This document shows, one piece after another, positions 1-64,000 of a DNA stretch of 64,000 nt. The position numbers and the translations under genes are program-made. The stretch is from positions 1-64,000 of the forward strand of contig JAFXFM010000006.1 in assembly GCA_017520545.1 (NCBI GenBank). The letters run 5' to 3'. This DNA is from Alistipes sp. Its GTDB lineage: Bacteria > Bacteroidota > Bacteroidia > Bacteroidales > Rikenellaceae. Numbering within the stretch: the first letter of the stretch is position 1; each line of letters begins with the position of its first letter. Under the pieces are notes generated by a model. It was not told where the DNA came from and searched no databases. It saw nothing but the letters and a program-made list of their open reading frames with translations.

Positions 1-52
1 GAGCAAAGGACTGAAAATCCTTGTGTCCCCGGTTCGATTCCTGGTGGCACCA
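1..52 (+). tRNA. tRNA-Phe (GAA), 3' part, cut by window edge
   Basis: The anticodon arm is clear: stem AAGGA/TCCTT closing a CTGAAAA loop with anticodon GAA. It is followed by a T loop TTCGATT and the 3' acceptor strand TGGCACC with discriminator A. The acceptor 5' half and most of the D arm lie outside the window. As written, the T stem CCCGG/CCTGG holds one C-T mismatch. CCA does not appear to be encoded. Confidence 0.9.
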
Positions 53-62
53 CAGCAAAGAA

Positions 63-98
63 AAGCAAGTAACTATATAGTTGCTTGCTTTTTGTTTT
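63..98 (+). terminator. Intrinsic terminator after tRNA-Phe
   Basis: AAGCAAG, AACT and their complements AGTT and CTTGCTT form a hairpin around TATA, followed by a T-rich run. It closes the tRNA transcript. Confidence 0.75.
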
Positions 99-129
99 AT
101 TTAGTTGGAGGGTGGGGCTCTTGTCCTAA

Positions 130-163
130 CAAAAAAACAGAGAACACCGGCAAGTGCCCTCTG
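130..163 (-). terminator. Intrinsic terminator of the RyR-protein gene
   Basis: On the minus strand CAGAG and CTCTG pair around an inner CAC/GTG stem, followed by seven T residues. It lies 24 nt past the stop codon of the minus-strand gene. Confidence 0.6.
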
Positions 164-187
164 CTGCGAATAGACTTCTTTTGACTA

Positions 188-2419
188 CTACTTCTTCTTA
201 ACGATTTTATAGCCGTTGTGTGTCAGTAGCCAATGGGCATCGTCCATAAGTTGATAGTCGTACTTTATGACATCGGCACGCTGCAACTCTTTGGGTGCCG
301 GCTTTTTGCCCTCGCTGCCGCGGGCGGCGACAATCTTGCGGTACTCAAACAGTCCATCGTAGGTGGTGATGCAGCCGTGTCTGCGCAGTTTGATATTCTT
401 ACCATTAGTGTATTCGCCGTCAATCTTTTCGTACGCTATGGCACTCTTTGGTGCCGGAACCATTCCCTTGCTTATCATAAATGCGTTCCAGCGTAAGTGC
501 TCGTGAATGGCGAGATTTTTTCTTAATCCTTCATCAAATTCCAATGGGTAGTTGATAATCAGTTTGCCGTCAGCGTTCAGATCGGAGACGACGAGATGAG
601 TATTTTTCGCATAAATTTCGAAGTATTCTTTGTCCGATACCTCTTTTCCAACCTTTTCCGTCTTAGGACAGCAGTCGAGTCCCATAAGGTTTAGTTTTGA
701 ACGAAGACTCAAACAGCAATATGCGCTCGACTCTCTGTCGAGTTGCGGGATGCGCATATACCAATCCTTATGAGATTGCAACTTAATTTTATCTATCTCT
801 GTTTGTTTGAGTTTTTGTTTTCGTTGTGTTACTACTCGTTCGATCTCGTAATAGGCATTTCTGCTCTGTGCCATTTGAGTCAAACTGTCCGATATTATAT
901 TATCGATATTGTAGATAGTTTGGTCTTCATTGCCAATGATATGGCAGTGGTCGTCCTCTGCGAATAACACTTCGTTGTGTGCATTTCTTACCTTAATGAG
1001 GATATTGAAATTTTTCACCTCCCACTCTTTGAATTTGCTCGATAATTTCTGCGCCATATCGATATTCTCCAAGTCGGAACCAAATGCTATGACAACATAG
1101 TTTATATTTGTAAAATCTTTGTTGCAAACAATCTGTCGTATATCGGTGTAAAACTCTTCGGCGTTTATGTCAAGCTTGTGGAAGAGTGTGTTTGCCGGCT
1201 GTTTAGGTAATGGCAGGTACTCTCTATTCTGCTCATCTTTATTTTGCTCATATATAATTATCTTGCCGAACTCGTTGTTATAGCGATTGTAGCTGTGGTT
1301 CAACTTCTTGCTGCTCAACATTGCCTCGTGGTCGAAGAGGTGGTAATTCACCAGTTTTGGCACGACGCGAGAGTCCTTCATTGTTATAAACTGATTGTTT
1401 GCTACCGATGTCAGGAAGAATTGTTGATTTGTCTTTCCGAATCCTATGAGCAGGGCATTTATTTCGTAGCCTTCATTAATGCACGCGGTTTCATAATTTA
1501 CTTGCTCGGAGGTTAAGTAGAGCGAGAATGGGTGTTTCTCGATGGCCTCTATTGCGGATTTTCGATACTTGTTTATGTATGATATGCAACCGTGGCCATT
1601 GTCTACTATGTTCTCGTAAATCGTTTCGAATTTCGGGTCGCCAAATGTAAAAATCCTCAATTGTTTGAAGCATTCGGCATATTTAGCTTTACTTAAATTT
1701 AAATCTGATATAGCACGGACAAAGTAGTTGCATATCTTAATGTTAGCGGAGTCGTTATTTGTGTTTATTATAATGATAAATTTGTTATCTTTGCTTAGAA
1801 CGTCTTTGACGATTTTCCCAATATAATCTTCCGTCGTTTTTGGGTTTCGATGCAGGATCTTCTTCTTGTATAAAATGTCATCGTTATATTTGCTGTCGGA
1901 AATTGCCACCTCGTCGATTATTATTTTTGCTCTTTCCTTGTCGCTGAAATAGATGGCGTGATTTTGAGGGTTGTTGCCGAAGAGTATCAGTTTGTCCTTG
2001 TTCGAGCGCTCGAATTTGCGGATTTGGAAGTAGTGCCATATATACTGGTGGGCAAAAGATATGATAAGCAATATGCTATTGATTGCTGCGAACGAGAAAC
2101 AGGTGTAGATTGCTACACGGTAGATAGGGTAGGCGTCAATCGTGTCTTTTATATGGGTGGTGTCGTATCCCAAGATAATCAAATCGACGCTTCGCTTGAT
2201 TGCGCTGAATAGGCTGTCGATAATGTCTTTGTTGGCATCATAATATCCGACCCAAAAGAGGGGAATGGCGTAGATGTACATAAATACACCTTTTCCTTTC
2301 TTGAAGCTGCGGATGTATTCGATTCTGTCGACTCTGTTTTTCCGTATTAGGTTGTAGAAGAATGTTAGTGCGCTGAATACCATTATGGCTATGCACGCTA
2401 AGCTGATGATGTCTATCAT
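188..2419 (-). CDS. Membrane-anchored TrkA-like / RyR-domain protein
   Basis: This 743-residue protein has hydrophobic segments at about 2-22, 44-58 and 97-126. A Rossmann-like stretch begins near 143 (KLILFGNNPQNH) and a second one (ALLIGFGKTNQQ) lies further on, resembling TrkA-N nucleotide-binding folds. The last 107 or so residues match the RyR (ryanodine receptor repeat) pattern: HEHLRW, then H-G-C and Y-x-x-L, and a C-terminal LLTHNGYKI. RyR domains in bacteria are thought to act as ligand sensors. An in-frame TTG at 2497 would add 26 residues, but the ATG at 2419 places the first membrane helix at the N terminus and is preferred. It is divergent from the YARHG/TIR genes and shares their upstream region. 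The domain calls are by eye; the function is unknown. Confidence 0.75.
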   Translation of the reverse strand: MIDIISLACIAIMVFSALTFFYNLIRKNRVDRIEYIRSFKKGKGVFMYIYAIPLFWVGYYDANKDIIDSLFSAIKRSVDLIILGYDTTHIKDTIDAYPIYRVAIYTCFSFAAINSILLIISFAHQYIWHYFQIRKFERSNKDKLILFGNNPQNHAIYFSDKERAKIIIDEVAISDSKYNDDILYKKKILHRNPKTTEDYIGKIVKDVLSKDNKFIIIINTNNDSANIKICNYFVRAISDLNLSKAKYAECFKQLRIFTFGDPKFETIYENIVDNGHGCISYINKYRKSAIEAIEKHPFSLYLTSEQVNYETACINEGYEINALLIGFGKTNQQFFLTSVANNQFITMKDSRVVPKLVNYHLFDHEAMLSSKKLNHSYNRYNNEFGKIIIYEQNKDEQNREYLPLPKQPANTLFHKLDINAEEFYTDIRQIVCNKDFTNINYVVIAFGSDLENIDMAQKLSSKFKEWEVKNFNILIKVRNAHNEVLFAEDDHCHIIGNEDQTIYNIDNIISDSLTQMAQSRNAYYEIERVVTQRKQKLKQTEIDKIKLQSHKDWYMRIPQLDRESSAYCCLSLRSKLNLMGLDCCPKTEKVGKEVSDKEYFEIYAKNTHLVVSDLNADGKLIINYPLEFDEGLRKNLAIHEHLRWNAFMISKGMVPAPKSAIAYEKIDGEYTNGKNIKLRRHGCITTYDGLFEYRKIVAARGSEGKKPAPKELQRADVIKYDYQLMDDAHWLLTHNGYKIVKKK

Positions 2420-2599
2420 TGTTAAATTTTTTTCTTGCAGCCGTTGCTTTGTGGCTGCTACGTTAAATTGGGTGTAAAAGTAGTGAAAATTTTTCAAATA
2501 GTCGTGGTTGCTCAGGATATTTTTAGTCTGTTTTTGAGGATATGGAGTGGAAGAGTTGCCGTACTAAAAAATTGTTGATAATTATTTCTACGAAATATG

Positions 2600-2628
2600 T
2601 TGCAAAATAAGAAAAAAGTGTATTTTTG
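2600..2628 (+). promoter_or_regulatory. Bacteroidetes-type promoter for the YARHG/TIR pair
   Basis: TTG at 2600-2602 and a perfect TAnnTTTG box (TATTTTTG) at 2621-2628 are separated by 18 nt. This predicts a start near 2635 and a leader of about 120 nt. The 337 nt between the two divergent start codons hold no other gene. Confidence 0.6.
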
Positions 2629-2756
2629 CAAAGATTGGTGAAAAACGTAGTTTTTGTTCGTTGTTTATGGGCTGTGCGGCGCTTGATACGGAGTGCGAAA
2701 ACGAGAAGTAGAAGCCAAGTCGGAGAGATAGGATAAGATACTTAAACGTAGATAAA

Positions 2757-3218
2757 ATGGAGAATAGTCAAATTAATTCGCAGAGCAGTTCGGTTTCGCA
2801 GGAGGTGCGCGACTTGAAGAAGATTTGTATTGTGTTGGCAGCAGTGGCTGCCATTGCTCTTTCGACGGTGTTTGCCGCTGTTTACGTAATCTGTCGTTTG
2901 CAAGCCGAAGACCCGGGTAGCGATGGCGCTGTAACGTGGAACGATAGTGTCGCCGCAAGTGCTCCGACTCTTGCTCCTCAGGGTGCGTATCCGTTCACTT
3001 CATTGCGTAAAATTACTTACGATGATATTGCACATCTGTCGTCGGCTTCACTTCGCATTATGCGCAATGAGATATATGCCCGCCACGGCTATATCTTTGA
3101 TAGCGAGGATTTGCGCAGATACTTTCAGCGTCAAAGCTGGTACACTCCTGTGTCGAAAACGGTGAATCTAACCGCTATTGAGAAATACAATGTCGAGTTT
3201 ATTAAACAATACGAGTAG
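2757..3218 (+). CDS. Membrane protein with extracytoplasmic YARHG domain
   Basis: This 153-residue protein has a short charged cytoplasmic N terminus and one membrane helix at about 23-47. A Ser/Ala-rich linker follows, then a YARHG domain from about 78 to the end, with the signature motif at 107-111 inside LRIMRNEIYARHG and then RRYF and SWY. YARHG is a small extracellular domain named for this motif, with no settled function. The C-terminal half is nearly the same as that of the TIR protein encoded 28 nt downstream, so the two genes look like partners in one operon, this one lacking the TIR effector. It could compete for or share a ligand with the TIR protein (inference). Confidence 0.8.
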   Translation: MENSQINSQSSSVSQEVRDLKKICIVLAAVAAIALSTVFAAVYVICRLQAEDPGSDGAVTWNDSVAASAPTLAPQGAYPFTSLRKITYDDIAHLSSASLRIMRNEIYARHGYIFDSEDLRRYFQRQSWYTPVSKTVNLTAIEKYNVEFIKQYE

Positions 3219-3246
3219 TCGTAGGAGAAAAAATAATCGGTAAATT

Positions 3247-4158
3247 ATGAATCACGAAGTTTTTATTAGCTATTCGAGCCGCGATAGAGAGGCTGCGCAG
3301 ATTATCTGTTCTGCATTGGAGCAGAATGATGTAAAATGCTGGATTGCACCAAGAGATATTCCTGCGGGTGCGGAGTATGGCGATTTGATTGATGAGGCTA
3401 TTCGTCGCTCGGTGGCTGCTATTGTGATATTTTCGGAGACTGCGGCATCCTCGGTGTGGGTTAAGGCGGAGATGAATGTTGCGTTCGATGAGCAGAAAAT
3501 TATCATTCCGTTCCGTTTGGACCAAACTCCGTTGCAGGGTCAGAGCCGATTGATTCTCAATCACAAGCACTGGATTGACGCATATCCCGACTACAAGTTG
3601 AAAATTGACGACTTGGTTGTGGCGGTATTGCGAGCATTGGGCAAGAGTGTTGTGAACGAAACGGAGGAGAGCAGCGTATCGCCGGTACAAGTAGAAGATA
3701 TTGACGTAAAGAGTGTGTTGGTGTCGCCCGAGAATAAGAGGGCACGAGCTACGGAGAGTAGACCCGCCTCGGCAAAGCCTTCGCGCAGCGGTAAAAAGTG
3801 GGCTATTGCGCTTATTGCGGTTTTGGCGTTGTTGCTGGTTGGTGCAGGTGCGGGGTATTTGTATCAAAAACTCTCCGATAAGACCACCACAGAAGAGGTC
3901 GGCGTTGAGCCTGTGGGGAAGTATCCATTCACTTCGCAGCGTTTAATTACCGAGAAAGATGTTGAGGGTTTGAGTATATCGGAGCTTCGCATTATGCGCA
4001 ACGAGATTTATGCTCGTCACGGTCATATTTTCAAAGATGCCGAAATGCGTAACTATTTCGGGGCTCAAAAGTGGTATAAACCACGGCCAACCAGTGTGAA
4101 GTTGAGCGCTATTGAGCGGAAAAACATTCTTCTCATTCAACAATACGAGAACTTGTAA
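3247..4158 (+). CDS. TIR-TM-YARHG membrane protein
   Basis: Residues 1-135 form a TIR domain: EVFISYSSRD at the start, CWIAPRDIPAG, and a candidate catalytic Glu75 in WVKAEMNVAF, the position used by NAD-cleaving TIR domains. A low-complexity linker leads to a membrane helix at about 184-206. A YARHG domain fills 226-303 (motif 255-259). This topology puts the TIR inside the cell and the YARHG sensor outside. Bacterial TIR proteins often consume NAD+ or make signalling nucleotides in antiphage defence; whether this one does is not shown by sequence. It is probably cotranscribed with the upstream YARHG gene. A TIR domain joined through the membrane to YARHG is unusual. Confidence 0.85.
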   Translation: MNHEVFISYSSRDREAAQIICSALEQNDVKCWIAPRDIPAGAEYGDLIDEAIRRSVAAIVIFSETAASSVWVKAEMNVAFDEQKIIIPFRLDQTPLQGQSRLILNHKHWIDAYPDYKLKIDDLVVAVLRALGKSVVNETEESSVSPVQVEDIDVKSVLVSPENKRARATESRPASAKPSRSGKKWAIALIAVLALLLVGAGAGYLYQKLSDKTTTEEVGVEPVGKYPFTSQRLITEKDVEGLSISELRIMRNEIYARHGHIFKDAEMRNYFGAQKWYKPRPTSVKLSAIERKNILLIQQYENL

Positions 4159-4206
4159 GGCGATTGCTGGTATAATAAACCCTGACAAAAAAAACTTAAT
4201 GAAGAT

Positions 4207-4956
4207 ATGTTTACACTGATTTTCGCAATTTACACACTTGTTATATTGACAATTTTTACGACCTTGTCGTTTGTGGCGTTGATAGTTTGCTATCCGTTTG
4301 ATAAGCGTCGTCGTGTAGTGCACGAGATATCGCGTTGGTTGTGTTTTTTCTGGTGGTATGTGCCACTCACCTGGAAGCGCAAAATCTCGGGCCTGGAGAA
4401 TGTCGATAAGAACAAACCTTACGTTATCGTTATCAACCACAACTCGATGGTGGATATCATTTCGCTCTATTTTGTGCGCTTGAATTTCCGATGGGTGTCG
4501 AAGCAGGAGGTGTTTCGCATTCCGTTCATCGGCCCGATGTTGTGGATGCACGGCGATATAGCCATTCAGCGTGGTCGTGCTACCGAGTCGATGAAAAAGG
4601 TAATTCGCGATGGTATGATGTGGCTCAATCGTGGTGTGTCGGTGGCGATATTCCCCGAGGGTACTCGCTCGAAGAATGGCGAGATACAGCGTTTTAAGGG
4701 AGGAGCGTTTGTGCTGGCGAAGGAGGCAGGTGTGGATATCTTGCCCGTTGTGATGGACGGCACAACCGAAATTTTCCGTCCAAAGAGCATCTTCTTCAAT
4801 TGGAAGCACTGCCTTACATTGAAGGTGTTGCCACCAATCCCTGCTTCGAAGGTTGCCGAGACCGATGCAAACGATATGGCGCAGCAGGTGCAGGCTATGA
4901 TGGTTGAGGCTTTGGCACAAGTGAGAGAGGAGAATGCAAAAAACAAAAAGGAGTAA
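4207..4956 (+). CDS. plsC: 1-acyl-sn-glycerol-3-phosphate acyltransferase
   Basis: This 249-residue membrane enzyme of the PlsC family adds the second acyl chain to lysophosphatidic acid during phospholipid synthesis. The N terminus is a hydrophobic anchor (about 1-30). The acyltransferase motif HX4D appears as HNSMVD, the Arg-containing block as IAIQRGR, and the glycerol-phosphate binding motif as FPEGTRS. It starts 48 nt after the TIR gene, so it may be read through from that operon, but its function fits the housekeeping run that follows. Confidence 0.9.
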   Translation: MFTLIFAIYTLVILTIFTTLSFVALIVCYPFDKRRRVVHEISRWLCFFWWYVPLTWKRKISGLENVDKNKPYVIVINHNSMVDIISLYFVRLNFRWVSKQEVFRIPFIGPMLWMHGDIAIQRGRATESMKKVIRDGMMWLNRGVSVAIFPEGTRSKNGEIQRFKGGAFVLAKEAGVDILPVVMDGTTEIFRPKSIFFNWKHCLTLKVLPPIPASKVAETDANDMAQQVQAMMVEALAQVREENAKNKKE

Positions 4957-4978
4957 ATTTTAATAATAAATATCGGGC

Positions 4979-5008
4979 TAATGGCAAATGGCTAACGGCT
5001 AATAGCCC
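4979..5008. repeat. Heptad repeat, GCTAATG class
   Basis: Degenerate 7-nt units (GCTAATG, GCAAATG, GCTAACG, GCTAATA) fill the short gap before parE. The same class recurs at about 10255, 41041, 45594, 54699, 56551 and 63628. Confidence 0.6.
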
Positions 5009-5019
5009 AGAAGATAATT

Positions 5020-6873
5020 ATGGCAGAATTGATTAAAACACCGGCGACCTACGACGAGGATTCGATAAAGACGCTCACCCCGCGTGAGCACGTTCGTCTG
5101 CGTCCCGGTATGTATATCGGAAAACTCGGAGATGGAACGATGTCCGACGACGGTATCTATGTACTGATTAAGGAGGTTACCGACAACTCTATTGACGAGT
5201 TTATGAATGGTTACGGTAGCCGAGTGGAGATTACCATCGAGGATAACGTAGTGTCGGTGCGCGACTATGGTCGTGGTATTCCGCTCGGAGCCTTGGCAGC
5301 GGCAGTTAGTGTGATGAACACGGGTAGCAACTACGAGGAGGATGGAAAGAAGACCGTAGGTTTGAATGGTGTCGGCGTGAAGGCGGTGAACTACCTTTCG
5401 AGCGAATTTATGGCTCGTTCGGTACGTGATGGCGAAGCTCATTCGGTGATGTTTGCGCAGGGTATTCAAACCGACGAGAAGTGGGAGAGTGGCGTCAAGG
5501 AGAAGAACGGAACCTTCATTCGCTTCCGTGTAGATGAAAAGGTATTTGGCAAGTATAACTACAACTTGGAGTTTGTGGAGCAGCTGCTGCGCAACTACAC
5601 CTACCTCAATAAGGGGTTGGTTATCTCGTTGAATGGTACGCAGTATGTGTCGAAGAACGGACTGCTCGATTTGGTAAACGACAATTTGAGCGAAGAGCCT
5701 TGCTATCCGCCTATCCACCTTTCGGGCGAGGATATTGAGGTCGTCATCACGCACGGACACGGCTATGGCGAAACATACTTCTCGTTTGTGAATGGTCAGT
5801 ACACCTCGCAGGGCGGTACCCATCAAGCGGCATTCCGTGAGGCGGTGGTTAAGACCTTAAAGGAGTTTTATCACAAGGACTACGACCCTTCGGATATCCG
5901 CTCATCGATTATTGCGGCTATCTCGTTGAAGGTGTCGAAGCCTCTGTTCGAGTCGCAGACCAAGATTAAACTCGGCTCAAAGGATATGTGGAACGGCGGA
6001 CCTACAATCCGTCAGTTCGTGGGCGAGTTCCTCTCTACGGAGTTGGATAACTACCTCCACAAGAATCCCGACACGGCGCAGGCCATACAGCGCAAGATTG
6101 TCGAGAACGAGAAGGAGCGCAAGGAGATTGCAGGCGTTCAGAAGAAGGCTCGCGATACGGCAAAGAAGGCGCTTCTAAACAACAAGAATTTGCGAGATTG
6201 CAAGATTCACCGCACCGATAAGCACGAGTTGGCGGAGCAGACAATGATATTTTTGACGGAGGGTAATTCGGCTTCGGGCTCTATCACCAAGAGCCGTAAT
6301 CCGCTTACGCAGGCGGTGTTCTCGCTGAGGGGTAAGCCGCTGAACTCCTACGGAATGAAGAAGACCATCGTCTATAAGAACGATGAGTTCAACTACTTGC
6401 AGGCGGCGTTGAATATCGAGGAGGATATGGATAATCTCCGCTACAATAAGGTGGTTATCGCAACCGATGCCGATGTCGATGGTATGCACATTCGCTTGCT
6501 GCTTTTGACCTTCTTCTTGCAGTTCTTCCCCGATTTGATACGTCGTGGACACCTGTTTATTATGCAGACGCCTCTGTTCCGTGTACGTAACAAGAAGGAG
6601 ACCTACTACTGCTACTCGGAGGAGGAGCGAGTGTCGGCAATCGAGAAGTGCGGTGCAACGGCGGAGATTACCCGATTCAAAGGTTTGGGAGAGATCTCGC
6701 CCGACGAGTTCGAGGGCTTTATTGGAGAGCAGATACGTTTGGATAAGGTGCGCCTGACCAAGGACGACCCAATTATGGATATGCTGACCTTCTATATGGG
6801 TAAGAATACATACGACCGACAGCAGTTTATTGTGGGTAACTTGCGCATCGAGGAGGACAAGGTAGAAAATTAA
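5020..6873 (+). CDS. parE: DNA topoisomerase IV subunit B
   Basis: This 617-residue type IIA topoisomerase ATPase subunit has a GHKL ATPase domain at the N terminus ([30 protein letters not shown]). A transducer domain follows, then a TOPRIM domain with EGNSASGS near residue 413 and DADVDG near 484. The Asp usual in the first TOPRIM motif (EGDSA) is Asn here. Its length and its pairing with the 918-residue A subunit fit ParE rather than GyrB. Together the two subunits decatenate daughter chromosomes. The parC gene starts 87 nt downstream, after an AT-rich repeat. Confidence 0.88.
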
Positions 6874-6956
6874 AAATTAAAAACTAAGAATTAAAAATTA
6901 GCCGGTAAAAACAATTTTTAATTTTTCATTATGAATTTTTAATTTGAACGAAGTGG
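6868..6956. repeat. AT-rich heptad repeat between parE and parC
   Basis: Units of the form AATTAAA, AACTAAG and AATTAGC repeat with 7-nt spacing. They are followed by a roughly complementary arm rich in TTTTTAA, so the gap can form an imperfect AT-rich hairpin. Similar runs lie at 10225, 59291 and 60510. Confidence 0.65.
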
Positions 6957-6960
6957 ATTT

Positions 6961-9717
6961 ATGAACGAAGAGAAAGATATACAGGAAGAGTTGTTAAACG
7001 AAGAGGAGCTTGTAAGCTCGGAGCCGGGTAAGTACGATGCGTTGATGGCGGAGCAGAGTGCAAAGCGATTGACGGGTATGTACAAGAATTGGTTTTTGGA
7101 CTACGCCTCGTACGTTATTTTGGAGCGAGCCGTGCCTCATATCGACGATGGCTTGAAGCCTGTGCAACGTCGTATTCTGCACGCTATGAAGATGGTCGAT
7201 AATGGCTCTCTCATAAAGGTTGCAAACCTTGTGGGACAGACTATGCAGTATCACCCTCACGGAGATGCATCAATCAAAGATGCGTTGGTGCAGCTCGGAC
7301 AGAAGGAGTTGCTGATCGACTGTCAGGGTAACTGGGGTAATATCCTCACGGGCGATGATGCTGCGGCTGCTCGATACATCGAGGCTCGTCTGTCGAAGTT
7401 CGCTTTGGAAGTGGTCTATAACAAGAAGACTACCGAGTGGATGTTGGCATACGACGGTCGCAAGGAGGAGCCTGTAACATTGCCTGTGAAGTTCCCGTTG
7501 CTGTTGGCGCAGGGCGCCGAGGGTATTGCCGTAGGTCTGGCATCGAAAATCCTGCCGCACAACTTCAACGAGTTGATTTCGGCATCTATTGCTCATCTTA
7601 AAGGCGAGGATTTTCAACTCTATCCCGACTTCCCGACGGGAGGTATGATTGACGTATCGCGCTATAATGATGGCTTGCGAGGCGGTGCGGTGAAGGTGCG
7701 TGCCAAAATTTCGAAGTTGGATAAGAACACTTTGGCAATTACCGAGATTCCGTTCTCGACCACTACCGAGAGTATAAAAGACTCTATATTGAAGGCTAAC
7801 CAGAAAGGCAAAATTAAGATACGTCGTGTAGACGACAATACCGCTCGTAAGGCGGAGATTGTCGTTCAGGTAGCGGCGGGAGAGTCGTGCGACAAGACCA
7901 TTGATGCACTCTACGCCTTCACATTGTGTGAGGTGTCGATTTCGCCAAATGCTTGTGTCATCAAAGACGACAAGCCTGCATTTATGGGAGTTAGCGATAT
8001 TTTGCGCCATTCGACAGACCACACGAAGGCGTTGCTGCAAAAGGAGTTGGAGATTGCCTTGGCTGAGCATAACGAGGCTTGGCACGCTGCATCGTTGGAG
8101 CGTATCTTCATCGAGAACAAACTCTACCAACTTATCGAGGGTTGTAAGTCGCGTGAAGAGGCATATACTGCCGTGGATAAGGGCTTGGAGCCATTTAAGA
8201 AGTTGCTCCGTAGGGAGGTTACCATAGAGGACGTTCAGCGCCTCACGGAGTTGAAGTTCATTCGTATCTCGCGTTTCGACTCGGATAAGGCGGATAACGA
8301 GATTAAGCAGATTGAGAAGGATATCAAGCAGGTTAAGCACGACTTGGCTCACCTCACCGACTATGCTATTGCATACTTTGAGCATATTCGCGAGAAGTAT
8401 GGTAAGGGCAAGGAGCGTCAGACCGAAATTCGCGAGTTCGACTCTATCGAGGCTACAAAGGTTGCGGTATCAAATGCTAAACTCTACGTCGATAGGGCGG
8501 AGGGCTTCTTCGGTATCGGCAAGTCGATGAAGGACGCCGAGTTTGTCTGCGACTGCTCGGATATAGACGATGTGATAGTGATATTGAGAGATGGTCGTTA
8601 CGTCATCACAAAGGTCGCCGACAAGAAGTTCGTGGATAAGAATATATATTATATAGGTGTATTCAAGCGTAACGACGAACGCACCATCTACAACCTCCTG
8701 TATCGCGATGGTAGAGGTGGCAATATAATGATGAAGCGATGCGCCATTAAGGGTATTACTCGCGACAAGGAGTACGACCTGACGAAGGGTACACCAAAGA
8801 GCGATATTCTCTACCTTTCGGTCAATCCGAATGGCGAGGCAGAGGTGTTGAAGATATACTTCCGCCCACGCCCACGATTGAAGAAGATGATTGTGGATTT
8901 GGACTTCTCGGAGTTGGCTATCAAGGGACGTCAGTCGCAGGGTAACCTCTTCTCGCGCTATCCGATTCATAAAATTGTGTTGAAAGAGAAGGGTGTATCG
9001 ACCCTTGCAGGTCAGAATATATGGTGGGACGAGGACGTTCGACGACTTAATAGCGACGGACGAGGAGTGTTGCTCGGTGAGTTCAAGGGCAACGACAAAA
9101 TTGTAGTTTGGACAGCGAAGAACCTCGCCTACATCACGGGCTTCGATACTCAACAGCACTTCCCTGATGATACCGTGCGTGTTGAGCGATACGAAGCGGG
9201 CAAGGTCTATAACCTCTGCTACTTCGACGAGGAGCAGGGCTACTACTATATGAAGCGTTTCCAGTTGGAGCAGAGCGATAAGGCGCAGTATTTCCTCGAT
9301 GAAGATGGCTCGTGCCGCTTCGAGTGCATTTCGGGTGCAAAGGGCTCGCAGTTGCAGATAACCTACAAGGGTGCACACGAGAATCGTCCTGCCGATATGG
9401 TTGATGTTGAGGAGTTTGTGGGCGTTAAGTCGTGCAAGGCGAAGGGTAAGCGATTGACCACATTCGACGTGGCTACGCTAACCTTCATAGAACCAGAGAT
9501 TGTTGAGCCGGAGGAGCCCGAGAACGAGTCGGAACCAATAGACGAGATGGAGGAGCCGATGGTTGAACCATTTGAGGAGGTTGAGGAGGTTGAGGAGGTT
9601 GAGGAGAAGCCTGCTCCGACAAATGTGGTGAAACCTGTAAACAACAGCGGAACTCCAATCGAGATTATCCGCAACGATATTGACGAGAGTAAGAGTGAGC
9701 AGTTGAATCTGTTCTAA
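6961..9717 (+). CDS. parC: DNA topoisomerase IV subunit A
   Basis: This 918-residue DNA-cleavage subunit carries the winged-helix motif GLKPVQRRILHAM near 65-76 and the catalytic Tyr139 in AAAARYIEARL. A beta-pinwheel C-terminal domain and a very acidic tail from about 840 follow. The tail includes a 9-nt coding repeat (9577-9604) that gives repeated EEVE. In the quinolone-contact region HPHGDASIKDALV the position of the usual Ser is Ala103; the acidic residue is kept as Asp107. It is paired with parE and ends 4 nt before aroK. Confidence 0.9.
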   Translation: MNEEKDIQEELLNEEELVSSEPGKYDALMAEQSAKRLTGMYKNWFLDYASYVILERAVPHIDDGLKPVQRRILHAMKMVDNGSLIKVANLVGQTMQYHPHGDASIKDALVQLGQKELLIDCQGNWGNILTGDDAAAARYIEARLSKFALEVVYNKKTTEWMLAYDGRKEEPVTLPVKFPLLLAQGAEGIAVGLASKILPHNFNELISASIAHLKGEDFQLYPDFPTGGMIDVSRYNDGLRGGAVKVRAKISKLDKNTLAITEIPFSTTTESIKDSILKANQKGKIKIRRVDDNTARKAEIVVQVAAGESCDKTIDALYAFTLCEVSISPNACVIKDDKPAFMGVSDILRHSTDHTKALLQKELEIALAEHNEAWHAASLERIFIENKLYQLIEGCKSREEAYTAVDKGLEPFKKLLRREVTIEDVQRLTELKFIRISRFDSDKADNEIKQIEKDIKQVKHDLAHLTDYAIAYFEHIREKYGKGKERQTEIREFDSIEATKVAVSNAKLYVDRAEGFFGIGKSMKDAEFVCDCSDIDDVIVILRDGRYVITKVADKKFVDKNIYYIGVFKRNDERTIYNLLYRDGRGGNIMMKRCAIKGITRDKEYDLTKGTPKSDILYLSVNPNGEAEVLKIYFRPRPRLKKMIVDLDFSELAIKGRQSQGNLFSRYPIHKIVLKEKGVSTLAGQNIWWDEDVRRLNSDGRGVLLGEFKGNDKIVVWTAKNLAYITGFDTQQHFPDDTVRVERYEAGKVYNLCYFDEEQGYYYMKRFQLEQSDKAQYFLDEDGSCRFECISGAKGSQLQITYKGAHENRPADMVDVEEFVGVKSCKAKGKRLTTFDVATLTFIEPEIVEPEEPENESEPIDEMEEPMVEPFEEVEEVEEVEEKPAPTNVVKPVNNSGTPIEIIRNDIDESKSEQLNLF

Positions 9718-9721
9718 GTAT

Positions 9722-10240
9722 ATGCGATTGTATCTGATAGGTTATATGGCTACGGGAAAGAGTACGATTGGTCGCAAAATCGCCAAGCGTGCAGAGTTGC
9801 CGTTCTTCGATACCGACCATATGGTTGAGGAGGCAGAGGGTGCAGAGTGTGCCGATATTATAACCTATGCAGGTGAGGAGTATTTTCGTGCAGCCGAGCG
9901 TAGAGCTCTCGAAAAGACAGCGGAGCAGGGTAGTGCGATAATTTCGACGGGTGGAGGTCTGCCAATATGGGGCGACAACCAAGCGTGGATAGCCGAACAC
10001 GGTGTATCGGTATATCTGAAACGTACGCCCGAGCAGATTATTTCGCGACTTTCGCCCTACGGACGGCAGAAACGCCCTAAGTTTAGGGGGTTGAGCGACG
10101 AGGAGTTGTTGCAGTTTATGCACGCACACCTTGCCGAACGCGAGCCGATATACTCGAAGGCGGATATTGTGATAGATTGCTCGGAGATGAGCGATTGGGA
10201 GATTGCGGATAGACTCGTTGAGTTAGTAACTAAAAATTGA
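9722..10240 (+). CDS. aroK: Shikimate kinase
   Basis: This 172-residue P-loop kinase phosphorylates the 3-hydroxyl of shikimate in aromatic amino acid synthesis. It has Walker A GYMATGKS at the N terminus, the Mg/shikimate motif DTDH, the GGGLP loop and a lid region around RLSPYGRQKRP. The size is normal for the family. The start codon is 4 nt past the parC stop, so it is probably translated from the same transcript. Confidence 0.9.
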   Translation: MRLYLIGYMATGKSTIGRKIAKRAELPFFDTDHMVEEAEGAECADIITYAGEEYFRAAERRALEKTAEQGSAIISTGGGLPIWGDNQAWIAEHGVSVYLKRTPEQIISRLSPYGRQKRPKFRGLSDEELLQFMHAHLAEREPIYSKADIVIDCSEMSDWEIADRLVELVTKN

Positions 10241-10286
10241 GAACTAAAAAAAGCTAATGGCTAATGGCCAACGGCGAGTGGCTAAG
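10225..10286. repeat. Mixed heptad repeat before murI
   Basis: An AACTAAAA run is followed by GCTAATG, GCTAATG, GCCAACG, GCGAGTG and GCTAAG, clear 7-nt units that drift in sequence. Two repeat classes seen elsewhere in the window are joined here. Confidence 0.6.
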
Positions 10287-10288
10287 AT

Positions 10289-11047
10289 ATGATAGGCGTA
10301 TTTGATTCGGGTTTAGGTGGATTATCGGTGTGGCAGGCTCTGTACAGGGCGTTGCCATTCGAATCGTTGCTCTATCTGGGTGATGGCGCACGATGTCCGT
10401 ATGGCTCACGCAGTAGTGAGGAGGTGTGCCAATTTACCGAGGAGGCTGTTGAGCGGCTGCTGTCGAAGGGGTGCAAGATGATTGTTATCGCCTGCAACAC
10501 CGCTACGGCTGTGGCTATTGCGCACCTGCGCGAGAAGTATCCTAATGTGCCGTTTGTGGGGCTCGAACCGGCAGTGAAGCCTGCGGCATTGACTACCAAG
10601 TCGGGTGTGATAGGTGTTTTGGCTACGAAACGTTCGCTCGAAGGCGACCATTTCCGTAGAGCCGAAGAGAAGTATGGCGCGGAGGTTACAATTCTCAAAG
10701 CCGTAGGCGAAGGTTTTGTCGAGGCTGTGGAGAGTAATGAGGAGCATACGGCGCAGACTGCCGAACTCGTTCGCAAGGCGGTGAAGCCGCTTGTAGATGC
10801 GGGCGCCGATAAAATAGTGCTGGGCTGTACCCACTACCCATTCCTGCGCGAGGAGATTGCTCGTGTGGCAGGCGAGGGTGTAGAGATTATCGATTCGTCG
10901 GAGGCTGTGGCTCGAAGAGTTGCTGCACTCCTTGACGAATACGATATGAGAGCTTCGGAGGAGAGCAAGCCCGAGTATGATTTCTTGACATTCGCCGATG
11001 ATGAGTATGCCGAGAAACTACGAAATAAAGCATTTCAAACGCGATAA
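10289..11047 (+). CDS. murI: Glutamate racemase
   Basis: This 252-residue cofactor-independent racemase makes D-glutamate for peptidoglycan. The two catalytic cysteines are visible in VIACNTATA and LGCTHYPFL. The N-terminal signature GVFDSGLGGLSV and the YLGDGARCPYG segment are typical. It lies between aroK and ftsK in a same-strand run; ftsK starts 16 nt after its stop. Confidence 0.92.
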   Translation: MIGVFDSGLGGLSVWQALYRALPFESLLYLGDGARCPYGSRSSEEVCQFTEEAVERLLSKGCKMIVIACNTATAVAIAHLREKYPNVPFVGLEPAVKPAALTTKSGVIGVLATKRSLEGDHFRRAEEKYGAEVTILKAVGEGFVEAVESNEEHTAQTAELVRKAVKPLVDAGADKIVLGCTHYPFLREEIARVAGEGVEIIDSSEAVARRVAALLDEYDMRASEESKPEYDFLTFADDEYAEKLRNKAFQTR

Positions 11048-11063
11048 AAAGATATAATTAGAT

Positions 11064-13574
11064 ATGACGAAAGCGAAGAAAACACCTTCGCGTGCGGAGC
11101 TAAAACGTGCCGAGCGCGAGGAGAAACGAAAAAAGAGTATTGTAGAGAGCGATGGTACGCGTACTACGTGGGAGAGAGTGTGCTGGACAATAGGACTTTT
11201 GCTGACGCTCTTCTCGTTCTACGTGTTGGTGGCATCAATCTCGAACCTCTTCCATTGGGATTCCGATTTCTCGGCGTGGGCGAATGTCAATGCTCCGGTT
11301 GAAAATGCCTGCGGACGAGTGGGATTTCTGATTGCTCATACACTTATGGATAAGTCGTTCGGACTCTTCGGTATCCTTATCCCGATTGTTACGATGTTGT
11401 TCGGAGGCTTCTTGCTATTGGAACGTTCGCAGGTGTTGTGGCGTACGCTTATATCCATTATGCTCGTTACAATCTGCGGCTCGCTTACGTTGGCAGCACT
11501 ACCTTGGGGTGCGGAAATTCTCACCAGCGGTTTGGGCGGTGAGTTTGGTTTTGCCGTGAAAAATTTTCTCAAAGGAGAGGTCGGTGATGTGGGTCTATGG
11601 CTTACGCTCGTTGCCGTATGGGTGCTGGTGCTTTTCGTGATAAATATCAATATCATCGACTTCTTCCAACGTACCACCATTAGCAGCGTAGAGCACGGCA
11701 AGGGGCTGTTTGCATCAATTCAGGGCTATATTGCTCGTCGAAATGAAGCACGTGAAGCTCGTAAGGAGGCGCGACGTTTGGCGCAGATTGACGATGCTGT
11801 TGCTGCCGAGGATAAGGTGCGCAAAGTTGGTGAGGGGGCAGAGGCGACAGCCGAGGAGAAGCAGGAAGAGCCTACGACAGAGGAGCCTGTTGCAGAGGAG
11901 CCTATTTACCCTCAGCCTTCGACTCTTGACCCTCAGCCTGCAACCTCCGACACCGATGAGAAGGTTGCGGAGGAGGCTACGAAGTCGAATGTCGATGTAG
12001 TGGAGGTATATGAGCACGTCGAGGGTCAAATCAGGGCTTCGGAGATTGATAAGCACCGTCCGTTCAACCCCGACAGTACACCCGATTACGAGTTCCCGAA
12101 GGTTGCCTGCCTTGTAAATCACGAGAACGGTGCAGAGGTGTCGAACGAGGAGATTGAGCAGAACAAACAGCGCATCGAGGATACTCTTGGCAACTTTGGC
12201 GTGCCAATCAGCTCGATGACTGCGACCATAGGTCCAACCGTTACCCTCTACGAGATTGTTCAGGAGGCGGGCGTTAAAATTGCGAAGGTGCAGGGCTTGG
12301 AGCGTGATATTGCACAGTCATTGAAGGCGTTGGGTATACGTATTATCGCCCCAATTCCCGGCAAGGGTACTATCGGTATCGAGGTGCCGAACATCAACAA
12401 GGAGATTGTGTCGATGCGTTCGGCTATTCAGTCGGAGCGTTTCCAAAACTATAAGGCGGAGTTGCCTGTGGTTATCGGTCGCACCATTCAGAACGAGAAC
12501 TTTGTCTTCGACTTGGCAAAGATGCCTCACTTGCTCGTGGCGGGTGCTACGGGTCAGGGTAAGTCGGTAGGTCTGAATGCCATCATTACATCGTTGCTCT
12601 ATCGCAAAGACCCTTCGCAGTTGAAGTTCGTGCTTATCGACCCAAAGACTGTCGAGTTCTCACTCTACGACAAGTTGGAGAAGCATTTCTTGGCAAAGAT
12701 GGAGTCGGAGGACGAGGCGATAGTGAAGGACCCGAAGAAGGCTATCTATACGCTGAACTCGCTCTGCGTGGAGATGGAAAACCGTCTTGCGAAGTGCGGT
12801 AAGGTGGGTGTGCGAAATATCGTCGAGTACAACGAAATGGTTCGTAAGCGTGAGGTGGAGGATGGAATTATGCCATATATCGTGGTTATTATCGACGAGT
12901 TTGCCGACCTTATAATGACGGCGAAGGAGGTCGAGAAGCCTGTGATGCGTTTGGCGCAGAAGGCTCGTGCGATTGGTATTCACCTTATTGTGGCGACACA
13001 GCGTCCTGATGTTAAGGTCATCACGGGTACGATTAAGGCGAACTTCCCTGCACGTATCGCTTTCCGCGTGATGCAGATGATTGACTCGCGTACTATTATC
13101 GACCAACCGGGTGCACACCAACTTATCGGTCGTGGCGATATGCTTATGTCGGTGAATGGCGAGATTACGCGTATACAGTGTGCCTATGTCGATACACCCG
13201 AGGTGCGAGATATTGTGGAGCACATCTCCAATCAGCCATTCCCATATCCGAGTGGAACATACCTCCTGCCCGATTACGAGGAGTCGAGCGCAGCAGGCGG
13301 TGGTGAGGCTAATTTCGGTAGCGAGAGCAGCGCACCACGTCAGTTCGATGAGTATTTTGCTGCCGTGGCACGCGATGCTGTGGCAAGTGGTCGCCTTTCG
13401 ACCTCGTCAATTCAGAGTATCTACAATGTCGGCTTCAACCGCGCAGGTCGTATCACTCGCCAATTGGAGCAGGCTGGCATCGTGGGACCTTCGAATGGCT
13501 CGAAGCCTCGTGATGCGAAGATTCACGATATGATGGAGTTGGAGGAATTCCTGCAAAAACTTGGAGTAGAGTAG
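11064..13574 (+). CDS. ftsK: DNA translocase FtsK
   Basis: This 836-residue septal DNA pump has about four membrane helices between 35 and 200. A charged linker follows (about 215-315), rich in Glu and including a QPSTLDPQPATSD stretch. The RecA-like motor has Walker A GATGQGKS near 493 and a Walker B region around VVIIDEFADL. The C-terminal gamma winged helix (about 765-836; GRLSTSSIQSIYNVGFNRAGRI) reads polar chromosome sequences. FtsK clears DNA from the division septum and activates dimer resolution. The LolA-like gene follows after a long repeat-filled gap. Confidence 0.95.
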   Translation: MTKAKKTPSRAELKRAEREEKRKKSIVESDGTRTTWERVCWTIGLLLTLFSFYVLVASISNLFHWDSDFSAWANVNAPVENACGRVGFLIAHTLMDKSFGLFGILIPIVTMLFGGFLLLERSQVLWRTLISIMLVTICGSLTLAALPWGAEILTSGLGGEFGFAVKNFLKGEVGDVGLWLTLVAVWVLVLFVININIIDFFQRTTISSVEHGKGLFASIQGYIARRNEAREARKEARRLAQIDDAVAAEDKVRKVGEGAEATAEEKQEEPTTEEPVAEEPIYPQPSTLDPQPATSDTDEKVAEEATKSNVDVVEVYEHVEGQIRASEIDKHRPFNPDSTPDYEFPKVACLVNHENGAEVSNEEIEQNKQRIEDTLGNFGVPISSMTATIGPTVTLYEIVQEAGVKIAKVQGLERDIAQSLKALGIRIIAPIPGKGTIGIEVPNINKEIVSMRSAIQSERFQNYKAELPVVIGRTIQNENFVFDLAKMPHLLVAGATGQGKSVGLNAIITSLLYRKDPSQLKFVLIDPKTVEFSLYDKLEKHFLAKMESEDEAIVKDPKKAIYTLNSLCVEMENRLAKCGKVGVRNIVEYNEMVRKREVEDGIMPYIVVIIDEFADLIMTAKEVEKPVMRLAQKARAIGIHLIVATQRPDVKVITGTIKANFPARIAFRVMQMIDSRTIIDQPGAHQLIGRGDMLMSVNGEITRIQCAYVDTPEVRDIVEHISNQPFPYPSGTYLLPDYEESSAAGGGEANFGSESSAPRQFDEYFAAVARDAVASGRLSTSSIQSIYNVGFNRAGRITRQLEQAGIVGPSNGSKPRDAKIHDMMELEEFLQKLGVE

Positions 13575-13576
13575 AG

Positions 13577-13635
13577 GGGAGAACGGAAAACGGAAAACGG
13601 AAAACGGAGAACGGAAAACGGAAAGCGGAAAACTT
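13577..13635. repeat. Heptad repeat, GAAAACG class
   Basis: Seven or more 7-nt units (GAAAACG with GAGAACG and GAAAGCG variants) follow the ftsK stop. The same class occurs at 41135-41168 and 48608-48650. Confidence 0.75.
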
Positions 13636-13671
13636 TTGAATGATTTAGACGAGGCGCGAGAGTTGGCGCGA

Positions 13672-13790
13672 GAGATAAGGGCGAGTAAGGGCAAGTAAAG
13701 GCCAGTAAGGGCCAGTAAGGGTGCGCGCTTTCTTTACTAGCCGTTACTAGCCTTTAATAGCCCTTAATAGCCGTTATTAATGCTTGCGCC
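13672..13790. repeat. Decamer repeats forming an imperfect inverted repeat
   Basis: The left half has AGTAAGGGCC-type 10-nt units. The right half has TACTAGCCGT, TAATAGCCCT and TAATAGCC units, which are roughly their complement. The centre is GTGCGCGC. The whole could fold into a long imperfect hairpin between ftsK and the LolA-like gene. Confidence 0.6.
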
Positions 13791-13825
13791 GTGATAAGGG
13801 TAAGAGTTCGCACTTTGTAGCGCAC

Positions 13826-13910
13826 CCCAGTACCCCCAGTAAGCACCGAAGGTGCGCCCCCAGTAAACCCCAGTAACCCCCAATAACCCCCAATAACCCC
13901 CAATAAACCC
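13826..13910. repeat. CCCCAGTAA decamers with an embedded GCACC/GGTGC hairpin
   Basis: Direct 10-nt units (CCCCAGTAA, then CCCCCAATAA) surround the short hairpin GCACC-GAA-GGTGC. Nearly the same composite, with the hairpin loop AAA, occurs at 48660-48716. With the two arrays before it, this accounts for nearly all of the 354-nt gap; no gene is seen. Confidence 0.65.
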
Positions 13911-13928
13911 TTTAAAAAAAACTTTATT

Positions 13929-14510
13929 TTGAAACGAGCACTTTTAATACTGTTGTTATTTGTGAACTTGTCGGCTGCGGCGGACGAGAGGGGAGAGAAG
14001 CGACTTCAACGCATCTCGCAGCACTATGCGGCATTGGGCAACTATGCTGTGTCGTTTCTCCTGCGTACAGGAGGTGCCGAGCAGAGGGGAACGGTACAGG
14101 TCAGTGGTAAGGAGTCCTATTTGAAGGTTGCCGATACGGAGGTGTTCATCACCGACTCGTTGCGCTACGAGGTGCGAGGCTCGGCAAGGGAGGTGATAGT
14201 GGATAGGGCGGACGCCTACGAGAAGGAGTTGCTCAATTCGCTGAACGGGTTTAGCAATATCGCTGCCGACTACAATATCGAGGAGTGCGAGGTCGAGGGG
14301 CGTGCAGCGGTGCGTCTGATGCCGAAAAAACAGGGCGAGGTGATATATGTGATAACGGGCACGGACGGAGAGAGTGTGGCAAAGTTGCGATATGGCTCGG
14401 GCGATAATCTTGTCGAGGTTATTGTGTTGAAGAGTGAAAAAATCAGCCAAAAACTACCGATATTCTCCAAAGAGCGTTATAAAGGGTTCGAATTGATAGA
14501 TTTTCGTTGA
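13929..14510 (+). CDS. LolA-like outer-membrane lipoprotein carrier
   Basis: This 193-residue exported protein has a signal peptide at about 1-18 and a body of alternating beta strands that fits the LolA/LolB-like fold. In Bacteroidetes a LolA-like gene commonly follows ftsK, as here. LolA ferries lipoproteins through the periplasm. The start must be TTG (13929): the signal peptide begins directly at this codon and no ATG lies nearby. The family call rests on position, length and secondary-structure pattern more than on a sharp motif. Confidence 0.7.
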   Translation: MKRALLILLLFVNLSAAADERGEKRLQRISQHYAALGNYAVSFLLRTGGAEQRGTVQVSGKESYLKVADTEVFITDSLRYEVRGSAREVIVDRADAYEKELLNSLNGFSNIAADYNIEECEVEGRAAVRLMPKKQGEVIYVITGTDGESVAKLRYGSGDNLVEVIVLKSEKISQKLPIFSKERYKGFELIDFR

Positions 14511-14536
14511 AAAAGAGCAGAATTTTGAGTGAAAAT

Positions 14537-14567
14537 TTTGTGGTTTGCAAAAAATGTTTTAATTTAG
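14537..14567 (+). promoter_or_regulatory. Probable promoter for the small DNA-binding protein
   Basis: TTTG (14537-14540), 19 nt, then TAATTTAG (14560-14567), one mismatch from the TAnnTTTG box, about 50 nt before the start codon. Confidence 0.4.
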
Positions 14568-14618
14568 TAGTGCGAAAGAGTAACATACAAAGAAATAACA
14601 CTTAAAATTTTCAGTTCT

Positions 14619-14867
14619 ATGATTATTACATTTAACGAGTTGCGCCGTATCAAGGATAGACTTCCAAGCGGCAGTTCACAGCGTATTGCAGATGAGTTGG
14701 GTCTCGACGTGGAGACCGTGCGTAACTATTTTGGCGGAAAGCATTTCGACGCTAAGGGTTCGGTAGGTGTTCACTTCGAGCAGGGTCCCGATGGTGGCGT
14801 TGTAACGCTTGACGATACCGCTATTCTCGATGTTGCAATGCGCATTTTGAACGAGTTGGAGAAATAA
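14619..14867 (+). CDS. Small DNA-binding protein (HTH)
   Basis: This 82-residue protein has an N-terminal helix-turn-helix-like segment, SSQRIADELGLDVETVRNYF (about 18-37), followed by a short beta region and a C-terminal helix. Similar short proteins sit downstream of the ftsK/lolA pair in related genomes. The target and role are not known. It has its own promoter-like signal and is followed by a terminator, so it is probably monocistronic. Confidence 0.7.
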   Translation: MIITFNELRRIKDRLPSGSSQRIADELGLDVETVRNYFGGKHFDAKGSVGVHFEQGPDGGVVTLDDTAILDVAMRILNELEK

Positions 14868-14886
14868 TTTTCATTATCGAATTTAA

Positions 14887-14922
14887 GGGGTTGTTCTATC
14901 TTTTAGGGCAACCCTATTTTTT
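14887..14922 (+). terminator. Intrinsic terminator
   Basis: GGGTTG and CAACCC form a stem around a TTTTAGGG-containing loop, followed by TATTTTTT. It lies 20 nt past the small DNA-binding gene and before the SGNH hydrolase gene. Confidence 0.7.
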
Positions 14923-14946
14923 CTGATTGATATAACTACTAATGCT

Positions 14947-16062
14947 ATGAAGAGATTTTTGATGATGGTGGCTTGCGTAGCGATGGCTCTCACCACCTTT
15001 GCGCAGCCAAAAGACAAGAGTGTTAATTATGTTGATGCAATGCAACTTACACTTATTGGCAAGTTGTGTAAAACAACAAATCCTTACCACCGCGTGGAGA
15101 CGGCTGATGTTGTGGGTATTACCAAGAAGGAGGCGGATTTGCTACGTATGTCGTCGGGCTTGGCTATTGTGTTTAAGACCAATGCCGAGTCGATATGGGT
15201 GAAGGCGCAGTATGGCCCTGCTACTTCGTGGAACCAGTATGCTCCGCTTGCATCGACCAATGGATTTAACCTCTTTATCAAGGACGATAATGGTGCGTGG
15301 ACGTGGGCAGCCTCAAAGGTGCATAAAATAGCGCCTCTCTCCGAGAACTTGGAGAAGATGTCGGCTCCGTTGCAGGTCGTCAGAGGCTTGGTGGAGGGCG
15401 AGAAGGAGTGCATTCTCTACCTTCCGCTCTACTCGGAGCTTCTCTCGTTGGAGATTGGTGTGAATGAGGGCGCTAAAATCGAGGCTCTGCCAAATCCTTT
15501 CCGCCACAATATCGCAGTCTTCGGTTCGAGCTTCACTCACGGCTCGTGTGCTTCGGGTGCGGGTCTGACGTGGCCTGCATTTCTCTCGCGCTCAACGGGT
15601 TTGCACCTCTGCTCGTTCGGTATGTCGGGCAATAGCAAGTTGCAGCCATACCTCGGTGATGTCTTCGGAAAGACCAATGCCGAGGCGCTTATCTGCGATG
15701 CCTTCTCAAATCCGAGCAACAAGCAGATTGAGGCACGTATTCGCCCATTTATCGAGGCTGTACGCAAGAACAATCCGAATATACCGATTATCTTTTTGAA
15801 TACAATCTATCGCGAGCATCGCAACTTCCGCCCTTCGTACGATGAGAAGGAGCAGAGCCGTATCGACTGCGTAGAGCGTGTGCTTGCCGAGGTGGTGAAG
15901 GAGTATAAGGGTGTATATTTCGTGAATGTACCTAACCAAACGGGTACCGACCACGTAACCTCTGCCGACGGAACACACCCATACTCGTATGGATACCACC
16001 GTTGGGCGCAAGCGATTGAGAAGCCGATTCTCAAAATCCTTAAAAAGCACAAGATTAAATAG
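14947..16062 (+). CDS. Exported SGNH/GDSL-family hydrolase
   Basis: This 371-residue protein has a signal peptide ending near LTTFAQ (about 19). The N-terminal half resembles the beta-rich domain found before SGNH domains (GxDLY type). The SGNH domain starts near 185: block I nucleophile in VFGSSFTHG, a later block with GMSGNS, and the C-terminal Asp/His pair in DGTHPYSYGYHRW. Such enzymes are esterases or carbohydrate deacetylases of the periplasm or cell surface. The substrate cannot be read from sequence. The gene is followed directly by a 9-nt repeat array. Confidence 0.85.
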   Translation: MKRFLMMVACVAMALTTFAQPKDKSVNYVDAMQLTLIGKLCKTTNPYHRVETADVVGITKKEADLLRMSSGLAIVFKTNAESIWVKAQYGPATSWNQYAPLASTNGFNLFIKDDNGAWTWAASKVHKIAPLSENLEKMSAPLQVVRGLVEGEKECILYLPLYSELLSLEIGVNEGAKIEALPNPFRHNIAVFGSSFTHGSCASGAGLTWPAFLSRSTGLHLCSFGMSGNSKLQPYLGDVFGKTNAEALICDAFSNPSNKQIEARIRPFIEAVRKNNPNIPIIFLNTIYREHRNFRPSYDEKEQSRIDCVERVLAEVVKEYKGVYFVNVPNQTGTDHVTSADGTHPYSYGYHRWAQAIEKPILKILKKHKIK

Positions 16063-16063
16063 T

Positions 16064-16168
16064 GCAACAAAGCGTAACAGCGTATCAAACGTATCAAGCG
16101 TATCAAGCGTATCAAGCGTAACACCCGTAACACGTGTTACGCTTGATACGTTTGTTACGTTTGTTATG
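16064..16168. repeat. Left array of 9-nt repeats with CACGTG-centred palindrome
   Basis: Direct 9-nt units (GTATCAAGC/GTAACACCC type) run to a perfect 16-bp palindrome CGTAACACGTGTTACG at 16126-16141. Two to three inverted units then follow (GCTTGATAC, GTTTGTTAC, GTTTGTTA). It lies between convergent genes, so it may also work as a terminator. A second array with the identical palindrome lies at 17471-17578. Confidence 0.8.
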
Positions 16169-16221
16169 GTTTAGAGTCGTTAGAGAGTTTAGTGAATAAT
16201 TCTCAATTAGGACTCTCAGTT

Positions 16222-17364
16222 CTAATTTCTCAAATACAACAATCCTCCTCTCTCTATTAAAAGTCCTTGTGCAATGACTCGCGACAGCTTCACTCGTGCA
16301 TACGCTCGGCTGATGTTTGTTTCATCTACCAACTTCGTAATCAACACTTTACGCTCAATGCCATTCGGGTAACCCTCGCGTATAATCTTTACGCAGACGT
16401 TTTCGCCCTTCTCGTTCTCATAGTGCTCGTTTGGCATCTCGCACTCTTCGGGTAGTCCCTCCTCCGTAACGTGGAAGGCAAAGGGTGCAAACTCCTCGTT
16501 ACGGCAGTATTGCGGTTCAACGACCGAACGTTCGCCAACCTTACGGACATATATCATTGTTTCGACCTTGCGTTGCAGTGTCGAACCTATATGTCCTCGC
16601 GCCTTGTCGCTATTGGGGTTGGTGTGTAGTACGCTCATTATATGGCAATTATACTCGGTAGTAAGTGCCATAAATTCACCCACTACGGCATCGCTCTCCT
16701 CGATGCAGTTGCTATTATACATCAAGTCGCTAATGCCATCTACAACCACCAAGCGTGGGCGGTAGTAGGCTATTGCGTCGCGTAGTATGTTGAAACGCTC
16801 CTTGGGCTCTACCTCACGTAGAGTCAGCGTTTGCAACCTATCGAAGGGGGCGGTTTCGTCCACCCCTGCCATACGGTGTATACGCTGAATAACTTTCAGC
16901 ACGTGGCTTGCCGACTGCTCGGTATCAACCCACAACACCGTAGTTTTGTGTGAGGGTGCAATACCAAAACCTACGGTGCCCGAAGGTCGTAGCAGTGCCC
17001 CGACAAGAGCCGTACAGAGAAATGTCTTTTTGCTCTTGGCAGCACCTACGATTGCCGAGATATTACCTTCGGAGGCTATGACCGAGCCGTAGCGAGAGAT
17101 TATGGGTATGGGGTCGGGAATGTTAGCCGACGCATCTATAAGGTGCGGTTTAATGGCGTTATAGCGGCAGTTTTGCTCTATACGCTCACGCACCTCTTCG
17201 TGGTTGTATTTAGGTTTTAACTCCTCGTAGAGTTCGCTTTTGGGCGACTGTGCAGAGGAGTCGGAGGGTGCTTTGCCCGACGTGAAGTCGAGCATCTCTT
17301 TGAGCGATGCACCCAATAAAGGTGTACGGGTAGCACTATTGCCACCCACATTGTGATTATCCAT
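16222..17364 (-). CDS. RepA-like AAA ATPase (hexameric helicase type)
   Basis: This 380-residue RecA-fold ATPase of the AAA_25/RepA type has a Walker A-like loop GAAKSKKTF near 103, where the second Gly of GKT is replaced by Lys, as in many Bacteroidetes members. It also has Walker B-like VVVDGISDLM near 200 and HTNPNSDKARGHIGS. The C-terminal 60 residues look like a winged helix (KVLITKLVDETNISRAYARVKLS). Relatives are plasmid replication helicases or mobilizable-element proteins. Here no replication initiator, relaxase or integrase is next to it. Its promoter is clear, and 9-nt repeat arrays bracket the gene. Confidence 0.8.
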   Translation of the reverse strand: MDNHNVGGNSATRTPLLGASLKEMLDFTSGKAPSDSSAQSPKSELYEELKPKYNHEEVRERIEQNCRYNAIKPHLIDASANIPDPIPIISRYGSVIASEGNISAIVGAAKSKKTFLCTALVGALLRPSGTVGFGIAPSHKTTVLWVDTEQSASHVLKVIQRIHRMAGVDETAPFDRLQTLTLREVEPKERFNILRDAIAYYRPRLVVVDGISDLMYNSNCIEESDAVVGEFMALTTEYNCHIMSVLHTNPNSDKARGHIGSTLQRKVETMIYVRKVGERSVVEPQYCRNEEFAPFAFHVTEEGLPEECEMPNEHYENEKGENVCVKIIREGYPNGIERKVLITKLVDETNISRAYARVKLSRVIAQGLLIERGGLLYLRN

Positions 17365-17418
17365 AGTTTTATATATTTATAAGGTTAATAAAAAGATTTG
17401 TCTTCGCGAAAGACGATG

Positions 17419-17449
17419 CAAATATATAGCGTGGCAGAGCCCTTGTCAA
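17419..17449 (-). promoter_or_regulatory. Promoter of the RepA-like ATPase gene
   Basis: On the minus strand, TTG (17449-17447), 20 nt, then TATATTTG (17426-17419). This predicts a leader of about 50 nt. The right 9-nt repeat array begins 22 nt upstream of the TTG element. Confidence 0.65.
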
Positions 17450-17470
17450 TACATAATTTATAGAAAAAAT

Positions 17471-17578
17471 GCACAAAGCGCAACAAACGTAACAAACGTA
17501 ACAAGCGTAACAGGCGTAACAAACGTAACAAACGTAACAAACGTAACAAGCGTAACACGTGTTACGGTTGTTACGGTT
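17471..17578. repeat. Right array of 9-nt repeats with the same palindrome
   Basis: About eight direct units of GTAACAAAC/GTAACAAGC run into the perfect palindrome CGTAACACGTGTTACG (17551-17566), then GGTTGTTACGGTTTAG. The orientation and palindrome are the same as in the left array at 16064-16168. The similarity continues past the palindrome (GTTACGGTTTAG here, GTTATGGTTTAG there). Confidence 0.8.
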
Positions 17579-17611
17579 TAGGGTAGATAGGGTAGATAGG
17601 GGTTTGCTGGG

Positions 17612-17665
17612 GTAATTCTCCATTCTGCATTCTGCATTTTGAATTTTGCACCCTGCATTTCTCTG
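17612..17665. repeat. Heptad repeat, TCTGCAT class
   Basis: 7-nt units of the form ATTCTGC, ATTTTGA, ATTTTGC and ACCCTGC. The same class occurs at about 27904-27937 and 41088-41112. With the 9-nt array and the dnaK leader it fills the 456-nt gap before dnaK; no CIRCE operator was seen there. Confidence 0.6.
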
Positions 17666-17820
17666 CCATTTTGTCATACAAATTGCGCCTTAAAGTGTCG
17701 TTTTTGGCAGAAAAACCGCTAAAAAACATTAAAATCGGGTTTGGCAAGGGGTTTGCTCTACAAGAAAGCGACAACAAAAACTGACAAATTTTAACAAACA
17801 AATATAAAAACATTACAACT

Positions 17821-19740
17821 ATGGGAAAAATTATTGGTATTGACTTGGGAACCACAAACTCGTGTGTTGCCGTTATGGAGGGCTCGGAGCCCGTTGTTAT
17901 TCCAAACTCGGAGGGACACCGCACTACACCTTCGATTGTTGCATTCACCGATGGTGGCGAGCGCAAAGTGGGCGACCCTGCAAAGCGTCAGGCTATCACC
18001 AATCCAAAGCGTACGGTCTTCTCTATCAAGCGCTTTATGGGTGAGCAGTACGACAAGGTACAGGGCGACATCGAGCGTGCACCTTATGCTATCATAAAGG
18101 GCGCAAACAACACTCCGCGTGTTGAGATTGACGGCCGTCAGTACACTCCGCAGGAGATTTCGGCTATCACCTTGCAGAAGATGAAGAAGACCGCCGAGGA
18201 CTATCTTGGTCAGGAGGTTTCGGAGGCTGTTATCACCGTGCCTGCATACTTCTCCGACTCGCAGCGTCAGGCGACAAAGGAGGCTGGCGAGATTGCAGGA
18301 TTGAAGGTGCGTCGTATCATCAACGAGCCTACTGCTGCTGCGTTGGCATACGGTATGGATAAGAAGAATAAGGATATGAAAATTGCAGTGTACGACCTTG
18401 GTGGTGGTACATTCGATATCTCTATCTTGGAGTTGGGCGACGGTGTATTCGAGGTTAAATCGACCAATGGCGATACCCACCTCGGAGGTGATGACTTCGA
18501 CCACGTGTTGATTGACTATATGGCAGAGGCATTCAAGGCTGAGCACGGCGTAGATTTGCGTCAGGACCCTATGGCTTTGCAGCGTTTGAAGGAGGCAGCC
18601 GAGAAGGCAAAGATTGAACTTTCGGCGTCGCAATCGACCGAGATTAACTTGCCTTACATTATGCCAATCAACGGTATTCCGCAGCACCTTGTGATGACTT
18701 TGACTCGTGCAAAGTTCGAGCAGTTGTGCGACCACCTCGTACAGAAGACTATCGAGCCTTGCCGCAACGCTTTGCGCGATGCAGGTTTGTCGGCTTCGCA
18801 GATTGACGAGGTTATTTTGGTGGGAGGCTCTACCCGTATCCCTGCCATTCAGAAGGTGGTAGAGGAGTTCTTTGGTAAGACCCCTAACAAGGGTGTAAAC
18901 CCTGACGAGGTTGTAGCCGTAGGTGCTTCAATTCAGGGAGGTGTCCTCACAGGCGAGGTTAAAGATGTGTTGTTGCTCGACGTTACTCCGCTTTCGCTCG
19001 GTATCGAGACTTTGGGTGGCGTGATGACAAAGTTGATTGATGCCAACACCACAATCCCTACCCGCAAGAGCGAGGTATTCTCGACAGCTGCCGACAATCA
19101 GCCATCGGTTGAGATTAACGTGTGTCAGGGCGAGCGTCCATTGGCAAAGGATAACAAGAGCATCGGTCGCTTCCACTTGGACGGTATTCCTGCTGCACCA
19201 CGTGGCGTGCCACAGATTGAGGTAACGTTCGATATCGACGCTAACGGTATCCTCAACGTTTCGGCAAAGGATAAGGGCACAGGCAAGGAGCAGAAGATTC
19301 GCATCGAGGCTTCGAGCGGCTTGACCGACGAGGAGATTCAGCGTATGCGCGACGAGGCAAAGGCGAACGAGGAGAAGGATAAGCAGGAGAAGGAGCGCAT
19401 CGAGAAGATTAACGCTGCCGACTCGAATATCTTCGCTACCGAGAAGCAGTTGAAGGAGTATGGCGACAAGATTCCTGCCGATAAGAAGTCGGCTATCGAG
19501 GGCGCACTCGCAAAGTTGAAGGAGGCGCACAAGAATCAGGACTTGGCGGCTATCGACACAGCACTTGCCGAGTTGAACACCGCTTGGCAGGCTGCTTCGC
19601 AGGAGATTTATCAGGCGCAGCAGGCACAGCAGGGCGCACAAGGTGCACAGGGCAACCCTAATGCCGGTGCACAGCAGGGCGGCGCACAGCAGGGTGGTCA
19701 GTCGCAGCCTGAGGATGTAGAGTTTGAAGAGGTTAAATAG
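17821..19740 (+). CDS. dnaK: Chaperone DnaK (Hsp70)
   Basis: This 639-residue Hsp70 has the ATPase signatures [29 protein letters not shown] and [14 protein letters not shown], the interdomain linker [13 protein letters not shown], a substrate-binding domain, a helical lid, and a Gln/Gly/Ala-rich tail ending EDVEFEEVK. It refolds and protects nascent and stressed proteins with DnaJ and GrpE, whose genes are not in the window. It stands alone between its repeat-rich leader and a bidirectional terminator. Confidence 0.98.
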
Positions 19741-19782
19741 TGCCTAATACGTTATAGATTTGTTAAGTTAAGTAATTGAAGA

Positions 19783-19817
19783 ATTGGCGGTGAGTTTTTC
19801 ATCGCCAATTTTCTTTT
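19783..19817. terminator. Bidirectional terminator between dnaK and serine hydrolase
   Basis: ATTGGCGGTGA and TCATCGCCAAT form an 11-bp stem (one G-T pair) with a T-rich loop and T tail. It overlaps the stop codon of the convergent gene. Confidence 0.8.
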
Positions 19818-21139
19818 GTAGGCAAAGTAACCTGTTGCTCGATGTGTCTGCGAATTGCTTCGTATGCCGCTTCGTGGCAGTTGGCACGTGGATTAAGTCG
19901 TGAGAAGTTCTCGTTTCGGCGCGAAGGGTGTACGCGGTTGGAGAGGAATACGAAGATTAGGTCCTCGGCAGGGTCCACCCAAACCATAGTGCCCGTAAAA
20001 CCCGAGTGTCCGTAACTCGCCATCGAAGCCGAACGTGCGTAGTAGTAGCCTCGCTTCTCGAAGATTATGCGGTCGTTGAAGCGACGCGCATCGAAACCGA
20101 TGCCACGATAGTTGTCGTTCTCGGGAAATTGACATATTGTCCATTCGCGTATGGTTCTGCTGTCGAAGTAGCGAACACCGTTGTACTCACCGCCATTGAG
20201 AAGCATCTGCAAAATCACGGCAAGGCTCTCGGCATTGGCGAAGAGTCCTGCGTTGCCCGAAACACCTCCCAGCGAAGCCGCCGCTTCGTCGTGAACGTAT
20301 CCGTGAATCAAACCTTTGCGTATATAACCATCAATCTCGGTAGGGACAATCTTCGAGAGTGGAAATCGACGTGTTGGGTTGTACATTGCCCCTTGGGTGA
20401 TGCCGAGTGGAGCGTAGAACTCATTGTAGAGGTACTCCTCGTAGTCGCGACCTGTTATGCGCTTTACGAGGGTGGGGTAGCAGTGGAACGATAGGCAGGA
20501 GTAGAGCAACTTCTTCTCTCGCAGTCGTGAATTTGCAATCTCGGTGAGCCAGCGTGAGTGGATATCCTTGCTGGCGTATAGGCTGTCGCACACCTTGTAT
20601 GGGAAATCCTTGCTCTCGACCTTGCGGAATAGCTCCTCGTTCAGCTCTTTGTTCTCGTTGAAGAAAATTCGCCTGAGGCTCACAGCCGTAAGACCGCCTT
20701 GGTGGGTCATAAACTCACGAATGGTTGTTCCCTCCTTGTCCGAGCCTCGCAACTCCTCGATGTAGTCCGATAGCGGAGCGTCGAGCGAAATCTTGCCCTC
20801 TTCGACCATACGCATCATACACAGCGTTGCCGCCATAACCTTTGTGCAGGAGGCAATGTCGTAGAGATGCGAGTTTTTTACGGGCTGTGTACAGGCGTAG
20901 GTGTGGTGGCCGTAACTCTTGTGATGAACGATTTTCCCGTGTCGTGCCACAAGAATCTGACAACCCGGAAAACACCTCTCGGCTATGGCTTGATTGGCTA
21001 TGGAGTCGATGGTGCGGGTGAGATAGGCACCATTCATACCTACGCTCTCGGGTGTGCCGTATGTGAGTCGGCTTCCGCCCTTTGCCGATGTCGAAATTGC
21101 GGCTGCGAGGAGCAATGCTGTTACTATGAGTTTTCTCAT
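19799..21139 (-). CDS. Exported serine hydrolase, beta-lactamase/esterase family
   Basis: This 446-residue protein has a signal peptide ending near STSAKG. The SxxK motif is SCTK (in YDIASCTKVMAATL), the second motif is YSC where YSN or YAN is usual, and the third is HSG in YGHSGFTGTMVW. This is the class C beta-lactamase/D-aminopeptidase/esterase fold. Similar long periplasmic members act on peptidoglycan fragments or esters rather than antibiotics, so resistance should not be assumed. It is single on the minus strand. Confidence 0.85.
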   Translation of the reverse strand: MRKLIVTALLLAAAISTSAKGGSRLTYGTPESVGMNGAYLTRTIDSIANQAIAERCFPGCQILVARHGKIVHHKSYGHHTYACTQPVKNSHLYDIASCTKVMAATLCMMRMVEEGKISLDAPLSDYIEELRGSDKEGTTIREFMTHQGGLTAVSLRRIFFNENKELNEELFRKVESKDFPYKVCDSLYASKDIHSRWLTEIANSRLREKKLLYSCLSFHCYPTLVKRITGRDYEEYLYNEFYAPLGITQGAMYNPTRRFPLSKIVPTEIDGYIRKGLIHGYVHDEAAASLGGVSGNAGLFANAESLAVILQMLLNGGEYNGVRYFDSRTIREWTICQFPENDNYRGIGFDARRFNDRIIFEKRGYYYARSASMASYGHSGFTGTMVWVDPAEDLIFVFLSNRVHPSRRNENFSRLNPRANCHEAAYEAIRRHIEQQVTLPTKENWR

Positions 21140-21230
21140 TGTTTTGTCGGTTTATCTCTACAAATATACTAATTCATTTCCGTAAAACCGCTCTCTGCGC
21201 AATAAAACATCGCAAAAAGTTGGGTGTAGG

Positions 21231-21260
21231 TTGTGAATTGAAAAAATTTTATTATCTTTG
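21231..21260 (+). promoter_or_regulatory. Promoter of secDF
   Basis: TTG (21231-21233), 19 nt, then a perfect TATCTTTG box (21253-21260). The leader is about 90 nt. Confidence 0.65.
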
Positions 21261-21355
21261 CACGATTATATCGTGTACGCGCGTGAAAACGCATAAGTAG
21301 AACGCAGACACAAAACAAAATAACAATAATACTAATTAATTAAATTTTAACTCAA

Positions 21356-24300
21356 ATGCAAAGCAAAGGATTTATCAAATGGGTGGCCATTTTTCTATGT
21401 TTGGCCTGCCTCTACGAGCTCTCTTTCACTTTGGTAACAAAGAGTGTTGAGAAGGACGCCGTAGAGTATGCAGAGTCGTTCGTTGCAAACGATGCTGCTT
21501 GCAAGATTGAGAGCGACTCAATCAGTGCGCTCAATGCCAAGGAGACACTTCTCGATGCCGAGAAGGCTTACATCGCCTCGGTAGAGAAGAAGCACAAGGC
21601 AATTTTGAATCACCGCGAGAAGTTCTATCTCGATTCAATCGCGAAGGCTCCGGTTTACAACTTGGGTCTCGTTAAGTACACCTATATGGAGTGCAAGGAG
21701 AAGGAGTTGAACCTCGGTCTCGACTTGAAGGGTGGTATGAACGTTATGCTCGAAATTCAGGTTCAGGACGTTGTTAAGGCACTCGCAGGTGATAGCCAGA
21801 ACGACCCTCTCTTTAAGCAGGCTCTTGCCATTGCCGACGAGGCGATGAATCAGGGTGAGGGTGATTATATCACCAACTTGAAGGAGGCCTACAACAAGGT
21901 TTCGAATGGCAAGCCTCTTGCCGAGATTTTCATCAGCCCAGACCGCAAGGATATCAAGAGCGGTATGTCGGACGATGAGGTGGCAAAGGTGTTGCAGGCA
22001 GAGACCGACGCTGCTATTTCGGCATCGTTCAACGTTATCAGCAACCGTATTGACCGCTTTGGCGTTGTTCAGCCAAACATTCAGCGTATTCCAAATACCA
22101 ACCGCATCTTGGTTGAGTTGCCGGGTGTTAAGGACCCTGAGCGTGTGCGTAAACTCTTGCAGGGTTCGGCATCGTTGGAGTTCTGGACTACCCACAGTGG
22201 CAAGAATGGCGAGGAGTTGCAGGCTGTTCTCAATGGCTTGGTAAACGCCGATAACATTATCCGCGCAAACGCTAAGCCTGTCGAGAAGGTGGCTGCAAAG
22301 AGCGCAAAGAAAACTCCTGCATTGGTGGCAGAGGTAGCAGAGGCTGACCAGAAAGAGGAGAGTGCTCCTGCATATCGTTCGTTGCTTTCACTCTTGGATA
22401 TCTCAAAGGCTGGAGGTTCGATTGTTGGTGCCGCGTCGGAGGCTGATATCGACACTATCGACGAGTATCTCGCATTGCCAGAGGTTCGTGAGTGTTTCAG
22501 AAATGACGTTCGCTTCGTATGGGGTATCAAGGGCGATAAGAATGTAGATGGCAAGTATTTGCTCTATGCTATCAAGGTTGAGCGTGTAGATGGCAAGGCT
22601 CCACTCGATGGTGCAGCCATCGCAGATGCACGTGCAAACTATGCACAGCAGGGTGCTAACGCCGAGGTTTCGATGACAATGAACTCGAACGGTATCTCGG
22701 AGTGGGCACAGCTCACAGGCGACAATGTTGGTGCTTGCATCGCAATCGTTCTCGATGGTCGTGTATATTCGGCTCCGGTTGTTAATGGTAAAATCGAGGG
22801 TGGTAACTCTTCGATTACCGGCGACTTCACAATTCAGGAGGCTGAGGACTTGGCAAACGTGTTGAAGTCGGGTAAAGTACCTGCTCCTGCTCGTATCATT
22901 CAGGATACAGTAGTTGGTCCGTCGCTCGGTCAGGAGTCTATCGATGCAGGTTTGCTCTCGTTTGTTTTGGCATTCTGCCTCGTACTCCTCTATATGATTG
23001 TATTCTACCGCACCGCAGGTATATTGTCGGACGTAGCGTTGATCGTAAATATCTTCCTCTTGGTAGGTTGTGTTGTATCGTTCGGCTCGGTATTGACCTT
23101 GCCTGGTATCGCAGGTATTGTGCTTACGATGGGTATGGCTGTCGATGCCAACGTTATTATCTACGAGCGTATTAAGGAGGAGTTGCGTGGTGGTAAGGGT
23201 ATTCACGCCGCTATTAAGGACGGTTTCTCGAACGCTTACTCGGCAATTATCGACGGTAACTTGACCACAATCATCACCGGTGTAGTTCTCTTCTTCTTCG
23301 GTAATGGTCCGGTTAAGGGATTTGCCACTACACTCGTTATCGGTATCTTGACTTCGATGTTCACTTCGATCTTCATCACCCGTTTGTTGATTGACAAGTG
23401 GGTTGAGAAGCGTGGTAAAATTTCGTTCTCGTTCAAGTGGTCGGAGAACTTGCTTTCGAATGTTCATTTCGACTTTATCGGCAAGCGTTTCTGGGCATAC
23501 GGTATCTCGGGTGTCATTATCTTGGCAGGTGCTATCTCGCTTGCAGTACAGGGCTTGAACTTCGGTACAGAGTTCACCGGTGGCCGTACTTACGAGATTA
23601 GTTTCGACCACGCAGTTTCGGCTGACGCAGTTCGCGAGGCTTTGGATAACACATTCGCAGAGGCCGGAGCCGATGCTGCTAATTCGTCAATCGAGGTAAA
23701 GCAGTACGGTGAGGAGGGTCATATGCGTATTGTTACCCAGTACAAGCACGATGATACTTCGGAGGCTACTGCACATGAGGTTGATTCGCTCCTCCACAAG
23801 GCGTTGAATCCGCTCTACAACACACAGCTTACATTCGAGGAGTTCAGCAGCACTCAGGACAATGTTAATGGTATCATCTCGTCGGAGAAGATTGGTCCTG
23901 CAATTGCAAAGGATACAACCGAGGGCGCTATATTCTCGGTGCTCTTCGCACTCATCGCAATCGGTCTTTACATCGTATTCCGATTCCGTAAGTGGCAGTG
24001 GGCAGCAGGTGCAACCGTTGCACTCGTACACGATGCATTTGTGATTATCGCAATGTTCTCGATCTTCTATGCGGTTATGCCGTTCAACCTCGAAATCAAT
24101 CAGGCATTTATTGCGGCAATTTTGACAATCATCGGTTATTCGATTAACGATACCGTGGTTATCTTCGACCGTATTCGTGAGCACCTTGCTCTCTATCCAA
24201 AGCGCGACCTCAAAGCCGTTTTGAATGGTGCGTTGTCTTCGACAATGATGCGTACATTGAACACTTCGGGTACAACCCTCATCACCCTCTTGGCGATCTT

Positions 24301-24436
24301 TGTATTCGGTGGCGAGTCTATCCGTGGTTTCGTATTCGCATTGATTATCGGTATCCTTGTAGGTACTTACTCTTCGGTATTTATCGCTTCGCCTCTCGCA
24401 TACGATATGCAGAAGAAGAACGCAAAGAAAGAGTAG
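21356..24436 (+). CDS. secDF: Fused protein translocase subunit SecDF
   Basis: This 1026-residue protein fuses SecD (about 1-640) and SecF (about 700-1026). The SecD half shows LGLDLKGGMNVMLEI and TGDFTIQEAEDLANVLKSG; the SecF half starts at FIGKRFWAYGISG with FGTEFTGGRTYEI. Both halves carry the RND-type transmembrane blocks (GMAVDANVIIYERIKEE and IGYSINDTVVIFDRIRE). SecDF uses proton flow to pull exported proteins across the membrane. A segment around 310-345 rich in Ala, Lys and Glu is a variable insert. Single fused genes are normal in Bacteroidetes. Confidence 0.96.
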   Translation: MQSKGFIKWVAIFLCLACLYELSFTLVTKSVEKDAVEYAESFVANDAACKIESDSISALNAKETLLDAEKAYIASVEKKHKAILNHREKFYLDSIAKAPVYNLGLVKYTYMECKEKELNLGLDLKGGMNVMLEIQVQDVVKALAGDSQNDPLFKQALAIADEAMNQGEGDYITNLKEAYNKVSNGKPLAEIFISPDRKDIKSGMSDDEVAKVLQAETDAAISASFNVISNRIDRFGVVQPNIQRIPNTNRILVELPGVKDPERVRKLLQGSASLEFWTTHSGKNGEELQAVLNGLVNADNIIRANAKPVEKVAAKSAKKTPALVAEVAEADQKEESAPAYRSLLSLLDISKAGGSIVGAASEADIDTIDEYLALPEVRECFRNDVRFVWGIKGDKNVDGKYLLYAIKVERVDGKAPLDGAAIADARANYAQQGANAEVSMTMNSNGISEWAQLTGDNVGACIAIVLDGRVYSAPVVNGKIEGGNSSITGDFTIQEAEDLANVLKSGKVPAPARIIQDTVVGPSLGQESIDAGLLSFVLAFCLVLLYMIVFYRTAGILSDVALIVNIFLLVGCVVSFGSVLTLPGIAGIVLTMGMAVDANVIIYERIKEELRGGKGIHAAIKDGFSNAYSAIIDGNLTTIITGVVLFFFGNGPVKGFATTLVIGILTSMFTSIFITRLLIDKWVEKRGKISFSFKWSENLLSNVHFDFIGKRFWAYGISGVIILAGAISLAVQGLNFGTEFTGGRTYEISFDHAVSADAVREALDNTFAEAGADAANSSIEVKQYGEEGHMRIVTQYKHDDTSEATAHEVDSLLHKALNPLYNTQLTFEEFSSTQDNVNGIISSEKIGPAIAKDTTEGAIFSVLFALIAIGLYIVFRFRKWQWAAGATVALVHDAFVIIAMFSIFYAVMPFNLEINQAFIAAILTIIGYSINDTVVIFDRIREHLALYPKRDLKAVLNGALSSTMMRTLNTSGTTLITLLAIFVFGGESIRGFVFALIIGILVGTYSSVFIASPLAYDMQKKNAKKE

Positions 24437-24458
24437 TGATAGTCCACTCATAATTCGG

Positions 24459-24492
24459 GAGCCGGTGTTTTGAAGCATCGGCTCTTTTTTTT
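24459..24492 (+). terminator. Intrinsic terminator of secDF
   Basis: GAGCCGGTG and CATCGGCTC pair (one G-T) around TTTTGAAG, followed by eight T residues. Confidence 0.85.
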
Positions 24493-24587
24493 GCCCGCAA
24501 TGTTAAATAATGGTTAAATAAAGTTTAAGAAATCGTTAAATATAGACTATTGCGCTCACCTATATATATAATGTCGTAAAATTTCTG

Positions 24588-24595
24588 TATATTTG
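24588..24595 (+). promoter_or_regulatory. TATATTTG promoter box touching the start codon
   Basis: A perfect TAnnTTTG box lies only 4 nt before the ATG at 24600, so the transcript would be leaderless or nearly so. The upstream element is not clear. Confidence 0.5.
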
Positions 24596-24599
24596 CACT

Positions 24600-24977
24600 A
24601 TGCTACGTCGTGCGCCGATACTCTCATTGATAGCGACACTCATCTTCTTGTTGAGTGGGGAGTGTTGTGCGTCGGGTGGAGAGGTTGTATCGGCAGAGCA
24701 GGCTACACCGTTGCAGGTTGCAATGACCCTCGACGATGCGGAGTTCGAAACGCCGAACTCTCTGCTATCGGGACAAAGTCCGACTCGACCTCAGGTGAGT
24801 AATCGCCGAGTTGCGCAGCGACCAAGCAGCAAACGCTCTTGCGGTGTCAATATGGCAGTGCGAGTTGTGCCGAAGGCATCTTTATCAGAATATCTACGCA
24901 ATTCGTTAAATACAACCCTCTTGGGCGGAGTGGTTGCCGATATGGCATTCTACTCACTATGCTGTCTGCGTATTTGA
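24600..24977 (+). CDS. Small exported hypothetical protein
   Basis: I do not recognise this 125-residue protein. It has a hydrophobic signal peptide (about 5-22), a short polar middle rich in Ser, Arg and Gln, and a C-terminal hydrophobic stretch (LLGGVVADMAFYSLCCLRI) that could be a second membrane segment. It has four Cys, two near the signal-peptide end. The codon pattern resembles the neighbours, and the promoter box directly before it supports expression. Confidence 0.5.
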   Translation: MLRRAPILSLIATLIFLLSGECCASGGEVVSAEQATPLQVAMTLDDAEFETPNSLLSGQSPTRPQVSNRRVAQRPSSKRSCGVNMAVRVVPKASLSEYLRNSLNTTLLGGVVADMAFYSLCCLRI

Positions 24978-25077
24978 CCTATTTATAGACTCTATCCACT
25001 ATTGCAAAAAGCCAACCTAAAAAGGGTTGTGCACTATTATTGTGATATTGTAAGGTTATAAAATAGTTCAAAGAATA

Positions 25078-26028
25078 ATGGAATATATAATACTTTTGAT
25101 TGCGCTTGTCGTAATTATTTGGAGTGCCGATATGCTGGTTGCCGGAGCCGTCGATATTGCTCGCCGCTACCACGTTTCGGACTTCGTCATAGGCGCTGTT
25201 ATAGTCGGTGTCGGAACCTCTTGTCCCGAGCTATTTGTTAGTTCGCTCGGAGCCTTTCAAGGACAAGTCGATGTTGCCATTGGCAATATCGTAGGCTCAA
25301 ATATCTTTAATGTCTTCTTCATCCTCGGTCTTACGGCATTGGTTATGCCGGTGGAGGCACCGCGCGAAAATCGTCGCTTCGAGTTGCCATTCTGCATAGG
25401 GCTGTCGCTCTTGCTTACGCTTCTCGCCTTCAACTTCTTCGATGGTACAGCTCCGGTGATAGGGCGTATTGATGGATTGGTGCTCCTTGCGCTGTTCGCT
25501 ACTTTTATGTATATCTCGTTTCGTCGAGATAAGAGTCGGGACGTAGGGCAGAGTGCTGAGCAGACAAAAGACAAACCTAAGCCAAACGTATGGCTCGCTG
25601 CCGTAAAGGTTCTTGGTGGTTTGGTGTTGTTGGTTACGAGTTGCCACTACTTTGTAGATTCGGCAATTGCCATCGCCAAGGCGTGGGGTGTAAGCGAGGC
25701 GTTTATCTCTATCACACTCATTGCGTGCGGTACCTCCTTGCCCGAGTTGGCAGCCTCTATCGCAGCTGCTGCAAAGAGAAATACCCAACTTGCACTTGGC
25801 AATATCATCGGCTCGAATATCTTTAATATCGCCTTTATCCTTGGCATCTGTTCGCAGATATCACCATTGAGGGGTGGTGGCATCACTTTTGTCGATTACG
25901 CGGTGATGATTGCAGCCTCGATTATGCCACTATTGCTTGTGCGCAATGGACGCCTATCGCGCGTGGCAGGTGCTATTATGCTTGCGATGTTCGTTGCCTA
26001 CAACGCCTATCTAATTCATAATATATAG
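25078..26028 (+). CDS. Calcium/sodium antiporter (CaCA family, YrbG type)
   Basis: This 316-residue integral membrane protein is built from two inverted halves of about five helices. Each half carries the alpha-repeat signature: GTSCPELFVS with GNIVGSNIFNV, and GTSLPELAASI with GNIIGSNIFNI. The family exchanges Ca2+ for Na+, K+ or H+. A polar loop in the middle (RRDKSRDVGQSAEQTKDKPK) separates the halves. The Na/Pi cotransporter gene follows 25 nt downstream, so the two are probably one operon. Confidence 0.92.
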   Translation: MEYIILLIALVVIIWSADMLVAGAVDIARRYHVSDFVIGAVIVGVGTSCPELFVSSLGAFQGQVDVAIGNIVGSNIFNVFFILGLTALVMPVEAPRENRRFELPFCIGLSLLLTLLAFNFFDGTAPVIGRIDGLVLLALFATFMYISFRRDKSRDVGQSAEQTKDKPKPNVWLAAVKVLGGLVLLVTSCHYFVDSAIAIAKAWGVSEAFISITLIACGTSLPELAASIAAAAKRNTQLALGNIIGSNIFNIAFILGICSQISPLRGGGITFVDYAVMIAASIMPLLLVRNGRLSRVAGAIMLAMFVAYNAYLIHNI

Positions 26029-26053
26029 AGAACCTTAAACCTATAAGCAAATT

Positions 26054-27763
26054 ATGTTACTACAAATTCTAACTTTGCTCGGTGCTCTCGGAATGTTCCT
26101 CTACGGAATGAATATGATGAGTTCCGGTTTGCAGAAGATTGCAGGAGGTCGTATGCGTGCAATTCTCGGCTCGATGACCTCAAACCGTTTCAGTAGCGTC
26201 TTGACGGGCTTGGGTATCACCTCCATTATACAGTCGTCGAGTGCTACGACCGTTATGGTTGTAGGCTTTGTGAATGCCGGTCTGTTGGCGTTAAACCAAG
26301 CCATTGGCGTAATTATGGGAGCCAATATCGGTACTACGGTTACGGCGTGGCTCATCTCGTTGCTCGGTTTCAAGGCTGATATTTCGATTTTTGCTGTGCC
26401 ATTGATGGCAGTCGGCTTTTTGATGAGCATCTCCAAACTCGAAAAACGCCGCAACATCAGCGAGTTTGTTATCGGATTTTCGTTGCTGTTTCTCGGCTTG
26501 TCGTTGATGAAGAACTCGGTGCCCGACTTGCAGCAGACACCGGAGGTGTTGTCCTTCATTAAGACGTGGTCGGGCTTCGGCTTCTGGTCGGTGCTTATCT
26601 TCTTGGTGTTCGGTACGGTGCTGACGCTCGTCTTGCAGTCTTCGAGTGCAACAATGGCACTTACGCTCATTATGCTCAACCTTGGTTGGATACCATTCGA
26701 TATGGCAGCCGCTATGGTGTTGGGCGAGAATGTCGGAACCACAATCACCGCCAACATAGCCGCTGCTGTCGCTAATACCAACGCAAAACGCGCAGCCCTT
26801 GCACATACCCTCTTTAACCTCTTCGGCGTAGTGTGGGCACTGATACTTTTCAAACCTTTTACCGCACTTATCGGCATTATTATCGAAGCAATGGGCTATC
26901 CTAATCCCAATGCTATGGCGTACAACGGAGGCGAAGCTCTCGCGGCAGAGTATTCTACTGCGACACTCTATGGACTTTCGATGTTGCACACTCTGTTCAA
27001 CACCTTCAACACCTGCATTCTGATATGGTTTGTGCCTCAGATTGCAAAAATTGTAACCTTGGCTATCAAGTCGAAGGGCGACAAGGAGGAGGATGTTGTG
27101 CATCTCAAATTTATTGATGCCGGACCTATGGGCACAGCCGAATTGGCGATAGAGCAGGCGAAGAACGAAACAATCCACTTCGCAAAAATCCTTCGCAACG
27201 AACTCGGCTACATAAAGTCGGCAATTCACGCTAAAACCGAGGCCGATTTCGAGTTCTATCGTGGCAAACTCGTTAAGTACGAAGAGATTTCCGACCGTAT
27301 AGAGTATGAAATTGCATCGTTCCTTAACTCCCTCCCGCAGGACTCCATCAGCGAAAAGACACGTGCGCAGTCCAAGGCATTGTTCAAAATTATTGGCGAG
27401 ATGGAGAGCCTTGGCGACTCGGGCGAAGCGGTAAGTCGTATCCTTTCGCGTCGGAACGAGCACGGCAAGCGCTTTACCGACAAGAATGTCGAGAGCATTG
27501 GCGTAATGCTCCAACTCCTCGATAACGCCTACTCCATTATGATTGCAAACCTCGAAAAGGGTTTTGACGGTAGGACCGACGTACAACTTGCCATAGAGGC
27601 GGAGGTTGAGCTTAACGATATGCGCAATCGTCTTCGCGAAGAGGAGGTGCGAAACATCGATGAAGGCAACGAAAGTTATACGTCGTCTGTCTACTACATA
27701 GACCTTATCTCCGAAATAGAACGAATGGGCGACTATATCATCAACATCTCCCAAGCCCTATAA
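26054..27763 (+). CDS. Na/Pi cotransporter family protein with PhoU-like tail
   Basis: This 569-residue protein has two NptA-type membrane repeats, each with a QSSSAT motif (QSSSATTVMVVGFV and QSSSATMALTLIML), the hallmark of the SLC34-like sodium/phosphate carriers. From about 350 to the end there is a helical PhoU-like cytoplasmic domain (AKILRNELGYIKSAI, EYEIASFLNSL, RMGDYIINIS). It is likely to import phosphate with sodium, or to export it. It is cotranscribed with the cation antiporter. Confidence 0.9.
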   Translation: MLLQILTLLGALGMFLYGMNMMSSGLQKIAGGRMRAILGSMTSNRFSSVLTGLGITSIIQSSSATTVMVVGFVNAGLLALNQAIGVIMGANIGTTVTAWLISLLGFKADISIFAVPLMAVGFLMSISKLEKRRNISEFVIGFSLLFLGLSLMKNSVPDLQQTPEVLSFIKTWSGFGFWSVLIFLVFGTVLTLVLQSSSATMALTLIMLNLGWIPFDMAAAMVLGENVGTTITANIAAAVANTNAKRAALAHTLFNLFGVVWALILFKPFTALIGIIIEAMGYPNPNAMAYNGGEALAAEYSTATLYGLSMLHTLFNTFNTCILIWFVPQIAKIVTLAIKSKGDKEEDVVHLKFIDAGPMGTAELAIEQAKNETIHFAKILRNELGYIKSAIHAKTEADFEFYRGKLVKYEEISDRIEYEIASFLNSLPQDSISEKTRAQSKALFKIIGEMESLGDSGEAVSRILSRRNEHGKRFTDKNVESIGVMLQLLDNAYSIMIANLEKGFDGRTDVQLAIEAEVELNDMRNRLREEEVRNIDEGNESYTSSVYYIDLISEIERMGDYIINISQAL

Positions 27764-27767
27764 AACC

Positions 27768-27878
27768 GATTGGAGCGGTGAATTTTGCACCGTACTTCGA
27801 TAAGCGAGTTCCTCACATACGATTAGGTATGCTGCGGACTCGCTTTCTTGCTTGGCGCAAAATTCTCTCGCTCAAATC
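27768..27878. repeat. 111-bp rod-like inverted repeat
   Basis: Nested complementary arms are GATT and GAGCG (ends), GAATTTTGC/GCAAAATTC, AAGCGAGTTCC/GGACTCGCTT, and CATAC/GTATG at the tip. It begins just after the Na/Pi gene stop. It could be a palindromic mobile repeat or a structured 3' untranslated region; no ORF in it looks real. Confidence 0.6.
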
Positions 27879-27940
27879 AATTTTATGGCTATTGTCGAAA
27901 ATAATTTTGCATTTTGCACTCTGCATTTTGAATTATTTCC

Positions 27941-27948
27941 TAACTTTG
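27941..27948 (+). promoter_or_regulatory. TAACTTTG promoter box next to the YbbR-like start
   Basis: A TAnnTTTG box ends 4 nt before the ATG at 27953, again implying a leaderless transcript. It follows a TCTGCAT-class heptad repeat at 27904-27937. Confidence 0.45.
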
Positions 27949-27952
27949 TGTT

Positions 27953-28384
27953 ATGAAAAGAATCATTGCACTTTTAAAGGTTTGGGCGCAGAAGCTGCGT
28001 AAGTATATCTCGCCCGTATTTTTGGCACTTTTTGCTGTGTCATTTACGTTGTGGTATATATCGAAGTTGAACTATACCTACACCACCGATTTCGAGATTG
28101 ATGTTAAAATCGATAATAAGCGCATCGACGTTCCGTGTGTGGTTGAGGGTAAGGGTACCACACTTTTCGGCTATGCGTTGTATGTGTCGCGAAGTACATC
28201 TATTCCTCTCACAGAGCTGAAATACGACACAATTCCGGTCTTTGACGATACCGATACAGTAGTGATTAAGAGGTTGGCGCATATCACACCTGCATCGATG
28301 CAGGACGCCCTCTCGGTGCGATTTAGCGATTTAAAGATAATCTCGGTGGGTAAAGTCGAGGATATAGAGCTACCAAAGCAATGA
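27953..28384 (+). CDS. YbbR-like membrane-anchored protein
   Basis: This 143-residue protein has a basic N terminus, one membrane helix (about 20-37) and an extracytoplasmic beta-rich domain. It resembles the YbbR-like proteins encoded just before coaE in other Bacteroidales. The molecular role is not known. Its stop overlaps the coaE start by 4 nt (ATGA), so translation is coupled. Confidence 0.6.
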   Translation: MKRIIALLKVWAQKLRKYISPVFLALFAVSFTLWYISKLNYTYTTDFEIDVKIDNKRIDVPCVVEGKGTTLFGYALYVSRSTSIPLTELKYDTIPVFDDTDTVVIKRLAHITPASMQDALSVRFSDLKIISVGKVEDIELPKQ

Positions 28385-28980
28385 TAAAGGTCGCAATTTG
28401 TGGAGGTATAGGTAGCGGTAAAAGCACTGTCTGTGAGATGTTTGCAGCGCAGGGCGTTGCCGTCTATGACTCCGATTCTCGCGCCAAGGCGTTGATGAAT
28501 GAGTCGGAGCCGTTGCGTAAGGCTATTGTCGAAGCGTTTGGTGAGGAGAGTTATGCCGAGGGCACACTCAATCGTTCATATCTTGCTAACAGAGTCTTTG
28601 CTTCGGAGCAGCAGTTGGCACAACTAAACGCCATTGTTCACCCGGTAGTAAAGGAGGACTTTTTGCGTTGGGCAGAGGTGCAGGAGGGCGATTATTGCAT
28701 TCTGGAGAGTGCAATACTCTTCGAGTCGGGCTTTGATGAGTTGGTAGATAAAACGGTTGCTGTGCTTGCGCCTACGTCGTTGCGTGTGGAGAGAGCGATG
28801 AAGCGAGATGACGCAAATCGTGAACAGATAGAGGCCCGTATGAAGGCTCAGATGAGCGATGATGAGCTGGTGGCTCGTTCCGACTTTGCAATTGTCAATA
28901 TCCATTTGGAGGACGTTGAGAAGGACGTTGCAGAGTTGAATTACCGCTTCAAGATGATGAATAATGGGCAATCTCGATAA
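28381..28980 (+). CDS. coaE: Dephospho-CoA kinase
   Basis: This 199-residue P-loop kinase catalyses the last step of coenzyme A synthesis. Walker A is GGIGSGKST at the N terminus, followed by the typical YDSDSRAK and an IVHPVVKEDF segment. It overlaps its upstream neighbour by 4 nt and the downstream folP by 17 nt. Confidence 0.94.
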   Translation: MIKVAICGGIGSGKSTVCEMFAAQGVAVYDSDSRAKALMNESEPLRKAIVEAFGEESYAEGTLNRSYLANRVFASEQQLAQLNAIVHPVVKEDFLRWAEVQEGDYCILESAILFESGFDELVDKTVAVLAPTSLRVERAMKRDDANREQIEARMKAQMSDDELVARSDFAIVNIHLEDVEKDVAELNYRFKMMNNGQSR

Positions 28981-29800
28981 CATATTGTGGCAGAGGGGCG
29001 TTATGGCGATAGTGAATGCTACGCCCGACTCTTTTTATGCCGCTTCGCGTACGCAATCGCCTATTACTATTGCTGAACGCGTGGAGCAGGCGATAAAAGA
29101 GGGCGCCGCTATAATAGATGTTGGCGGATACTCCTCACGCCCCGATGCGGAGGATGTTGCGGTCGAAGAGGAGTGGCGTAGGGTAGAGATGGCTCTATCG
29201 GCAGCTCGTGAGGTGTCAGCAGATGTAGCTATTTCGATTGATACCTTCCGCTCGGAGATTGTACGTAGAGCTAATGACAACTTCGGCGATATTGTCGTAA
29301 ATGATATAACAGCGGGCGTGGGTGATGTCGAGATGCTTCGAACAGTTGCCGAGCGTAAATTGCCATATATCGCAATGCATATGCGTGGGACGCCCCAAAC
29401 AATGCAACAACAGACTCAATACAACGATGTTGTTGCCGAGGTCGTGGCGGAGTTGCAGAATCGCCTATCGGCAATTGACGAAGCGGGCATAGAGCGTTGC
29501 CGTGTGGCATTGGACCCCGGCTTTGGTTTTGCCAAGACCCTCGAACAGAACTTCGAGTTGCTTGCAGGGTTGCACCGTTTGAAGACGTTGGAGCAACCAC
29601 TGTTGGTAGGCGTATCTCGCAAGTCGATGATCTATAAACCATTGGGCATTACACCCGATGAGGCGTTGAGTGCCACACAGGCAGTGCATTTCGAGGCTTT
29701 GCGACAGGGTGCTACCATATTGCGAGTTCACGATGTAGCCGAGGCGGTGCAGACAATAAAGTTGTACGAAATAGTAGAAAAAAATGATAAAGGTTTCTAA
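28964..29800 (+). CDS. folP: Dihydropteroate synthase
   Basis: This 278-residue TIM-barrel enzyme joins p-aminobenzoate to the pterin in folate synthesis and is the sulfonamide target. Signatures are [51 protein letters not shown] and GVSRKSM. It starts inside coaE (17-nt overlap) and ends inside the next gene (17-nt overlap). Confidence 0.95.
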
Positions 29801-30434
29801 CATAGAGAAGTCGTTTGGCGACTTGAAGGTGTTGCGAGGTGTGTCGCTCGAAGTTAAGGAGGGCGAGATTGTTTCGATTGTTGGCGCAAGTGGTGCGGGC
29901 AAGACAACTCTCTTGCAGATTCTCGGCACGCTCCTGCCAGCCGATGGAGGAGAGGTTGAGATTGCAGGCACAAAAATTTTCGACCTGAACGAGAAGCGCA
30001 CAGCCGAATTTCGCAATCGTCATATCGGCTTTGTGTTTCAGTTCCACAACCTTTTGCCCGAGTTTTCGGCACTCGAAAATGTGATGATGCCGGCACTTAT
30101 TGGCGGCGTGTCGCGCAAGGAGGCAAAGCAGCGCGCTTTGGAGTTGCTCTCGGCGGTTGGCTTGTCGGAGCGAGCTGACCACAAACCGTCGCAACTTTCG
30201 GGTGGTGAGCAACAACGTGTGGCTATTGCGCGAGCTTTGATAAACCGCCCTTCGGTGGTGCTTGCCGACGAGCCTACGGGAAATCTCGATACTCACAATC
30301 GCGATGAAATTCAGCGACTTCTGTTCGATGTTCGCGAGAAGTTCGGACAGACGATAGTTATGGTTACACACGATGAGCGATTAGCAGAAATGGCTGACCG
30401 CAAGATAGTTATGAGCGATGGAGCGATACTCTAA
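29784..30434 (+). CDS. ABC transporter ATP-binding protein, LolD/MacB type
   Basis: This 216-residue ATPase has Walker [11 protein letters not shown]-loop [10 protein letters not shown], signature [15 protein letters not shown], Walker [10 protein letters not shown] and H-switch VMVTHDE. It is closest in form to LolD, the ATPase of the lipoprotein-releasing LolCDE complex. No permease gene is adjacent, as is usual for lolD in Bacteroidetes, so the partner is encoded elsewhere. It has 17-nt overlaps on both sides. Confidence 0.88.
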
Positions 30435-31206
30435 CCTCTCTTTTGATGAGCTACACGACCTGCTCGAGACTCTGCACGATAGGTACAACCGTCGCGAGTT
30501 TATCGAGGCAGACCCTATAAGCATACCTCACTCGTTCGAGCGCACCGAGGATAAGGAAATTGCCGGCTTCCTCGCCGCCACCATTGCGTGGGGCAATCGC
30601 AAGGCGATAGTTAAGAGTGCGCGTCGTATGACCGAGATGATGGATAATGCTCCGTTCGACTTTACGATGAACGCCTCGGAGGAGGATTTGCGACCGCTTT
30701 TGCGCTATGTTCACCGTACCTTCAATGGCGAAGATTTCACCGATTTTGTACTCGCTCTGCGCAATCTCTGCGGTAAGTGGGGTAGCATAGGTGAGGCGGT
30801 ACAGGGGCTCTACGAGCGTGAGGGCTCAATCGAGAGGGTCTTGGCGGAGTTGCGCCGAGAGTTTTTCGAGGTAGAACACTGCTACCACTGCGAAAAACAC
30901 TTCTCGTCGATAGCCAAAGGAGCCTCGTGCAAGCGACTCAATATGTATTTCCGTTGGTTTGTCCGCAACGATAATCGGGGTGTCGATTTCGGCTTGTGGC
31001 AACGTATTCCGCAGTCGTCTTTGTACTTGCCGTTAGATGTTCATACGGGCAATATGGGACGTGCCTTGGGCTTGTTGCAACGCAATTCAAACGATTGGAA
31101 AGCGGTTGCCGAGATTACCGCAGCACTGCGCCAGCACGATGCCGGCGACCCCGTAAAGTACGACTTCGCCCTCTTCGGAGCAGGCATCGAAGGCTTCCTA
31201 AAATAA
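30418..31206 (+). CDS. TIGR02757-family protein
   Basis: This 262-residue protein matches the conserved TIGR02757 family of Bacteroidetes and relatives: [20 protein letters not shown] near 40, [11 protein letters not shown] and [18 protein letters not shown]. The fold is helical and reminiscent of HhH base-excision glycosylases, but no function has been established. It starts inside the upstream ATPase gene and ends 15 nt before the methyltransferase gene. Confidence 0.85.
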
Positions 31207-31221
31207 CGCAAACGGAAAGTT

Positions 31222-31920
31222 ATGGGCGGTTTTAGGTTCAAGCAGTTTGCAGTAGAGCAAGACGATGTGGCGATGAAAGTTGGCACAGATGGCGTTTTGC
31301 TTGGTGCGTGGGCAGATTGTGAGGGTGCACGTCGCATTCTCGACATCGGCACGGGTACGGGTGTTATCGCCTTGCAAATGGCACAACGTAACGCCACAGC
31401 GCAGATTTCGGCTGTGGAGATTGACGAAACCGCATCGCGACGAGCAAGAGCCAACTTCGATATGTCGCCGTGGGCAGAGCGTCTGCAAGTGGTGCAGGTG
31501 GCAGTGCAACAGTTTGAGCCAACCGAGCAGTTCGACCTCATAATTTCTAATCCTCCATATTTTGTAGATTCGTTGCTTCCGCCAGATGAACGTCGTTCGA
31601 CAGCTCGCCACACTCACGACCTTACGTTCGAGGAGCTGGATAGGGCGGTTTGCAGATTGCTCCACGAAGCTGGCAAATTTGCGATTATCCTACCCGAAGT
31701 TGAATTTGGAAAGTTTTTGATGCTCACGCAGTTGCATTTTGTCCGCCGTTGCAACGTCCACTCGGTAGAAGGGGGCGCAATAAAGCGTGTTATGGGAGAA
31801 TTTGCGAAGCAAAGCACAGCCGAAACAATTTACGAAAATATCGCTATCGAGGTGGCAAAACGTGGCGAGTTTAGCGAGGAGTATCGAGCCTTGACCAAAG
31901 ATTTTTACCTTAAATTTTGA
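31222..31920 (+). CDS. trmN6: tRNA1(Val) adenine-37 N6-methyltransferase
   Basis: This 232-residue class I methyltransferase has the SAM-binding motif LDIGTGTGVIALQMA, an acidic end of strand 2 (SAVEID) and the N6-adenine catalytic motif NPPYF. The start MGGFRFKQFAVEQD and the MKVGTDGVLLGAWA segment are characteristic of TrmN6/YfiC. The promoter of the next gene overlaps its stop codon. Confidence 0.88.
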   Translation: MGGFRFKQFAVEQDDVAMKVGTDGVLLGAWADCEGARRILDIGTGTGVIALQMAQRNATAQISAVEIDETASRRARANFDMSPWAERLQVVQVAVQQFEPTEQFDLIISNPPYFVDSLLPPDERRSTARHTHDLTFEELDRAVCRLLHEAGKFAIILPEVEFGKFLMLTQLHFVRRCNVHSVEGGAIKRVMGEFAKQSTAETIYENIAIEVAKRGEFSEEYRALTKDFYLKF

Positions 31921-31947
31921 TTATCAGCGAGAAATAAACTATCTTCG
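31917..31947 (+). promoter_or_regulatory. Promoter of the DUF4831 gene
   Basis: TTG (31917-31919), 20 nt, then TATCTTCG (31940-31947), one change from the consensus box. The start codon is 20 nt downstream. Confidence 0.5.
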
Positions 31948-31967
31948 TGCTGTAAAATAGTTGAAAA

Positions 31968-32834
31968 ATGAAAAAACTTGTAGCGATTTTGACATTTGTG
32001 GGCGTTGCAATCAGTGGTGTAGCGCAGAATATAACAAAGGCGGGTCTGTATGATATTAAGGGTGCTGACGTTGTGTCGGCGAATACTCCTGTTGTCGTAA
32101 ATGTTTCACTCCGTGTCGTTAAAACCCACTTTACACCGGGTATATATGCCCGTTATGCGCAGGATTGTTTGGGTGAACAGGTTCCTGTTACAGCCAGAAC
32201 AACCGTTGAGTTGTGCGATGGAAGTTTGGCTTTGGGCGAGGTAAAGAAGCCTGCCGCTACAATTAATACCGAATCGGAGCGTCTGTTGTTGCCATTGAAC
32301 AAACTGTCGGCAACACATCAGGAGCCCGCAGAGGCAGCAAAGGCTACTGCCGATATGATATTCTCGTTGCGCAAGAGCCGTATCGACCTTATTACGGGTG
32401 AGGCGGGAGAGAATGTCTTTGGTGCTGGTTTGAAAGCCGCTTTGGAGGAGATAGCCCGACTCGAAAAGGCGTATCTCGAAATGTTCTATGGTACGACTAC
32501 TATTGTCGAGGAGCTCCATACGTTCAATGTTGCAATTACCTCGGCCGATATGGAGTATACGGTATGTCGCTTCAATGAGAAGGAGGGTGTTGTTGCTCTT
32601 GATGATTTGTCGGGCAAACCTATAGTTATTAAGGTTGCAACTGCAAAGGTAGATCCATATCAGACATATCCTGTATTGAAGCAGCCCAAGGGTAAGAATA
32701 GCTGGTTTACGGCGGAGTATTTAGTAGTTCCGCAGTCGAAGTGCGAACTCATTGGTGATGCTACCTTGATGGACACAATCTCTTTTGCATCGCCTCTCTT
32801 TGGCGAGAAGGTTATATCTTGTCGCATTAAGTAA
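31968..32834 (+). CDS. Exported DUF4831-family protein
   Basis: This 288-residue protein has a signal peptide ending near GVAQN (about 20) and a beta-rich body. The order of features (TPVVVNVSLRVVKTHFTPGIYARYAQDCLG, then a LITGE segment, then QTYPVL near the C terminus) fits DUF4831, common in Bacteroidales with no known function. Its TAA stop shares one base with the ATG of the next gene. Confidence 0.75.
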   Translation: MKKLVAILTFVGVAISGVAQNITKAGLYDIKGADVVSANTPVVVNVSLRVVKTHFTPGIYARYAQDCLGEQVPVTARTTVELCDGSLALGEVKKPAATINTESERLLLPLNKLSATHQEPAEAAKATADMIFSLRKSRIDLITGEAGENVFGAGLKAALEEIARLEKAYLEMFYGTTTIVEELHTFNVAITSADMEYTVCRFNEKEGVVALDDLSGKPIVIKVATAKVDPYQTYPVLKQPKGKNSWFTAEYLVVPQSKCELIGDATLMDTISFASPLFGEKVISCRIK

Positions 32835-33451
32835 TGCTCGAACAGAAGAAACGTATTTTGCTGTTTCGTCTTCGTAAGGAGATGAATGGTGCTGCACTCG
32901 ATACTATGCGCTACTTTGGCGAAGACTATGAGCGCAACTATGGTGTGCAGATATATGCCATTCGCAACCTTGCGAAAGAGATGGGTACCGATCACGCCCT
33001 TGCCGAGTATCTCTATGCACAGAATATCCGCGAAGTTCGTCTTGTGGCGTTGTGGATAGCCGATGCCGAGAAGGTCTCGGTTGCGGACTTTGACTTTTGG
33101 GCTTCGGGCATCATAAACTCGGAGGTGGCTGAGCAGGCTTCTCACGCACTTTTGAGCCGTATCGCTGCGGTAACGGAGTTGCTTGACAGGTGGTGCCATT
33201 CGGATAATGCTTTACTTGCCTACTGCGCCCTGCTTGCAGCGGCTCGCAATGGTGGGGTAGCGGCAGAGGTCGTGGTGAAGGCGACTCTGTCGGCGGTAGC
33301 GAGGTTCTCGGATAATCGCCTTGTGGCGCAGGGCGCAACGGCTCTGGCAATAAACCTCCCTGACGAGTCTATAAGGCAACTCCTACAAAATCTTCCCGAC
33401 AACCCAACGTCGAATCTATTGCGCGAGGAGATTGGGTGGCGTATAGAATAG
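32834..33451 (+). CDS. DNA alkylation repair (AlkD-like) HEAT protein
   Basis: This 205-residue all-helical protein is of the AlkD family: MRYFGEDYERNYGVQIYAIR near 17, REVRLVALWIAD, and repeated HEAT-like helices. AlkD glycosylases remove bulky or cationic alkylated bases. This version is shorter than typical AlkD (about 230 residues), and I cannot place all catalytic residues, so activity is inferred from the family. Translation is coupled to DUF4831 through TAATG. Confidence 0.7.
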   Translation: MLEQKKRILLFRLRKEMNGAALDTMRYFGEDYERNYGVQIYAIRNLAKEMGTDHALAEYLYAQNIREVRLVALWIADAEKVSVADFDFWASGIINSEVAEQASHALLSRIAAVTELLDRWCHSDNALLAYCALLAAARNGGVAAEVVVKATLSAVARFSDNRLVAQGATALAINLPDESIRQLLQNLPDNPTSNLLREEIGWRIE

Positions 33452-33486
33452 AAAAGATGACCGATTTTTCGGTCATCTTTTCTATT
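33448..33486. terminator. Strong bidirectional terminator
   Basis: ATAGAAAAGATGACCGA pairs fully with TCGGTCATCTTTTCTAT around a short T loop. It serves the AlkD-like gene and the convergent PHP operon. Confidence 0.9.
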
Positions 33487-33502
33487 GTGTAGCCGCCTAA
33501 AA

Positions 33503-34702
33503 CTACTTAGCAGAGGCTTTGAAGACGATTTTTGGATTCTTGTAACCTACCTCCCACATATTGGCAACGTAGAATGTTACATCCTTATCCTCACCCTCTT
33601 TGTCCTTCGAGACAGAGATTGTGATGGTCTGGAATGCCGGCAATTCGAGAACCTTGCGACCGATACGAATTTTGTAACCCAACGAAGTGGTGTTTGTCAA
33701 GGCATACACCGCAGCGCCCTTTTTGCCTCGAGCGAGGAATTTGCAACTTACTGAAGCCTTGAAAAAGTCCTGCAACAACTCGGCATCGCCTGCGATATTA
33801 CCTGCGCTGTAAGCCAAGGTCATACGCTTTTCCAACGCCTTGCGAATCGACTTTGCACTGTTGTCCTTCGCAAAGATGAGAGTCATTGTGCGGAAGTTGC
33901 CATTCTGACGATAGTGGTTTGTAAGGTTGTGTATATCGGTGCAACCTACCATATAAAGACCCCAATCAACGCAACGCTGCATAGCTTTTGGGTAGAACCA
34001 ATAGCCATTCATAATTTCAACTCCGTCAATCAACTTTTCGTCGAATGCCTTCTGTTCGAACTCGGTGATATCGCACGTCTTGCGGCTCCAACCCGGGTGG
34101 TTTTGGGTGATAAGTGCACCCTGAGCCTTAGCATTGCGCAACGACTGCAACGGATCCACATCGTAGATGGCGTTGTTGTCTGTTGTAAAGAGTGCGTTGA
34201 AGTGGCCGATAGTCTTTGGCTCGCGGGTAATCTCGCACGCAGGGATAATCAGCAGTGCATCGCCATACGCCTTTGCAGCATTTTGTGCAAGTTTTACAGG
34301 AAGGTTCAAATCTGCCAAGATGCCCTCCTCGGTAGCACTCTTGCGAATGACGTTTGCGTTTATCGCCTTCTTTGCCTCGCCTCCGGTGTAGCCCTTCAAG
34401 AATTTGAGCATATTCTGCTCGTGGCGACGATACTCTACGTGGTCGGTCATTGCCATTACGTCCAAACCGTCGTACCAAGCCTCCTTTACTCGCTCCTCGG
34501 GAGTGAGTTGTGCGTCCGAGTAGATGGAATGGGTGTGAAGGTCTGCCTTATAGACGTTCAAACCCTTCACCTGTGGAAGTATAATCTCGATGCGGCGCTG
34601 TGGATTCTGGACGAACGTTACGGTCTCTGGTATCTTCTTCTGGGCAGAGGCGTCGAGAATACACGCGCCCACTAATGCCAAAATCAAAAATAGCCTTTTC
34701 AT
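33503..34702 (-). CDS. Exported PHP-domain phosphoesterase, copy 1
   Basis: This 399-residue protein has a signal peptide ending DASAQ. The PHP metal ligands are all present: DLHTHSIYSD, MTDHVEY, ACEITREP, QNHPGW and CTDIHN. After the catalytic domain comes a conserved C-terminal beta domain ending MWEVGYKNPKIVFK. PHP enzymes hydrolyse phosphomonoesters or diesters; this exported form resembles proteins annotated as Sb-PDE-type phosphodiesterases. It is the last of five tandem paralogues in one minus-strand operon, 18 nt after copy 2. Confidence 0.85.
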   Translation of the reverse strand: MKRLFLILALVGACILDASAQKKIPETVTFVQNPQRRIEIILPQVKGLNVYKADLHTHSIYSDAQLTPEERVKEAWYDGLDVMAMTDHVEYRRHEQNMLKFLKGYTGGEAKKAINANVIRKSATEEGILADLNLPVKLAQNAAKAYGDALLIIPACEITREPKTIGHFNALFTTDNNAIYDVDPLQSLRNAKAQGALITQNHPGWSRKTCDITEFEQKAFDEKLIDGVEIMNGYWFYPKAMQRCVDWGLYMVGCTDIHNLTNHYRQNGNFRTMTLIFAKDNSAKSIRKALEKRMTLAYSAGNIAGDAELLQDFFKASVSCKFLARGKKGAAVYALTNTTSLGYKIRIGRKVLELPAFQTITISVSKDKEGEDKDVTFYVANMWEVGYKNPKIVFKASAK

Positions 34703-34720
34703 AATTTGTCGTTATTAATG

Positions 34721-35911
34721 TTATTCGTCGAGTTCGAGAGTGATTACAGGATTTTTGAAATCCACGTGCCACATATTCTCTGCACGGAATTTCGGGTCGT
34801 CGTATTCACCGGTCTTTTTGTTCTTGCCGATAGTTACTTGCAACGACTTGAATGGCTCCAACTCGTAAGTGGTTCTGCCACGACGCAAGCGGTAAGTGAG
34901 CGACGACATATTTGTAAGCATATAGGTGCGCTGTCCCTTCTTCTCGTTCTCCTTAACCATTTTGCAAGTTACGGCAGCATTCAGGAAGTCGCTGAGCAAC
35001 TGCTCCTGACCAGCCAAATAACCGCATACATATACGAGTGTGCGATCCTCCAACAGAGCGTTCTTAATGGACTTCTCGGTCAATTTCTTCGCAAATACAA
35101 AGGTCATTGTGCGGTAGCAGTCGTGAGTGCCAAAGCGGTATGAGGTCAATACGTGCTCGTCGGTGTTGCCGAACATAGTCAAATTCTCCTCGATACAACG
35201 GCGAACCATCAAAGGGTAGAAATTTTCGCCATTGGCAACCTCTACGCCATCAATCAAGCCCTGCTCGTAGAGTTTTACGTGGCTCTCGCTCTTGTCGGTA
35301 GTACCACGACGATATGAAGGGTGGTTGTGGATAACGATACCGCCCTGCCTTTTAACATTCTTCAATGCTACAAAGAGATCTGGGTCGTAAACATCGTTAA
35401 TATCTTTTAGAAAGAGGCAGTTAAAGTGTCCGAACTCTTTTGGCTCGCGTGCCATCTCGCAACCCTTAATGATAAGCATCGGGAAACCTCTCTGCTTTGC
35501 AGCCGATTCGGCCTCCTTGTGGATAGCGTTGAAGTCTGCCGGAGCGGCATTCAACTGCTTTGCGCTCTTGTATTCGATAGGCTCGCCGCCATTCTGCGGA
35601 GCAGCAACTTTAAACGCCTTCTTAATACCGCTTACACCTTCGTAATGGTCGGTGATAGCGATGATATCCAAACCATCGTACCAAGCCTCCAATACACGTC
35701 CGTCCGGATTTACACGACCGTCAGAGTAGCTGGTGTGAATGTGAAAATCTGCCTTGTAGACGTTGTAGCCATTAACCTGTGGGAGGATAATCTCCTTGCG
35801 CTCGGTAGCTTGACGACCAAAAGGACGATAGGTGTGAGGGATTTTCTTCTGCGCATTAACATTGACGATGCACAAACTTGCAAATAGCAAGAGAATAAAA
35901 CTCTTTTTCAT
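34721..35911 (-). CDS. Exported PHP-domain phosphoesterase, copy 2
   Basis: This 396-residue paralogue starts at the ATG at 35911, which opens a signal peptide (MKKSFILLLFASLCIVNVNA). The reading frame is open further upstream, but that part overlaps copy 3 and is not credible. Metal motifs are intact: DFHIHTSYSD, ITDHYEG, GCEMAREP, HNHPSY and NTDEHVLT. The C-terminal domain ends MWHVDFKNPVITLELDE. It lies 22 nt after copy 3. Confidence 0.85.
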   Translation of the reverse strand: MKKSFILLLFASLCIVNVNAQKKIPHTYRPFGRQATERKEIILPQVNGYNVYKADFHIHTSYSDGRVNPDGRVLEAWYDGLDIIAITDHYEGVSGIKKAFKVAAPQNGGEPIEYKSAKQLNAAPADFNAIHKEAESAAKQRGFPMLIIKGCEMAREPKEFGHFNCLFLKDINDVYDPDLFVALKNVKRQGGIVIHNHPSYRRGTTDKSESHVKLYEQGLIDGVEVANGENFYPLMVRRCIEENLTMFGNTDEHVLTSYRFGTHDCYRTMTFVFAKKLTEKSIKNALLEDRTLVYVCGYLAGQEQLLSDFLNAAVTCKMVKENEKKGQRTYMLTNMSSLTYRLRRGRTTYELEPFKSLQVTIGKNKKTGEYDDPKFRAENMWHVDFKNPVITLELDE

Positions 35912-35933
35912 AAAGTTATCTGTTTTTAGGTTT

Positions 35934-37145
35934 TTATTTTTTGTCGATTTTAAACTCAATAGTAGGGTGCTGATGGTCTGCACACCACATATTGTCAATG
36001 CGGAATTGTGGGTCCGAAATTCTTCCGGTTTTCTTATCCTTTCCAAACGATATGGTTAGGGTGTTGAAAGGCTCCAATACGTGTACAGCACCTCCTCTAC
36101 GTAGGTGATATGTGTAGGACGAAAGGTTTGTGAAGGTGTAGGTGCGACTATCGCCCTTCGAATTCTCCTTTACAAATTGACACTCGACAGAGGCATTTAT
36201 AAACTCCGACAACCACTTCTCTTCGCCAATCAAATCACCACCCGAATATACGAGGGTACGACGCTTCAACAACGCCTCTTTAACCTTCTCTTCGCTACAC
36301 TCCTTTGCGAAAATGATGGTGTGTGTGCGGAAATGACCATTTACGGAGTAGCGATGCGCGGTAAACCCGTGAGCATCGGTACAACCTACCATAAAGTATT
36401 TTCTCTCGATGCAGCGATTTACCATCTGTGGATAGTATCGGTAACCATTCGCTACCTCTATGCCGTCAATCAACCCCGAGTTGTGCACATCCTCGTGCCA
36501 CTCGGTTTCGTATCTCGAAACGTCGCTGGGGTGGTTGTGGAATATAAGACCACCTTGCTCCTTGACCTTTTTGAACGCATCTTTCAACTCGAAGGCGTAG
36601 ATGCTGTTCAAATCCTTTACGAAAATGGCGTTGTAGTGTCCCAGCTTCTCCTTGTTGCGTGCCATTTCGCAACCCTTTATGAGTAACATACCATATCCAC
36701 GGCTGATATTGGTGGACTCAGCCTCCTTGTGAATGGCATTGAAATCAACTTTAAGACCGGGGTCAATGCCATTCTTCGGCATCTTGGTCGAGCCTGGCAC
36801 AACGTAGCGGGTAGGTTTTTTGTTCTTGTTGTAAGGCGCAGTTACCTTGAAGAACTTTCTTACACCGCCGTGGCTTTCGAGGTGGTCGGTGATAGCGAGA
36901 ATATCCATACCCTCGTACCACGCCTCCATTACACGACCCGAAGGATTTACACAGCCGTCAGAGTAAGAGGTGTGAACGTGAAGGTCCGCTTTGTAGCAGT
37001 TGTAGCCCTTCACTTCGGGTGTGATAATCTCGGTGCGACGATTCCACGACTCTTTGCAAGTGTTGTACGTTGCGGGAATCTTCTTCTGAGCTGTGGCAGT
37101 AGCGAGCAGGCCCGATGCTGCCAAAAATAGTAGTAAGCGTTTCAT
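35934..37145 (-). CDS. Exported PHP-domain phosphoesterase, copy 3
   Basis: This 403-residue paralogue has a signal peptide ending TATAQ. Metal motifs are DLHVHTSYSD, ITDHLES, GCEMARN, HNHPSD and CTDAHGFT. Its distinct insert IDPGLKVDFNAIHKEAEST is shared in part with copies 2, 4 and 5. The C terminus is MWCADHQHPTIEFKIDKK. It lies 9 nt after copy 4. Sequence differences around the active site between copies suggest different substrates rather than dosage only (inference). Confidence 0.85.
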   Translation of the reverse strand: MKRLLLFLAASGLLATATAQKKIPATYNTCKESWNRRTEIITPEVKGYNCYKADLHVHTSYSDGCVNPSGRVMEAWYEGMDILAITDHLESHGGVRKFFKVTAPYNKNKKPTRYVVPGSTKMPKNGIDPGLKVDFNAIHKEAESTNISRGYGMLLIKGCEMARNKEKLGHYNAIFVKDLNSIYAFELKDAFKKVKEQGGLIFHNHPSDVSRYETEWHEDVHNSGLIDGIEVANGYRYYPQMVNRCIERKYFMVGCTDAHGFTAHRYSVNGHFRTHTIIFAKECSEEKVKEALLKRRTLVYSGGDLIGEEKWLSEFINASVECQFVKENSKGDSRTYTFTNLSSYTYHLRRGGAVHVLEPFNTLTISFGKDKKTGRISDPQFRIDNMWCADHQHPTIEFKIDKK

Positions 37146-37154
37146 ATAAGTTGT

Positions 37155-38378
37155 TTATTTGTCGAGTTTTAGTGTTACCTTCGGATGTTGGTAGTCGATG
37201 TGCCACATATTATCCACTACGAAAGTAGGCGACGGAGCCTCACCATTGCGAACTCGAATCTCCACTACGATGGTTTTGAATGGATCAAGCGTGTGAACGG
37301 TGCTGTTGTAACGCAATTTGTAGGTAAGCGATGTTGTGTTTGTGATGCAGTAACGCTGATAGGTAGCACCCTTCTTCTTGCCTACACCTGCATCCTGAAC
37401 ATCGAGCGAAGCGTTCAATAACTCCACGAGCCACTTCTCCTCGCCCATCAAATCGCCACCCGAATAGACCAAAGTGCGACGATCCAACATCGCCTCTTTT
37501 ATTGCCTCCTCGGTCAATTCCTTCGCCAAGATGATGGTCATCGTACGGAAGCAACCCAAATCTTTCCACATACCCGATGTAGGACGGTGGGTGTCGGTTG
37601 CACCAATCATAATCAAATTCTCCTCTACGCAGCGACGAATCATCTTTGGGTAGAACTTTGTGCCATTGACAATCTCCACGCCGTCGAACAACTTCTCGGC
37701 ATATACCTCCGCCTGCCACTCGCTCTTGTCGGTGGTATTACGACGATATCCGGGGTGGTTGTGGATAACCAATCCGCCCTGCTTGTGAACATTGCGGAAG
37801 GTCTCCTTGGTGTCGATGTTGTAGATAGCGTTCACGTCCTTCAAGAAGAGAGCATTGAAGTGTCCCTGAGTCTGTGGTTTACGCGAAATCTCGCTACCCT
37901 TAATAAGCAAGAGAGGGTAATTCTCCTTATCCCTAAACTGCACAGCCTCGTCAAATGTGGCGTTGTGGTTGCTACGAATGCCCGGGTCGGTGCCGTCCTT
38001 CATAAGACGTACCGAGCCTGCGTGGTAGTATTTGTGAGGCTTGCCGTCGGGGTTGTGCGGAGCAAGTGCTCGCAACATATACTTTTCGTAGTTGCGAGCT
38101 TCGAGGTGGTCGGTGATGGCAAGGATATCCAAACCATCGTACCACGCTTCGCGCACACGTTGGCGAGGCGTAATATCTCCGTCCGAATAGATTGTGTGAA
38201 CGTGAAGGTCTGCCTTGTAGCAGTTGTAGCCCTTCACTTGTGGCAGAATAATCTCGGTGCGACGCTTCTGTTGCTCCGGTAGGGTGGAGTGAACGTCCGG
38301 AATTTTCATCTCCTTCTGTGCGTAGGCATTGAAAATTCCGAGCGAGAAAATTGCCAATACAATAATAACTTTCTTCAT
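37155..38378 (-). CDS. Exported PHP-domain phosphoesterase, copy 4
   Basis: This 407-residue paralogue has a signal peptide ending NAYAQ. Metal motifs are DLHVHTIYSD, ITDHLEAR, GSEISRKP, HNHPGYRR and ATDTHRPT. The C terminus is MWHIDYQHPKVTLKLDK. It lies 12 nt after copy 5. It is closest by eye to the isolated sixth copy at 44365, sharing DLHVHTIYSDGDITPRQRVR against DFHVHTIYSDGEVTPRERVR. Confidence 0.85.
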   Translation of the reverse strand: MKKVIIVLAIFSLGIFNAYAQKEMKIPDVHSTLPEQQKRRTEIILPQVKGYNCYKADLHVHTIYSDGDITPRQRVREAWYDGLDILAITDHLEARNYEKYMLRALAPHNPDGKPHKYYHAGSVRLMKDGTDPGIRSNHNATFDEAVQFRDKENYPLLLIKGSEISRKPQTQGHFNALFLKDVNAIYNIDTKETFRNVHKQGGLVIHNHPGYRRNTTDKSEWQAEVYAEKLFDGVEIVNGTKFYPKMIRRCVEENLIMIGATDTHRPTSGMWKDLGCFRTMTIILAKELTEEAIKEAMLDRRTLVYSGGDLMGEEKWLVELLNASLDVQDAGVGKKKGATYQRYCITNTTSLTYKLRYNSTVHTLDPFKTIVVEIRVRNGEAPSPTFVVDNMWHIDYQHPKVTLKLDK

Positions 38379-38390
38379 AGGTCTACTGTT

Positions 38391-39629
38391 CTATTTAAAT
38401 TTACTATCAATAGCTAACTCAATGCTCGGGTGCTTGTAGTCTATGTGCCACATATTCTCAATGCGGAACTTTGGTGCCGACATCTTGCCATTCTTGTCTT
38501 TGCCAAACGAGATTGTTATTGTTTCGAATGGCTCCAACGAGTAAACGGTTCTTCCCTTGCGGAGTTTGTATCCAAACGAAGTGGTGTTGGTAAATGTATA
38601 GGTGCGTTCGCCCTTTTTCTTATTCTCTCTGACGAGCTGACACTCGATGGAGGCATTGAGAAAGTCGCTGAGCAACTGCTCCTCGCCAATAACACAGCCA
38701 CCCGAATATACAAGTGTACGGCAATCGAGTATAGCCTCTTTAATCGCCTCCTCGGTGCACTCTTTCGCAAAAACAAGTGTCATTGTGCGGAATACGCCGC
38801 GCGAGCCGAAACGGTAGGTTGTGAAGCGGTGCTCATCGGTGTTGCCGAACATCGCCAACTTCTCCTCGATGCAACGGCGCACCATTCGTGGATAGAAGTT
38901 GTAGCCATTGGCAACCTCTACACCTTTAATTAAGCCTTCGCTGTAAACCATCTCGTCCCACTCGCTCTTGTCGGTCGAGCCCTTTGGACGTTTGTATGAT
39001 GGGTGGTTATGGATAACGATACCTCCTTGTTCGCGAACTTTACGAAATGAATCCTCCAATTCGTAGGAGTAGAGTGTGTTGAGGTCTTTAACGAATAGAG
39101 CATTGAAATGTCCCTTGTCGTTGGTGTTGCGACCAAACTCGCAACCCTTGATGAGCAACAGGTTGTATCCCGCCCAGCGGTTTTCGCTTACAGCCTCCTG
39201 ATGAATGGCGTTGAAATCTGCCATAACTCCCGGATCGACGCCATCCTTCGGTTTCGAGTATGGCGCAGCCGAAAGACTCCTCTTGGGCTTACCATCCTCG
39301 CTGTACTTTGCAAGCACCTTTAAGAGGTTTTTTTCGTTCTCGCGAGCCTCGTAGTGGTCGGTAATGGCGAGAATATCCAAACCATCACTCCACGCCTCCA
39401 TAACACGTCCTTTCGGGCTGATGCGAGCGTCCGAATACATTGTATGGGTGTGGAAATCGCCCTTGTAGATGTTGTAACCATTCACTCGTGGCAGAATAAT
39501 CTCGGTGCGCTCTGAACCGATTTTGGGGCAAGTTTGCACCCTGTGTGGCACTTTGTCTTGTGCGCTTTGTGCGTTGGCGATGATGGCACAGCTTCCCAAC
39601 AAGGCGATAATCAAAAGAACTTTTTTCAT
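38391..39629 (-). CDS. Exported PHP-domain phosphoesterase, copy 5 (first in operon)
   Basis: This 412-residue paralogue has a signal peptide ending NAQS. Metal motifs are DFHTHTMYSD, ITDHYEAR, GCEFGRN, HNHPSYKR and NTDEHRFT. The C terminus is MWHIDYKHPSIELAIDSKFK. It is the first gene of the five-copy operon: a TATCTTTG box lies about 70 nt upstream and no gene separates it from the pfp terminator. Confidence 0.85.
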   Translation of the reverse strand: MKKVLLIIALLGSCAIIANAQSAQDKVPHRVQTCPKIGSERTEIILPRVNGYNIYKGDFHTHTMYSDARISPKGRVMEAWSDGLDILAITDHYEARENEKNLLKVLAKYSEDGKPKRSLSAAPYSKPKDGVDPGVMADFNAIHQEAVSENRWAGYNLLLIKGCEFGRNTNDKGHFNALFVKDLNTLYSYELEDSFRKVREQGGIVIHNHPSYKRPKGSTDKSEWDEMVYSEGLIKGVEVANGYNFYPRMVRRCIEEKLAMFGNTDEHRFTTYRFGSRGVFRTMTLVFAKECTEEAIKEAILDCRTLVYSGGCVIGEEQLLSDFLNASIECQLVRENKKKGERTYTFTNTTSFGYKLRKGRTVYSLEPFETITISFGKDKNGKMSAPKFRIENMWHIDYKHPSIELAIDSKFK

Positions 39630-39697
39630 AATATGGTTAGTTTTTATGTAGTTGTCAATTGATACTAAAATATCACAGATATTTTCTTTGCCTTATA

Positions 39698-39705
39698 CAA
39701 AGATA
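39698..39705 (-). promoter_or_regulatory. Promoter box of the PHP operon
   Basis: TATCTTTG on the minus strand, about 70 nt before the first PHP start codon and directly after the pfp terminator. The upstream element is weak. Confidence 0.5.
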
Positions 39706-39740
39706 CAAAAAATGCCCGAAAGTTAAACACTTTCGAGCAC
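39706..39740 (-). terminator. Intrinsic terminator of pfp
   Basis: On the minus strand TGCTCGAAAG and CTTTCGGGCA pair around TGTTTAA, followed by a T run. It separates pfp from the PHP operon. Confidence 0.75.
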
Positions 39741-39761
39741 TTTTTTGTGAGAGAATCTCTA

Positions 39762-40994
39762 TTACCAGTTCAAAATTTTGCGGAAATCGTAAGCCTCAGG
39801 ATTTGCTACGTACTGCTTTGCAGCTTCGTAGTCAGCCTCGGTAATGTAGTGCATTACGTTGTTGATAACCTGCTGAATTTTGTCCGACTCGATATTTACA
39901 AGACGTGGCGGAATCTTGCCGGTTGTAGGGTCCTGCAAATCCTTCAAGTAGAGTGGCGATACGAAACCGTCCTGCGAGATGTAAACCATACAGCCGGTCT
40001 TGCCCTCCGAGAAGAGCTTGTAAACGCCCATACCGAGCTCCGAACAGTAAACCAAGTCGTAAGCGATAGGGGTCTGGCAACGTACCTCATAACCAATCTC
40101 TACCGGACGCGACTTAACCTTAATCTTCAACTCCTTGAGTTTCGCCTCCAACATCTCGTTGAAGATGTGAGCCTTCGACACCTTACCCAACTCTGGGTGG
40201 CCGTGGTCGTCATAAGTGAAATGAACACCCGACTTTGCAATCTCCTCGTCCGAAAGAGCGTGGAATACACCCTCCGAAATCATTGCAACGCCATACTCAA
40301 CACCCATCAACTTGCGCTTGATAATTGACGAAACAACCAAGTTTACAATCTTCTCAACGGTAATCTCGGTCTTGTTGAACATCTCCGGAATGACAATCAT
40401 AGGGTAGTGGCAAGCCGAGCCGATACCGAATGCGAGGTGTCCTGCCGAACGACCCATTGCAGCAACTACAAACCAGTTAGCCGATGTGCGAGCGTCGTTG
40501 TAAACGGCACGACCGATAACTGTTCCACCCTCCTTTGCCGACTGATAGCCGAAAGTTGGCGAACCTGCCGGAAGTGGAAGGTCGTTGTCGATGGTCTTTG
40601 GAACGTGAATGTTGGCGATAGGGTACTGCTTAGCCTCCAAGAACTTCGCAATGCGGTTAGCGGTAGAAGCGGTGTCATCACCACCTACGGTTACGAGCAA
40701 CTTGATGTTGTTCTCGGTAAAGAACGAGAGGTTGAAGTTGTTCTCGAAATCGGCGTCGGTTGGCTTGAAACGGCTCATAGTGAGGTACGAACCACCCTGA
40801 TTGAAGATGAAGTCCGACTTGAAGAAGTCGAGGTCCTCGAAACGTGGGTTTGGATTAAACAGACCCGAATAACCGTGGTGCAAACCAATAACGCGGTAAC
40901 CCTTTGCAAGGAAAGTCTTGGCAACGCTGCCTACAACGGTGTTCATACCCGGTGCAGGACCGCCACCTGTAAGAATTGCAATAGCTTCTTTCAT
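39762..40994 (-). CDS. pfp: Pyrophosphate-dependent 6-phosphofructokinase
   Basis: This 410-residue glycolytic enzyme starts at the ATG at 40994 (MKEAIAILTGGGPAPGMN). The GGDD motif in TVGGDDTASTANR, with Asp in place of the Gly of ATP-dependent enzymes, and PKTIDNDLP, with Lys, point to pyrophosphate as phosphoryl donor. MGRSAGHLAFG and VEYGVAMISEGV are also typical. It interconverts fructose 6-phosphate and fructose 1,6-bisphosphate reversibly. The open frame upstream of 40994 has no family match. Confidence 0.92.
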   Translation of the reverse strand: MKEAIAILTGGGPAPGMNTVVGSVAKTFLAKGYRVIGLHHGYSGLFNPNPRFEDLDFFKSDFIFNQGGSYLTMSRFKPTDADFENNFNLSFFTENNIKLLVTVGGDDTASTANRIAKFLEAKQYPIANIHVPKTIDNDLPLPAGSPTFGYQSAKEGGTVIGRAVYNDARTSANWFVVAAMGRSAGHLAFGIGSACHYPMIVIPEMFNKTEITVEKIVNLVVSSIIKRKLMGVEYGVAMISEGVFHALSDEEIAKSGVHFTYDDHGHPELGKVSKAHIFNEMLEAKLKELKIKVKSRPVEIGYEVRCQTPIAYDLVYCSELGMGVYKLFSEGKTGCMVYISQDGFVSPLYLKDLQDPTTGKIPPRLVNIESDKIQQVINNVMHYITEADYEAAKQYVANPEAYDFRKILNW

Positions 40995-41040
40995 AGTGTT
41001 TTTTGAGTTAAATTTATAATAAAGTATTCTAAATTTTTTG

Positions 41041-41168
41041 CCGTTAGCCATTAGCATTTAGCTATTGGCCCTTTTGAAAAAAAATAATTCTGCCTTCTGC
41101 ATTTTGCATTATTTTTCGGACCAAAGATACAAATAAAAGCGGAAAACGAAAAGCGGAAAGCGGAAAAC
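41041..41168. repeat. Three heptad repeat classes in the pfp leader
   Basis: Moving rightwards, the GCTAATG class (as AGCCATTAGC), the TCTGCAT class (TTCTGCATTTTGCATT) and the GAAAACG class (AGCGGAAAACG) stand side by side. They surround a TATCTTTG promoter box, so part of them would be transcribed as leader. Confidence 0.6.
41122..41129 (-). promoter_or_regulatory. Promoter box of pfp
   Basis: TATCTTTG on the minus strand about 130 nt before the pfp start, giving a long leader that contains heptad repeats. Confidence 0.45.
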
Positions 41169-41177
41169 TTCGATTTT

Positions 41178-41209
41178 TTTGCTCATTCAGAAATAAATTG
41201 CTAGTTTTG
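41178..41209 (+). promoter_or_regulatory. Strong promoter for a noncoding RNA candidate
   Basis: TTTG (41178-41181), 20 nt, then a perfect TAGTTTTG box (41202-41209). The predicted start is near 41216, more than 330 nt before the next gene. Confidence 0.65.
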
Positions 41210-41215
41210 CAGTAA

Positions 41216-41470
41216 ATATAAACAAAATAAAAAGAAGAGCCTATGAAACATCGTGTGTAAGTTTGATACGCACAATTTAGACATATTTGAAAAAGCGTTT
41301 TAGCTTTATTCTTTTGCTTTGGAAGTTTGGCGACTGTAGAAAGACAAAAAGGAATAATAGTTGAAATGCTCGTGCTCATTGCGCGGGCTTTTTAGTTATT
41401 CTTTTGTCGAGGTTACGCCAAACACCCCAAAGCAAGGATACTAAAATGTACCGCGCTTTTTTTTGTGCGA
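41216..41470 (+). ncRNA. Structured noncoding RNA candidate (rod-like, 6S-like shape)
   Basis: The 554-nt gap between pfp and the protease gene holds no ORF of note. From the promoter, a small hairpin (GTGTGT/ACGCAC) is followed by a long rod: TTGCTTTGG/CCAAAGCAA, GTTTGGCG/CGCCAAAC, a central bubble, GACAAAA..GGAATAA/TTATTCTTTTGTC, and a tip GCTCGTG/GCGCGGGC. It ends in a T run near 41457-41464. A five-codon ORF (MKHRV) begins at 41244. The bubble-in-rod shape recalls 6S RNA, but I cannot confirm a family. Confidence 0.5.
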
Positions 41471-41548
41471 ATCTATTCTTATTTGAGGTACAAAGGAGTA
41501 ACCGAAAATCCGTTAATAGAGTAGGATAGTTAATTAAATGAAGAAATA

Positions 41549-43099
41549 GTGAAAAAGATATTTATTTTGCTGATGTCATTGCTGTCTTGTTTGGTAGTAA
41601 ATGCGCAGGATTTTGAGGTGCCACAAGATTCATCAACAGCATATCCTCTAACAGAGATAAAGAGTGATGGCAAGTTGTCGTGGACTATTAATAGAATATA
41701 TTGTACCCAAAAGTTTACGTATGTTAGGGTTAGAACAACTATTTTAAGCAATAAATGGGGTGAAGTGGTTGTGTCTCCAGAAACGAAATTGTATGCCGAT
41801 AAGAAGGCATATCAAATAAGAGGCTGGTTGGTTTCTGAAGCAAGTGGTAACAAGCGCTATGCACCAGGTGCAGAGTATCCATATTACACAGGTAACAAAG
41901 GTAACTATATGGATAGTTGGTTAGTATTTCCGAAAATTCCGTATAATATAGCTAAAGTTAACCTGGAACTGAATGGGCTTAATTGGACGGATCTCACCGT
42001 TTTGAGCAATGAAGATCCTTTGACTTTGACAGATTGGACAGAGGAAGCACTCCGTATGTATTGGCAACAAAATGGTATTCAGGACTACGAGGGAATATAC
42101 GAGTTTGCGGAGACTACAAATGCTAAGTGGTGGGGCGAAGCTAAACCTGTATTGGCGTTAAAAAGGGAGGGGGACTCCTTTAAAGTTATCTATCTTGCCG
42201 ATTATGGCAAAAAACAATCTATGTGGAAAGAGGGCCATCTAAAAGCAGAGATTAGACTGACAGCCGTTAGGGACTACTATCGCGTATCGTGGATTGCAGA
42301 TAATGGAGATGTAAATACGAATGTGCAAGTAGAGCTAAAAGATGGAATGTTTGCTGTTAAAAGTAGAGAAGCAAATGGAACAACAATATTCGTTAGAATG
42401 TTCCCTGGCGCATCAGAAGGTGGTAGCAGTGGCGGCGGTTTGCCTACATCTCCTCAGTCGCAGGGTAGCCAGTCTTACACTACGCAGGGTAGTGGTATTA
42501 TCATTGATAAATCTGGTATTATAGCAACTAATTATCATATTGTTGCCAATAAATCGACATGCGAGATTGTTGTAAGAGATGGACATACAATCAAGACTTA
42601 CAAAACTAAATTGTTGGTTGCCGATAGAGTGAACGACCTTGCTTTGTTGCAAATTGAAGATAAAGATTTCCAGACATTTGCTTCGTTGCCATTTACAATT
42701 AAATCAGATATATGCGAAACGGGAACAAACATATTCTCTATGGGCTATCCATTGTCTCAGTATATGGGTGATGAAGTAAAAATTACAGACGGTATTATAT
42801 CTTCAATAACAGGATATCAGGGAGATGTCGTAACTTATCAAATATCAGCCCCAATTCAGCCCGGAAGTAGTGGCGGTCCTCTATTTGATAAAAAAGGCAA
42901 TTTGATTGGTATTACAAATGGAGGTATTATCGCTGCGCAGAATGTTGGTTATGCGATCAAATCAACATACTTGCGTTTGTTGATTCAATCTTCACCAGTT
43001 CAAATAAACACACCAACAACAAATACTCTTTCAAATCTAAGTTTGTCTGAGCAGATTAAACAGTTGTCAAAATTTGTAGTTATCGTTAAAGCTAAATAA
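41549..43099 (+). CDS. Exported trypsin-like serine protease (DegP-type catalytic domain)
   Basis: This 516-residue protein starts at GTG (41549) with a signal peptide ending VVNAQ. Residues 20-290 form a beta-rich region I do not recognise. The S1-type protease domain fills about 310-500 with catalytic His330 (NYHIVA), Asp363 (NDLALL) and Ser441 (GSSGGPL). No PDZ domain follows. The codon use differs from the neighbours: AGA/AGG for many Arg residues and clearly more A and T, suggesting recent transfer. The exported protein encoded 8 nt downstream is likely its partner. Confidence 0.85.
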   Translation: MKKIFILLMSLLSCLVVNAQDFEVPQDSSTAYPLTEIKSDGKLSWTINRIYCTQKFTYVRVRTTILSNKWGEVVVSPETKLYADKKAYQIRGWLVSEASGNKRYAPGAEYPYYTGNKGNYMDSWLVFPKIPYNIAKVNLELNGLNWTDLTVLSNEDPLTLTDWTEEALRMYWQQNGIQDYEGIYEFAETTNAKWWGEAKPVLALKREGDSFKVIYLADYGKKQSMWKEGHLKAEIRLTAVRDYYRVSWIADNGDVNTNVQVELKDGMFAVKSREANGTTIFVRMFPGASEGGSSGGGLPTSPQSQGSQSYTTQGSGIIIDKSGIIATNYHIVANKSTCEIVVRDGHTIKTYKTKLLVADRVNDLALLQIEDKDFQTFASLPFTIKSDICETGTNIFSMGYPLSQYMGDEVKITDGIISSITGYQGDVVTYQISAPIQPGSSGGPLFDKKGNLIGITNGGIIAAQNVGYAIKSTYLRLLIQSSPVQINTPTTNTLSNLSLSEQIKQLSKFVVIVKAK

Positions 43100-43107
43100 A
43101 GATTATT

Positions 43108-43653
43108 ATGAAAACAATTAAATTTATCGCTATTGCGTTTTTCCTTGTATTATTTATGAGTGCTAACGCCCAATCATTTACTGTCGAATCCCCCGTTGAT
43201 ACCTCACGGCAGGAGGTTAAGACCTTGCCAAATATCACAGTTCTCTCTTTGGATGGTAAAGAGGTGTTGTTTACTACAGCTTGTGGAATGAAGCATGTTG
43301 TTTTGTGTAATATAGGTGCACCAAATGTAGGAAATTGGATGAATAAATTTAAGGAGGCGGGAGTACCATCTGTATCTTTGATTTCGTGGGCTCCTATGCT
43401 CACGAAAGGAATGACAAAATATATGTTGGCGTTTTATAAGAAGACGTTCTACAGATGGGAAAAGAAGTATGGTGTTACATATAATATTGATTGTCAGCAG
43501 AACATGGTAAATGTTTGGGGACTCCCCAAAGATGATAAATGTATGTATGTGTTTGTGCTTGGAGAAGAAGGTGAAATCTTATATTCTGCAGCATCAACTA
43601 ATGCGGATAGCTTTGATAAAGCAATCATAGAAGCCGCTAAATATATGAAATAG
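43108..43653 (+). CDS. Exported thioredoxin-fold-like hypothetical protein
   Basis: This 181-residue protein has a signal peptide ending SANAQ. The order LPNITVLSLDGKEVLF, KHVVLCNIGAP, WMNKFKEAG, NVWGLP and FVLGEEGEILY resembles the core strands of AhpC/TSA or TlpA-type thioredoxin folds. The CxxC active site is absent (only TTACG, LCN, IDCQ and KCM cysteines). It is therefore a redox-dead relative or a look-alike. It shares the AT-rich composition of the protease gene 8 nt upstream and forms an operon with it. Confidence 0.5.
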   Translation: MKTIKFIAIAFFLVLFMSANAQSFTVESPVDTSRQEVKTLPNITVLSLDGKEVLFTTACGMKHVVLCNIGAPNVGNWMNKFKEAGVPSVSLISWAPMLTKGMTKYMLAFYKKTFYRWEKKYGVTYNIDCQQNMVNVWGLPKDDKCMYVFVLGEEGEILYSAASTNADSFDKAIIEAAKYMK

Positions 43654-43671
43654 ACTCTTTAATTAAGTAGG

Positions 43672-43701
43672 CGACCTCGCAGCAGTGTGAGGTCGTTTTT
43701 T
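43672..43701 (+). terminator. Intrinsic terminator of the protease pair
   Basis: CGACCTC and GAGGTCG pair around a 10-nt loop, followed by six T residues. Confidence 0.85.
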
Positions 43702-43714
43702 GTCCCTTCTTTCA

Positions 43715-43736
43715 CGGGTATCGAAAACGATACCCG
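43715..43736. repeat. Single copy of the GGGTATCG palindrome
   Basis: CGGGTATCG-AAAA-CGATACCCG is a perfect 9-bp inverted repeat. It is the reverse orientation of the palindrome found in each unit of the tandem array at 63727-64000. Confidence 0.8.
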
Positions 43737-43794
43737 GCAAAATTTTAGTACTATATCTCTCTAAAGAAACTACTCACTACTATCTCCCCACTCC

Positions 43795-44295
43795 TCAAAA
43801 CAGCTTCTTCTGCGGATTGTTGTAGATGTTTACGAGGCGATGTAGCCCCTTTACGGCTCTACGGACGGTGTACGCTGTGCCACCCTTAGAGCCATCGAAG
43901 TAGGCTATGCAAGCCGACGAATTGTCCACGAGGTAGTTATTGCGCACGATGTACGCGCTTGCCGAGTAGTGAGTAGCGAGAGTTACAACCTCATCTGCTT
44001 CTGCCATAATGCGATTGTAAAGAGTGCGTTGTTCGGACGAGAATCGACGCTCCATACCATCGAATGGCACTACGGCAACCAAACGCAATCCTGCCAACTC
44101 GTCGCGCAGCGATAGCGCACACTCTGCCGCAGCGAGGTCATACCCCATCGCCATACCGCACAAAAAGTTGCGATAGCCGAGGGCGTACAACTCCCTAATC
44201 GCAACCTCCAATTCGTGATTGCGACTGCCGTCGTATGTGCGATGCCCCGTAAAGCAAGCCGTTATGTTCTTGTCGTATGCGATAATTTTGACTAT
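43795..44295 (-). CDS. SLOG-like (DUF1273/YpsA-type) protein with no standard start codon
   Basis: The frame encodes ITACFTGHRTYDG, then a helix and FLCGMAMGYDLAAAE, the Rossmann-like nucleotide-binding signature of the DUF1273/SLOG group, and later RNNYLVDNSS and FDGSKGGTAYTVRRA. SLOG proteins bind nucleotides; roles range from cytokinin processing to defence signalling. The conserved TGHR block lies upstream of the only usual start (TTG at 44211, inside the conserved region). Reading back, the likely start is ATA at 44295, where an ATG would be expected; the other in-frame options are ATT and CTG. The gene may start unusually or have lost its start. Confidence 0.6.
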   Translation of the reverse strand: MVKIIAYDKNITACFTGHRTYDGSRNHELEVAIRELYALGYRNFLCGMAMGYDLAAAECALSLRDELAGLRLVAVVPFDGMERRFSSEQRTLYNRIMAEADEVVTLATHYSASAYIVRNNYLVDNSSACIAYFDGSKGGTAYTVRRAVKGLHRLVNIYNNPQKKLF

Positions 44296-44322
44296 TTGTA
44301 GCGCAAATGTATAAAAATTTTG

Positions 44323-44330
44323 TATATTTG
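44323..44330 (+). promoter_or_regulatory. Promoter box of PHP copy 6
   Basis: A perfect TATATTTG box lies 34 nt before the ATG at 44365. It lies just upstream of the putative start of the divergent SLOG-like gene. Confidence 0.5.
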
Positions 44331-44364
44331 TGGTCAGTTTAACACCTAATAATTATAATATATT

Positions 44365-45591
44365 ATGAAACGATCCTTTTTACTTTTAGCATCGGTTGCA
44401 TTATGTATATCGACTGCTATGGCGCAAGCTGTTCATCAGCCAACGATTGGTAAGACTGCTATTCGTCTTTACAATCAGCCTGCTCACCGTACCGAGATTA
44501 TCTTGCCACAGGTGAAGGGCTACAATATCTACAAGGGTGATTTCCACGTTCATACCATTTACTCGGACGGTGAGGTTACTCCTCGTGAACGTGTTCGTGA
44601 GGCGTGGTACGATGGCTTGGATATCATCGCCATTACCGACCACCTCGAACTTCGTTCGTACGAGAAGTTTATGTTGAAGGCTCACGCTCCGTACAACCCG
44701 GACGGCAAGCCATACGAGTATATTCGTGGTGGCGCAGGCAACAAGAAGGACCCTACCACCCCAATCTACTGCGACCTTGATGCTACCTACGACGAGGCTC
44801 GCTCGTATGTCGAGAAGGAGGAGATTCCTATTATGGTAGTTCGCGGTACCGAGATTTGGCGTAACGCTCGTACCACCGGTGAGTACAACGCATTTTTCTT
44901 GAAGGATATCACCGACGTTGCTAAACCGGATATTATCGAGAGCCTCAAAGAGGCGAAGAGTCAGGGCGCTATCATTATTCACAACCACCCGGGTTGGCGT
45001 CGCAAGACTATGGATAAGAGCGAGGACCAAGTGAAAATTTACGAGCAGAAGTTGGTTGATGGTATTGAGGTTGTCAATGGCTTGAACCTCTATCCGCAGA
45101 TGATCGACCGCTGCGTTGAGGAGGATTTGACAATCTTTGCCAACACCGACTGCCACCGCACATCGGCACAATACTTCCCTCGTGGTGGCGAGATTTTCCG
45201 CACTATGACCTTCATTATGGCAAAGGAGTGCACTGAGAAGGCTATCAAAGAGGCTCTTTTGAAGCGTCGTACTATCGGTTACTCGCACAACCACCTTATT
45301 GGTGAGCAGATGTGGCTCGAAGAGTTCCTCAATGCTGCTGTTGAGTGCAAGGTTGTTGCTGTGAACGAGAAGAAGGGCCACCGCGCGTTCCAGCTCACCA
45401 ACCACTGCTCGGTACCGTTTATTCTTCGTCGTGGCAAGACCATCTATACGCTCAATCCATTCCAGTCGTTGCGCGTAAACTTCGGCAAGAACAAGGAGAC
45501 CGGCAAGTACAGCAACCCTACATTCCAAGTAGACAATATGTGGACCGTAGGCGACAAGCACCCAAAGATGGTTATCGAGATTGATAAATAA
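44365..45591 (+). CDS. Exported PHP-domain phosphoesterase, copy 6
   Basis: This 408-residue paralogue of the five-gene operon at 33503-39629 is encoded alone on the other strand. Its signal peptide ends TAMAQ. Metal motifs are DFHVHTIYSD, ITDHLELR, GTEIWRN, HNHPGWRR and NTDCHRTS. The C terminus is MWTVGDKHPKMVIEIDK. It has its own promoter and terminator. The long reverse-strand frame across it is a shadow of its regular codon use. Confidence 0.88.
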   Translation: MKRSFLLLASVALCISTAMAQAVHQPTIGKTAIRLYNQPAHRTEIILPQVKGYNIYKGDFHVHTIYSDGEVTPRERVREAWYDGLDIIAITDHLELRSYEKFMLKAHAPYNPDGKPYEYIRGGAGNKKDPTTPIYCDLDATYDEARSYVEKEEIPIMVVRGTEIWRNARTTGEYNAFFLKDITDVAKPDIIESLKEAKSQGAIIIHNHPGWRRKTMDKSEDQVKIYEQKLVDGIEVVNGLNLYPQMIDRCVEEDLTIFANTDCHRTSAQYFPRGGEIFRTMTFIMAKECTEKAIKEALLKRRTIGYSHNHLIGEQMWLEEFLNAAVECKVVAVNEKKGHRAFQLTNHCSVPFILRRGKTIYTLNPFQSLRVNFGKNKETGKYSNPTFQVDNMWTVGDKHPKMVIEIDK

Positions 45592-45610
45592 AGCCAATGA
45601 CTAATGGCTA

Positions 45611-45649
45611 AAAAAGATAGGCAACCGATGAAAGGTTGCCTATCTTTTT
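45611..45649. terminator. Strong bidirectional terminator
   Basis: AAAAAGATAGGCAACC and GGTTGCCTATCTTTTT form a perfect 16-bp stem with a 7-nt loop. It lies between PHP copy 6 and the convergent SDR gene. Confidence 0.92.
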
Positions 45650-46460
45650 ACTTCTGCCACTTCATTGTGAAGTTGCGTAGCCAATTTATTGCAAATCGTG
45701 GTAGTATCGCACAGATTGGGATAAATGCCTTGCACCACCAATCGGGTACGATGCAACGCTTCTTGCGCCACAGCGAGTTCAAACCGCGACGTGCGCAGAA
45801 CGATGGGGTGGAGAGGGCGTGTAACTTTAAGCCGATGCCCTGCCACTTCTTGGTGAGTCCGTAGAGGTCGGTAGCGATGCCCGCAGGACATACCGCCGTA
45901 ACCCATACGTTCTTATATCGCATCTCCTTGGCAAATGCCACCGAGAACGATTTTGTGTAGGCCTTTGATGCGCTATACAATGCCAAACCCGGGAATGGCA
46001 TCCAAACCGAGAACGACGACATATTCAGGATATAACCACCTCCTCGCTCCGCCATATCGTTGCCGAAGAGTTGGCACAATACGGTGTAGGTGATGTCGTG
46101 AAGCGTTATGGTGCGCTTAACACGCTCTACGGGGGTATTTGTCATATCGCAGAACGAGAACATTCCGGCGTTGTTTATCAATACATCAACAACGTGCCCC
46201 TCTGCTTTACACCACTCGAAAAGTGCTTCAGCTGCATTCTCGACAGCTAAGTCCATAGGTTTAACAATGACCTTTACGCCGTGCTTCTCCTCGATTTCGG
46301 TGGCTGCGGTCTGTAATGCCGACTCGGTGCGGCTCACGATAATAAGGTTGTAGCCCAACTCTGCCAACTGCTCGGCATAGCAACGGCCGATACCTGTCGA
46401 AGCACCCGTAACGAGGGCGAGTTTGCTACCCCTAGGTATATATCTCTTTTTGCGACACAT
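45648..46460 (-). CDS. SDR-family hydroxysteroid dehydrogenase, probable 3-beta-HSDH
   Basis: This 270-residue short-chain dehydrogenase has cofactor motif TGASTGIGR at the N terminus, NNAG, and the catalytic Ser with YSASK in LYSASKAYTKSF. The Arg in IIVSRTE after the second strand suggests NADP(H). Its position as the third gene of an operon with a 5-alpha-reductase and an OYE-type reductase matches the Bacteroidales gene set known to convert 3-oxo-delta4-lithocholate to isoallolithocholate, where an SDR is the 3-beta-hydroxysteroid dehydrogenase. The substrate is inferred from this context. Confidence 0.8.
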   Translation of the reverse strand: MCRKKRYIPRGSKLALVTGASTGIGRCYAEQLAELGYNLIIVSRTESALQTAATEIEEKHGVKVIVKPMDLAVENAAEALFEWCKAEGHVVDVLINNAGMFSFCDMTNTPVERVKRTITLHDITYTVLCQLFGNDMAERGGGYILNMSSFSVWMPFPGLALYSASKAYTKSFSVAFAKEMRYKNVWVTAVCPAGIATDLYGLTKKWQGIGLKLHALSTPSFCARRGLNSLWRKKRCIVPDWWCKAFIPICAILPRFAINWLRNFTMKWQK

Positions 46461-46462
46461 TG

Positions 46463-47713
46463 TTAGTCGATTTTAGCGAGTTCCTTCCAAACTTTATCAG
46501 GAATATGCTCCTTGCAGTTGTGGCAGCACTGCATATCCTTCGAGTACATACGTGCAATACAGTAGTCGCGGTGGTCGCAACCCGAGCGAGTCGAGATATC
46601 GCCCTCCTTCATTTTATTTACGAATGTAGGGTCGTTAATCAGACAACGAGCCATCTGCACCATCTCAAAGCCAGCGTCCAAGACCTTCTCGATACCTTCA
46701 CGCGATACGATACCGCCGACATATACGAGCGGACCCTTCAACTCGGCACGGAACTTCTTCGCATTCTCCAAGAAGAAACACTCCTCGAACTTGTAGTCCT
46801 TAATCATCCAATGGCCGAACAAATCGACTACAATCTTCTGCAACCACTCGTTCCAACCCATATAGTAGCTCATAGTCTTTGTAGGAATACGACCGCGCAT
46901 AACCGCCATAGGGGCACGCGACACGAAGCCCGACGAGAGCACAATACCATTTACATTAAACTTCTCAATCTCTTTTGCTATCTCGATGCTCTCCGGAATC
47001 TGAATACCGCTCTTGAAGCCGTCCTCCATATTGTGCTTAACGAGAACTGCTGTGCCTGTCTTTGCTGCGGCCTCCATAACCTCGTTCAAACACATCTTCA
47101 TAAAGCGCATACGGTTCTCCAACGAGCCACCAAACTCGTCGCGACGACGGTTGGTCCAAGGCGATAGGAACTGCGAGATAAGGTAGCCGTGTCCTGCGTG
47201 TACCTCTACGCTGTCGAAGCCCGACTCGTGGGCAAGATGCACCGCCTTACCGAAATCCTTTGCCGTCTGCTCAATCTCTTTGTGCGACATACGACGATGG
47301 AAGGTAGGGGAGTAGAGGTTAAATCCGTTCGACGCCGATACAGGGAAACTTCCCGCTGTGGACCAGTGGGTCATATTTCCGCAGTGTCCGATCTGAATAC
47401 CTGCAGCTGCTCCCTCGGCGTGAATTGCGTCGGTGATATCTTTCAGCGGCTCGATAACCTCGTCGCGAAGCCACAACTGTGAGTTGAACGAGACTCCGCT
47501 ACGGTTGATTGATGCATAGGCGAGGGTAGTAATTCCGACTCCACCTTTCGCCACACTAACGTGATAATCCTTCAATTTCTGGGTTGGATTGAAATCCTTG
47601 CCCATAGACTCAAACGCCGCCGAACGAATAGTGCGGTTGCGTAGAGTTACTTTGTCGTTGAGTTTGTAAGGGGTAAAGAGTTTCGACTCTTTGAGGTCCT
47701 TCTTCTCTGCCAT
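46463..47713 (-). CDS. Old-yellow-enzyme type NADH:flavin oxidoreductase, probable steroid 5-beta-reductase
   Basis: This 416-residue FMN-dependent TIM barrel has the signature HAGHGYLISQFLSPWTNRRRDEFGGSLENRMRF, with the substrate-binding His pair near 180, and VYVGGIVS for phosphate binding. Near the C terminus lies a Cys-rich stretch (GCDHRDYCIARMY, QCCHNC). Relatives reduce enone double bonds; the 5-beta-reductases of bile-acid converting Bacteroidales belong to this family. It ends 2 nt before the SDR start and begins 23 nt after the 5-alpha-reductase gene. Confidence 0.85.
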   Translation of the reverse strand: MAEKKDLKESKLFTPYKLNDKVTLRNRTIRSAAFESMGKDFNPTQKLKDYHVSVAKGGVGITTLAYASINRSGVSFNSQLWLRDEVIEPLKDITDAIHAEGAAAGIQIGHCGNMTHWSTAGSFPVSASNGFNLYSPTFHRRMSHKEIEQTAKDFGKAVHLAHESGFDSVEVHAGHGYLISQFLSPWTNRRRDEFGGSLENRMRFMKMCLNEVMEAAAKTGTAVLVKHNMEDGFKSGIQIPESIEIAKEIEKFNVNGIVLSSGFVSRAPMAVMRGRIPTKTMSYYMGWNEWLQKIVVDLFGHWMIKDYKFEECFFLENAKKFRAELKGPLVYVGGIVSREGIEKVLDAGFEMVQMARCLINDPTFVNKMKEGDISTRSGCDHRDYCIARMYSKDMQCCHNCKEHIPDKVWKELAKID

Positions 47714-47736
47714 ATTAGTTTTGCTTTGTGTTTCTT

Positions 47737-48513
47737 CTAATAGATAAACGGAATTATGCGTTTGCGGTTGAGTTTTGTGAACTCCTCGCCAAACTCACTC
47801 TCGTAACGTTTGCGAAGGTCGCCTGCACGAGGTGCGAGGTTAGCGAATGTCCACCACGCAAATACAACGCCTGCCACCGACCACGATGCGATAGCGTAGC
47901 CTACCCACTCCATAAACTCGCCAAAGTAGTTTGCCGACGATACGAAGCGGAACATACCTCCGTAAGGGATATAGTGTTTTTTGTCGCCCGGCTTGCGCAA
48001 GTGGCGAATGATATAGTCGGAGTGTAGATTGGTGATGAAGCCAAACAACCATACGGCAACGCCGATATAGATGTATGGCTTGCTAAACCAATCAGCATAG
48101 TAGTCAGGAAAATATGTTGGAACGATGTAGAACAACCAGCCACCCTGCATCAAAGCGTTGAGTGTGTTGAATGTCATACCCATAAGCATAATCGAAACGG
48201 GCATCTTCGAGTTTCCGCGTAGCAATAGCGGGAAGATAAACGAACGCTGGAAATAGTGAATCTGAATAATCGAGAAGAGTACCATAGGTGCCAACTCGGT
48301 AGTCATTCCGCACACGTACCACAATACCCACATTGCTATGAATACGGGTGCTTCCATCAATACCCAAGCCACTTTATTGGGGATAGGGAAACCAAATTTA
48401 GGGTTGTAGAGGTAGCCGTATCCAGCCTTTACAAAGTGCAAGGCTACAAATACAAATAACGCAACAATTGCCATTACGGCAAGAAAAGTGTTGTAGGTAG
48501 ATAGTGTAATCAT
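47737..48513 (-). CDS. Steroid 5-alpha-reductase family membrane protein
   Basis: This 258-residue protein with about six membrane helices belongs to the 3-oxo-5-alpha-steroid 4-dehydrogenase family. The conserved C-terminal half shows NLHSDYIIRHLR, YIPYGGMFRFVSSANYFGE (the NADPH-binding region) and RYESEFGEEFTKLNRKRIIPFIY. It reduces the delta-4 bond of 3-oxo-steroids with alpha stereochemistry. It is the first gene of the operon with the OYE-type reductase and the SDR. A TAAATTTG box lies 24 nt before the start. Confidence 0.88.
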   Translation of the reverse strand: MITLSTYNTFLAVMAIVALFVFVALHFVKAGYGYLYNPKFGFPIPNKVAWVLMEAPVFIAMWVLWYVCGMTTELAPMVLFSIIQIHYFQRSFIFPLLLRGNSKMPVSIMLMGMTFNTLNALMQGGWLFYIVPTYFPDYYADWFSKPYIYIGVAVWLFGFITNLHSDYIIRHLRKPGDKKHYIPYGGMFRFVSSANYFGEFMEWVGYAIASWSVAGVVFAWWTFANLAPRAGDLRKRYESEFGEEFTKLNRKRIIPFIY

Positions 48514-48536
48514 ATTTTGTGATTGCTAAAACTCCG

Positions 48537-48544
48537 CAAATTTA
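48537..48544 (-). promoter_or_regulatory. Promoter box of the steroid-reduction operon
   Basis: TAAATTTG on the minus strand 24 nt before the 5-alpha-reductase ATG, in a very AT-rich region. The upstream element is not clear. Confidence 0.45.
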
Positions 48545-48607
48545 TAAATTTTTATTTATAAAACGCTATAATAGGCAGAAAAATAACACTTTTGGTTACA
48601 GAAACGT

Positions 48608-48650
48608 TAGAAAACGGAAAACGGAAAACGGAAAACGGAAAACGGAGAAA
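48608..48650. repeat. Heptad repeat, GAAAACG class
   Basis: Five to six clean GAAAACG units in the gap between the steroid operon and ychF. Confidence 0.75.
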
Positions 48651-48659
48651 TTTAAAACT

Positions 48660-48716
48660 CCTTCCCCAGTAATCCCCAGTAAGCACCAAAGGTGCGCCCC
48701 CAGTAATCCCCAGTAT
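48660..48716. repeat. CCCCAGTAAT decamers with GCACC/GGTGC hairpin, second copy
   Basis: CCCCAGTAAT, CCCCAGTAA, the hairpin GCACC-AAA-GGTGC, then CCCCCAGTAATCCCCAGTA. It is the same composite as at 13826-13910. Confidence 0.65.
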
Positions 48717-48722
48717 CGCTAT

Positions 48723-48752
48723 AAAAAAAGACCAGCTATTGCTGGCCTTTTT
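48723..48752 (-). terminator. Intrinsic terminator of ychF
   Basis: On the minus strand GGCCAGC and GCTGGTC pair around AATA, followed by seven T residues. Confidence 0.75.
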
Positions 48753-48760
48753 GGGGAATT

Positions 48761-48802
48761 TGCATTTCTTGTTCAATGCCTACACATTGAACAAGAAATG
48801 CA
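48761..48802. repeat. Perfect 18-bp inverted repeat over the ychF stop codon
   Basis: TGCATTTCTTGTTCAATG (48761-48778), a 6-nt spacer, then its exact reverse complement (48785-48802). The right arm is the last codons of ychF and the spacer contains its stop codon. It would form a stable hairpin in the mRNA. Confidence 0.85.
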
Positions 48803-49880
48803 TAATGTCGCCATCTTCAACGACGTACTCTTTACCCTCAATGCCTATTTTTCCTGCATCGCGGCAAGCCTTCTCCGAGCCAAGTGCTACATAATCAGCA
48901 TACTTGATAACCTCGGCACGAATAAAACCCTTCTCGAAGTCGGTGTGGATAACGCCCGCAGCCTGAGGTGCTTTTGTGCCACGCGAGTAGGTCCAAGCAC
49001 GCGATTCGTCTGCTCCCGTTGTGAAGAAGGTTTCGAGGTTGAGCAAGCGGTAAGCCGCCTTAATTAGACGATTTACGCCCGACTCCTCCAAACCCATATC
49101 CTCCAAGAACATCTGTCGCTCCTCGTAGGTCTCCAACTCGGCAATATCCGCCTCGGTAGCTGCTGCTACGATAAGCATCTCGGCATTCTCGTTTGCAATG
49201 GCCGCCTTCACCGCTTCGGTATGAGCATTACCCGATACAGCACTCGCCTCATCAACGTTGCAGACATAGAGTACAGGCTTGTCGGTCAAAAGGTTAAGGT
49301 CGCTTACGACCTTGCGCTCCTCCTTGTCGAGTTCGAGTGTGCGAGCGCATAAACCCTGCTCCAAAACCTCCTTGTAACGCACCAAAATATCGTATTGACG
49401 CTTTGCGAGTTTGTCGCCACCGGTCTGGGCTTGCTTTGCTACCTTTGCGATGCGGTTTTCGACCGTTTCAAGGTCCTTCAACTGCAACTCTGTGTCGATA
49501 ATTCCCTTGTCGCGAACGGGGTCTACCGTGCCATCAACGTGGGTGATGTTATCGTTGTCGAAGCAACGCAAAACGTGGATAATTGCGTTGGTGTTGCGAA
49601 TGTTCGCAAGGAACTTATTACCAAGTCCTTCGCCCTTCGATGCACCCTTAACCAAACCTGCAATATCGACAATCTCGATGGTGGTCGGAATTACTCTTTT
49701 GGGGTTGTCAATCTCTGCCAATTTTACGAGTCGCTCGTCGGGTACAGTGATGATGCCGACATTCGGCTCGATGGTGCAGAATGGAAAGTTTGCCGACTGC
49801 GCCTTTGCGTTCGACAAACAGTTGAAAAGTGTCGATTTACCAACATTTGGCAAACCTACTATGCCACATTGTAATGCCAT
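48780..49880 (-). CDS. ychF: Redox-regulated ATPase YchF (Obg-like)
   Basis: This 366-residue TRAFAC P-loop protein has GIVGLPNVGKST, DIAGLVKGASKGEGLGN, an NVDE motif where GTPases have NKxD (basis of its ATP preference), and a C-terminal TGS domain ending DGDIMHFLFNV. YchF associates with ribosomes and modulates stress responses. It is the third gene of a run rho, S1/P1 nuclease, ychF; the gap to the nuclease gene is 6 nt. Confidence 0.95.
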   Translation of the reverse strand: MALQCGIVGLPNVGKSTLFNCLSNAKAQSANFPFCTIEPNVGIITVPDERLVKLAEIDNPKRVIPTTIEIVDIAGLVKGASKGEGLGNKFLANIRNTNAIIHVLRCFDNDNITHVDGTVDPVRDKGIIDTELQLKDLETVENRIAKVAKQAQTGGDKLAKRQYDILVRYKEVLEQGLCARTLELDKEERKVVSDLNLLTDKPVLYVCNVDEASAVSGNAHTEAVKAAIANENAEMLIVAAATEADIAELETYEERQMFLEDMGLEESGVNRLIKAAYRLLNLETFFTTGADESRAWTYSRGTKAPQAAGVIHTDFEKGFIRAEVIKYADYVALGSEKACRDAGKIGIEGKEYVVEDGDIMHFLFNV

Positions 49881-49886
49881 AAGTTT

Positions 49887-50660
49887 CTATCTGTATAATT
49901 CGTTTAGTATGCGTGCTAATCGTAATCCTCCCGAAAGCAACTGCTTCTCGATTACAGGTGTGTAGTAGGTGATGTAATCGTAGTAGAGTTTCGATTTATC
50001 GGGCGATACCTTGTATATCTCGGTGGCAATGGCGTGGCTCTCGTTCAGCCAATCCACTGCTTCACCCTTTGCGAGCATCTTCTTTTGTGTGTCGGTGCAG
50101 TAGCGGTTGAGTTGCTGCTCCCACTCGGTGTAGCTCCACTTGTGAGCCGCATCGACCAACTCTGTGTCCCAAAGTTTGTGCAGCTTGATATCGCGGTTGA
50201 AGAACTTTACCGTAACGTTGTTGCCGCCACGGTCGCTCAATCGTCCTGCGTGCATAGGGCAGTGAACGTCGCCTACGAGGTGAATGAGCATTTTCAAACG
50301 TGCGCTTTCCTGCTCGGCAGTGAGTTTTCCACTCTTAATCTCGGCGATGCAGAGGTTTATGGCGGTTACGACGTCGCCCTTTTCGTTCTTGGGCATTGTT
50401 TCGTAGGTGTAGCCCTCATCGACATTGGCGTAATGCCACGTCTTGGTGTAGCGATATTCGTCGGTATAACTCGCATTGTCGAGCCAATTCGCATAATATA
50501 CCAGCGAGTGGTTATCCAACTTCTTTACAACCTTCTGGTATACCTCGGGTGCGAGATTGCACTCTGCGATATACGCCACAACGTCGTGTCCCTTCTGTCC
50601 CCAACCGAACGATGGCAGGACAGTGCATAGGGCAAGAATTATTGTTAGAGTCTTCTTCAT
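49887..50660 (-). CDS. Exported S1/P1-type nuclease, copy 1
   Basis: This 257-residue zinc-dependent nuclease has a signal peptide ending PSFG, so that the mature protein starts with the Trp that ligates zinc (WGQKGHDVVAY). Further ligands are WLD near 60, TWHYANVD, HLVGDVHCPMH and HKLWD. Such enzymes degrade single-stranded nucleic acid to 5'-nucleotides outside the cytoplasm. It sits between rho (15 nt) and ychF (6 nt). Two paralogues are encoded at 52465-54186. Confidence 0.92.
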   Translation of the reverse strand: MKKTLTIILALCTVLPSFGWGQKGHDVVAYIAECNLAPEVYQKVVKKLDNHSLVYYANWLDNASYTDEYRYTKTWHYANVDEGYTYETMPKNEKGDVVTAINLCIAEIKSGKLTAEQESARLKMLIHLVGDVHCPMHAGRLSDRGGNNVTVKFFNRDIKLHKLWDTELVDAAHKWSYTEWEQQLNRYCTDTQKKMLAKGEAVDWLNESHAIATEIYKVSPDKSKLYYDYITYYTPVIEKQLLSGGLRLARILNELYR

Positions 50661-50675
50661 AGTCAGTTTTTCGTT

Positions 50676-52256
50676 TTATTGGTTCATCGTGGCGAGGAAC
50701 TCCTCGTTTGTGCGAGTAAGCGCCATCTGCTTTTCGAGGAACTCCATAGCCTCCACTGGAGTCATATCCGAGAGATACTTTCGTAGTACCCAAGTGCGCT
50801 GCATAATCTCGCGTGGGAGGAGCAGGTCCTCACGACGGGTGCTCGATGCTACAACATCGACAGCCGGGTAGATGCGCTTGTTGGCGATACGACGGTCGAG
50901 TTGCAACTCCATATTACCCGTGCCCTTGAACTCCTCGAAGATAACCTCGTCCATCTTTGAACCCGTTTCGATAAGGGCGGTAGCGATGATGGTGAGTGAG
51001 CCCTTCTCCTCGGTGTTACGTGCGGCACCGAAGAAGCGCTTTGGTTTGTGGAGCGCGTTTGCATCGACACCTCCCGACAATACCTTACCCGATGCGGGTT
51101 GCACAGAGTTGTAGGCTCGTGCCAAGCGTGTTATAGAGTCGAGAAGAATCACAACGTCGTGTCCGCACTCAACCATACGCTTTGCCTTCTCCAAGACCAT
51201 TTCGGCAACCTTTACGTGGCGCGATGCCTGCTCGTCGAAGGTTGATGATACCACCTCTGCCTTGACGTGGCGTGCCATTTCGGTAACCTCCTCGGGACGC
51301 TCGTCAATGAGCAGAACAATCATATAGACCTCGGGGTGGTTGTCGGCTATGGCGTTGGCAAGACTCTGCAAAATCATCGTCTTACCTGTCTTGGGCTGTG
51401 CTACGATAAGGGCTCGCTGTCCCTTGCCAATAGGCGAGAAGAGATCGACAATGCGGTTGGTCATCGAGTTGTGTCCTTCGCCTGTAAGATTGAACTTCTC
51501 GCTTGGGAAGAGAGGCGTGAGGTACTCGAACTGCACTCTGTCGCGGATGAAGTTCGGCTCCAAGCCATTGACCTTTGTAACGCGTACGAGAGGGAAGTAA
51601 CGCTCGCCCTCTTTTGGTGGGCGGATAATGCCCGTTACGGTATCGCCTGCCTTCAAACCAAAGAGTTTGATTTGCGATGGCGAAACGTAGATGTCATCGG
51701 GCGAATTGAGGTAGTTGTAATCTGCCGAGCGAAGGAAACCATATCCATCGGGTATAATCTCCAATACGCCCTCGCCATAGACCTCGGCCTTGAAATCATC
51801 TTTAGTGATAGGTCTTTCGACCACCTCCTCAGTCTGCGTATTTAGTGCCTCCGCCTCGGTAGGTGTAGGAGCAGACTCGCTTGGCTGTGCAACCTCTGTA
51901 TTCTCGCTCTTCGGCTTGCGACCACGCTTTTTCTGCTGTGGCGCAACCTCTTCGCTATTGCTCTCCTTGACAATAGCAGGTGCAGCCGTTGCCTCTGCCG
52001 CAACTTCTGCGACCTCCTTTGGCTCTTCTATCGGCTTTACTGCCTCAATCTTCACCGAGCCAAGACGGGTACGCTTGCGCTTTGGCGACGCAGGGGCTTC
52101 TGCCTTCTCCTCACTTGGAGTGTCGGCAGATGCTATGGCAGAGATTTTCTCTAATAACTCTCTCTTTGACAACTTCTCCTCTGTGATACCGAGCACCTTT
52201 GCAATTTCGCGCAACTCGGCAACACTCTTGCCTTGAATAGCAATTAAATCTTCCAT
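50676..52256 (-). CDS. rho: Transcription termination factor Rho
   Basis: This 526-residue RNA helicase starts at the ATG at 52256; the TTG 9 nt earlier is not needed. An N-terminal Rho_N helix bundle (about 1-45) is followed by a long Ala/Glu/Lys-rich insert (about 50-135), typical of Bacteroidetes. Next comes the cold-shock RNA-binding domain ([13 protein letters not shown]) and the motor with Walker [26 protein letters not shown], the Q-loop region and R-loop [14 protein letters not shown]. Its leader carries a perfect palindrome at 52279. Confidence 0.96.
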
Positions 52257-52278
52257 AAATATCAATTTTGCGATTTCT

Positions 52279-52298
52279 CATTGGTCGAACGACCAATG
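52279..52298 (-). promoter_or_regulatory. Palindrome in the rho leader
   Basis: CATTGGTCG-AA-CGACCAATG, a perfect 9-bp inverted repeat 22 nt before the rho start, downstream of its promoter. It could be an mRNA hairpin or an operator involved in control of rho. Confidence 0.55.
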
Positions 52299-52362
52299 GT
52301 TAAACGGGCAGCATTTAAGCTAATTTCAATTCTATACCTGTCTTGTGCCTCAAATAACGATG

Positions 52363-52392
52363 CAAATATAGTGCTTTTATTGTGAAATCAAA
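52363..52392 (-). promoter_or_regulatory. Promoter of the rho operon
   Basis: On the minus strand TTTG (52392-52389), 18 nt, then TATATTTG (52370-52363). The leader is about 100 nt. Confidence 0.65.
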
Positions 52393-52412
52393 ATAAAATA
52401 ACCCAATTTTAA

Positions 52413-52443
52413 TTGCTTTTGTCCCGTAAAAAACATAATTTTG
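52413..52443 (+). promoter_or_regulatory. Promoter of the two-nuclease operon
   Basis: TTG (52413-52415), 20 nt, then TAATTTTG (52436-52443), 21 nt before the ATG. It is back-to-back with the rho promoter. Confidence 0.6.
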
Positions 52444-52464
52444 TGTGAAATAAACCTAATAAGT

Positions 52465-53325
52465 ATGAAGAGAACTTTTATATTGCTGGTTGCGATATTG
52501 TCGTGCGCAGCCGTAAACGAGGCTGTGGCGTGGGGAGGTTGGGCACACAGATTTATTACATACACCGCCGATAAATATCTCGACCCCGAGGTGAAGGCGA
52601 AGGTCGATAACTATCTTGGCTCGCCAATGATTGAGCATTGCTGCTGGATGGACGATATACGTCGTCCAATTCGTCGCAAGAATCACCCCGATCACGAAAA
52701 GGCTCAGGCGTGGCGTCCTTCGTTGAGATGGCACCATATGGTTGTCGATGAGAAGTTTCGCGTGAGCGATAAACGCTCCGCAATAGGCAGTGGCGATATG
52801 TTGCCAAATTTGGAGAAATGCATAGAGAACCTGCGTAATCATCGCAATATGACTGACTCGGCAGTGGTGGTGAACCTCAAATATGTTATCCATATGATGC
52901 AGGATATGCACTGTCCGTCGCACATCTACTACACCGAGTTCCCCGACTGCTTTGAGCCGTTGGTCGAGGGTGGCAGAAAACGCGACCAAATGCGCATAGT
53001 ATACGAGGGCGAAAAGACGTCGTATCACGCTGTGTGGGACGGAGAGTCGATACTTGTGCTCTATCCCGAGTTTGGCGAGGATTACGAGAAATTCCGCCAA
53101 AAGATGGATAAGTACTCTGCGCGTCAGCGTGCCAAAATTTGCAGTGGCACACTGAATGATTGGGCATCGGACGCTGGCAAGCGTTGCCGTCCTATCTACG
53201 ATAAGATCCAGCCCGGCGACCATATCGACAAGAAGTTCCTCATCGGCTATCGCAAAATATCGGAGGGACAGGCTATGCGTTCCGCCTACCGTTTGGCGCA
53301 CATACTTAATACAACTCTCAAATAG
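52465..53325 (+). CDS. Exported S1/P1-type nuclease, copy 2
   Basis: This 286-residue protein starts at the ATG at 52465, which opens the signal peptide; the mature N terminus is WGGWAHRFITY. Zinc ligands are seen in WMDD, RWHHMVVDEKF, HMMQDMHCPSHIYYTEF and YHAVWDG. It differs from copy 1 by longer loops with extra Arg/Lys around 60-80. It is followed 6 nt downstream by copy 3, with which it forms an operon. Confidence 0.9.
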   Translation: MKRTFILLVAILSCAAVNEAVAWGGWAHRFITYTADKYLDPEVKAKVDNYLGSPMIEHCCWMDDIRRPIRRKNHPDHEKAQAWRPSLRWHHMVVDEKFRVSDKRSAIGSGDMLPNLEKCIENLRNHRNMTDSAVVVNLKYVIHMMQDMHCPSHIYYTEFPDCFEPLVEGGRKRDQMRIVYEGEKTSYHAVWDGESILVLYPEFGEDYEKFRQKMDKYSARQRAKICSGTLNDWASDAGKRCRPIYDKIQPGDHIDKKFLIGYRKISEGQAMRSAYRLAHILNTTLK

Positions 53326-53331
53326 TACGAT

Positions 53332-54186
53332 ATGAAGAAGTTATTTTTGGTTTTGGTCGCCTCGTCGCTCCTCTGCGTGCAGGAGGCTGTCGCTTGGGGT
53401 GGCTGGGCGCACAAACTTATCGCCATCATTGCCGAGTCGCATCTTACGCCCGAGGCTAAGGCATTGACCGAAAAGTATCTCGGCTCGCCAATCTATAACC
53501 ACGCAAGTTGGATGGACGAAGTGCCTGTATGGAAGAAGAACCACATTCCCGGTTGGGAGCAGACCTCGTGGTGGCATATGTGCACCGTAGACAAGGTAGG
53601 CAAAAATAGGTTCGCTTTAAGCGACAAACGAGCTTCGTCGGGCGATGGTGATTTGTATCCAAACCTTGTGCAGTGTGTCGATAACCTGAAAAACTATCGC
53701 AACCTCACCGACTCGGCAGTTGTGGTGAATTTGAAGTGTGTGGTCCATATGGTGGGCGATATGCACTGCCCGTCGCACATCTTCTACACCGAGTTCGAGG
53801 ACTGTTTCCCTCGTAAAATCAATGGCAAGAAGTATCGTCGCCACGACCAAATGTACGTCTACTACAACGGCAAAAAGACAACTAACCACCGCGTGTGGGA
53901 CGGACTATCAATCAAAGAGATATGGCCCGAGTATGGCTCCGACTACGAGAAGTTCTGCAAGGCCCTCGACACTGCATCGCCACGCAAGCGTGCCAAGATG
54001 TGCAAAGGCACAATAGAGGAGTGGGTGTTGCAGAATGCGAAGGATATCCGCTATATCTACGACGACATTACGCCTAACTGCAAGTTGGACCGTCAGTACT
54101 TGCTCGACAATCAAAAACTCTCGAAACAGCAGTGTCTGCGGGCCTCATATCGTTTGGCGCATATCCTGAACGAATGCTTTAAGTAG
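53332..54186 (+). CDS. Exported S1/P1-type nuclease, copy 3
   Basis: This 284-residue tandem paralogue of copy 2 has a signal peptide ending QEAVA and mature start WGGWAHKLIAIIAES. Ligand motifs are WMDE, WWHMCTVD, HMVGDMHCPSHIFYTEFEDC and NHRVWDG. The C-terminal block LRASYRLAHILNECF matches copy 2 (MRSAYRLAHILNTTL), which points to a local gene duplication. A terminator follows. Confidence 0.9.
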   Translation: MKKLFLVLVASSLLCVQEAVAWGGWAHKLIAIIAESHLTPEAKALTEKYLGSPIYNHASWMDEVPVWKKNHIPGWEQTSWWHMCTVDKVGKNRFALSDKRASSGDGDLYPNLVQCVDNLKNYRNLTDSAVVVNLKCVVHMVGDMHCPSHIFYTEFEDCFPRKINGKKYRRHDQMYVYYNGKKTTNHRVWDGLSIKEIWPEYGSDYEKFCKALDTASPRKRAKMCKGTIEEWVLQNAKDIRYIYDDITPNCKLDRQYLLDNQKLSKQQCLRASYRLAHILNECFK

Positions 54187-54204
54187 AGATAGGAGTTAAT
54201 AGTT

Positions 54205-54236
54205 AGGAGTTAGGGGTTGAAGCCTAACTCCTTTTT
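54205..54236. terminator. Terminator between nuclease operon and OsmC gene
   Basis: AGGAGTTAGG and CCTAACTCCT form a perfect stem followed by five T residues. The left arm belongs to a run of 7-nt units (TAGGAGT, TAATAGT, TAGGAGT, TAGGGGT). Confidence 0.85.
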
Positions 54237-54638
54237 CTATTTCTCCTCGATGCTTACTATCGAAATGGAGTGCGATACGGGTGCTATTTTGCGTAGCATA
54301 GCCAACCCTCCGCAGTACTTCTCGGTGGCAAGTCGTATGGCGTGCGACACCTTCGGCTGCTCGTCAATATGCTTACATTCAGCGTTGTAAGCGATTGAGA
54401 AGGACACGAATTGGCTCTTGCCCTCCACCTTCTCGGTGTCGAGTTCGCCCGACATCTCAATTTCGAGTTTCAGCAACTCTACACGCTCCTTCGAAGCGAT
54501 AGATTGCGCGGTAAGACCTGCACATAGTGCGGTAGAGTAGAGCAACAACTCCTTCGGGTTGAGTTTGCTCAATTCGTGTGGCTTGGTGATGGCAAATTTA
54601 CCATTGCCCTCTGCGTGGATAGTGATAGATTGAAGCAT
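54237..54638 (-). CDS. OsmC-family peroxide reductase-like protein
   Basis: This 133-residue protein has the OsmC fold with the two family cysteines in STALCAGL (about 38) and KYCGGLAML (about 110). OsmC/Ohr proteins reduce organic hydroperoxides through these cysteines in the cytoplasm. The spacing and the short length fit the OsmC-like group of Bacteroidetes rather than Ohr proper. It is monocistronic, with a GCTAATG-class repeat upstream (about 54699). Confidence 0.85.
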   Translation of the reverse strand: MLQSITIHAEGNGKFAITKPHELSKLNPKELLLYSTALCAGLTAQSIASKERVELLKLEIEMSGELDTEKVEGKSQFVSFSIAYNAECKHIDEQPKVSHAIRLATEKYCGGLAMLRKIAPVSHSISIVSIEEK

Positions 54639-54730
54639 ACTATTTATATATTAGTGTTACATCACACTTCTATACAAATAGTATGCAACATTTTGGGGCT
54701 ATTAGCCATTAGCTTTTTACGCTTTCAGTC

Positions 54731-55663
54731 CTACTTGGTAGGTTCCAGAGTAATCACTGTCGGCTCGATGGTATAGACATAGTTTACCTTCGGCGTATCG
54801 CCACTCTTTTGCTCTATTGGCACTGCGATGCACTCGCCACTGCCTGCGCCACTGCGAGTTGAAGGCACGGTTACCGACGATACCAAATCAACTGTTACCC
54901 AGCCATCTCCCGTACCCGTCAGACTTATCGTCTTATCTGCTCTGATCTCGGTTTTACCATCGTGCAACATACCTCTGAACTGGTTGTAGAGAGTTGAAGA
55001 AAAATTGTATCCGTGCCCGATTGCACTTTGGTAGTGGCTCTCAGTATATTCCTTATAATCATATATCGTATTGCATTTACCCGGATTATTCCAACTACTA
55101 CCAATTAGATAGGTGTATAATTCTTTGAAAAAGATAGCTCCTGTAACAGTGAAATAGCCTGTGTAATCGGTGCTTAACGGGTATGTTGTATTGTCATGAT
55201 AGTATCTTCCATCACGTGTAACTTTGGTCATCGTTATGCTCGGTTTTAGGGTGAGCGATAAAACATTGGTGGAGTAGGTCGCCAACTCCACGCCTATGCC
55301 ATCGCGCGACCTTATGACGATATTCAAATTGTTAAATACCAATTTACCTTTGGCATAATCTACTTGGTCGAAATCATCGAGGTAGATGTCGAAGGCGCAA
55401 AAATAGGTGTCGTCCAAATTTTCGGACACCGTAAAATAGTTATCCTTAAACTTGCCTACATCCGCCAATATCTCGTAACCGTAGTTCTTGTCGAGGCTGA
55501 GAGTTGTGCGCAACTCTATACGGTCGTGTTCGACGAATGCAAACGAGAATTTTACATCCTCTATCACGGGTCCGTTCTGATAGAATTCGGGCGTTAAGTC
55601 CTCGCACGAAAGCAGTGGCATCGCCGCCACGCATACCATTATATATATAAGAAACCTTTTCAT
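54731..55663 (-). CDS. Hypothetical lipoprotein
   Basis: I do not recognise this 310-residue protein. The ATG at 55663 opens a lipoprotein signal peptide with lipobox LLSC (about Cys 20), so it should be anchored in a membrane outside the cytoplasm. The body is beta-rich with many Tyr, Asp and Thr residues, as in Bacteroidales surface lipoproteins. It lies 13 nt after the beta-barrel-like gene at 55677 and is probably cotranscribed with it. Confidence 0.6.
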   Translation of the reverse strand: MKRFLIYIMVCVAAMPLLSCEDLTPEFYQNGPVIEDVKFSFAFVEHDRIELRTTLSLDKNYGYEILADVGKFKDNYFTVSENLDDTYFCAFDIYLDDFDQVDYAKGKLVFNNLNIVIRSRDGIGVELATYSTNVLSLTLKPSITMTKVTRDGRYYHDNTTYPLSTDYTGYFTVTGAIFFKELYTYLIGSSWNNPGKCNTIYDYKEYTESHYQSAIGHGYNFSSTLYNQFRGMLHDGKTEIRADKTISLTGTGDGWVTVDLVSSVTVPSTRSGAGSGECIAVPIEQKSGDTPKVNYVYTIEPTVITLEPTK

Positions 55664-55676
55664 ACTCTCCCTCCTT

Positions 55677-56543
55677 TTAGAAACAAACACCAACACTGAT
55701 GTTGCCTGCGAAGCCAATCTTTGGTGTGTAGATGCTACCCACAGCAACATTAAACCACTTCATTTTCCACATCAAGCCCATATCGATAGCCACTTTTGGC
55801 GCACTCATATCCGAAATGTAGTAAGTATCGCCCGATATGGCATCGCCATAGTACACCTTTCGCCACGATGTGCCCACACCTGCATAGAGGTGGAGTGGGC
55901 AAGCCATACGCAGCAATACACCAGCTGTCAGAGCGTTATAGCGTGAGCGTACCGGTGTGTCGTAGTAGCGCATTGCGCCGAAGCAACCATCGGTAGAGTT
56001 GATAATATCGTCCGAAGAGGTTTTTATACTCTCCATATCGCCGCCAAATACTCCTTTGGCATAGCCGCCAATCACTTTGTTGCTGCCCCAACCGACCATA
56101 AAACCGTAGGCGAGGTTGTCCGGCTCTTTGATTGTAGGCATAGCGAGGCTGAACGAAGCAAACCAACGCCCTTTGCGAGGGTCGCGCTCCGCCTTTTTCT
56201 TTTCGCGTGCCTCCTTCTTGGCAGCGGATATTTCCGCCTTTTCAGCCTTCTTGTCCTCTTTGAGTCGGAATAGAATTATCGAGCCGTCGATCTCGGCCTC
56301 CATATCGGCATAGCCCGGATGCGAAGCCTTTATGCGACGGCAGTAGGGCGTAACTCGCAACTCGAAAGTGCCACCCTGTGTCGATACAGTTGCAGCCTCC
56401 TCGTCGATAGCCTGAATCAGCACGCCCACCAAAGCCCTATCGTTGGCATCACGAACAAAGCCCTTTATCACTACGGAGTTGCTTTGTGCCGTTGCCACGA
56501 GGGCAAAGAGAACGAATAGAAATGAGGTTAAAACCTTTCTCAT
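55677..56543 (-). CDS. Carboxypeptidase-regulatory-like domain plus outer-membrane barrel protein
   Basis: This 288-residue protein has a signal peptide ending VATAQ. Residues 25-95 look like the CarboxypepD_reg-like plug domain (VVIKGFVRDANDRALVGVLIQA, TQGGTFELRV). A Lys/Glu/Ala-rich helix follows at about 95-125. The rest is amphipathic beta strands ending in Phe (SVGVCF), as in outer-membrane barrels. It is small for a transporter and may be a surface or assembly component working with the lipoprotein encoded downstream. Confidence 0.65.
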   Translation of the reverse strand: MRKVLTSFLFVLFALVATAQSNSVVIKGFVRDANDRALVGVLIQAIDEEAATVSTQGGTFELRVTPYCRRIKASHPGYADMEAEIDGSIILFRLKEDKKAEKAEISAAKKEAREKKKAERDPRKGRWFASFSLAMPTIKEPDNLAYGFMVGWGSNKVIGGYAKGVFGGDMESIKTSSDDIINSTDGCFGAMRYYDTPVRSRYNALTAGVLLRMACPLHLYAGVGTSWRKVYYGDAISGDTYYISDMSAPKVAIDMGLMWKMKWFNVAVGSIYTPKIGFAGNISVGVCF

Positions 56544-56639
56544 AATAGTTTAGCTTTTAGCCATCTAGTCATTGGCTATATTGAAAATTGTTTTTACGAG
56601 TAGGTCAATTTGTGTGGGTTAGTTTGCCCCGAAGGGCGA

Positions 56640-56671
56640 GGAAAATAGGGCAGAGGCACCCCCTGCCCTAT
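56640..56671 (-). terminator. Intrinsic terminator of galM
   Basis: ATAGGGCAG and CTGCCCTAT form a perfect 9-bp stem; the minus-strand tail reads TTTT. It lies 7 nt past the galM stop. Confidence 0.7.
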
Positions 56672-56677
56672 GAGTGA

Positions 56678-57733
56678 TTAGTAGGTGCGGAGCTGGAATA
56701 CAATCTTATTGCAGTACAACTCGCCCTCGTGCAAGAGAATAGATGGGAACTGCGGCTGGTTGATAGCATCGGGATGTACCTGACACTCGATAGCCACACC
56801 GGCATAGTCTTCGTAGCGTGAGCCCGACTTTGTGATAGGGCAGCCACCCGACAACCAGTTGCCGGTGTAGACCATACAACCCGGTTGCGACGACAGCACC
56901 TTTACCAGACGGCCTGTCTTCTCGCAACGCAACTCGCCAACCTCGCCGAGGATATTCTTCTGCCAGCCATCAACTACAAAGTAGTGGTCGTGCCCTCTAA
57001 ATAAATCGATGTGGTTGAAAATCGAGCCTATATCCTTGCCCAAACGGTTCCAATCGGTGAAATCTTGTGCTGAGCCCTTCATCGGGAGCAATTTGCCCGT
57101 AGGAATCTGCACCTCGTTAGCCTCCAACACGTACGAGGCGTTAAGCTTCAACTCGTGGTCGAAAATAGTCTCGCCACTCGCCTCGCCAGCCAAGTTCCAG
57201 TAGACGTGGTTGGTGAGGTTTACAGGCGTTGTACCATCGCTCTTTGCGAGGTAGGTGATTTCGAGGTTGTTCTCGTCGTCGAAATCGTAGATTGCCTCTA
57301 CGGTCAATTCGTGCGGATAACCTTGGTCGCCATCCTCCGATACGAGCGAGAATACTACTCGGTTGGTCTCCACGCGCGACTCCCACAAGCGGTTGGCATA
57401 ACCCTTCGTGCCACCGTGAAGGTGGTTTGGACCATTATTCACTTCGAGGCGATACTCCACGCCCTCAACCGTCATCTTGCCACCTGCGATGCGGTTTGCC
57501 ACACGACCTACGCTCTTGCCACTTGCAGCACCATCGCCAAAGTAGCTCATAGGGTCGCGATAGCCGAGTACCACGTCGTCAATCTTGCCGTTGCGGTCAG
57601 CGTACTTCACCGACACGATAGCAGCACCCACGTTTGTGAGTTGAACCTCGCTACCGAGAGCATTTTTTAGCGTGTAGATGATTATCGCTTCGCCTTCGGG
57701 GGTTGCACCCCATACATTCTGTTCTATTGTCAT
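56678..57733 (-). CDS. galM: Aldose 1-epimerase
   Basis: This 351-residue mutarotase interconverts alpha and beta anomers of galactose and glucose. Characteristic segments are GRVANRIAGGKM, NGPNHLHGGTKGYANRLWE, the catalytic His in NLTNHVYWNLAG, and the catalytic Glu in VAIECQVHPDAIN. It has no signal peptide, so it is cytoplasmic. It starts 21 nt after gltX on the same strand and ends at a terminator. Confidence 0.93.
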   Translation of the reverse strand: MTIEQNVWGATPEGEAIIIYTLKNALGSEVQLTNVGAAIVSVKYADRNGKIDDVVLGYRDPMSYFGDGAASGKSVGRVANRIAGGKMTVEGVEYRLEVNNGPNHLHGGTKGYANRLWESRVETNRVVFSLVSEDGDQGYPHELTVEAIYDFDDENNLEITYLAKSDGTTPVNLTNHVYWNLAGEASGETIFDHELKLNASYVLEANEVQIPTGKLLPMKGSAQDFTDWNRLGKDIGSIFNHIDLFRGHDHYFVVDGWQKNILGEVGELRCEKTGRLVKVLSSQPGCMVYTGNWLSGGCPITKSGSRYEDYAGVAIECQVHPDAINQPQFPSILLHEGELYCNKIVFQLRTY

Positions 57734-57754
57734 ATCAGTAGTAGTTTTTTGATT

Positions 57755-59290
57755 TTATTCGAGTGGCTTTACATTTGCCAAGAGGTAGTCGATACGTTTG
57801 AGGCACTCCTCCTTGCCGATGAATGACGTTACATCGTACATACCCGGACCTTTGCCTGCGCCCACCAGAGCCAAACGCAAAGTGTTCATAATCTGCCCCA
57901 TACCGTACTCCTTCTCGGTAATCCAAGCGTGCACAATCTGCTCGGTGTTTTCCAATGAGAAGTCGTCAATCGACGCCAATACCTCACGCAACTCTGCCAA
58001 ACGAGCAGGGTTGTCGCCCTTCCAATACTTCTTCAACTGCTTCTCCTCATATTCGGTAGGAGCAACGAAGAAGTAGGAGGTCAAATCCCACAAATCGCTC
58101 ACGAACGTAGCACGCTCCTTCATAATGAATGCCGCCTTGCCTGCCACCTCGTCCGTAACCTCAATGCCGTGCTCGCGCAAGATAGGCTGATAAACAGCAC
58201 TCAACTCCTCGGCTGTTTTGCGGTGCATATATTGCGCATTGAACCACTTCGCCTTATCGGGTTGGAAGCGTGCTCCCGCCTTCGACACACGGTCGAGCGA
58301 GAAGGCATTAATCAACTCCTGCATCGAGAATATCTCCTGCTCGGTACCCGGGTTCCAGCCAAGCAACGCCAGCATATTTATAAATGCCTCGGCAAAGTAG
58401 CCGTCCTCGCGGTAGCCGCGAGCCGTCTCGCCCGTAGTTGGCGATACCCAATGGAGTGGGAATACAGGGAATCCCATCTTGTCGCCATCGCGTTTCGATA
58501 ATTTACCGCCACCCGTAGGCTTCAACAGCAACGGAAGGTGCGCAAACTCGGGCTGAGTGTCGGTCCAACCGAATGCCTTGTACAAAAGGTAGTGCAGTGG
58601 CAGCGATGGTAACCACTCCTCGCCACGAATAACGTGCGAAATCTCCATCAAATGATCATCAACGATGTTTGCCAAGTGATACGTTGGCAGTGCATCGACC
58701 GACTTGTAAAGTACTTTGTCGTCGAGTGTAGAGGTGTTTACCTCCACATCGCCACGAATCAAATCGTGCATCTTTACAACCTCGTTCTCGGGCATCTTGA
58801 AGCGGATAACCCACACATCGCCGCGAGCAATGCGCTCCTCGACCTCCTCCTTCGCAAGCGAGAGCGATGTCGGAAGGGTAGTGCGCACTTTATAGTTGTA
58901 GGCGAAGGTTTCGCCTCGACTCTCATACTCTTTGCGAAGAGCGTCCAACTCCTCGGCGCTATCGAAAGCGTAGTATGCCCAACCAGCCTCTACAAGCTGT
59001 GTGGCATATTTCAAATACAACTCGCGACGCTCACTCTGGCGATATGGAGCGTGAGGGCCGCCAACGCCGACACCCTCGTCAATCTCGATGCCGCACCATT
59101 TGAGAGACTCGATAATATAATCCTCTGCACCCGGTACGAAACGCTGCGAGTCGGTATCCTCGATACGAAGAATCATCTTACCGCCATTGCGACGGGCAAA
59201 GAGGTAGTTGTAGAGTGCAGTACGCACACCGCCGATATGAAGAGGTCCCGTAGGACTTGGCGCAAAGCGTACTCTAACTTCTCTGTTCAT
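57755..59290 (-). CDS. gltX: Glutamyl-tRNA synthetase
   Basis: This 511-residue class I synthetase has the HIGH-type motif in [20 protein letters not shown] at the N terminus and the KMSKS-type loop as [11 protein letters not shown] near 264. The C-terminal anticodon-binding domain is all-helical. A DxxD-type non-discriminating status cannot be judged by eye. It begins after an AT-rich heptad repeat and precedes galM. Confidence 0.95.
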
Positions 59291-59320
59291 TCGAAAATTA
59301 ACAATTAAAAATTAAAAATT
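59291..59320. repeat. AT-rich heptad repeat before gltX
   Basis: AATTAAC, AATTAAA, AATTAAA, AATTAGC: 7-nt units of the same class as between parE and parC. Confidence 0.65.
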
Positions 59321-59376
59321 AGCAAAGGGGCAATAGAGCATTTTGCACCCTATAACCCCTAATGCTCAATGTGTTA

Positions 59377-60294
59377 TTATTTCCACAAATCGCGTGGATA
59401 TACGCCCTCCTCAATCAACTTCTCGATTTTGGCTACCAACATAGGCTTATCCTCCTTGTAGGTTACGCCAAACCACTGTGCAGTGGTCGAGAGCACCTTC
59501 AAACGAGCCTCGCCCGAAGCAACCAACTTATTAACCATCAACGGAATGAAAAACTCCGCTTTGAGGTTGGTCTTAACATCGTCCGAAGCGAGGAACTCTT
59601 TGAAGCCCTCAGCCGAGTGGGCGAAGTAGTCAGGTGTGAAACCGAAGAAGTTCATCGAAACAGGAGTATTCTCCTCGAGTGGCTGGTCGTCGCCCAAGTC
59701 GTGGAATACGATAGTGCCCTCGGCGTTGCGCTCAATCTTTGTACGCTCAACCATCGAAGTCAGGAAACGATTTTCATCAACTGTGCAAACGCCACGCGAT
59801 ACTGTTCCATTGTCCGACAAGGTCTTGTTTACCTCGTAGCCAATCATTGCATACTCGCCCTTTGCACCCTCCAACTGCGAGAGGTACTCGCCCATTACGC
59901 GGTAAGCATCAGTGCCATAGAAGTCGTCTGAGTTGATAACTGCAAATGGCTCGTGAACAGCCGTTGCACCCATCATAACAGCGTGGTTTGTACCCCAAGG
60001 CTTCTCGCGTCCCTCCGGTACCGAGAAACCCTCTGGCAGGTAGTCCAACTCTTGGAATACGAAATCTACCTCGATGCGACCACCGAAACGCTCCGGTGCG
60101 AACATCTCCTTAAACTCCTTCTCGAAAGAGTGGCGGATAACGAATACCACCTTACCGAAACCTGCGCGGATAGCGTCATAAATCGAGTAGTCGATAATTG
60201 CCTCGCCGTTAGGACCTACTCCGTCCATCTGCTTCAACGAGCCATAGCGCGAGCCCATACCTGCGGCAAGCACCAAAAGTGTAGGTTTTACCAT
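59377..60294 (-). CDS. Sugar-phosphate nucleotidyltransferase family protein
   Basis: This 305-residue protein starts at the ATG at 60294 (MVKPTLLVLAAGMGSRYGSLKQMD). The GxGxR-type nucleotide loop is AAGMGSRYG, followed by a Lys in SLKQ; the metal Asp lies in VINSDDFYG. This is the NTP-transferase fold of UTP- or dTTP-sugar pyrophosphorylases. The set of other motifs does not let me name the sugar. The open frame upstream of 60294 covers promoter sequence and is not credible. Confidence 0.85.
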   Translation of the reverse strand: MVKPTLLVLAAGMGSRYGSLKQMDGVGPNGEAIIDYSIYDAIRAGFGKVVFVIRHSFEKEFKEMFAPERFGGRIEVDFVFQELDYLPEGFSVPEGREKPWGTNHAVMMGATAVHEPFAVINSDDFYGTDAYRVMGEYLSQLEGAKGEYAMIGYEVNKTLSDNGTVSRGVCTVDENRFLTSMVERTKIERNAEGTIVFHDLGDDQPLEENTPVSMNFFGFTPDYFAHSAEGFKEFLASDDVKTNLKAEFFIPLMVNKLVASGEARLKVLSTTAQWFGVTYKEDKPMLVAKIEKLIEEGVYPRDLWK

Positions 60295-60339
60295 AATTTT
60301 AAAGTTTTTTATTGTTGAAAAAATGTAAATTTTGCCTAT

Positions 60340-60356
60340 TGAGTATAAAATACTCA
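60340..60356 (-). promoter_or_regulatory. Palindrome at the transcription start of the nucleotidyltransferase gene
   Basis: TGAGTAT-AAA-ATACTCA, a perfect 7-bp inverted repeat adjoining the promoter box, placed where a repressor would cover the start point. Confidence 0.45.
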
Positions 60357-60387
60357 CAAAGATATGTATTTTTCGCTATTCTGCAAA
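60357..60387 (-). promoter_or_regulatory. Promoter of the nucleotidyltransferase gene
   Basis: On the minus strand TTTG (60387-60384), 19 nt, then TATCTTTG (60364-60357). From here to 60579 there is no gene; an AT-rich heptad repeat fills 60510-60546, and a TACCTTCG box at 60548-60555 may start the dxr operon. Confidence 0.65.
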
Positions 60388-60579
60388 ATAAAAACAAGGA
60401 TTATTTGAGTTGATAGAGAGTAGTGATGATAAATGCAGAAAACAGCCGAAACGATGCTGCGGAGCGAGAGCAGAGTGTTTTATACGCTTAAAGCAGATGA
60501 TTCCGTTATTTTTTAATTTTTAATTCTTAAATTTTAATTATTTTTTGTACCTTCGCCAAGTTAAATAGGGGCTTTCAAG

Positions 60580-61068
60580 ATGAAATTTTGGGATAAAGTA
60601 AAGAGTTGGTTCGATAATATGGCACGCGAACGACAAATCTCGGTGCAGGATAACGGTACGGAGAGGTGGAGTGCAGAGATTTCTCCGCTGAAACTTACAG
60701 CAATAGGTGTCGGCATCATAGCGGTTGTTTTTGTTGTGTTGCTGTTGCTTGTCGCCTACACTCCGCTGCTTGATTTGCTCCCAGGATATCGTACCAGCGC
60801 CACCAAAGCGCGTGAAATGCTTATACGCAATATCGTGCGCACCGACTCGTTGGAGCGAAGGCTGAACGAAATGCTTATCTACAACGAAAACCGAATACTT
60901 GTCGTTGGAGGTAAAACCCCGGCTATGCAGTCGTCAAAGAACGATTCGTTGCAACACTACAAAGAGTATGTGGCCCCCTCGAAGGAGGATTCGCTGCTTA
61001 GGCGCAAAATGGAGAATGATGAGCGTTATCGCCCTCGCAAATCGACTGCCGAGGCGAAAAATGACTAA
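60580..61068 (+). CDS. Membrane protein resembling the N-terminal part of an M23 peptidase
   Basis: This 162-residue protein has one membrane helix (about 38-62) followed by AYTPLLDLLPGYRTSATKAREMLIRN and a coiled region with IVRTDSLERRLNEMLIYNENRI. This order is what precedes the LytM domain in Bacteroidales M23 peptidases encoded next to dxr. The catalytic HxxxD and HxH segments are absent and there is no room for them before dxr, 7 nt downstream. The C-terminal 40 residues are Lys/Asp/Glu-rich. It may be a degenerate copy or a non-catalytic envelope protein. Confidence 0.6.
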   Translation: MKFWDKVKSWFDNMARERQISVQDNGTERWSAEISPLKLTAIGVGIIAVVFVVLLLLVAYTPLLDLLPGYRTSATKAREMLIRNIVRTDSLERRLNEMLIYNENRILVVGGKTPAMQSSKNDSLQHYKEYVAPSKEDSLLRRKMENDERYRPRKSTAEAKND

Positions 61069-61075
61069 CTGATAA

Positions 61076-62230
61076 ATGATGAAAAACGCACTTTCGATAC
61101 TTGGCTCGACGGGCTCTATAGGAGTCCAGACACTCGATATTGTTCGGGAAAATCCCGACCGCTTCGAGGTGGTGTCGCTTACAGCACATCGCAATTGGCA
61201 GAAGTTGGCGGAGCAGGCAATAGCCTTTGATGTCGATACCGTTGTTATTGGCGATGAGCAGTACTATAAACCGTTATGCGAGGCGTTGTCGAAGTACCCG
61301 ATAAAGGTATTTGCGGGCGACGACTCTATTGCCGCTGTTGCATCGGCGAGTAACTGCGATACGGTGGTAAATGCCTTGGTTGGCTATGCAGGTTTGGTGC
61401 CTACGGCTCGCGCTATCGAGGCTCACAAACGTATAGCCCTTGCCAACAAGGAGACCTTGGTTGTGGGCGGAGCGACAATTATGCCTATGGCGATTGCCAA
61501 TAAAGCTCCGATATTGCCGATAGACTCGGAGCACTCGGCTATATTTCAGTGCCTTATAGGCGAACACTCACCACTGCGACGCCTCATCATCACTTGTAGT
61601 GGAGGTGCATTACGAAATGTGCCGAAGGAGCAGTTGGCGGAGATAACCGCCGAGCAGGCTCTGCGCCACCCTCGTTGGGATATGGGTGCGAAGATAACCA
61701 TCGACTCGGCGACGTTGGTGAATAAGGGCTTCGAGGTTATCGAGGCGCATTGGTTGTTCGGTACTCCTGCCGAGAAGATTGATGTTGTGATTCACCCCGA
61801 GTCGATTATTCACTCGATGGTGGAGTTCGAGGACGGCTCGATAAAGGCTCAAATGGGCGAGCCCGATATGCGTACCCCGATAAGTATTGCGCTGATGTAC
61901 CCTGAACGTGCAGTGCGCGATGTTGCACCTTTCGATTTTGTGAAGAACTCGTCGCTGACCTTCTGCGAGGTGGATAATGAGCGTTTTCCTGCCCTCGGTA
62001 TTGCCTACGACTGCTTGTGTCGTGGAGGTTCGTCGGCAGCCACAATGAATGGCGCAAACGAGGTCGCTGTGGCAGCATTTTTGGCGGGTAAGTGTCGCTA
62101 CACCGATATCGTCGGAGCGATAGAGTATGCCCTCTCAAAGGCTGAGTATATAGCTTCGCCATCGCTTACCGACTACGCAGCGATTGATGCCGAGTCGAGA
62201 GCCTTGGCGCGAGAGTTTTTGAAATTATAA
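61076..62230 (+). CDS. dxr: 1-deoxy-D-xylulose 5-phosphate reductoisomerase
   Basis: This 384-residue NADPH enzyme of the non-mevalonate isoprenoid pathway (fosmidomycin target) has a nucleotide fold with ILGSTGSIGVQTLDI, a metal and substrate region PIDSEHSAIFQCL, and SGGALRN. Catalytic-loop features HPRWDMGAKITIDSATLVNKGFE and AHWLFG are present. The upstream gap is 7 nt and rseP follows 12 nt downstream, a gene order seen in other Bacteroidales. Confidence 0.96.
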   Translation: MMKNALSILGSTGSIGVQTLDIVRENPDRFEVVSLTAHRNWQKLAEQAIAFDVDTVVIGDEQYYKPLCEALSKYPIKVFAGDDSIAAVASASNCDTVVNALVGYAGLVPTARAIEAHKRIALANKETLVVGGATIMPMAIANKAPILPIDSEHSAIFQCLIGEHSPLRRLIITCSGGALRNVPKEQLAEITAEQALRHPRWDMGAKITIDSATLVNKGFEVIEAHWLFGTPAEKIDVVIHPESIIHSMVEFEDGSIKAQMGEPDMRTPISIALMYPERAVRDVAPFDFVKNSSLTFCEVDNERFPALGIAYDCLCRGGSSAATMNGANEVAVAAFLAGKCRYTDIVGAIEYALSKAEYIASPSLTDYAAIDAESRALAREFLKL

Positions 62231-62242
62231 CAGAAAAGCAAT

Positions 62243-63565
62243 ATGGAGATTTTAATTAAGGTTTTACAGTTTTTTATGAGCCTCACCCTGTTGGTGGCGG
62301 TTCACGAATTCGGACACTTTATTGTGGCGCGAATTTTTAAAATCCGTGTCGAAAAGTTCTATATCTTCTTTGATGCCGGCTTCTCGCTTTGGAAGAAGAA
62401 GTGGGGCGACACGGAGTATGGCTTGGGTTGGTTGCCTCTTGGTGGCTACTGCAAAATTGCGGGAATGGTCGATGAGAGTATGGATAAGGAGCAGATGGCT
62501 CAACCGCCACAACCTTGGGAGTATCGTGCAAAACCTGCTTGGCAACGCTTTTTGGTACTGATTGCAGGCGTAACGATGAATGTTGTCTTGGCGTTCTTTA
62601 TCTATTGCGGTATTTCGTTCTCGTACGGCTCTCAGTACCTCTCGAACGAGGATATGATCTATGGCTACGAGTTTAGCGAGAGTGCCGAGGCGCTGGGCTT
62701 CAAAGATGGCGACCGCATCGTAACCATCGGTGGCGATAAAGTTGAGAATGTAAGCTCTATACTTCCGAAAATTCTCCTTGCAAAGGAGGATTGCAAGGTG
62801 GAGGTTGTTCGCGACGGTGCGGAGCACGTCTTCACCCTCGATAATGAGGTTCTGAACGCCTTGCGCAAGGATAATGCCTTTGAGAAGGAGCAATTCTATG
62901 CGCCGCTCGTTCCGTTTGTTGTGGATAGCGTGGCTTCGCCTACGGCTGTGGCTGCGGGCTTGCAGAAGGGCGACCGCATTGTTGGTCTTGGCGAGGAGTC
63001 GCTTCCATATTTCAACCACTACGCCGAGCGACTCTCGAAGGTTGCAGGCTCGAATGTGGAGTTGAAGGTGGTGCGTGGCGCAGATACATTGGCTTTGACC
63101 GTGCCGGTCAGTGCCGAGGGTATGCTGGGCGTTGTTGTTGAGAACTTCTTCAAGGTTCGCACCGAGGAGTATGGCTTCTTCGAGTCTATACCTGCGGGCG
63201 CCCGCTTGACGGCAAGATCAATCAAAAACTATTGGGATCAGTTGGTGCTTATTGTAAAGCCCGATACAGGACTTTATAAGCACGTCGGTGGCTTTATTGC
63301 TATCGGTAATATCTTCCCATCGGAGTGGGATTGGCATCAGTTCTGGTCGATGACGGCATTCCTCTCGATTATTCTCGCCATTATGAACATTATCCCTATC
63401 CCGGGACTCGATGGCGGACATATGATGTTCACCTTCTGGGAGATGATTACGGGCCGCAAGGTCAGCGAGCGAGTTTTGGAGATTGCACAGTATATCGGTA
63501 TGGCGTTGATTTTGGCCCTTGTCATCTTCGCCAACGGAAATGATATTTATAAGCTGTTTAAATAG
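62243..63565 (+). CDS. rseP: Site-2 protease RseP
   Basis: This 440-residue intramembrane zinc metalloprotease has the HEXXH motif HEFGH in the first helix (AVHEFGHFIVARIF) and the third metal ligand in IIPIPGLDGGHMMF near the C terminus. Two PDZ-like regions lie between them (about 150-215 and 235-300; GFKDGDRIVTIGG and GLQKGDRIVGLG). It cleaves anti-sigma factors and signal-peptide remnants in the membrane. It is the last gene of the dxr operon and ends before a terminator. Confidence 0.95.
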   Translation: MEILIKVLQFFMSLTLLVAVHEFGHFIVARIFKIRVEKFYIFFDAGFSLWKKKWGDTEYGLGWLPLGGYCKIAGMVDESMDKEQMAQPPQPWEYRAKPAWQRFLVLIAGVTMNVVLAFFIYCGISFSYGSQYLSNEDMIYGYEFSESAEALGFKDGDRIVTIGGDKVENVSSILPKILLAKEDCKVEVVRDGAEHVFTLDNEVLNALRKDNAFEKEQFYAPLVPFVVDSVASPTAVAAGLQKGDRIVGLGEESLPYFNHYAERLSKVAGSNVELKVVRGADTLALTVPVSAEGMLGVVVENFFKVRTEEYGFFESIPAGARLTARSIKNYWDQLVLIVKPDTGLYKHVGGFIAIGNIFPSEWDWHQFWSMTAFLSIILAIMNIIPIPGLDGGHMMFTFWEMITGRKVSERVLEIAQYIGMALILALVIFANGNDIYKLFK

Positions 63566-63595
63566 AGCCGTTAAGGAGGTTAGAGGCATTATAGA

Positions 63596-63625
63596 GAGCC
63601 GAGCAGTATTTCGCTCGGCTCTTTT
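63596..63625 (+). terminator. Intrinsic terminator of the dxr-rseP operon
   Basis: GAGCCGAGC and GCTCGGCTC form a perfect 9-bp stem with an 8-nt loop, then TTTT. A GCTAATG-class repeat follows at 63628-63645. Confidence 0.85.
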
Positions 63626-63726
63626 GCTTTTAGCCATTGGCTTTTTCGTGAGATTAAAGAATTTAGGGAGTTTAGCGATATGCTATTCTCCCTAATCTCA
63701 TTAAATTCCTTACACTCCCTACTGCT

Positions 63727-64000
63727 GGGTATCGTTTTCGATACCTATGACTGCGTGGGGGGGGTGTTCTCTCTTGTCTGCCGGGTATCGTTTTCGATAC
63801 CTGCGTTTGTGTGGAGTGTGCTTCTCTTGTGGGGTGGGTATCGTTTTCAATACCCGTGTTTGTGCGGTGCCCCCCCCCTTGTGTGATGGGTATCGTTTTC
63901 GATACCTGCGTTTGTGTGGGTGCGTTCTTCTTGCGTGCCGGGTATCGTTTTCGATACCTGTGTTTGTGTGGGTGCGTTCTTCTTGCGTGCCGGGTATCGT
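63727..64000. repeat. Tandem repeat array with GGGTATCG palindromes, runs off the edge
   Basis: Six units start at 63727, 63783, 63836, 63888, 63940 and 63992, spaced 56, 53, 52, 52 and 52 nt. Each begins with the palindrome GGGTATCG-TTTT-CGATACC and continues with a related G/T-rich segment (TGCGTTTGTGTGGGTGCG and similar). The first and third units hold runs of eight G and eight or more C. The array covers most of the 435 nt after rseP; no real gene is seen there. Confidence 0.9.

Follow-up and report, generated by a model that had tools for sequence, protein, structure and literature searches.

Two adjacent genes in the 64,000-nucleotide stretch of Alistipes sp. DNA analysed here (the window) encode membrane proteins with a common YARHG domain, one of which joins this domain through a single transmembrane (TM) segment to an N-terminal TIR domain. 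We tentatively read the TIR-TM-YARHG protein as a single-pass transmembrane sensor-effector that reads the envelope via YARHG and is partnered by the free YARHG protein, a reading to which we give slightly less than even chances. An earlier reading from the letters of the window (the sequence-only reading) had described three ORFs, the two YARHG genes on the + strand and a divergent RyR-like gene on the − strand. All three were recovered with the same coordinates and strands, and the two YARHG genes proved to be a pair that recurs in all three TIR-YARHG loci found in the genus, each time with the TIR-free YARHG gene adjoining on the same strand.

The TIR-TM-YARHG protein (3247..4158, +, 303 amino acids) belongs to the TIR family by its match to TIR_2 (PF13676; 3259..3597, E 2.2e-23), which scores 83.5 bits against a curated cut-off of 28. 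Its Glu75 (codon 3469..3471) corresponds to the catalytic-type glutamate that TIR domains conserve and falls in an alignment column that holds Glu in 60 of the 62 rows of sampled TIR ORFs, as in NADase TIRs; this column is described in the available part of PMC7075850. The strongest hydrophobic segment, residues 187-205 (3805..3861), lies between TIR and YARHG and is preceded by five Lys/Arg within 15 residues and followed by two. The TIR domain is thus on the basic side and, by hydropathy and charge, is predicted to be inside, with YARHG outside, which agrees with the layout of sensing outside and acting inside suggested earlier. The same topology is predicted for the proteins of the two relatives with the fusion, G017 and G572. 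The ectodomain (3931..4152, residues 229-302; Pfam E 3e-22) shares 50-55% identity with the YARHG domain of the partner (E 1.9e-23), and the partner and the TIR protein score 82.6 and 78.8 bits, respectively, with PF13308 against a curated cut-off of 27. Not all TIR domains are NADases, which counts against the main reading.

The TIR-free partner (2757..3218, +) consists of a short cytoplasmic tail, one predicted TM segment (residues 23-41, 2823-2879) and YARHG (3000-3215), and its stop codon precedes the start codon of the TIR gene by 28 bp. A PADLOC match of the partner to PglX (1.8e-4, 17.9 bits) covers the TM-linker and the start of YARHG and is taken as chance. Upstream of the pair, TATTTTTG (2621..2628, +) is a candidate Bacteroidota-type −7 element. 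Motifs of this type have 78 matches across the window, and the full two-box promoter pattern had no match in the intergenic stretch upstream of the pair. A PlsC-type acyltransferase gene (4207..4956, +; Pfam) follows 48 bp downstream of the TIR gene; it is present in 170 of 180 genomes of the genus and is therefore not specific to the pair.

Within the genus, YARHG genes were found in 10 of 180 genomes and are fused to TIR-TM in three of these ten; the distribution in the genus is patchy. All three fusions keep an open frame, Glu75, the box-1 residues I7-S8-Y9 seen in catalytic TIRs, one strong TM segment and a complete YARHG domain. At the site of the window pair, the corresponding stretches of 12 relatives lack it. 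Elsewhere in the order, no TIR ORF was found at 29 YARHG loci (one locus per genome, drawn from 50 other YARHG genomes), 28 of which again yielded the YARHG ORF. A contig scan of genomes with a TIR-YARHG query, insensitive as it used single-sequence patterns, had one outcome, a YARHG protein of Clostridioides that lacks TIR. Judged from titles and the opening lines of abstracts, we found no published description of a TIR-TM-YARHG protein.

The architecture arose more than once, since a single clade of the three fusion TIR domains is rejected (p-AU 1.9e-5) in a tree in which several rows have long branches. This tree comprises 62 of 63 TIR ORFs, a sample from 74 stretches among the matches listed; one ORF was dropped as its TIR match covered fewer than 95 residues. 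The pairs of the window species and of the two relatives were thus apparently put together separately. In the YARHG tree, which lacks resolution, a single clade of fusions is not rejected (p-AU 0.43), and this tree gives no support to the idea that each fusion captured the YARHG domain of its neighbour.

The link to the cell wall is drawn from relatives, because the window's own genome contains no M15 peptidase gene of the type described here. Directly downstream of the pair, both G017 and G572 carry a gene for an M15_4 peptidase (Pfam E 1.2e-20 and 1.9e-21, respectively), which is D-Ala-D-Ala-carboxypeptidase-like and predicted to cut the cell wall. In G572 it is the TIR-TM-YARHG gene that adjoins the peptidase gene, with 8 bases shared between the two. 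Of 171 genomes, 7 have a strong match to this peptidase; each is a YARHG genome in which the M15 gene lies directly downstream of a YARHG gene. The M15 gene was likewise not seen in G058 and G045, two further of the ten YARHG genomes of the genus, or within about ±1.5 kb of the 29 YARHG loci outside the genus. The available part of PMC3355149 puts forward YARHG as a peptidoglycan-binding domain, and the YARHG-M15 gene pair is genomic support for this hypothesis, which becomes directly testable with small soluble proteins. The same neighbourhood would also suit a role in envelope homeostasis, in which TIR is a non-enzymatic scaffold or interaction domain that tunes wall remodelling together with YARHG and M15 proteins. 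The consistent M15 position and the overlap in G572 favour such a role, but the catalytic-type residues kept in all three fusions and the window genome without M15 argue against it, and we consider it unlikely.

For the sensor-effector reading we propose the following sequence of events. Peptidoglycan or a protein associated with the wall would be bound by YARHG in the periplasm, and the free partner might compete for the same ligand, or heterodimerise with the TIR protein through it, thereby setting the resting state. When the wall changes, for example through damage, hydrolase action or phage entry, TIR domains may then be brought together on the cytoplasmic side of the membrane and cleave NAD+, produce a nucleotide signal or recruit a partner there. 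The ligand, the catalysis and a possible defence role are inferred. Adjacent homologous YARHG domains could also be tandem duplications, which counts against this reading. Most studied bacterial TIR immune proteins respond to cytoplasmic triggers; if our reading is true, a TIR domain wired across the membrane to a wall-binding domain adds envelope sensing to TIR biology.

The closest described architectures are the YARHG receptors whose cytoplasmic module is a kinase or a zinc ribbon (PMC3355149), which have the same arrangement of this module, one TM segment and C-terminal extracytoplasmic YARHG. Here, in contrast, the cytoplasmic module is TIR; no architecture with TIR appears in the available part of that paper, and the word "TIR" was not found in a search of its text. 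Metazoan Toll-like and IL-1R receptors, as outlined in the accessible part of PMC7075850, likewise cross the membrane once, with TIR in the cytosol and a sensing domain outside. Their order is reversed relative to the N-terminal TIR found here and their ectodomain is unrelated, so the likeness is one of working principle and no homology is claimed beyond TIR.

Among defence models in PADLOC, the window TIR matches PDC-S66 best (1.2e-9), followed by SAVED-TIR effectors of CBASS (1.3e-9) and, weakly, ThsB of Thoeris (5e-4), in each case with the TIR portion only. Neighbours were scanned with Pfam for five and with PADLOC for three window proteins and comprise the acyltransferase, a gyrB/parE-type gene and the RyR-like protein. 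Membership in Thoeris was rejected as no ThsA-like gene was found in the scanned neighbours, and the window protein differs in being membrane-anchored with an ectodomain; a CBASS TIR effector was rejected as the protein has no SAVED domain and no cyclase was found in the scanned neighbours. These TIR matches, the patchy distribution with absence from the site in relatives, and a second TIR gene close to a related TIR-TM-FGE gene would fit anti-phage abortive infection, in which YARHG detects that the wall is breached as a phage enters or lyses the cell, whereupon TIR depletes NAD+. However, the matches are limited to TIR, the acyltransferase and topoisomerase genes downstream are not defence genes, and no known defence partner was seen in the scanned neighbours. 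We therefore regard abortive infection as an improbable function of the pair.

TIR proteins of our sample carry FGE, Lcl_C-like, WG, Sel1, lipocalin or YARHG parts, and the nearest relative of the window TIR is the TIR of a TIR-TM-FGE protein (65-69%). An ectodomain common to the TIR-TM protein and a nearby gene was found for only 5 of 19 TIR-TM proteins, compared with 13 of 157 signal-bearing background ORFs (Fisher p 0.03), and this low share weighs against the sensor-effector reading. The window protein and L080, from another family of the order, are among the 19, and the L034 genes also stand in the background. At L034 a TIR-TM-FGE gene has two FGE proteins within 3 kb, and at L080 a lipocalin protein adjoins a TIR-TM-lipocalin protein; these two parallels speak for the sensor-effector reading. 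A universal rule that TIR-TM-X lies beside free X was rejected with these 5 of 19, as none of the 13 TIR-TM proteins with an Lcl_C-type C-terminal motif had a shared ectodomain nearby; the figure of 5 of 6 for the others comes from a subset formed post hoc, with a Fisher p of 5e-5 that should not be read literally. In multicellular bacteria, FGS/TIR conflict systems (PMC7159879, PMC8195603, PMC10907252) also combine TIR with a C-type-lectin-fold FGE, as at L034. The available parts of these papers deal with systems of the STAND NTPase and MoxR-vWA kinds, many of them with cytoplasmic targets, and no TIR-TM-YARHG is described there. The variety of ectodomains, the affinity of the window TIR to a TIR-TM-FGE protein and the fusion TIRs not forming one clade could mean that there is no dedicated system, TIR-TM modules taking any nearby ectodomain and the copies being short-lived recombination products. 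Against this stand the three intact fusions, each with its adjoining YARHG gene, and we judge it very unlikely. We speculate, with considerable doubt, that the sensor-effector reading extends to a Toll-receptor-like logic in bacteria, in which a membrane TIR monitors the cell's own wall via YARHG and the TIR-free YARHG protein restrains it. Such a receptor would have been assembled at least twice and recruited into peptidoglycan-hydrolase operons of the YARHG-M15 type, and it would belong to a wider class of TIR-TM receptors whose ectodomain is also found in a secreted protein encoded nearby.

The RyR-like gene (188..2419 or to 2497, −) was judged to lie outside the module; it encodes 743 amino acids from an ATG or 769 from a TTG start. 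Three helices had been proposed for its product. In the 743-residue form two are clear by hydropathy (4-22 and 102-120) and the middle one is weak. The RyR and TrkA labels found no match in Pfam (E up to 1), NCBIfam or PADLOC (E up to 0.1); the gene was not among the matches of the Pfam RyR model (PF02026) at E 10, and two solved-structure comparisons gave no RyR. By blastp, however, residues 322-695 match L146, a protein of the same order with a Pfam RyR domain (E 1.1e-6), at 48.5 bits (best of 200 shuffled queries 32.7 bits), and the match extends into the RyR region of L146. With phmmer on the same set, L154 and L156 were listed and L146 was absent. The RyR-like protein is thus plausibly, though distantly, related to TrkA-RyR-type proteins.

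Homologues of the RyR-like protein were absent from 149 relatives (G017 included, G572 not in the set), from 394 genomes drawn from the phylum, a set that overlaps slightly with the relatives, and from 14-16 kb around the pairs in G017 and G572. Searches of plasmids and phages, the viral scan with six short patterns, were empty. With one divergent query these searches could miss remote relatives, since the remote matches in the order, L146, L154 and L156, came to light only by way of the RyR family. The placement of this gene in a module with the YARHG pair does not survive this linkage test, which the sequence-only reading had itself named as refuting. That a nucleotide signal made by TIR is sensed by the RyR/TrkA-like membrane protein in a three-gene module is highly improbable, as the divergent arrangement in this genome and the resemblance to the RyR-domain protein of the order are outweighed by these absences and by the composition and position of the gene, which would be a neighbour without relation to the pair. 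ARAGORN listed no whole tRNA in the window; the 3' part of a tRNA gene (1..52, +; Rfam) cut by the contig start lies beside the RyR-like gene. The GC content of the RyR-like gene is 0.412, whereas 51 window genes average 0.493 (sd 0.033), and together with the cut tRNA and the lack of homologues in the sets searched this marks the gene as probably an unrelated acquisition.

Two plus-strand genes of the window encode membrane proteins with a common YARHG domain, namely the TIR-free YARHG gene at 2757-3218 (Pfam YARHG at the C-terminus, 1.9e-23) and the TIR-TM-YARHG gene at 3247-4158 (TIR_2 at the N-terminus, 2.2e-23, and YARHG at the C-terminus, 3e-22). Comparison with solved structures gave 4g2a (1.1e-5) for the YARHG part and, for the TIR part, a TIR-STING protein from a metazoan (5e-4). 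The window TIR retains Glu75, and of the 62 TIR domains in the alignment 60 have glutamate in this column, in agreement with the sequence-only reading of the two proteins. According to PMC7075850, the NADase activity of one subclass of TIRs depends critically on a conserved Glu75. Both proteins of the pair have a single strong hydrophobic segment and, because basic residues are enriched on its N-terminal side, the TIR is predicted to lie in the cytoplasm and YARHG outside, the transmembrane arrangement proposed earlier. A PlsC-type acyltransferase gene starts 48 bp past the TIR-TM-YARHG gene and is followed by a gyrB/parE-type gene and by a gene at 6961-9717 that we take to be parC-type.

Within the genus, YARHG was found in 10/180 genomes and TIR_2 in 61/180. 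A single ORF with the TIR-TM-YARHG arrangement is present in three of the 10 YARHG genomes (the window genome, G017 and G572), and in 3/3 a TIR-free YARHG gene adjoins it on the same strand, so the pair is a recurrent one. This neighbour consists of a TM anchor and one YARHG in the window, of a four-cysteine N-terminus (zinc-ribbon-like by eye), TM and two YARHG in G017, and of a signal-like segment and two YARHG in G572. YARHG occurs in 51/393 genomes of the order. Since only these 3/10 YARHG genomes carry the fusion and none of 29 YARHG loci of the order (one per genome, ~1.5 kb on each side) has a TIR ORF, the fusion is rare and, among the loci examined, confined to the genus.

A tree built from 62 TIR domains groups the window TIR with that of L034, a TIR-TM-FGE protein (support 99), apart from the other two TIR-YARHG proteins, with exact placements unsure owing to long branches on several rows, G017 included. 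A tree constrained to keep the three TIR-YARHG TIRs in one clade is worse by 117 log-likelihood units (p-AU 1.9e-5). Single and repeated fusion are not told apart by the YARHG tree; the TIR tree indicates that TIR-TM-YARHG was assembled more than once.

The sampled TIR proteins carry FGE-sulfatase, Lcl_C-like (under the Pfam cut-off), WG, Sel1 or lipocalin parts. An ectodomain common to a TIR-single-TM-ectodomain protein and a gene ≤3 kb away was found in 5/19 cases (three YARHG, one FGE, one lipocalin), against a background of 20/480 ORFs, or 13/157 with a signal-like N-terminus (Fisher 0.03 versus the latter); near TIR proteins with the Lcl_C-type C-terminal motif the count was 0/13. A weakly Lcl_C-like C-terminal domain with a YKVGDYY motif is present in L035, L036, L038, L040-L043, L046, L049, L051, L052 and others, and 27 of 28 other proteins matched by this domain type in the fetched stretches are TIR proteins, with or without TM. 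The block L034:5634-14057 holds genes for a soluble TIR protein, for a protein of 514 aa that by eye looks TIR-like over one stretch (no Pfam match) and for the TIR-TM-FGE protein. After these come genes whose products begin with signal-like segments, two FGE proteins and one BspA-type LRR protein among them. In L080 (2121-3688), which belongs to a different family of the order, a TIR-TM-lipocalin protein adjoins a small lipocalin protein.

The G017 and G572 pairs are followed by a lipoprotein-like (by eye) protein with a Peptidase_M15_4 domain (1.2e-20 and 1.9e-21), and the flanking genes are, judging from N-terminal sequences, presumably ftsY-like and rimO-like. The equivalent locus of G050, G022, G564 and G566 has YARHG and peptidase without TIR, and at a different locus in G559 a PEGA-Lcl_C-YARHG protein precedes the same peptidase type. 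Strong peptidase matches (E 2.4e-65 or better) were obtained in 7/171 genomes, each of the seven being a YARHG genome (p 1.6e-10 for a chance coincidence, assuming that all 10 YARHG genomes were in the 171-genome draw); 15 others gave weak matches only (1.2e-7 to 1.9e-4). In 7/7 the peptidase gene lies directly downstream of the YARHG gene (L048:6984-7946, L050:7902-8864, L053:7443-8297, L074:5680-6636, L076:7631-8536, L077:5429-6313 and L075:7267-7986), at a spacing of -8 to +26 bp, with four pairs overlapping by 8 bases. All seven peptidases retain SxHxxGxAxD and HFDxxHFE, which we take to be the M15 metal site. No such peptidase was found in the window genome, at the YARHG genes of G058 and G045, or at 29 YARHG loci beyond the genus. 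Peptidoglycan binding by YARHG is put forward in PMC3355149, and the gene pairing lends this proposal genomic support.

Most likely, the YARHG ectodomain would sense wall state or a wall-bound protein, the TIR-free protein would share this ligand and set a threshold, and TIR clustering at the membrane would lead to loss of NAD+ or to a signal derived from NAD. The outcome may be phage defence or wall homeostasis. Receptors with one membrane pass are already known, as are YARHG and TIR; a word search of the founding YARHG survey (PMC3355149) found no "TIR" in its text. The features that merit attention are the fusion of TIR to YARHG, the repeated origin of this fusion and the pairing of YARHG with M15 genes; the RyR link is not among them.

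The RyR-like gene is on the minus strand, divergent from the two plus-strand genes, and spans 188-2419 with an ATG start or 188-2497 with a TTG start. Its earlier RyR label is a fair remote-homology call, because the protein aligns with a Pfam-RyR-domain protein of the same order (48.5 bits, 24% over 397 columns), far above 200 shuffles; however, no profile library used gave a match, and a phmmer search of that set returned different proteins. The proposed linkage to the YARHG/TIR pair was rejected, as the gene had no match in 149 relatives or in 394 genomes sampled from the phylum (the sets overlap slightly). Plasmid and phage searches and a viral scan likewise gave no match, and stretches from 12 relatives with the same acyltransferase/topoisomerase block contain no ORF matching the RyR-like, YARHG or TIR proteins. 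In our reading the RyR-like gene was acquired separately, close to a tRNA gene (1-52, Rfam) that is cut by the start of contig C13, where the window also begins; ARAGORN listed no whole tRNA in the window. The GC of the RyR-like gene, 0.412, is the third lowest of 51 window genes (mean 0.493, sd 0.033). The two lowest (0.389 and 0.374), at 41573-43653, encode a Trypsin_2 protein and then a 181-aa protein without Pfam match. The order proteins L146, L154 and L156, which the RyR-like protein matches, adjoin open frames of 90-107 aa with a Pfam RyR match.
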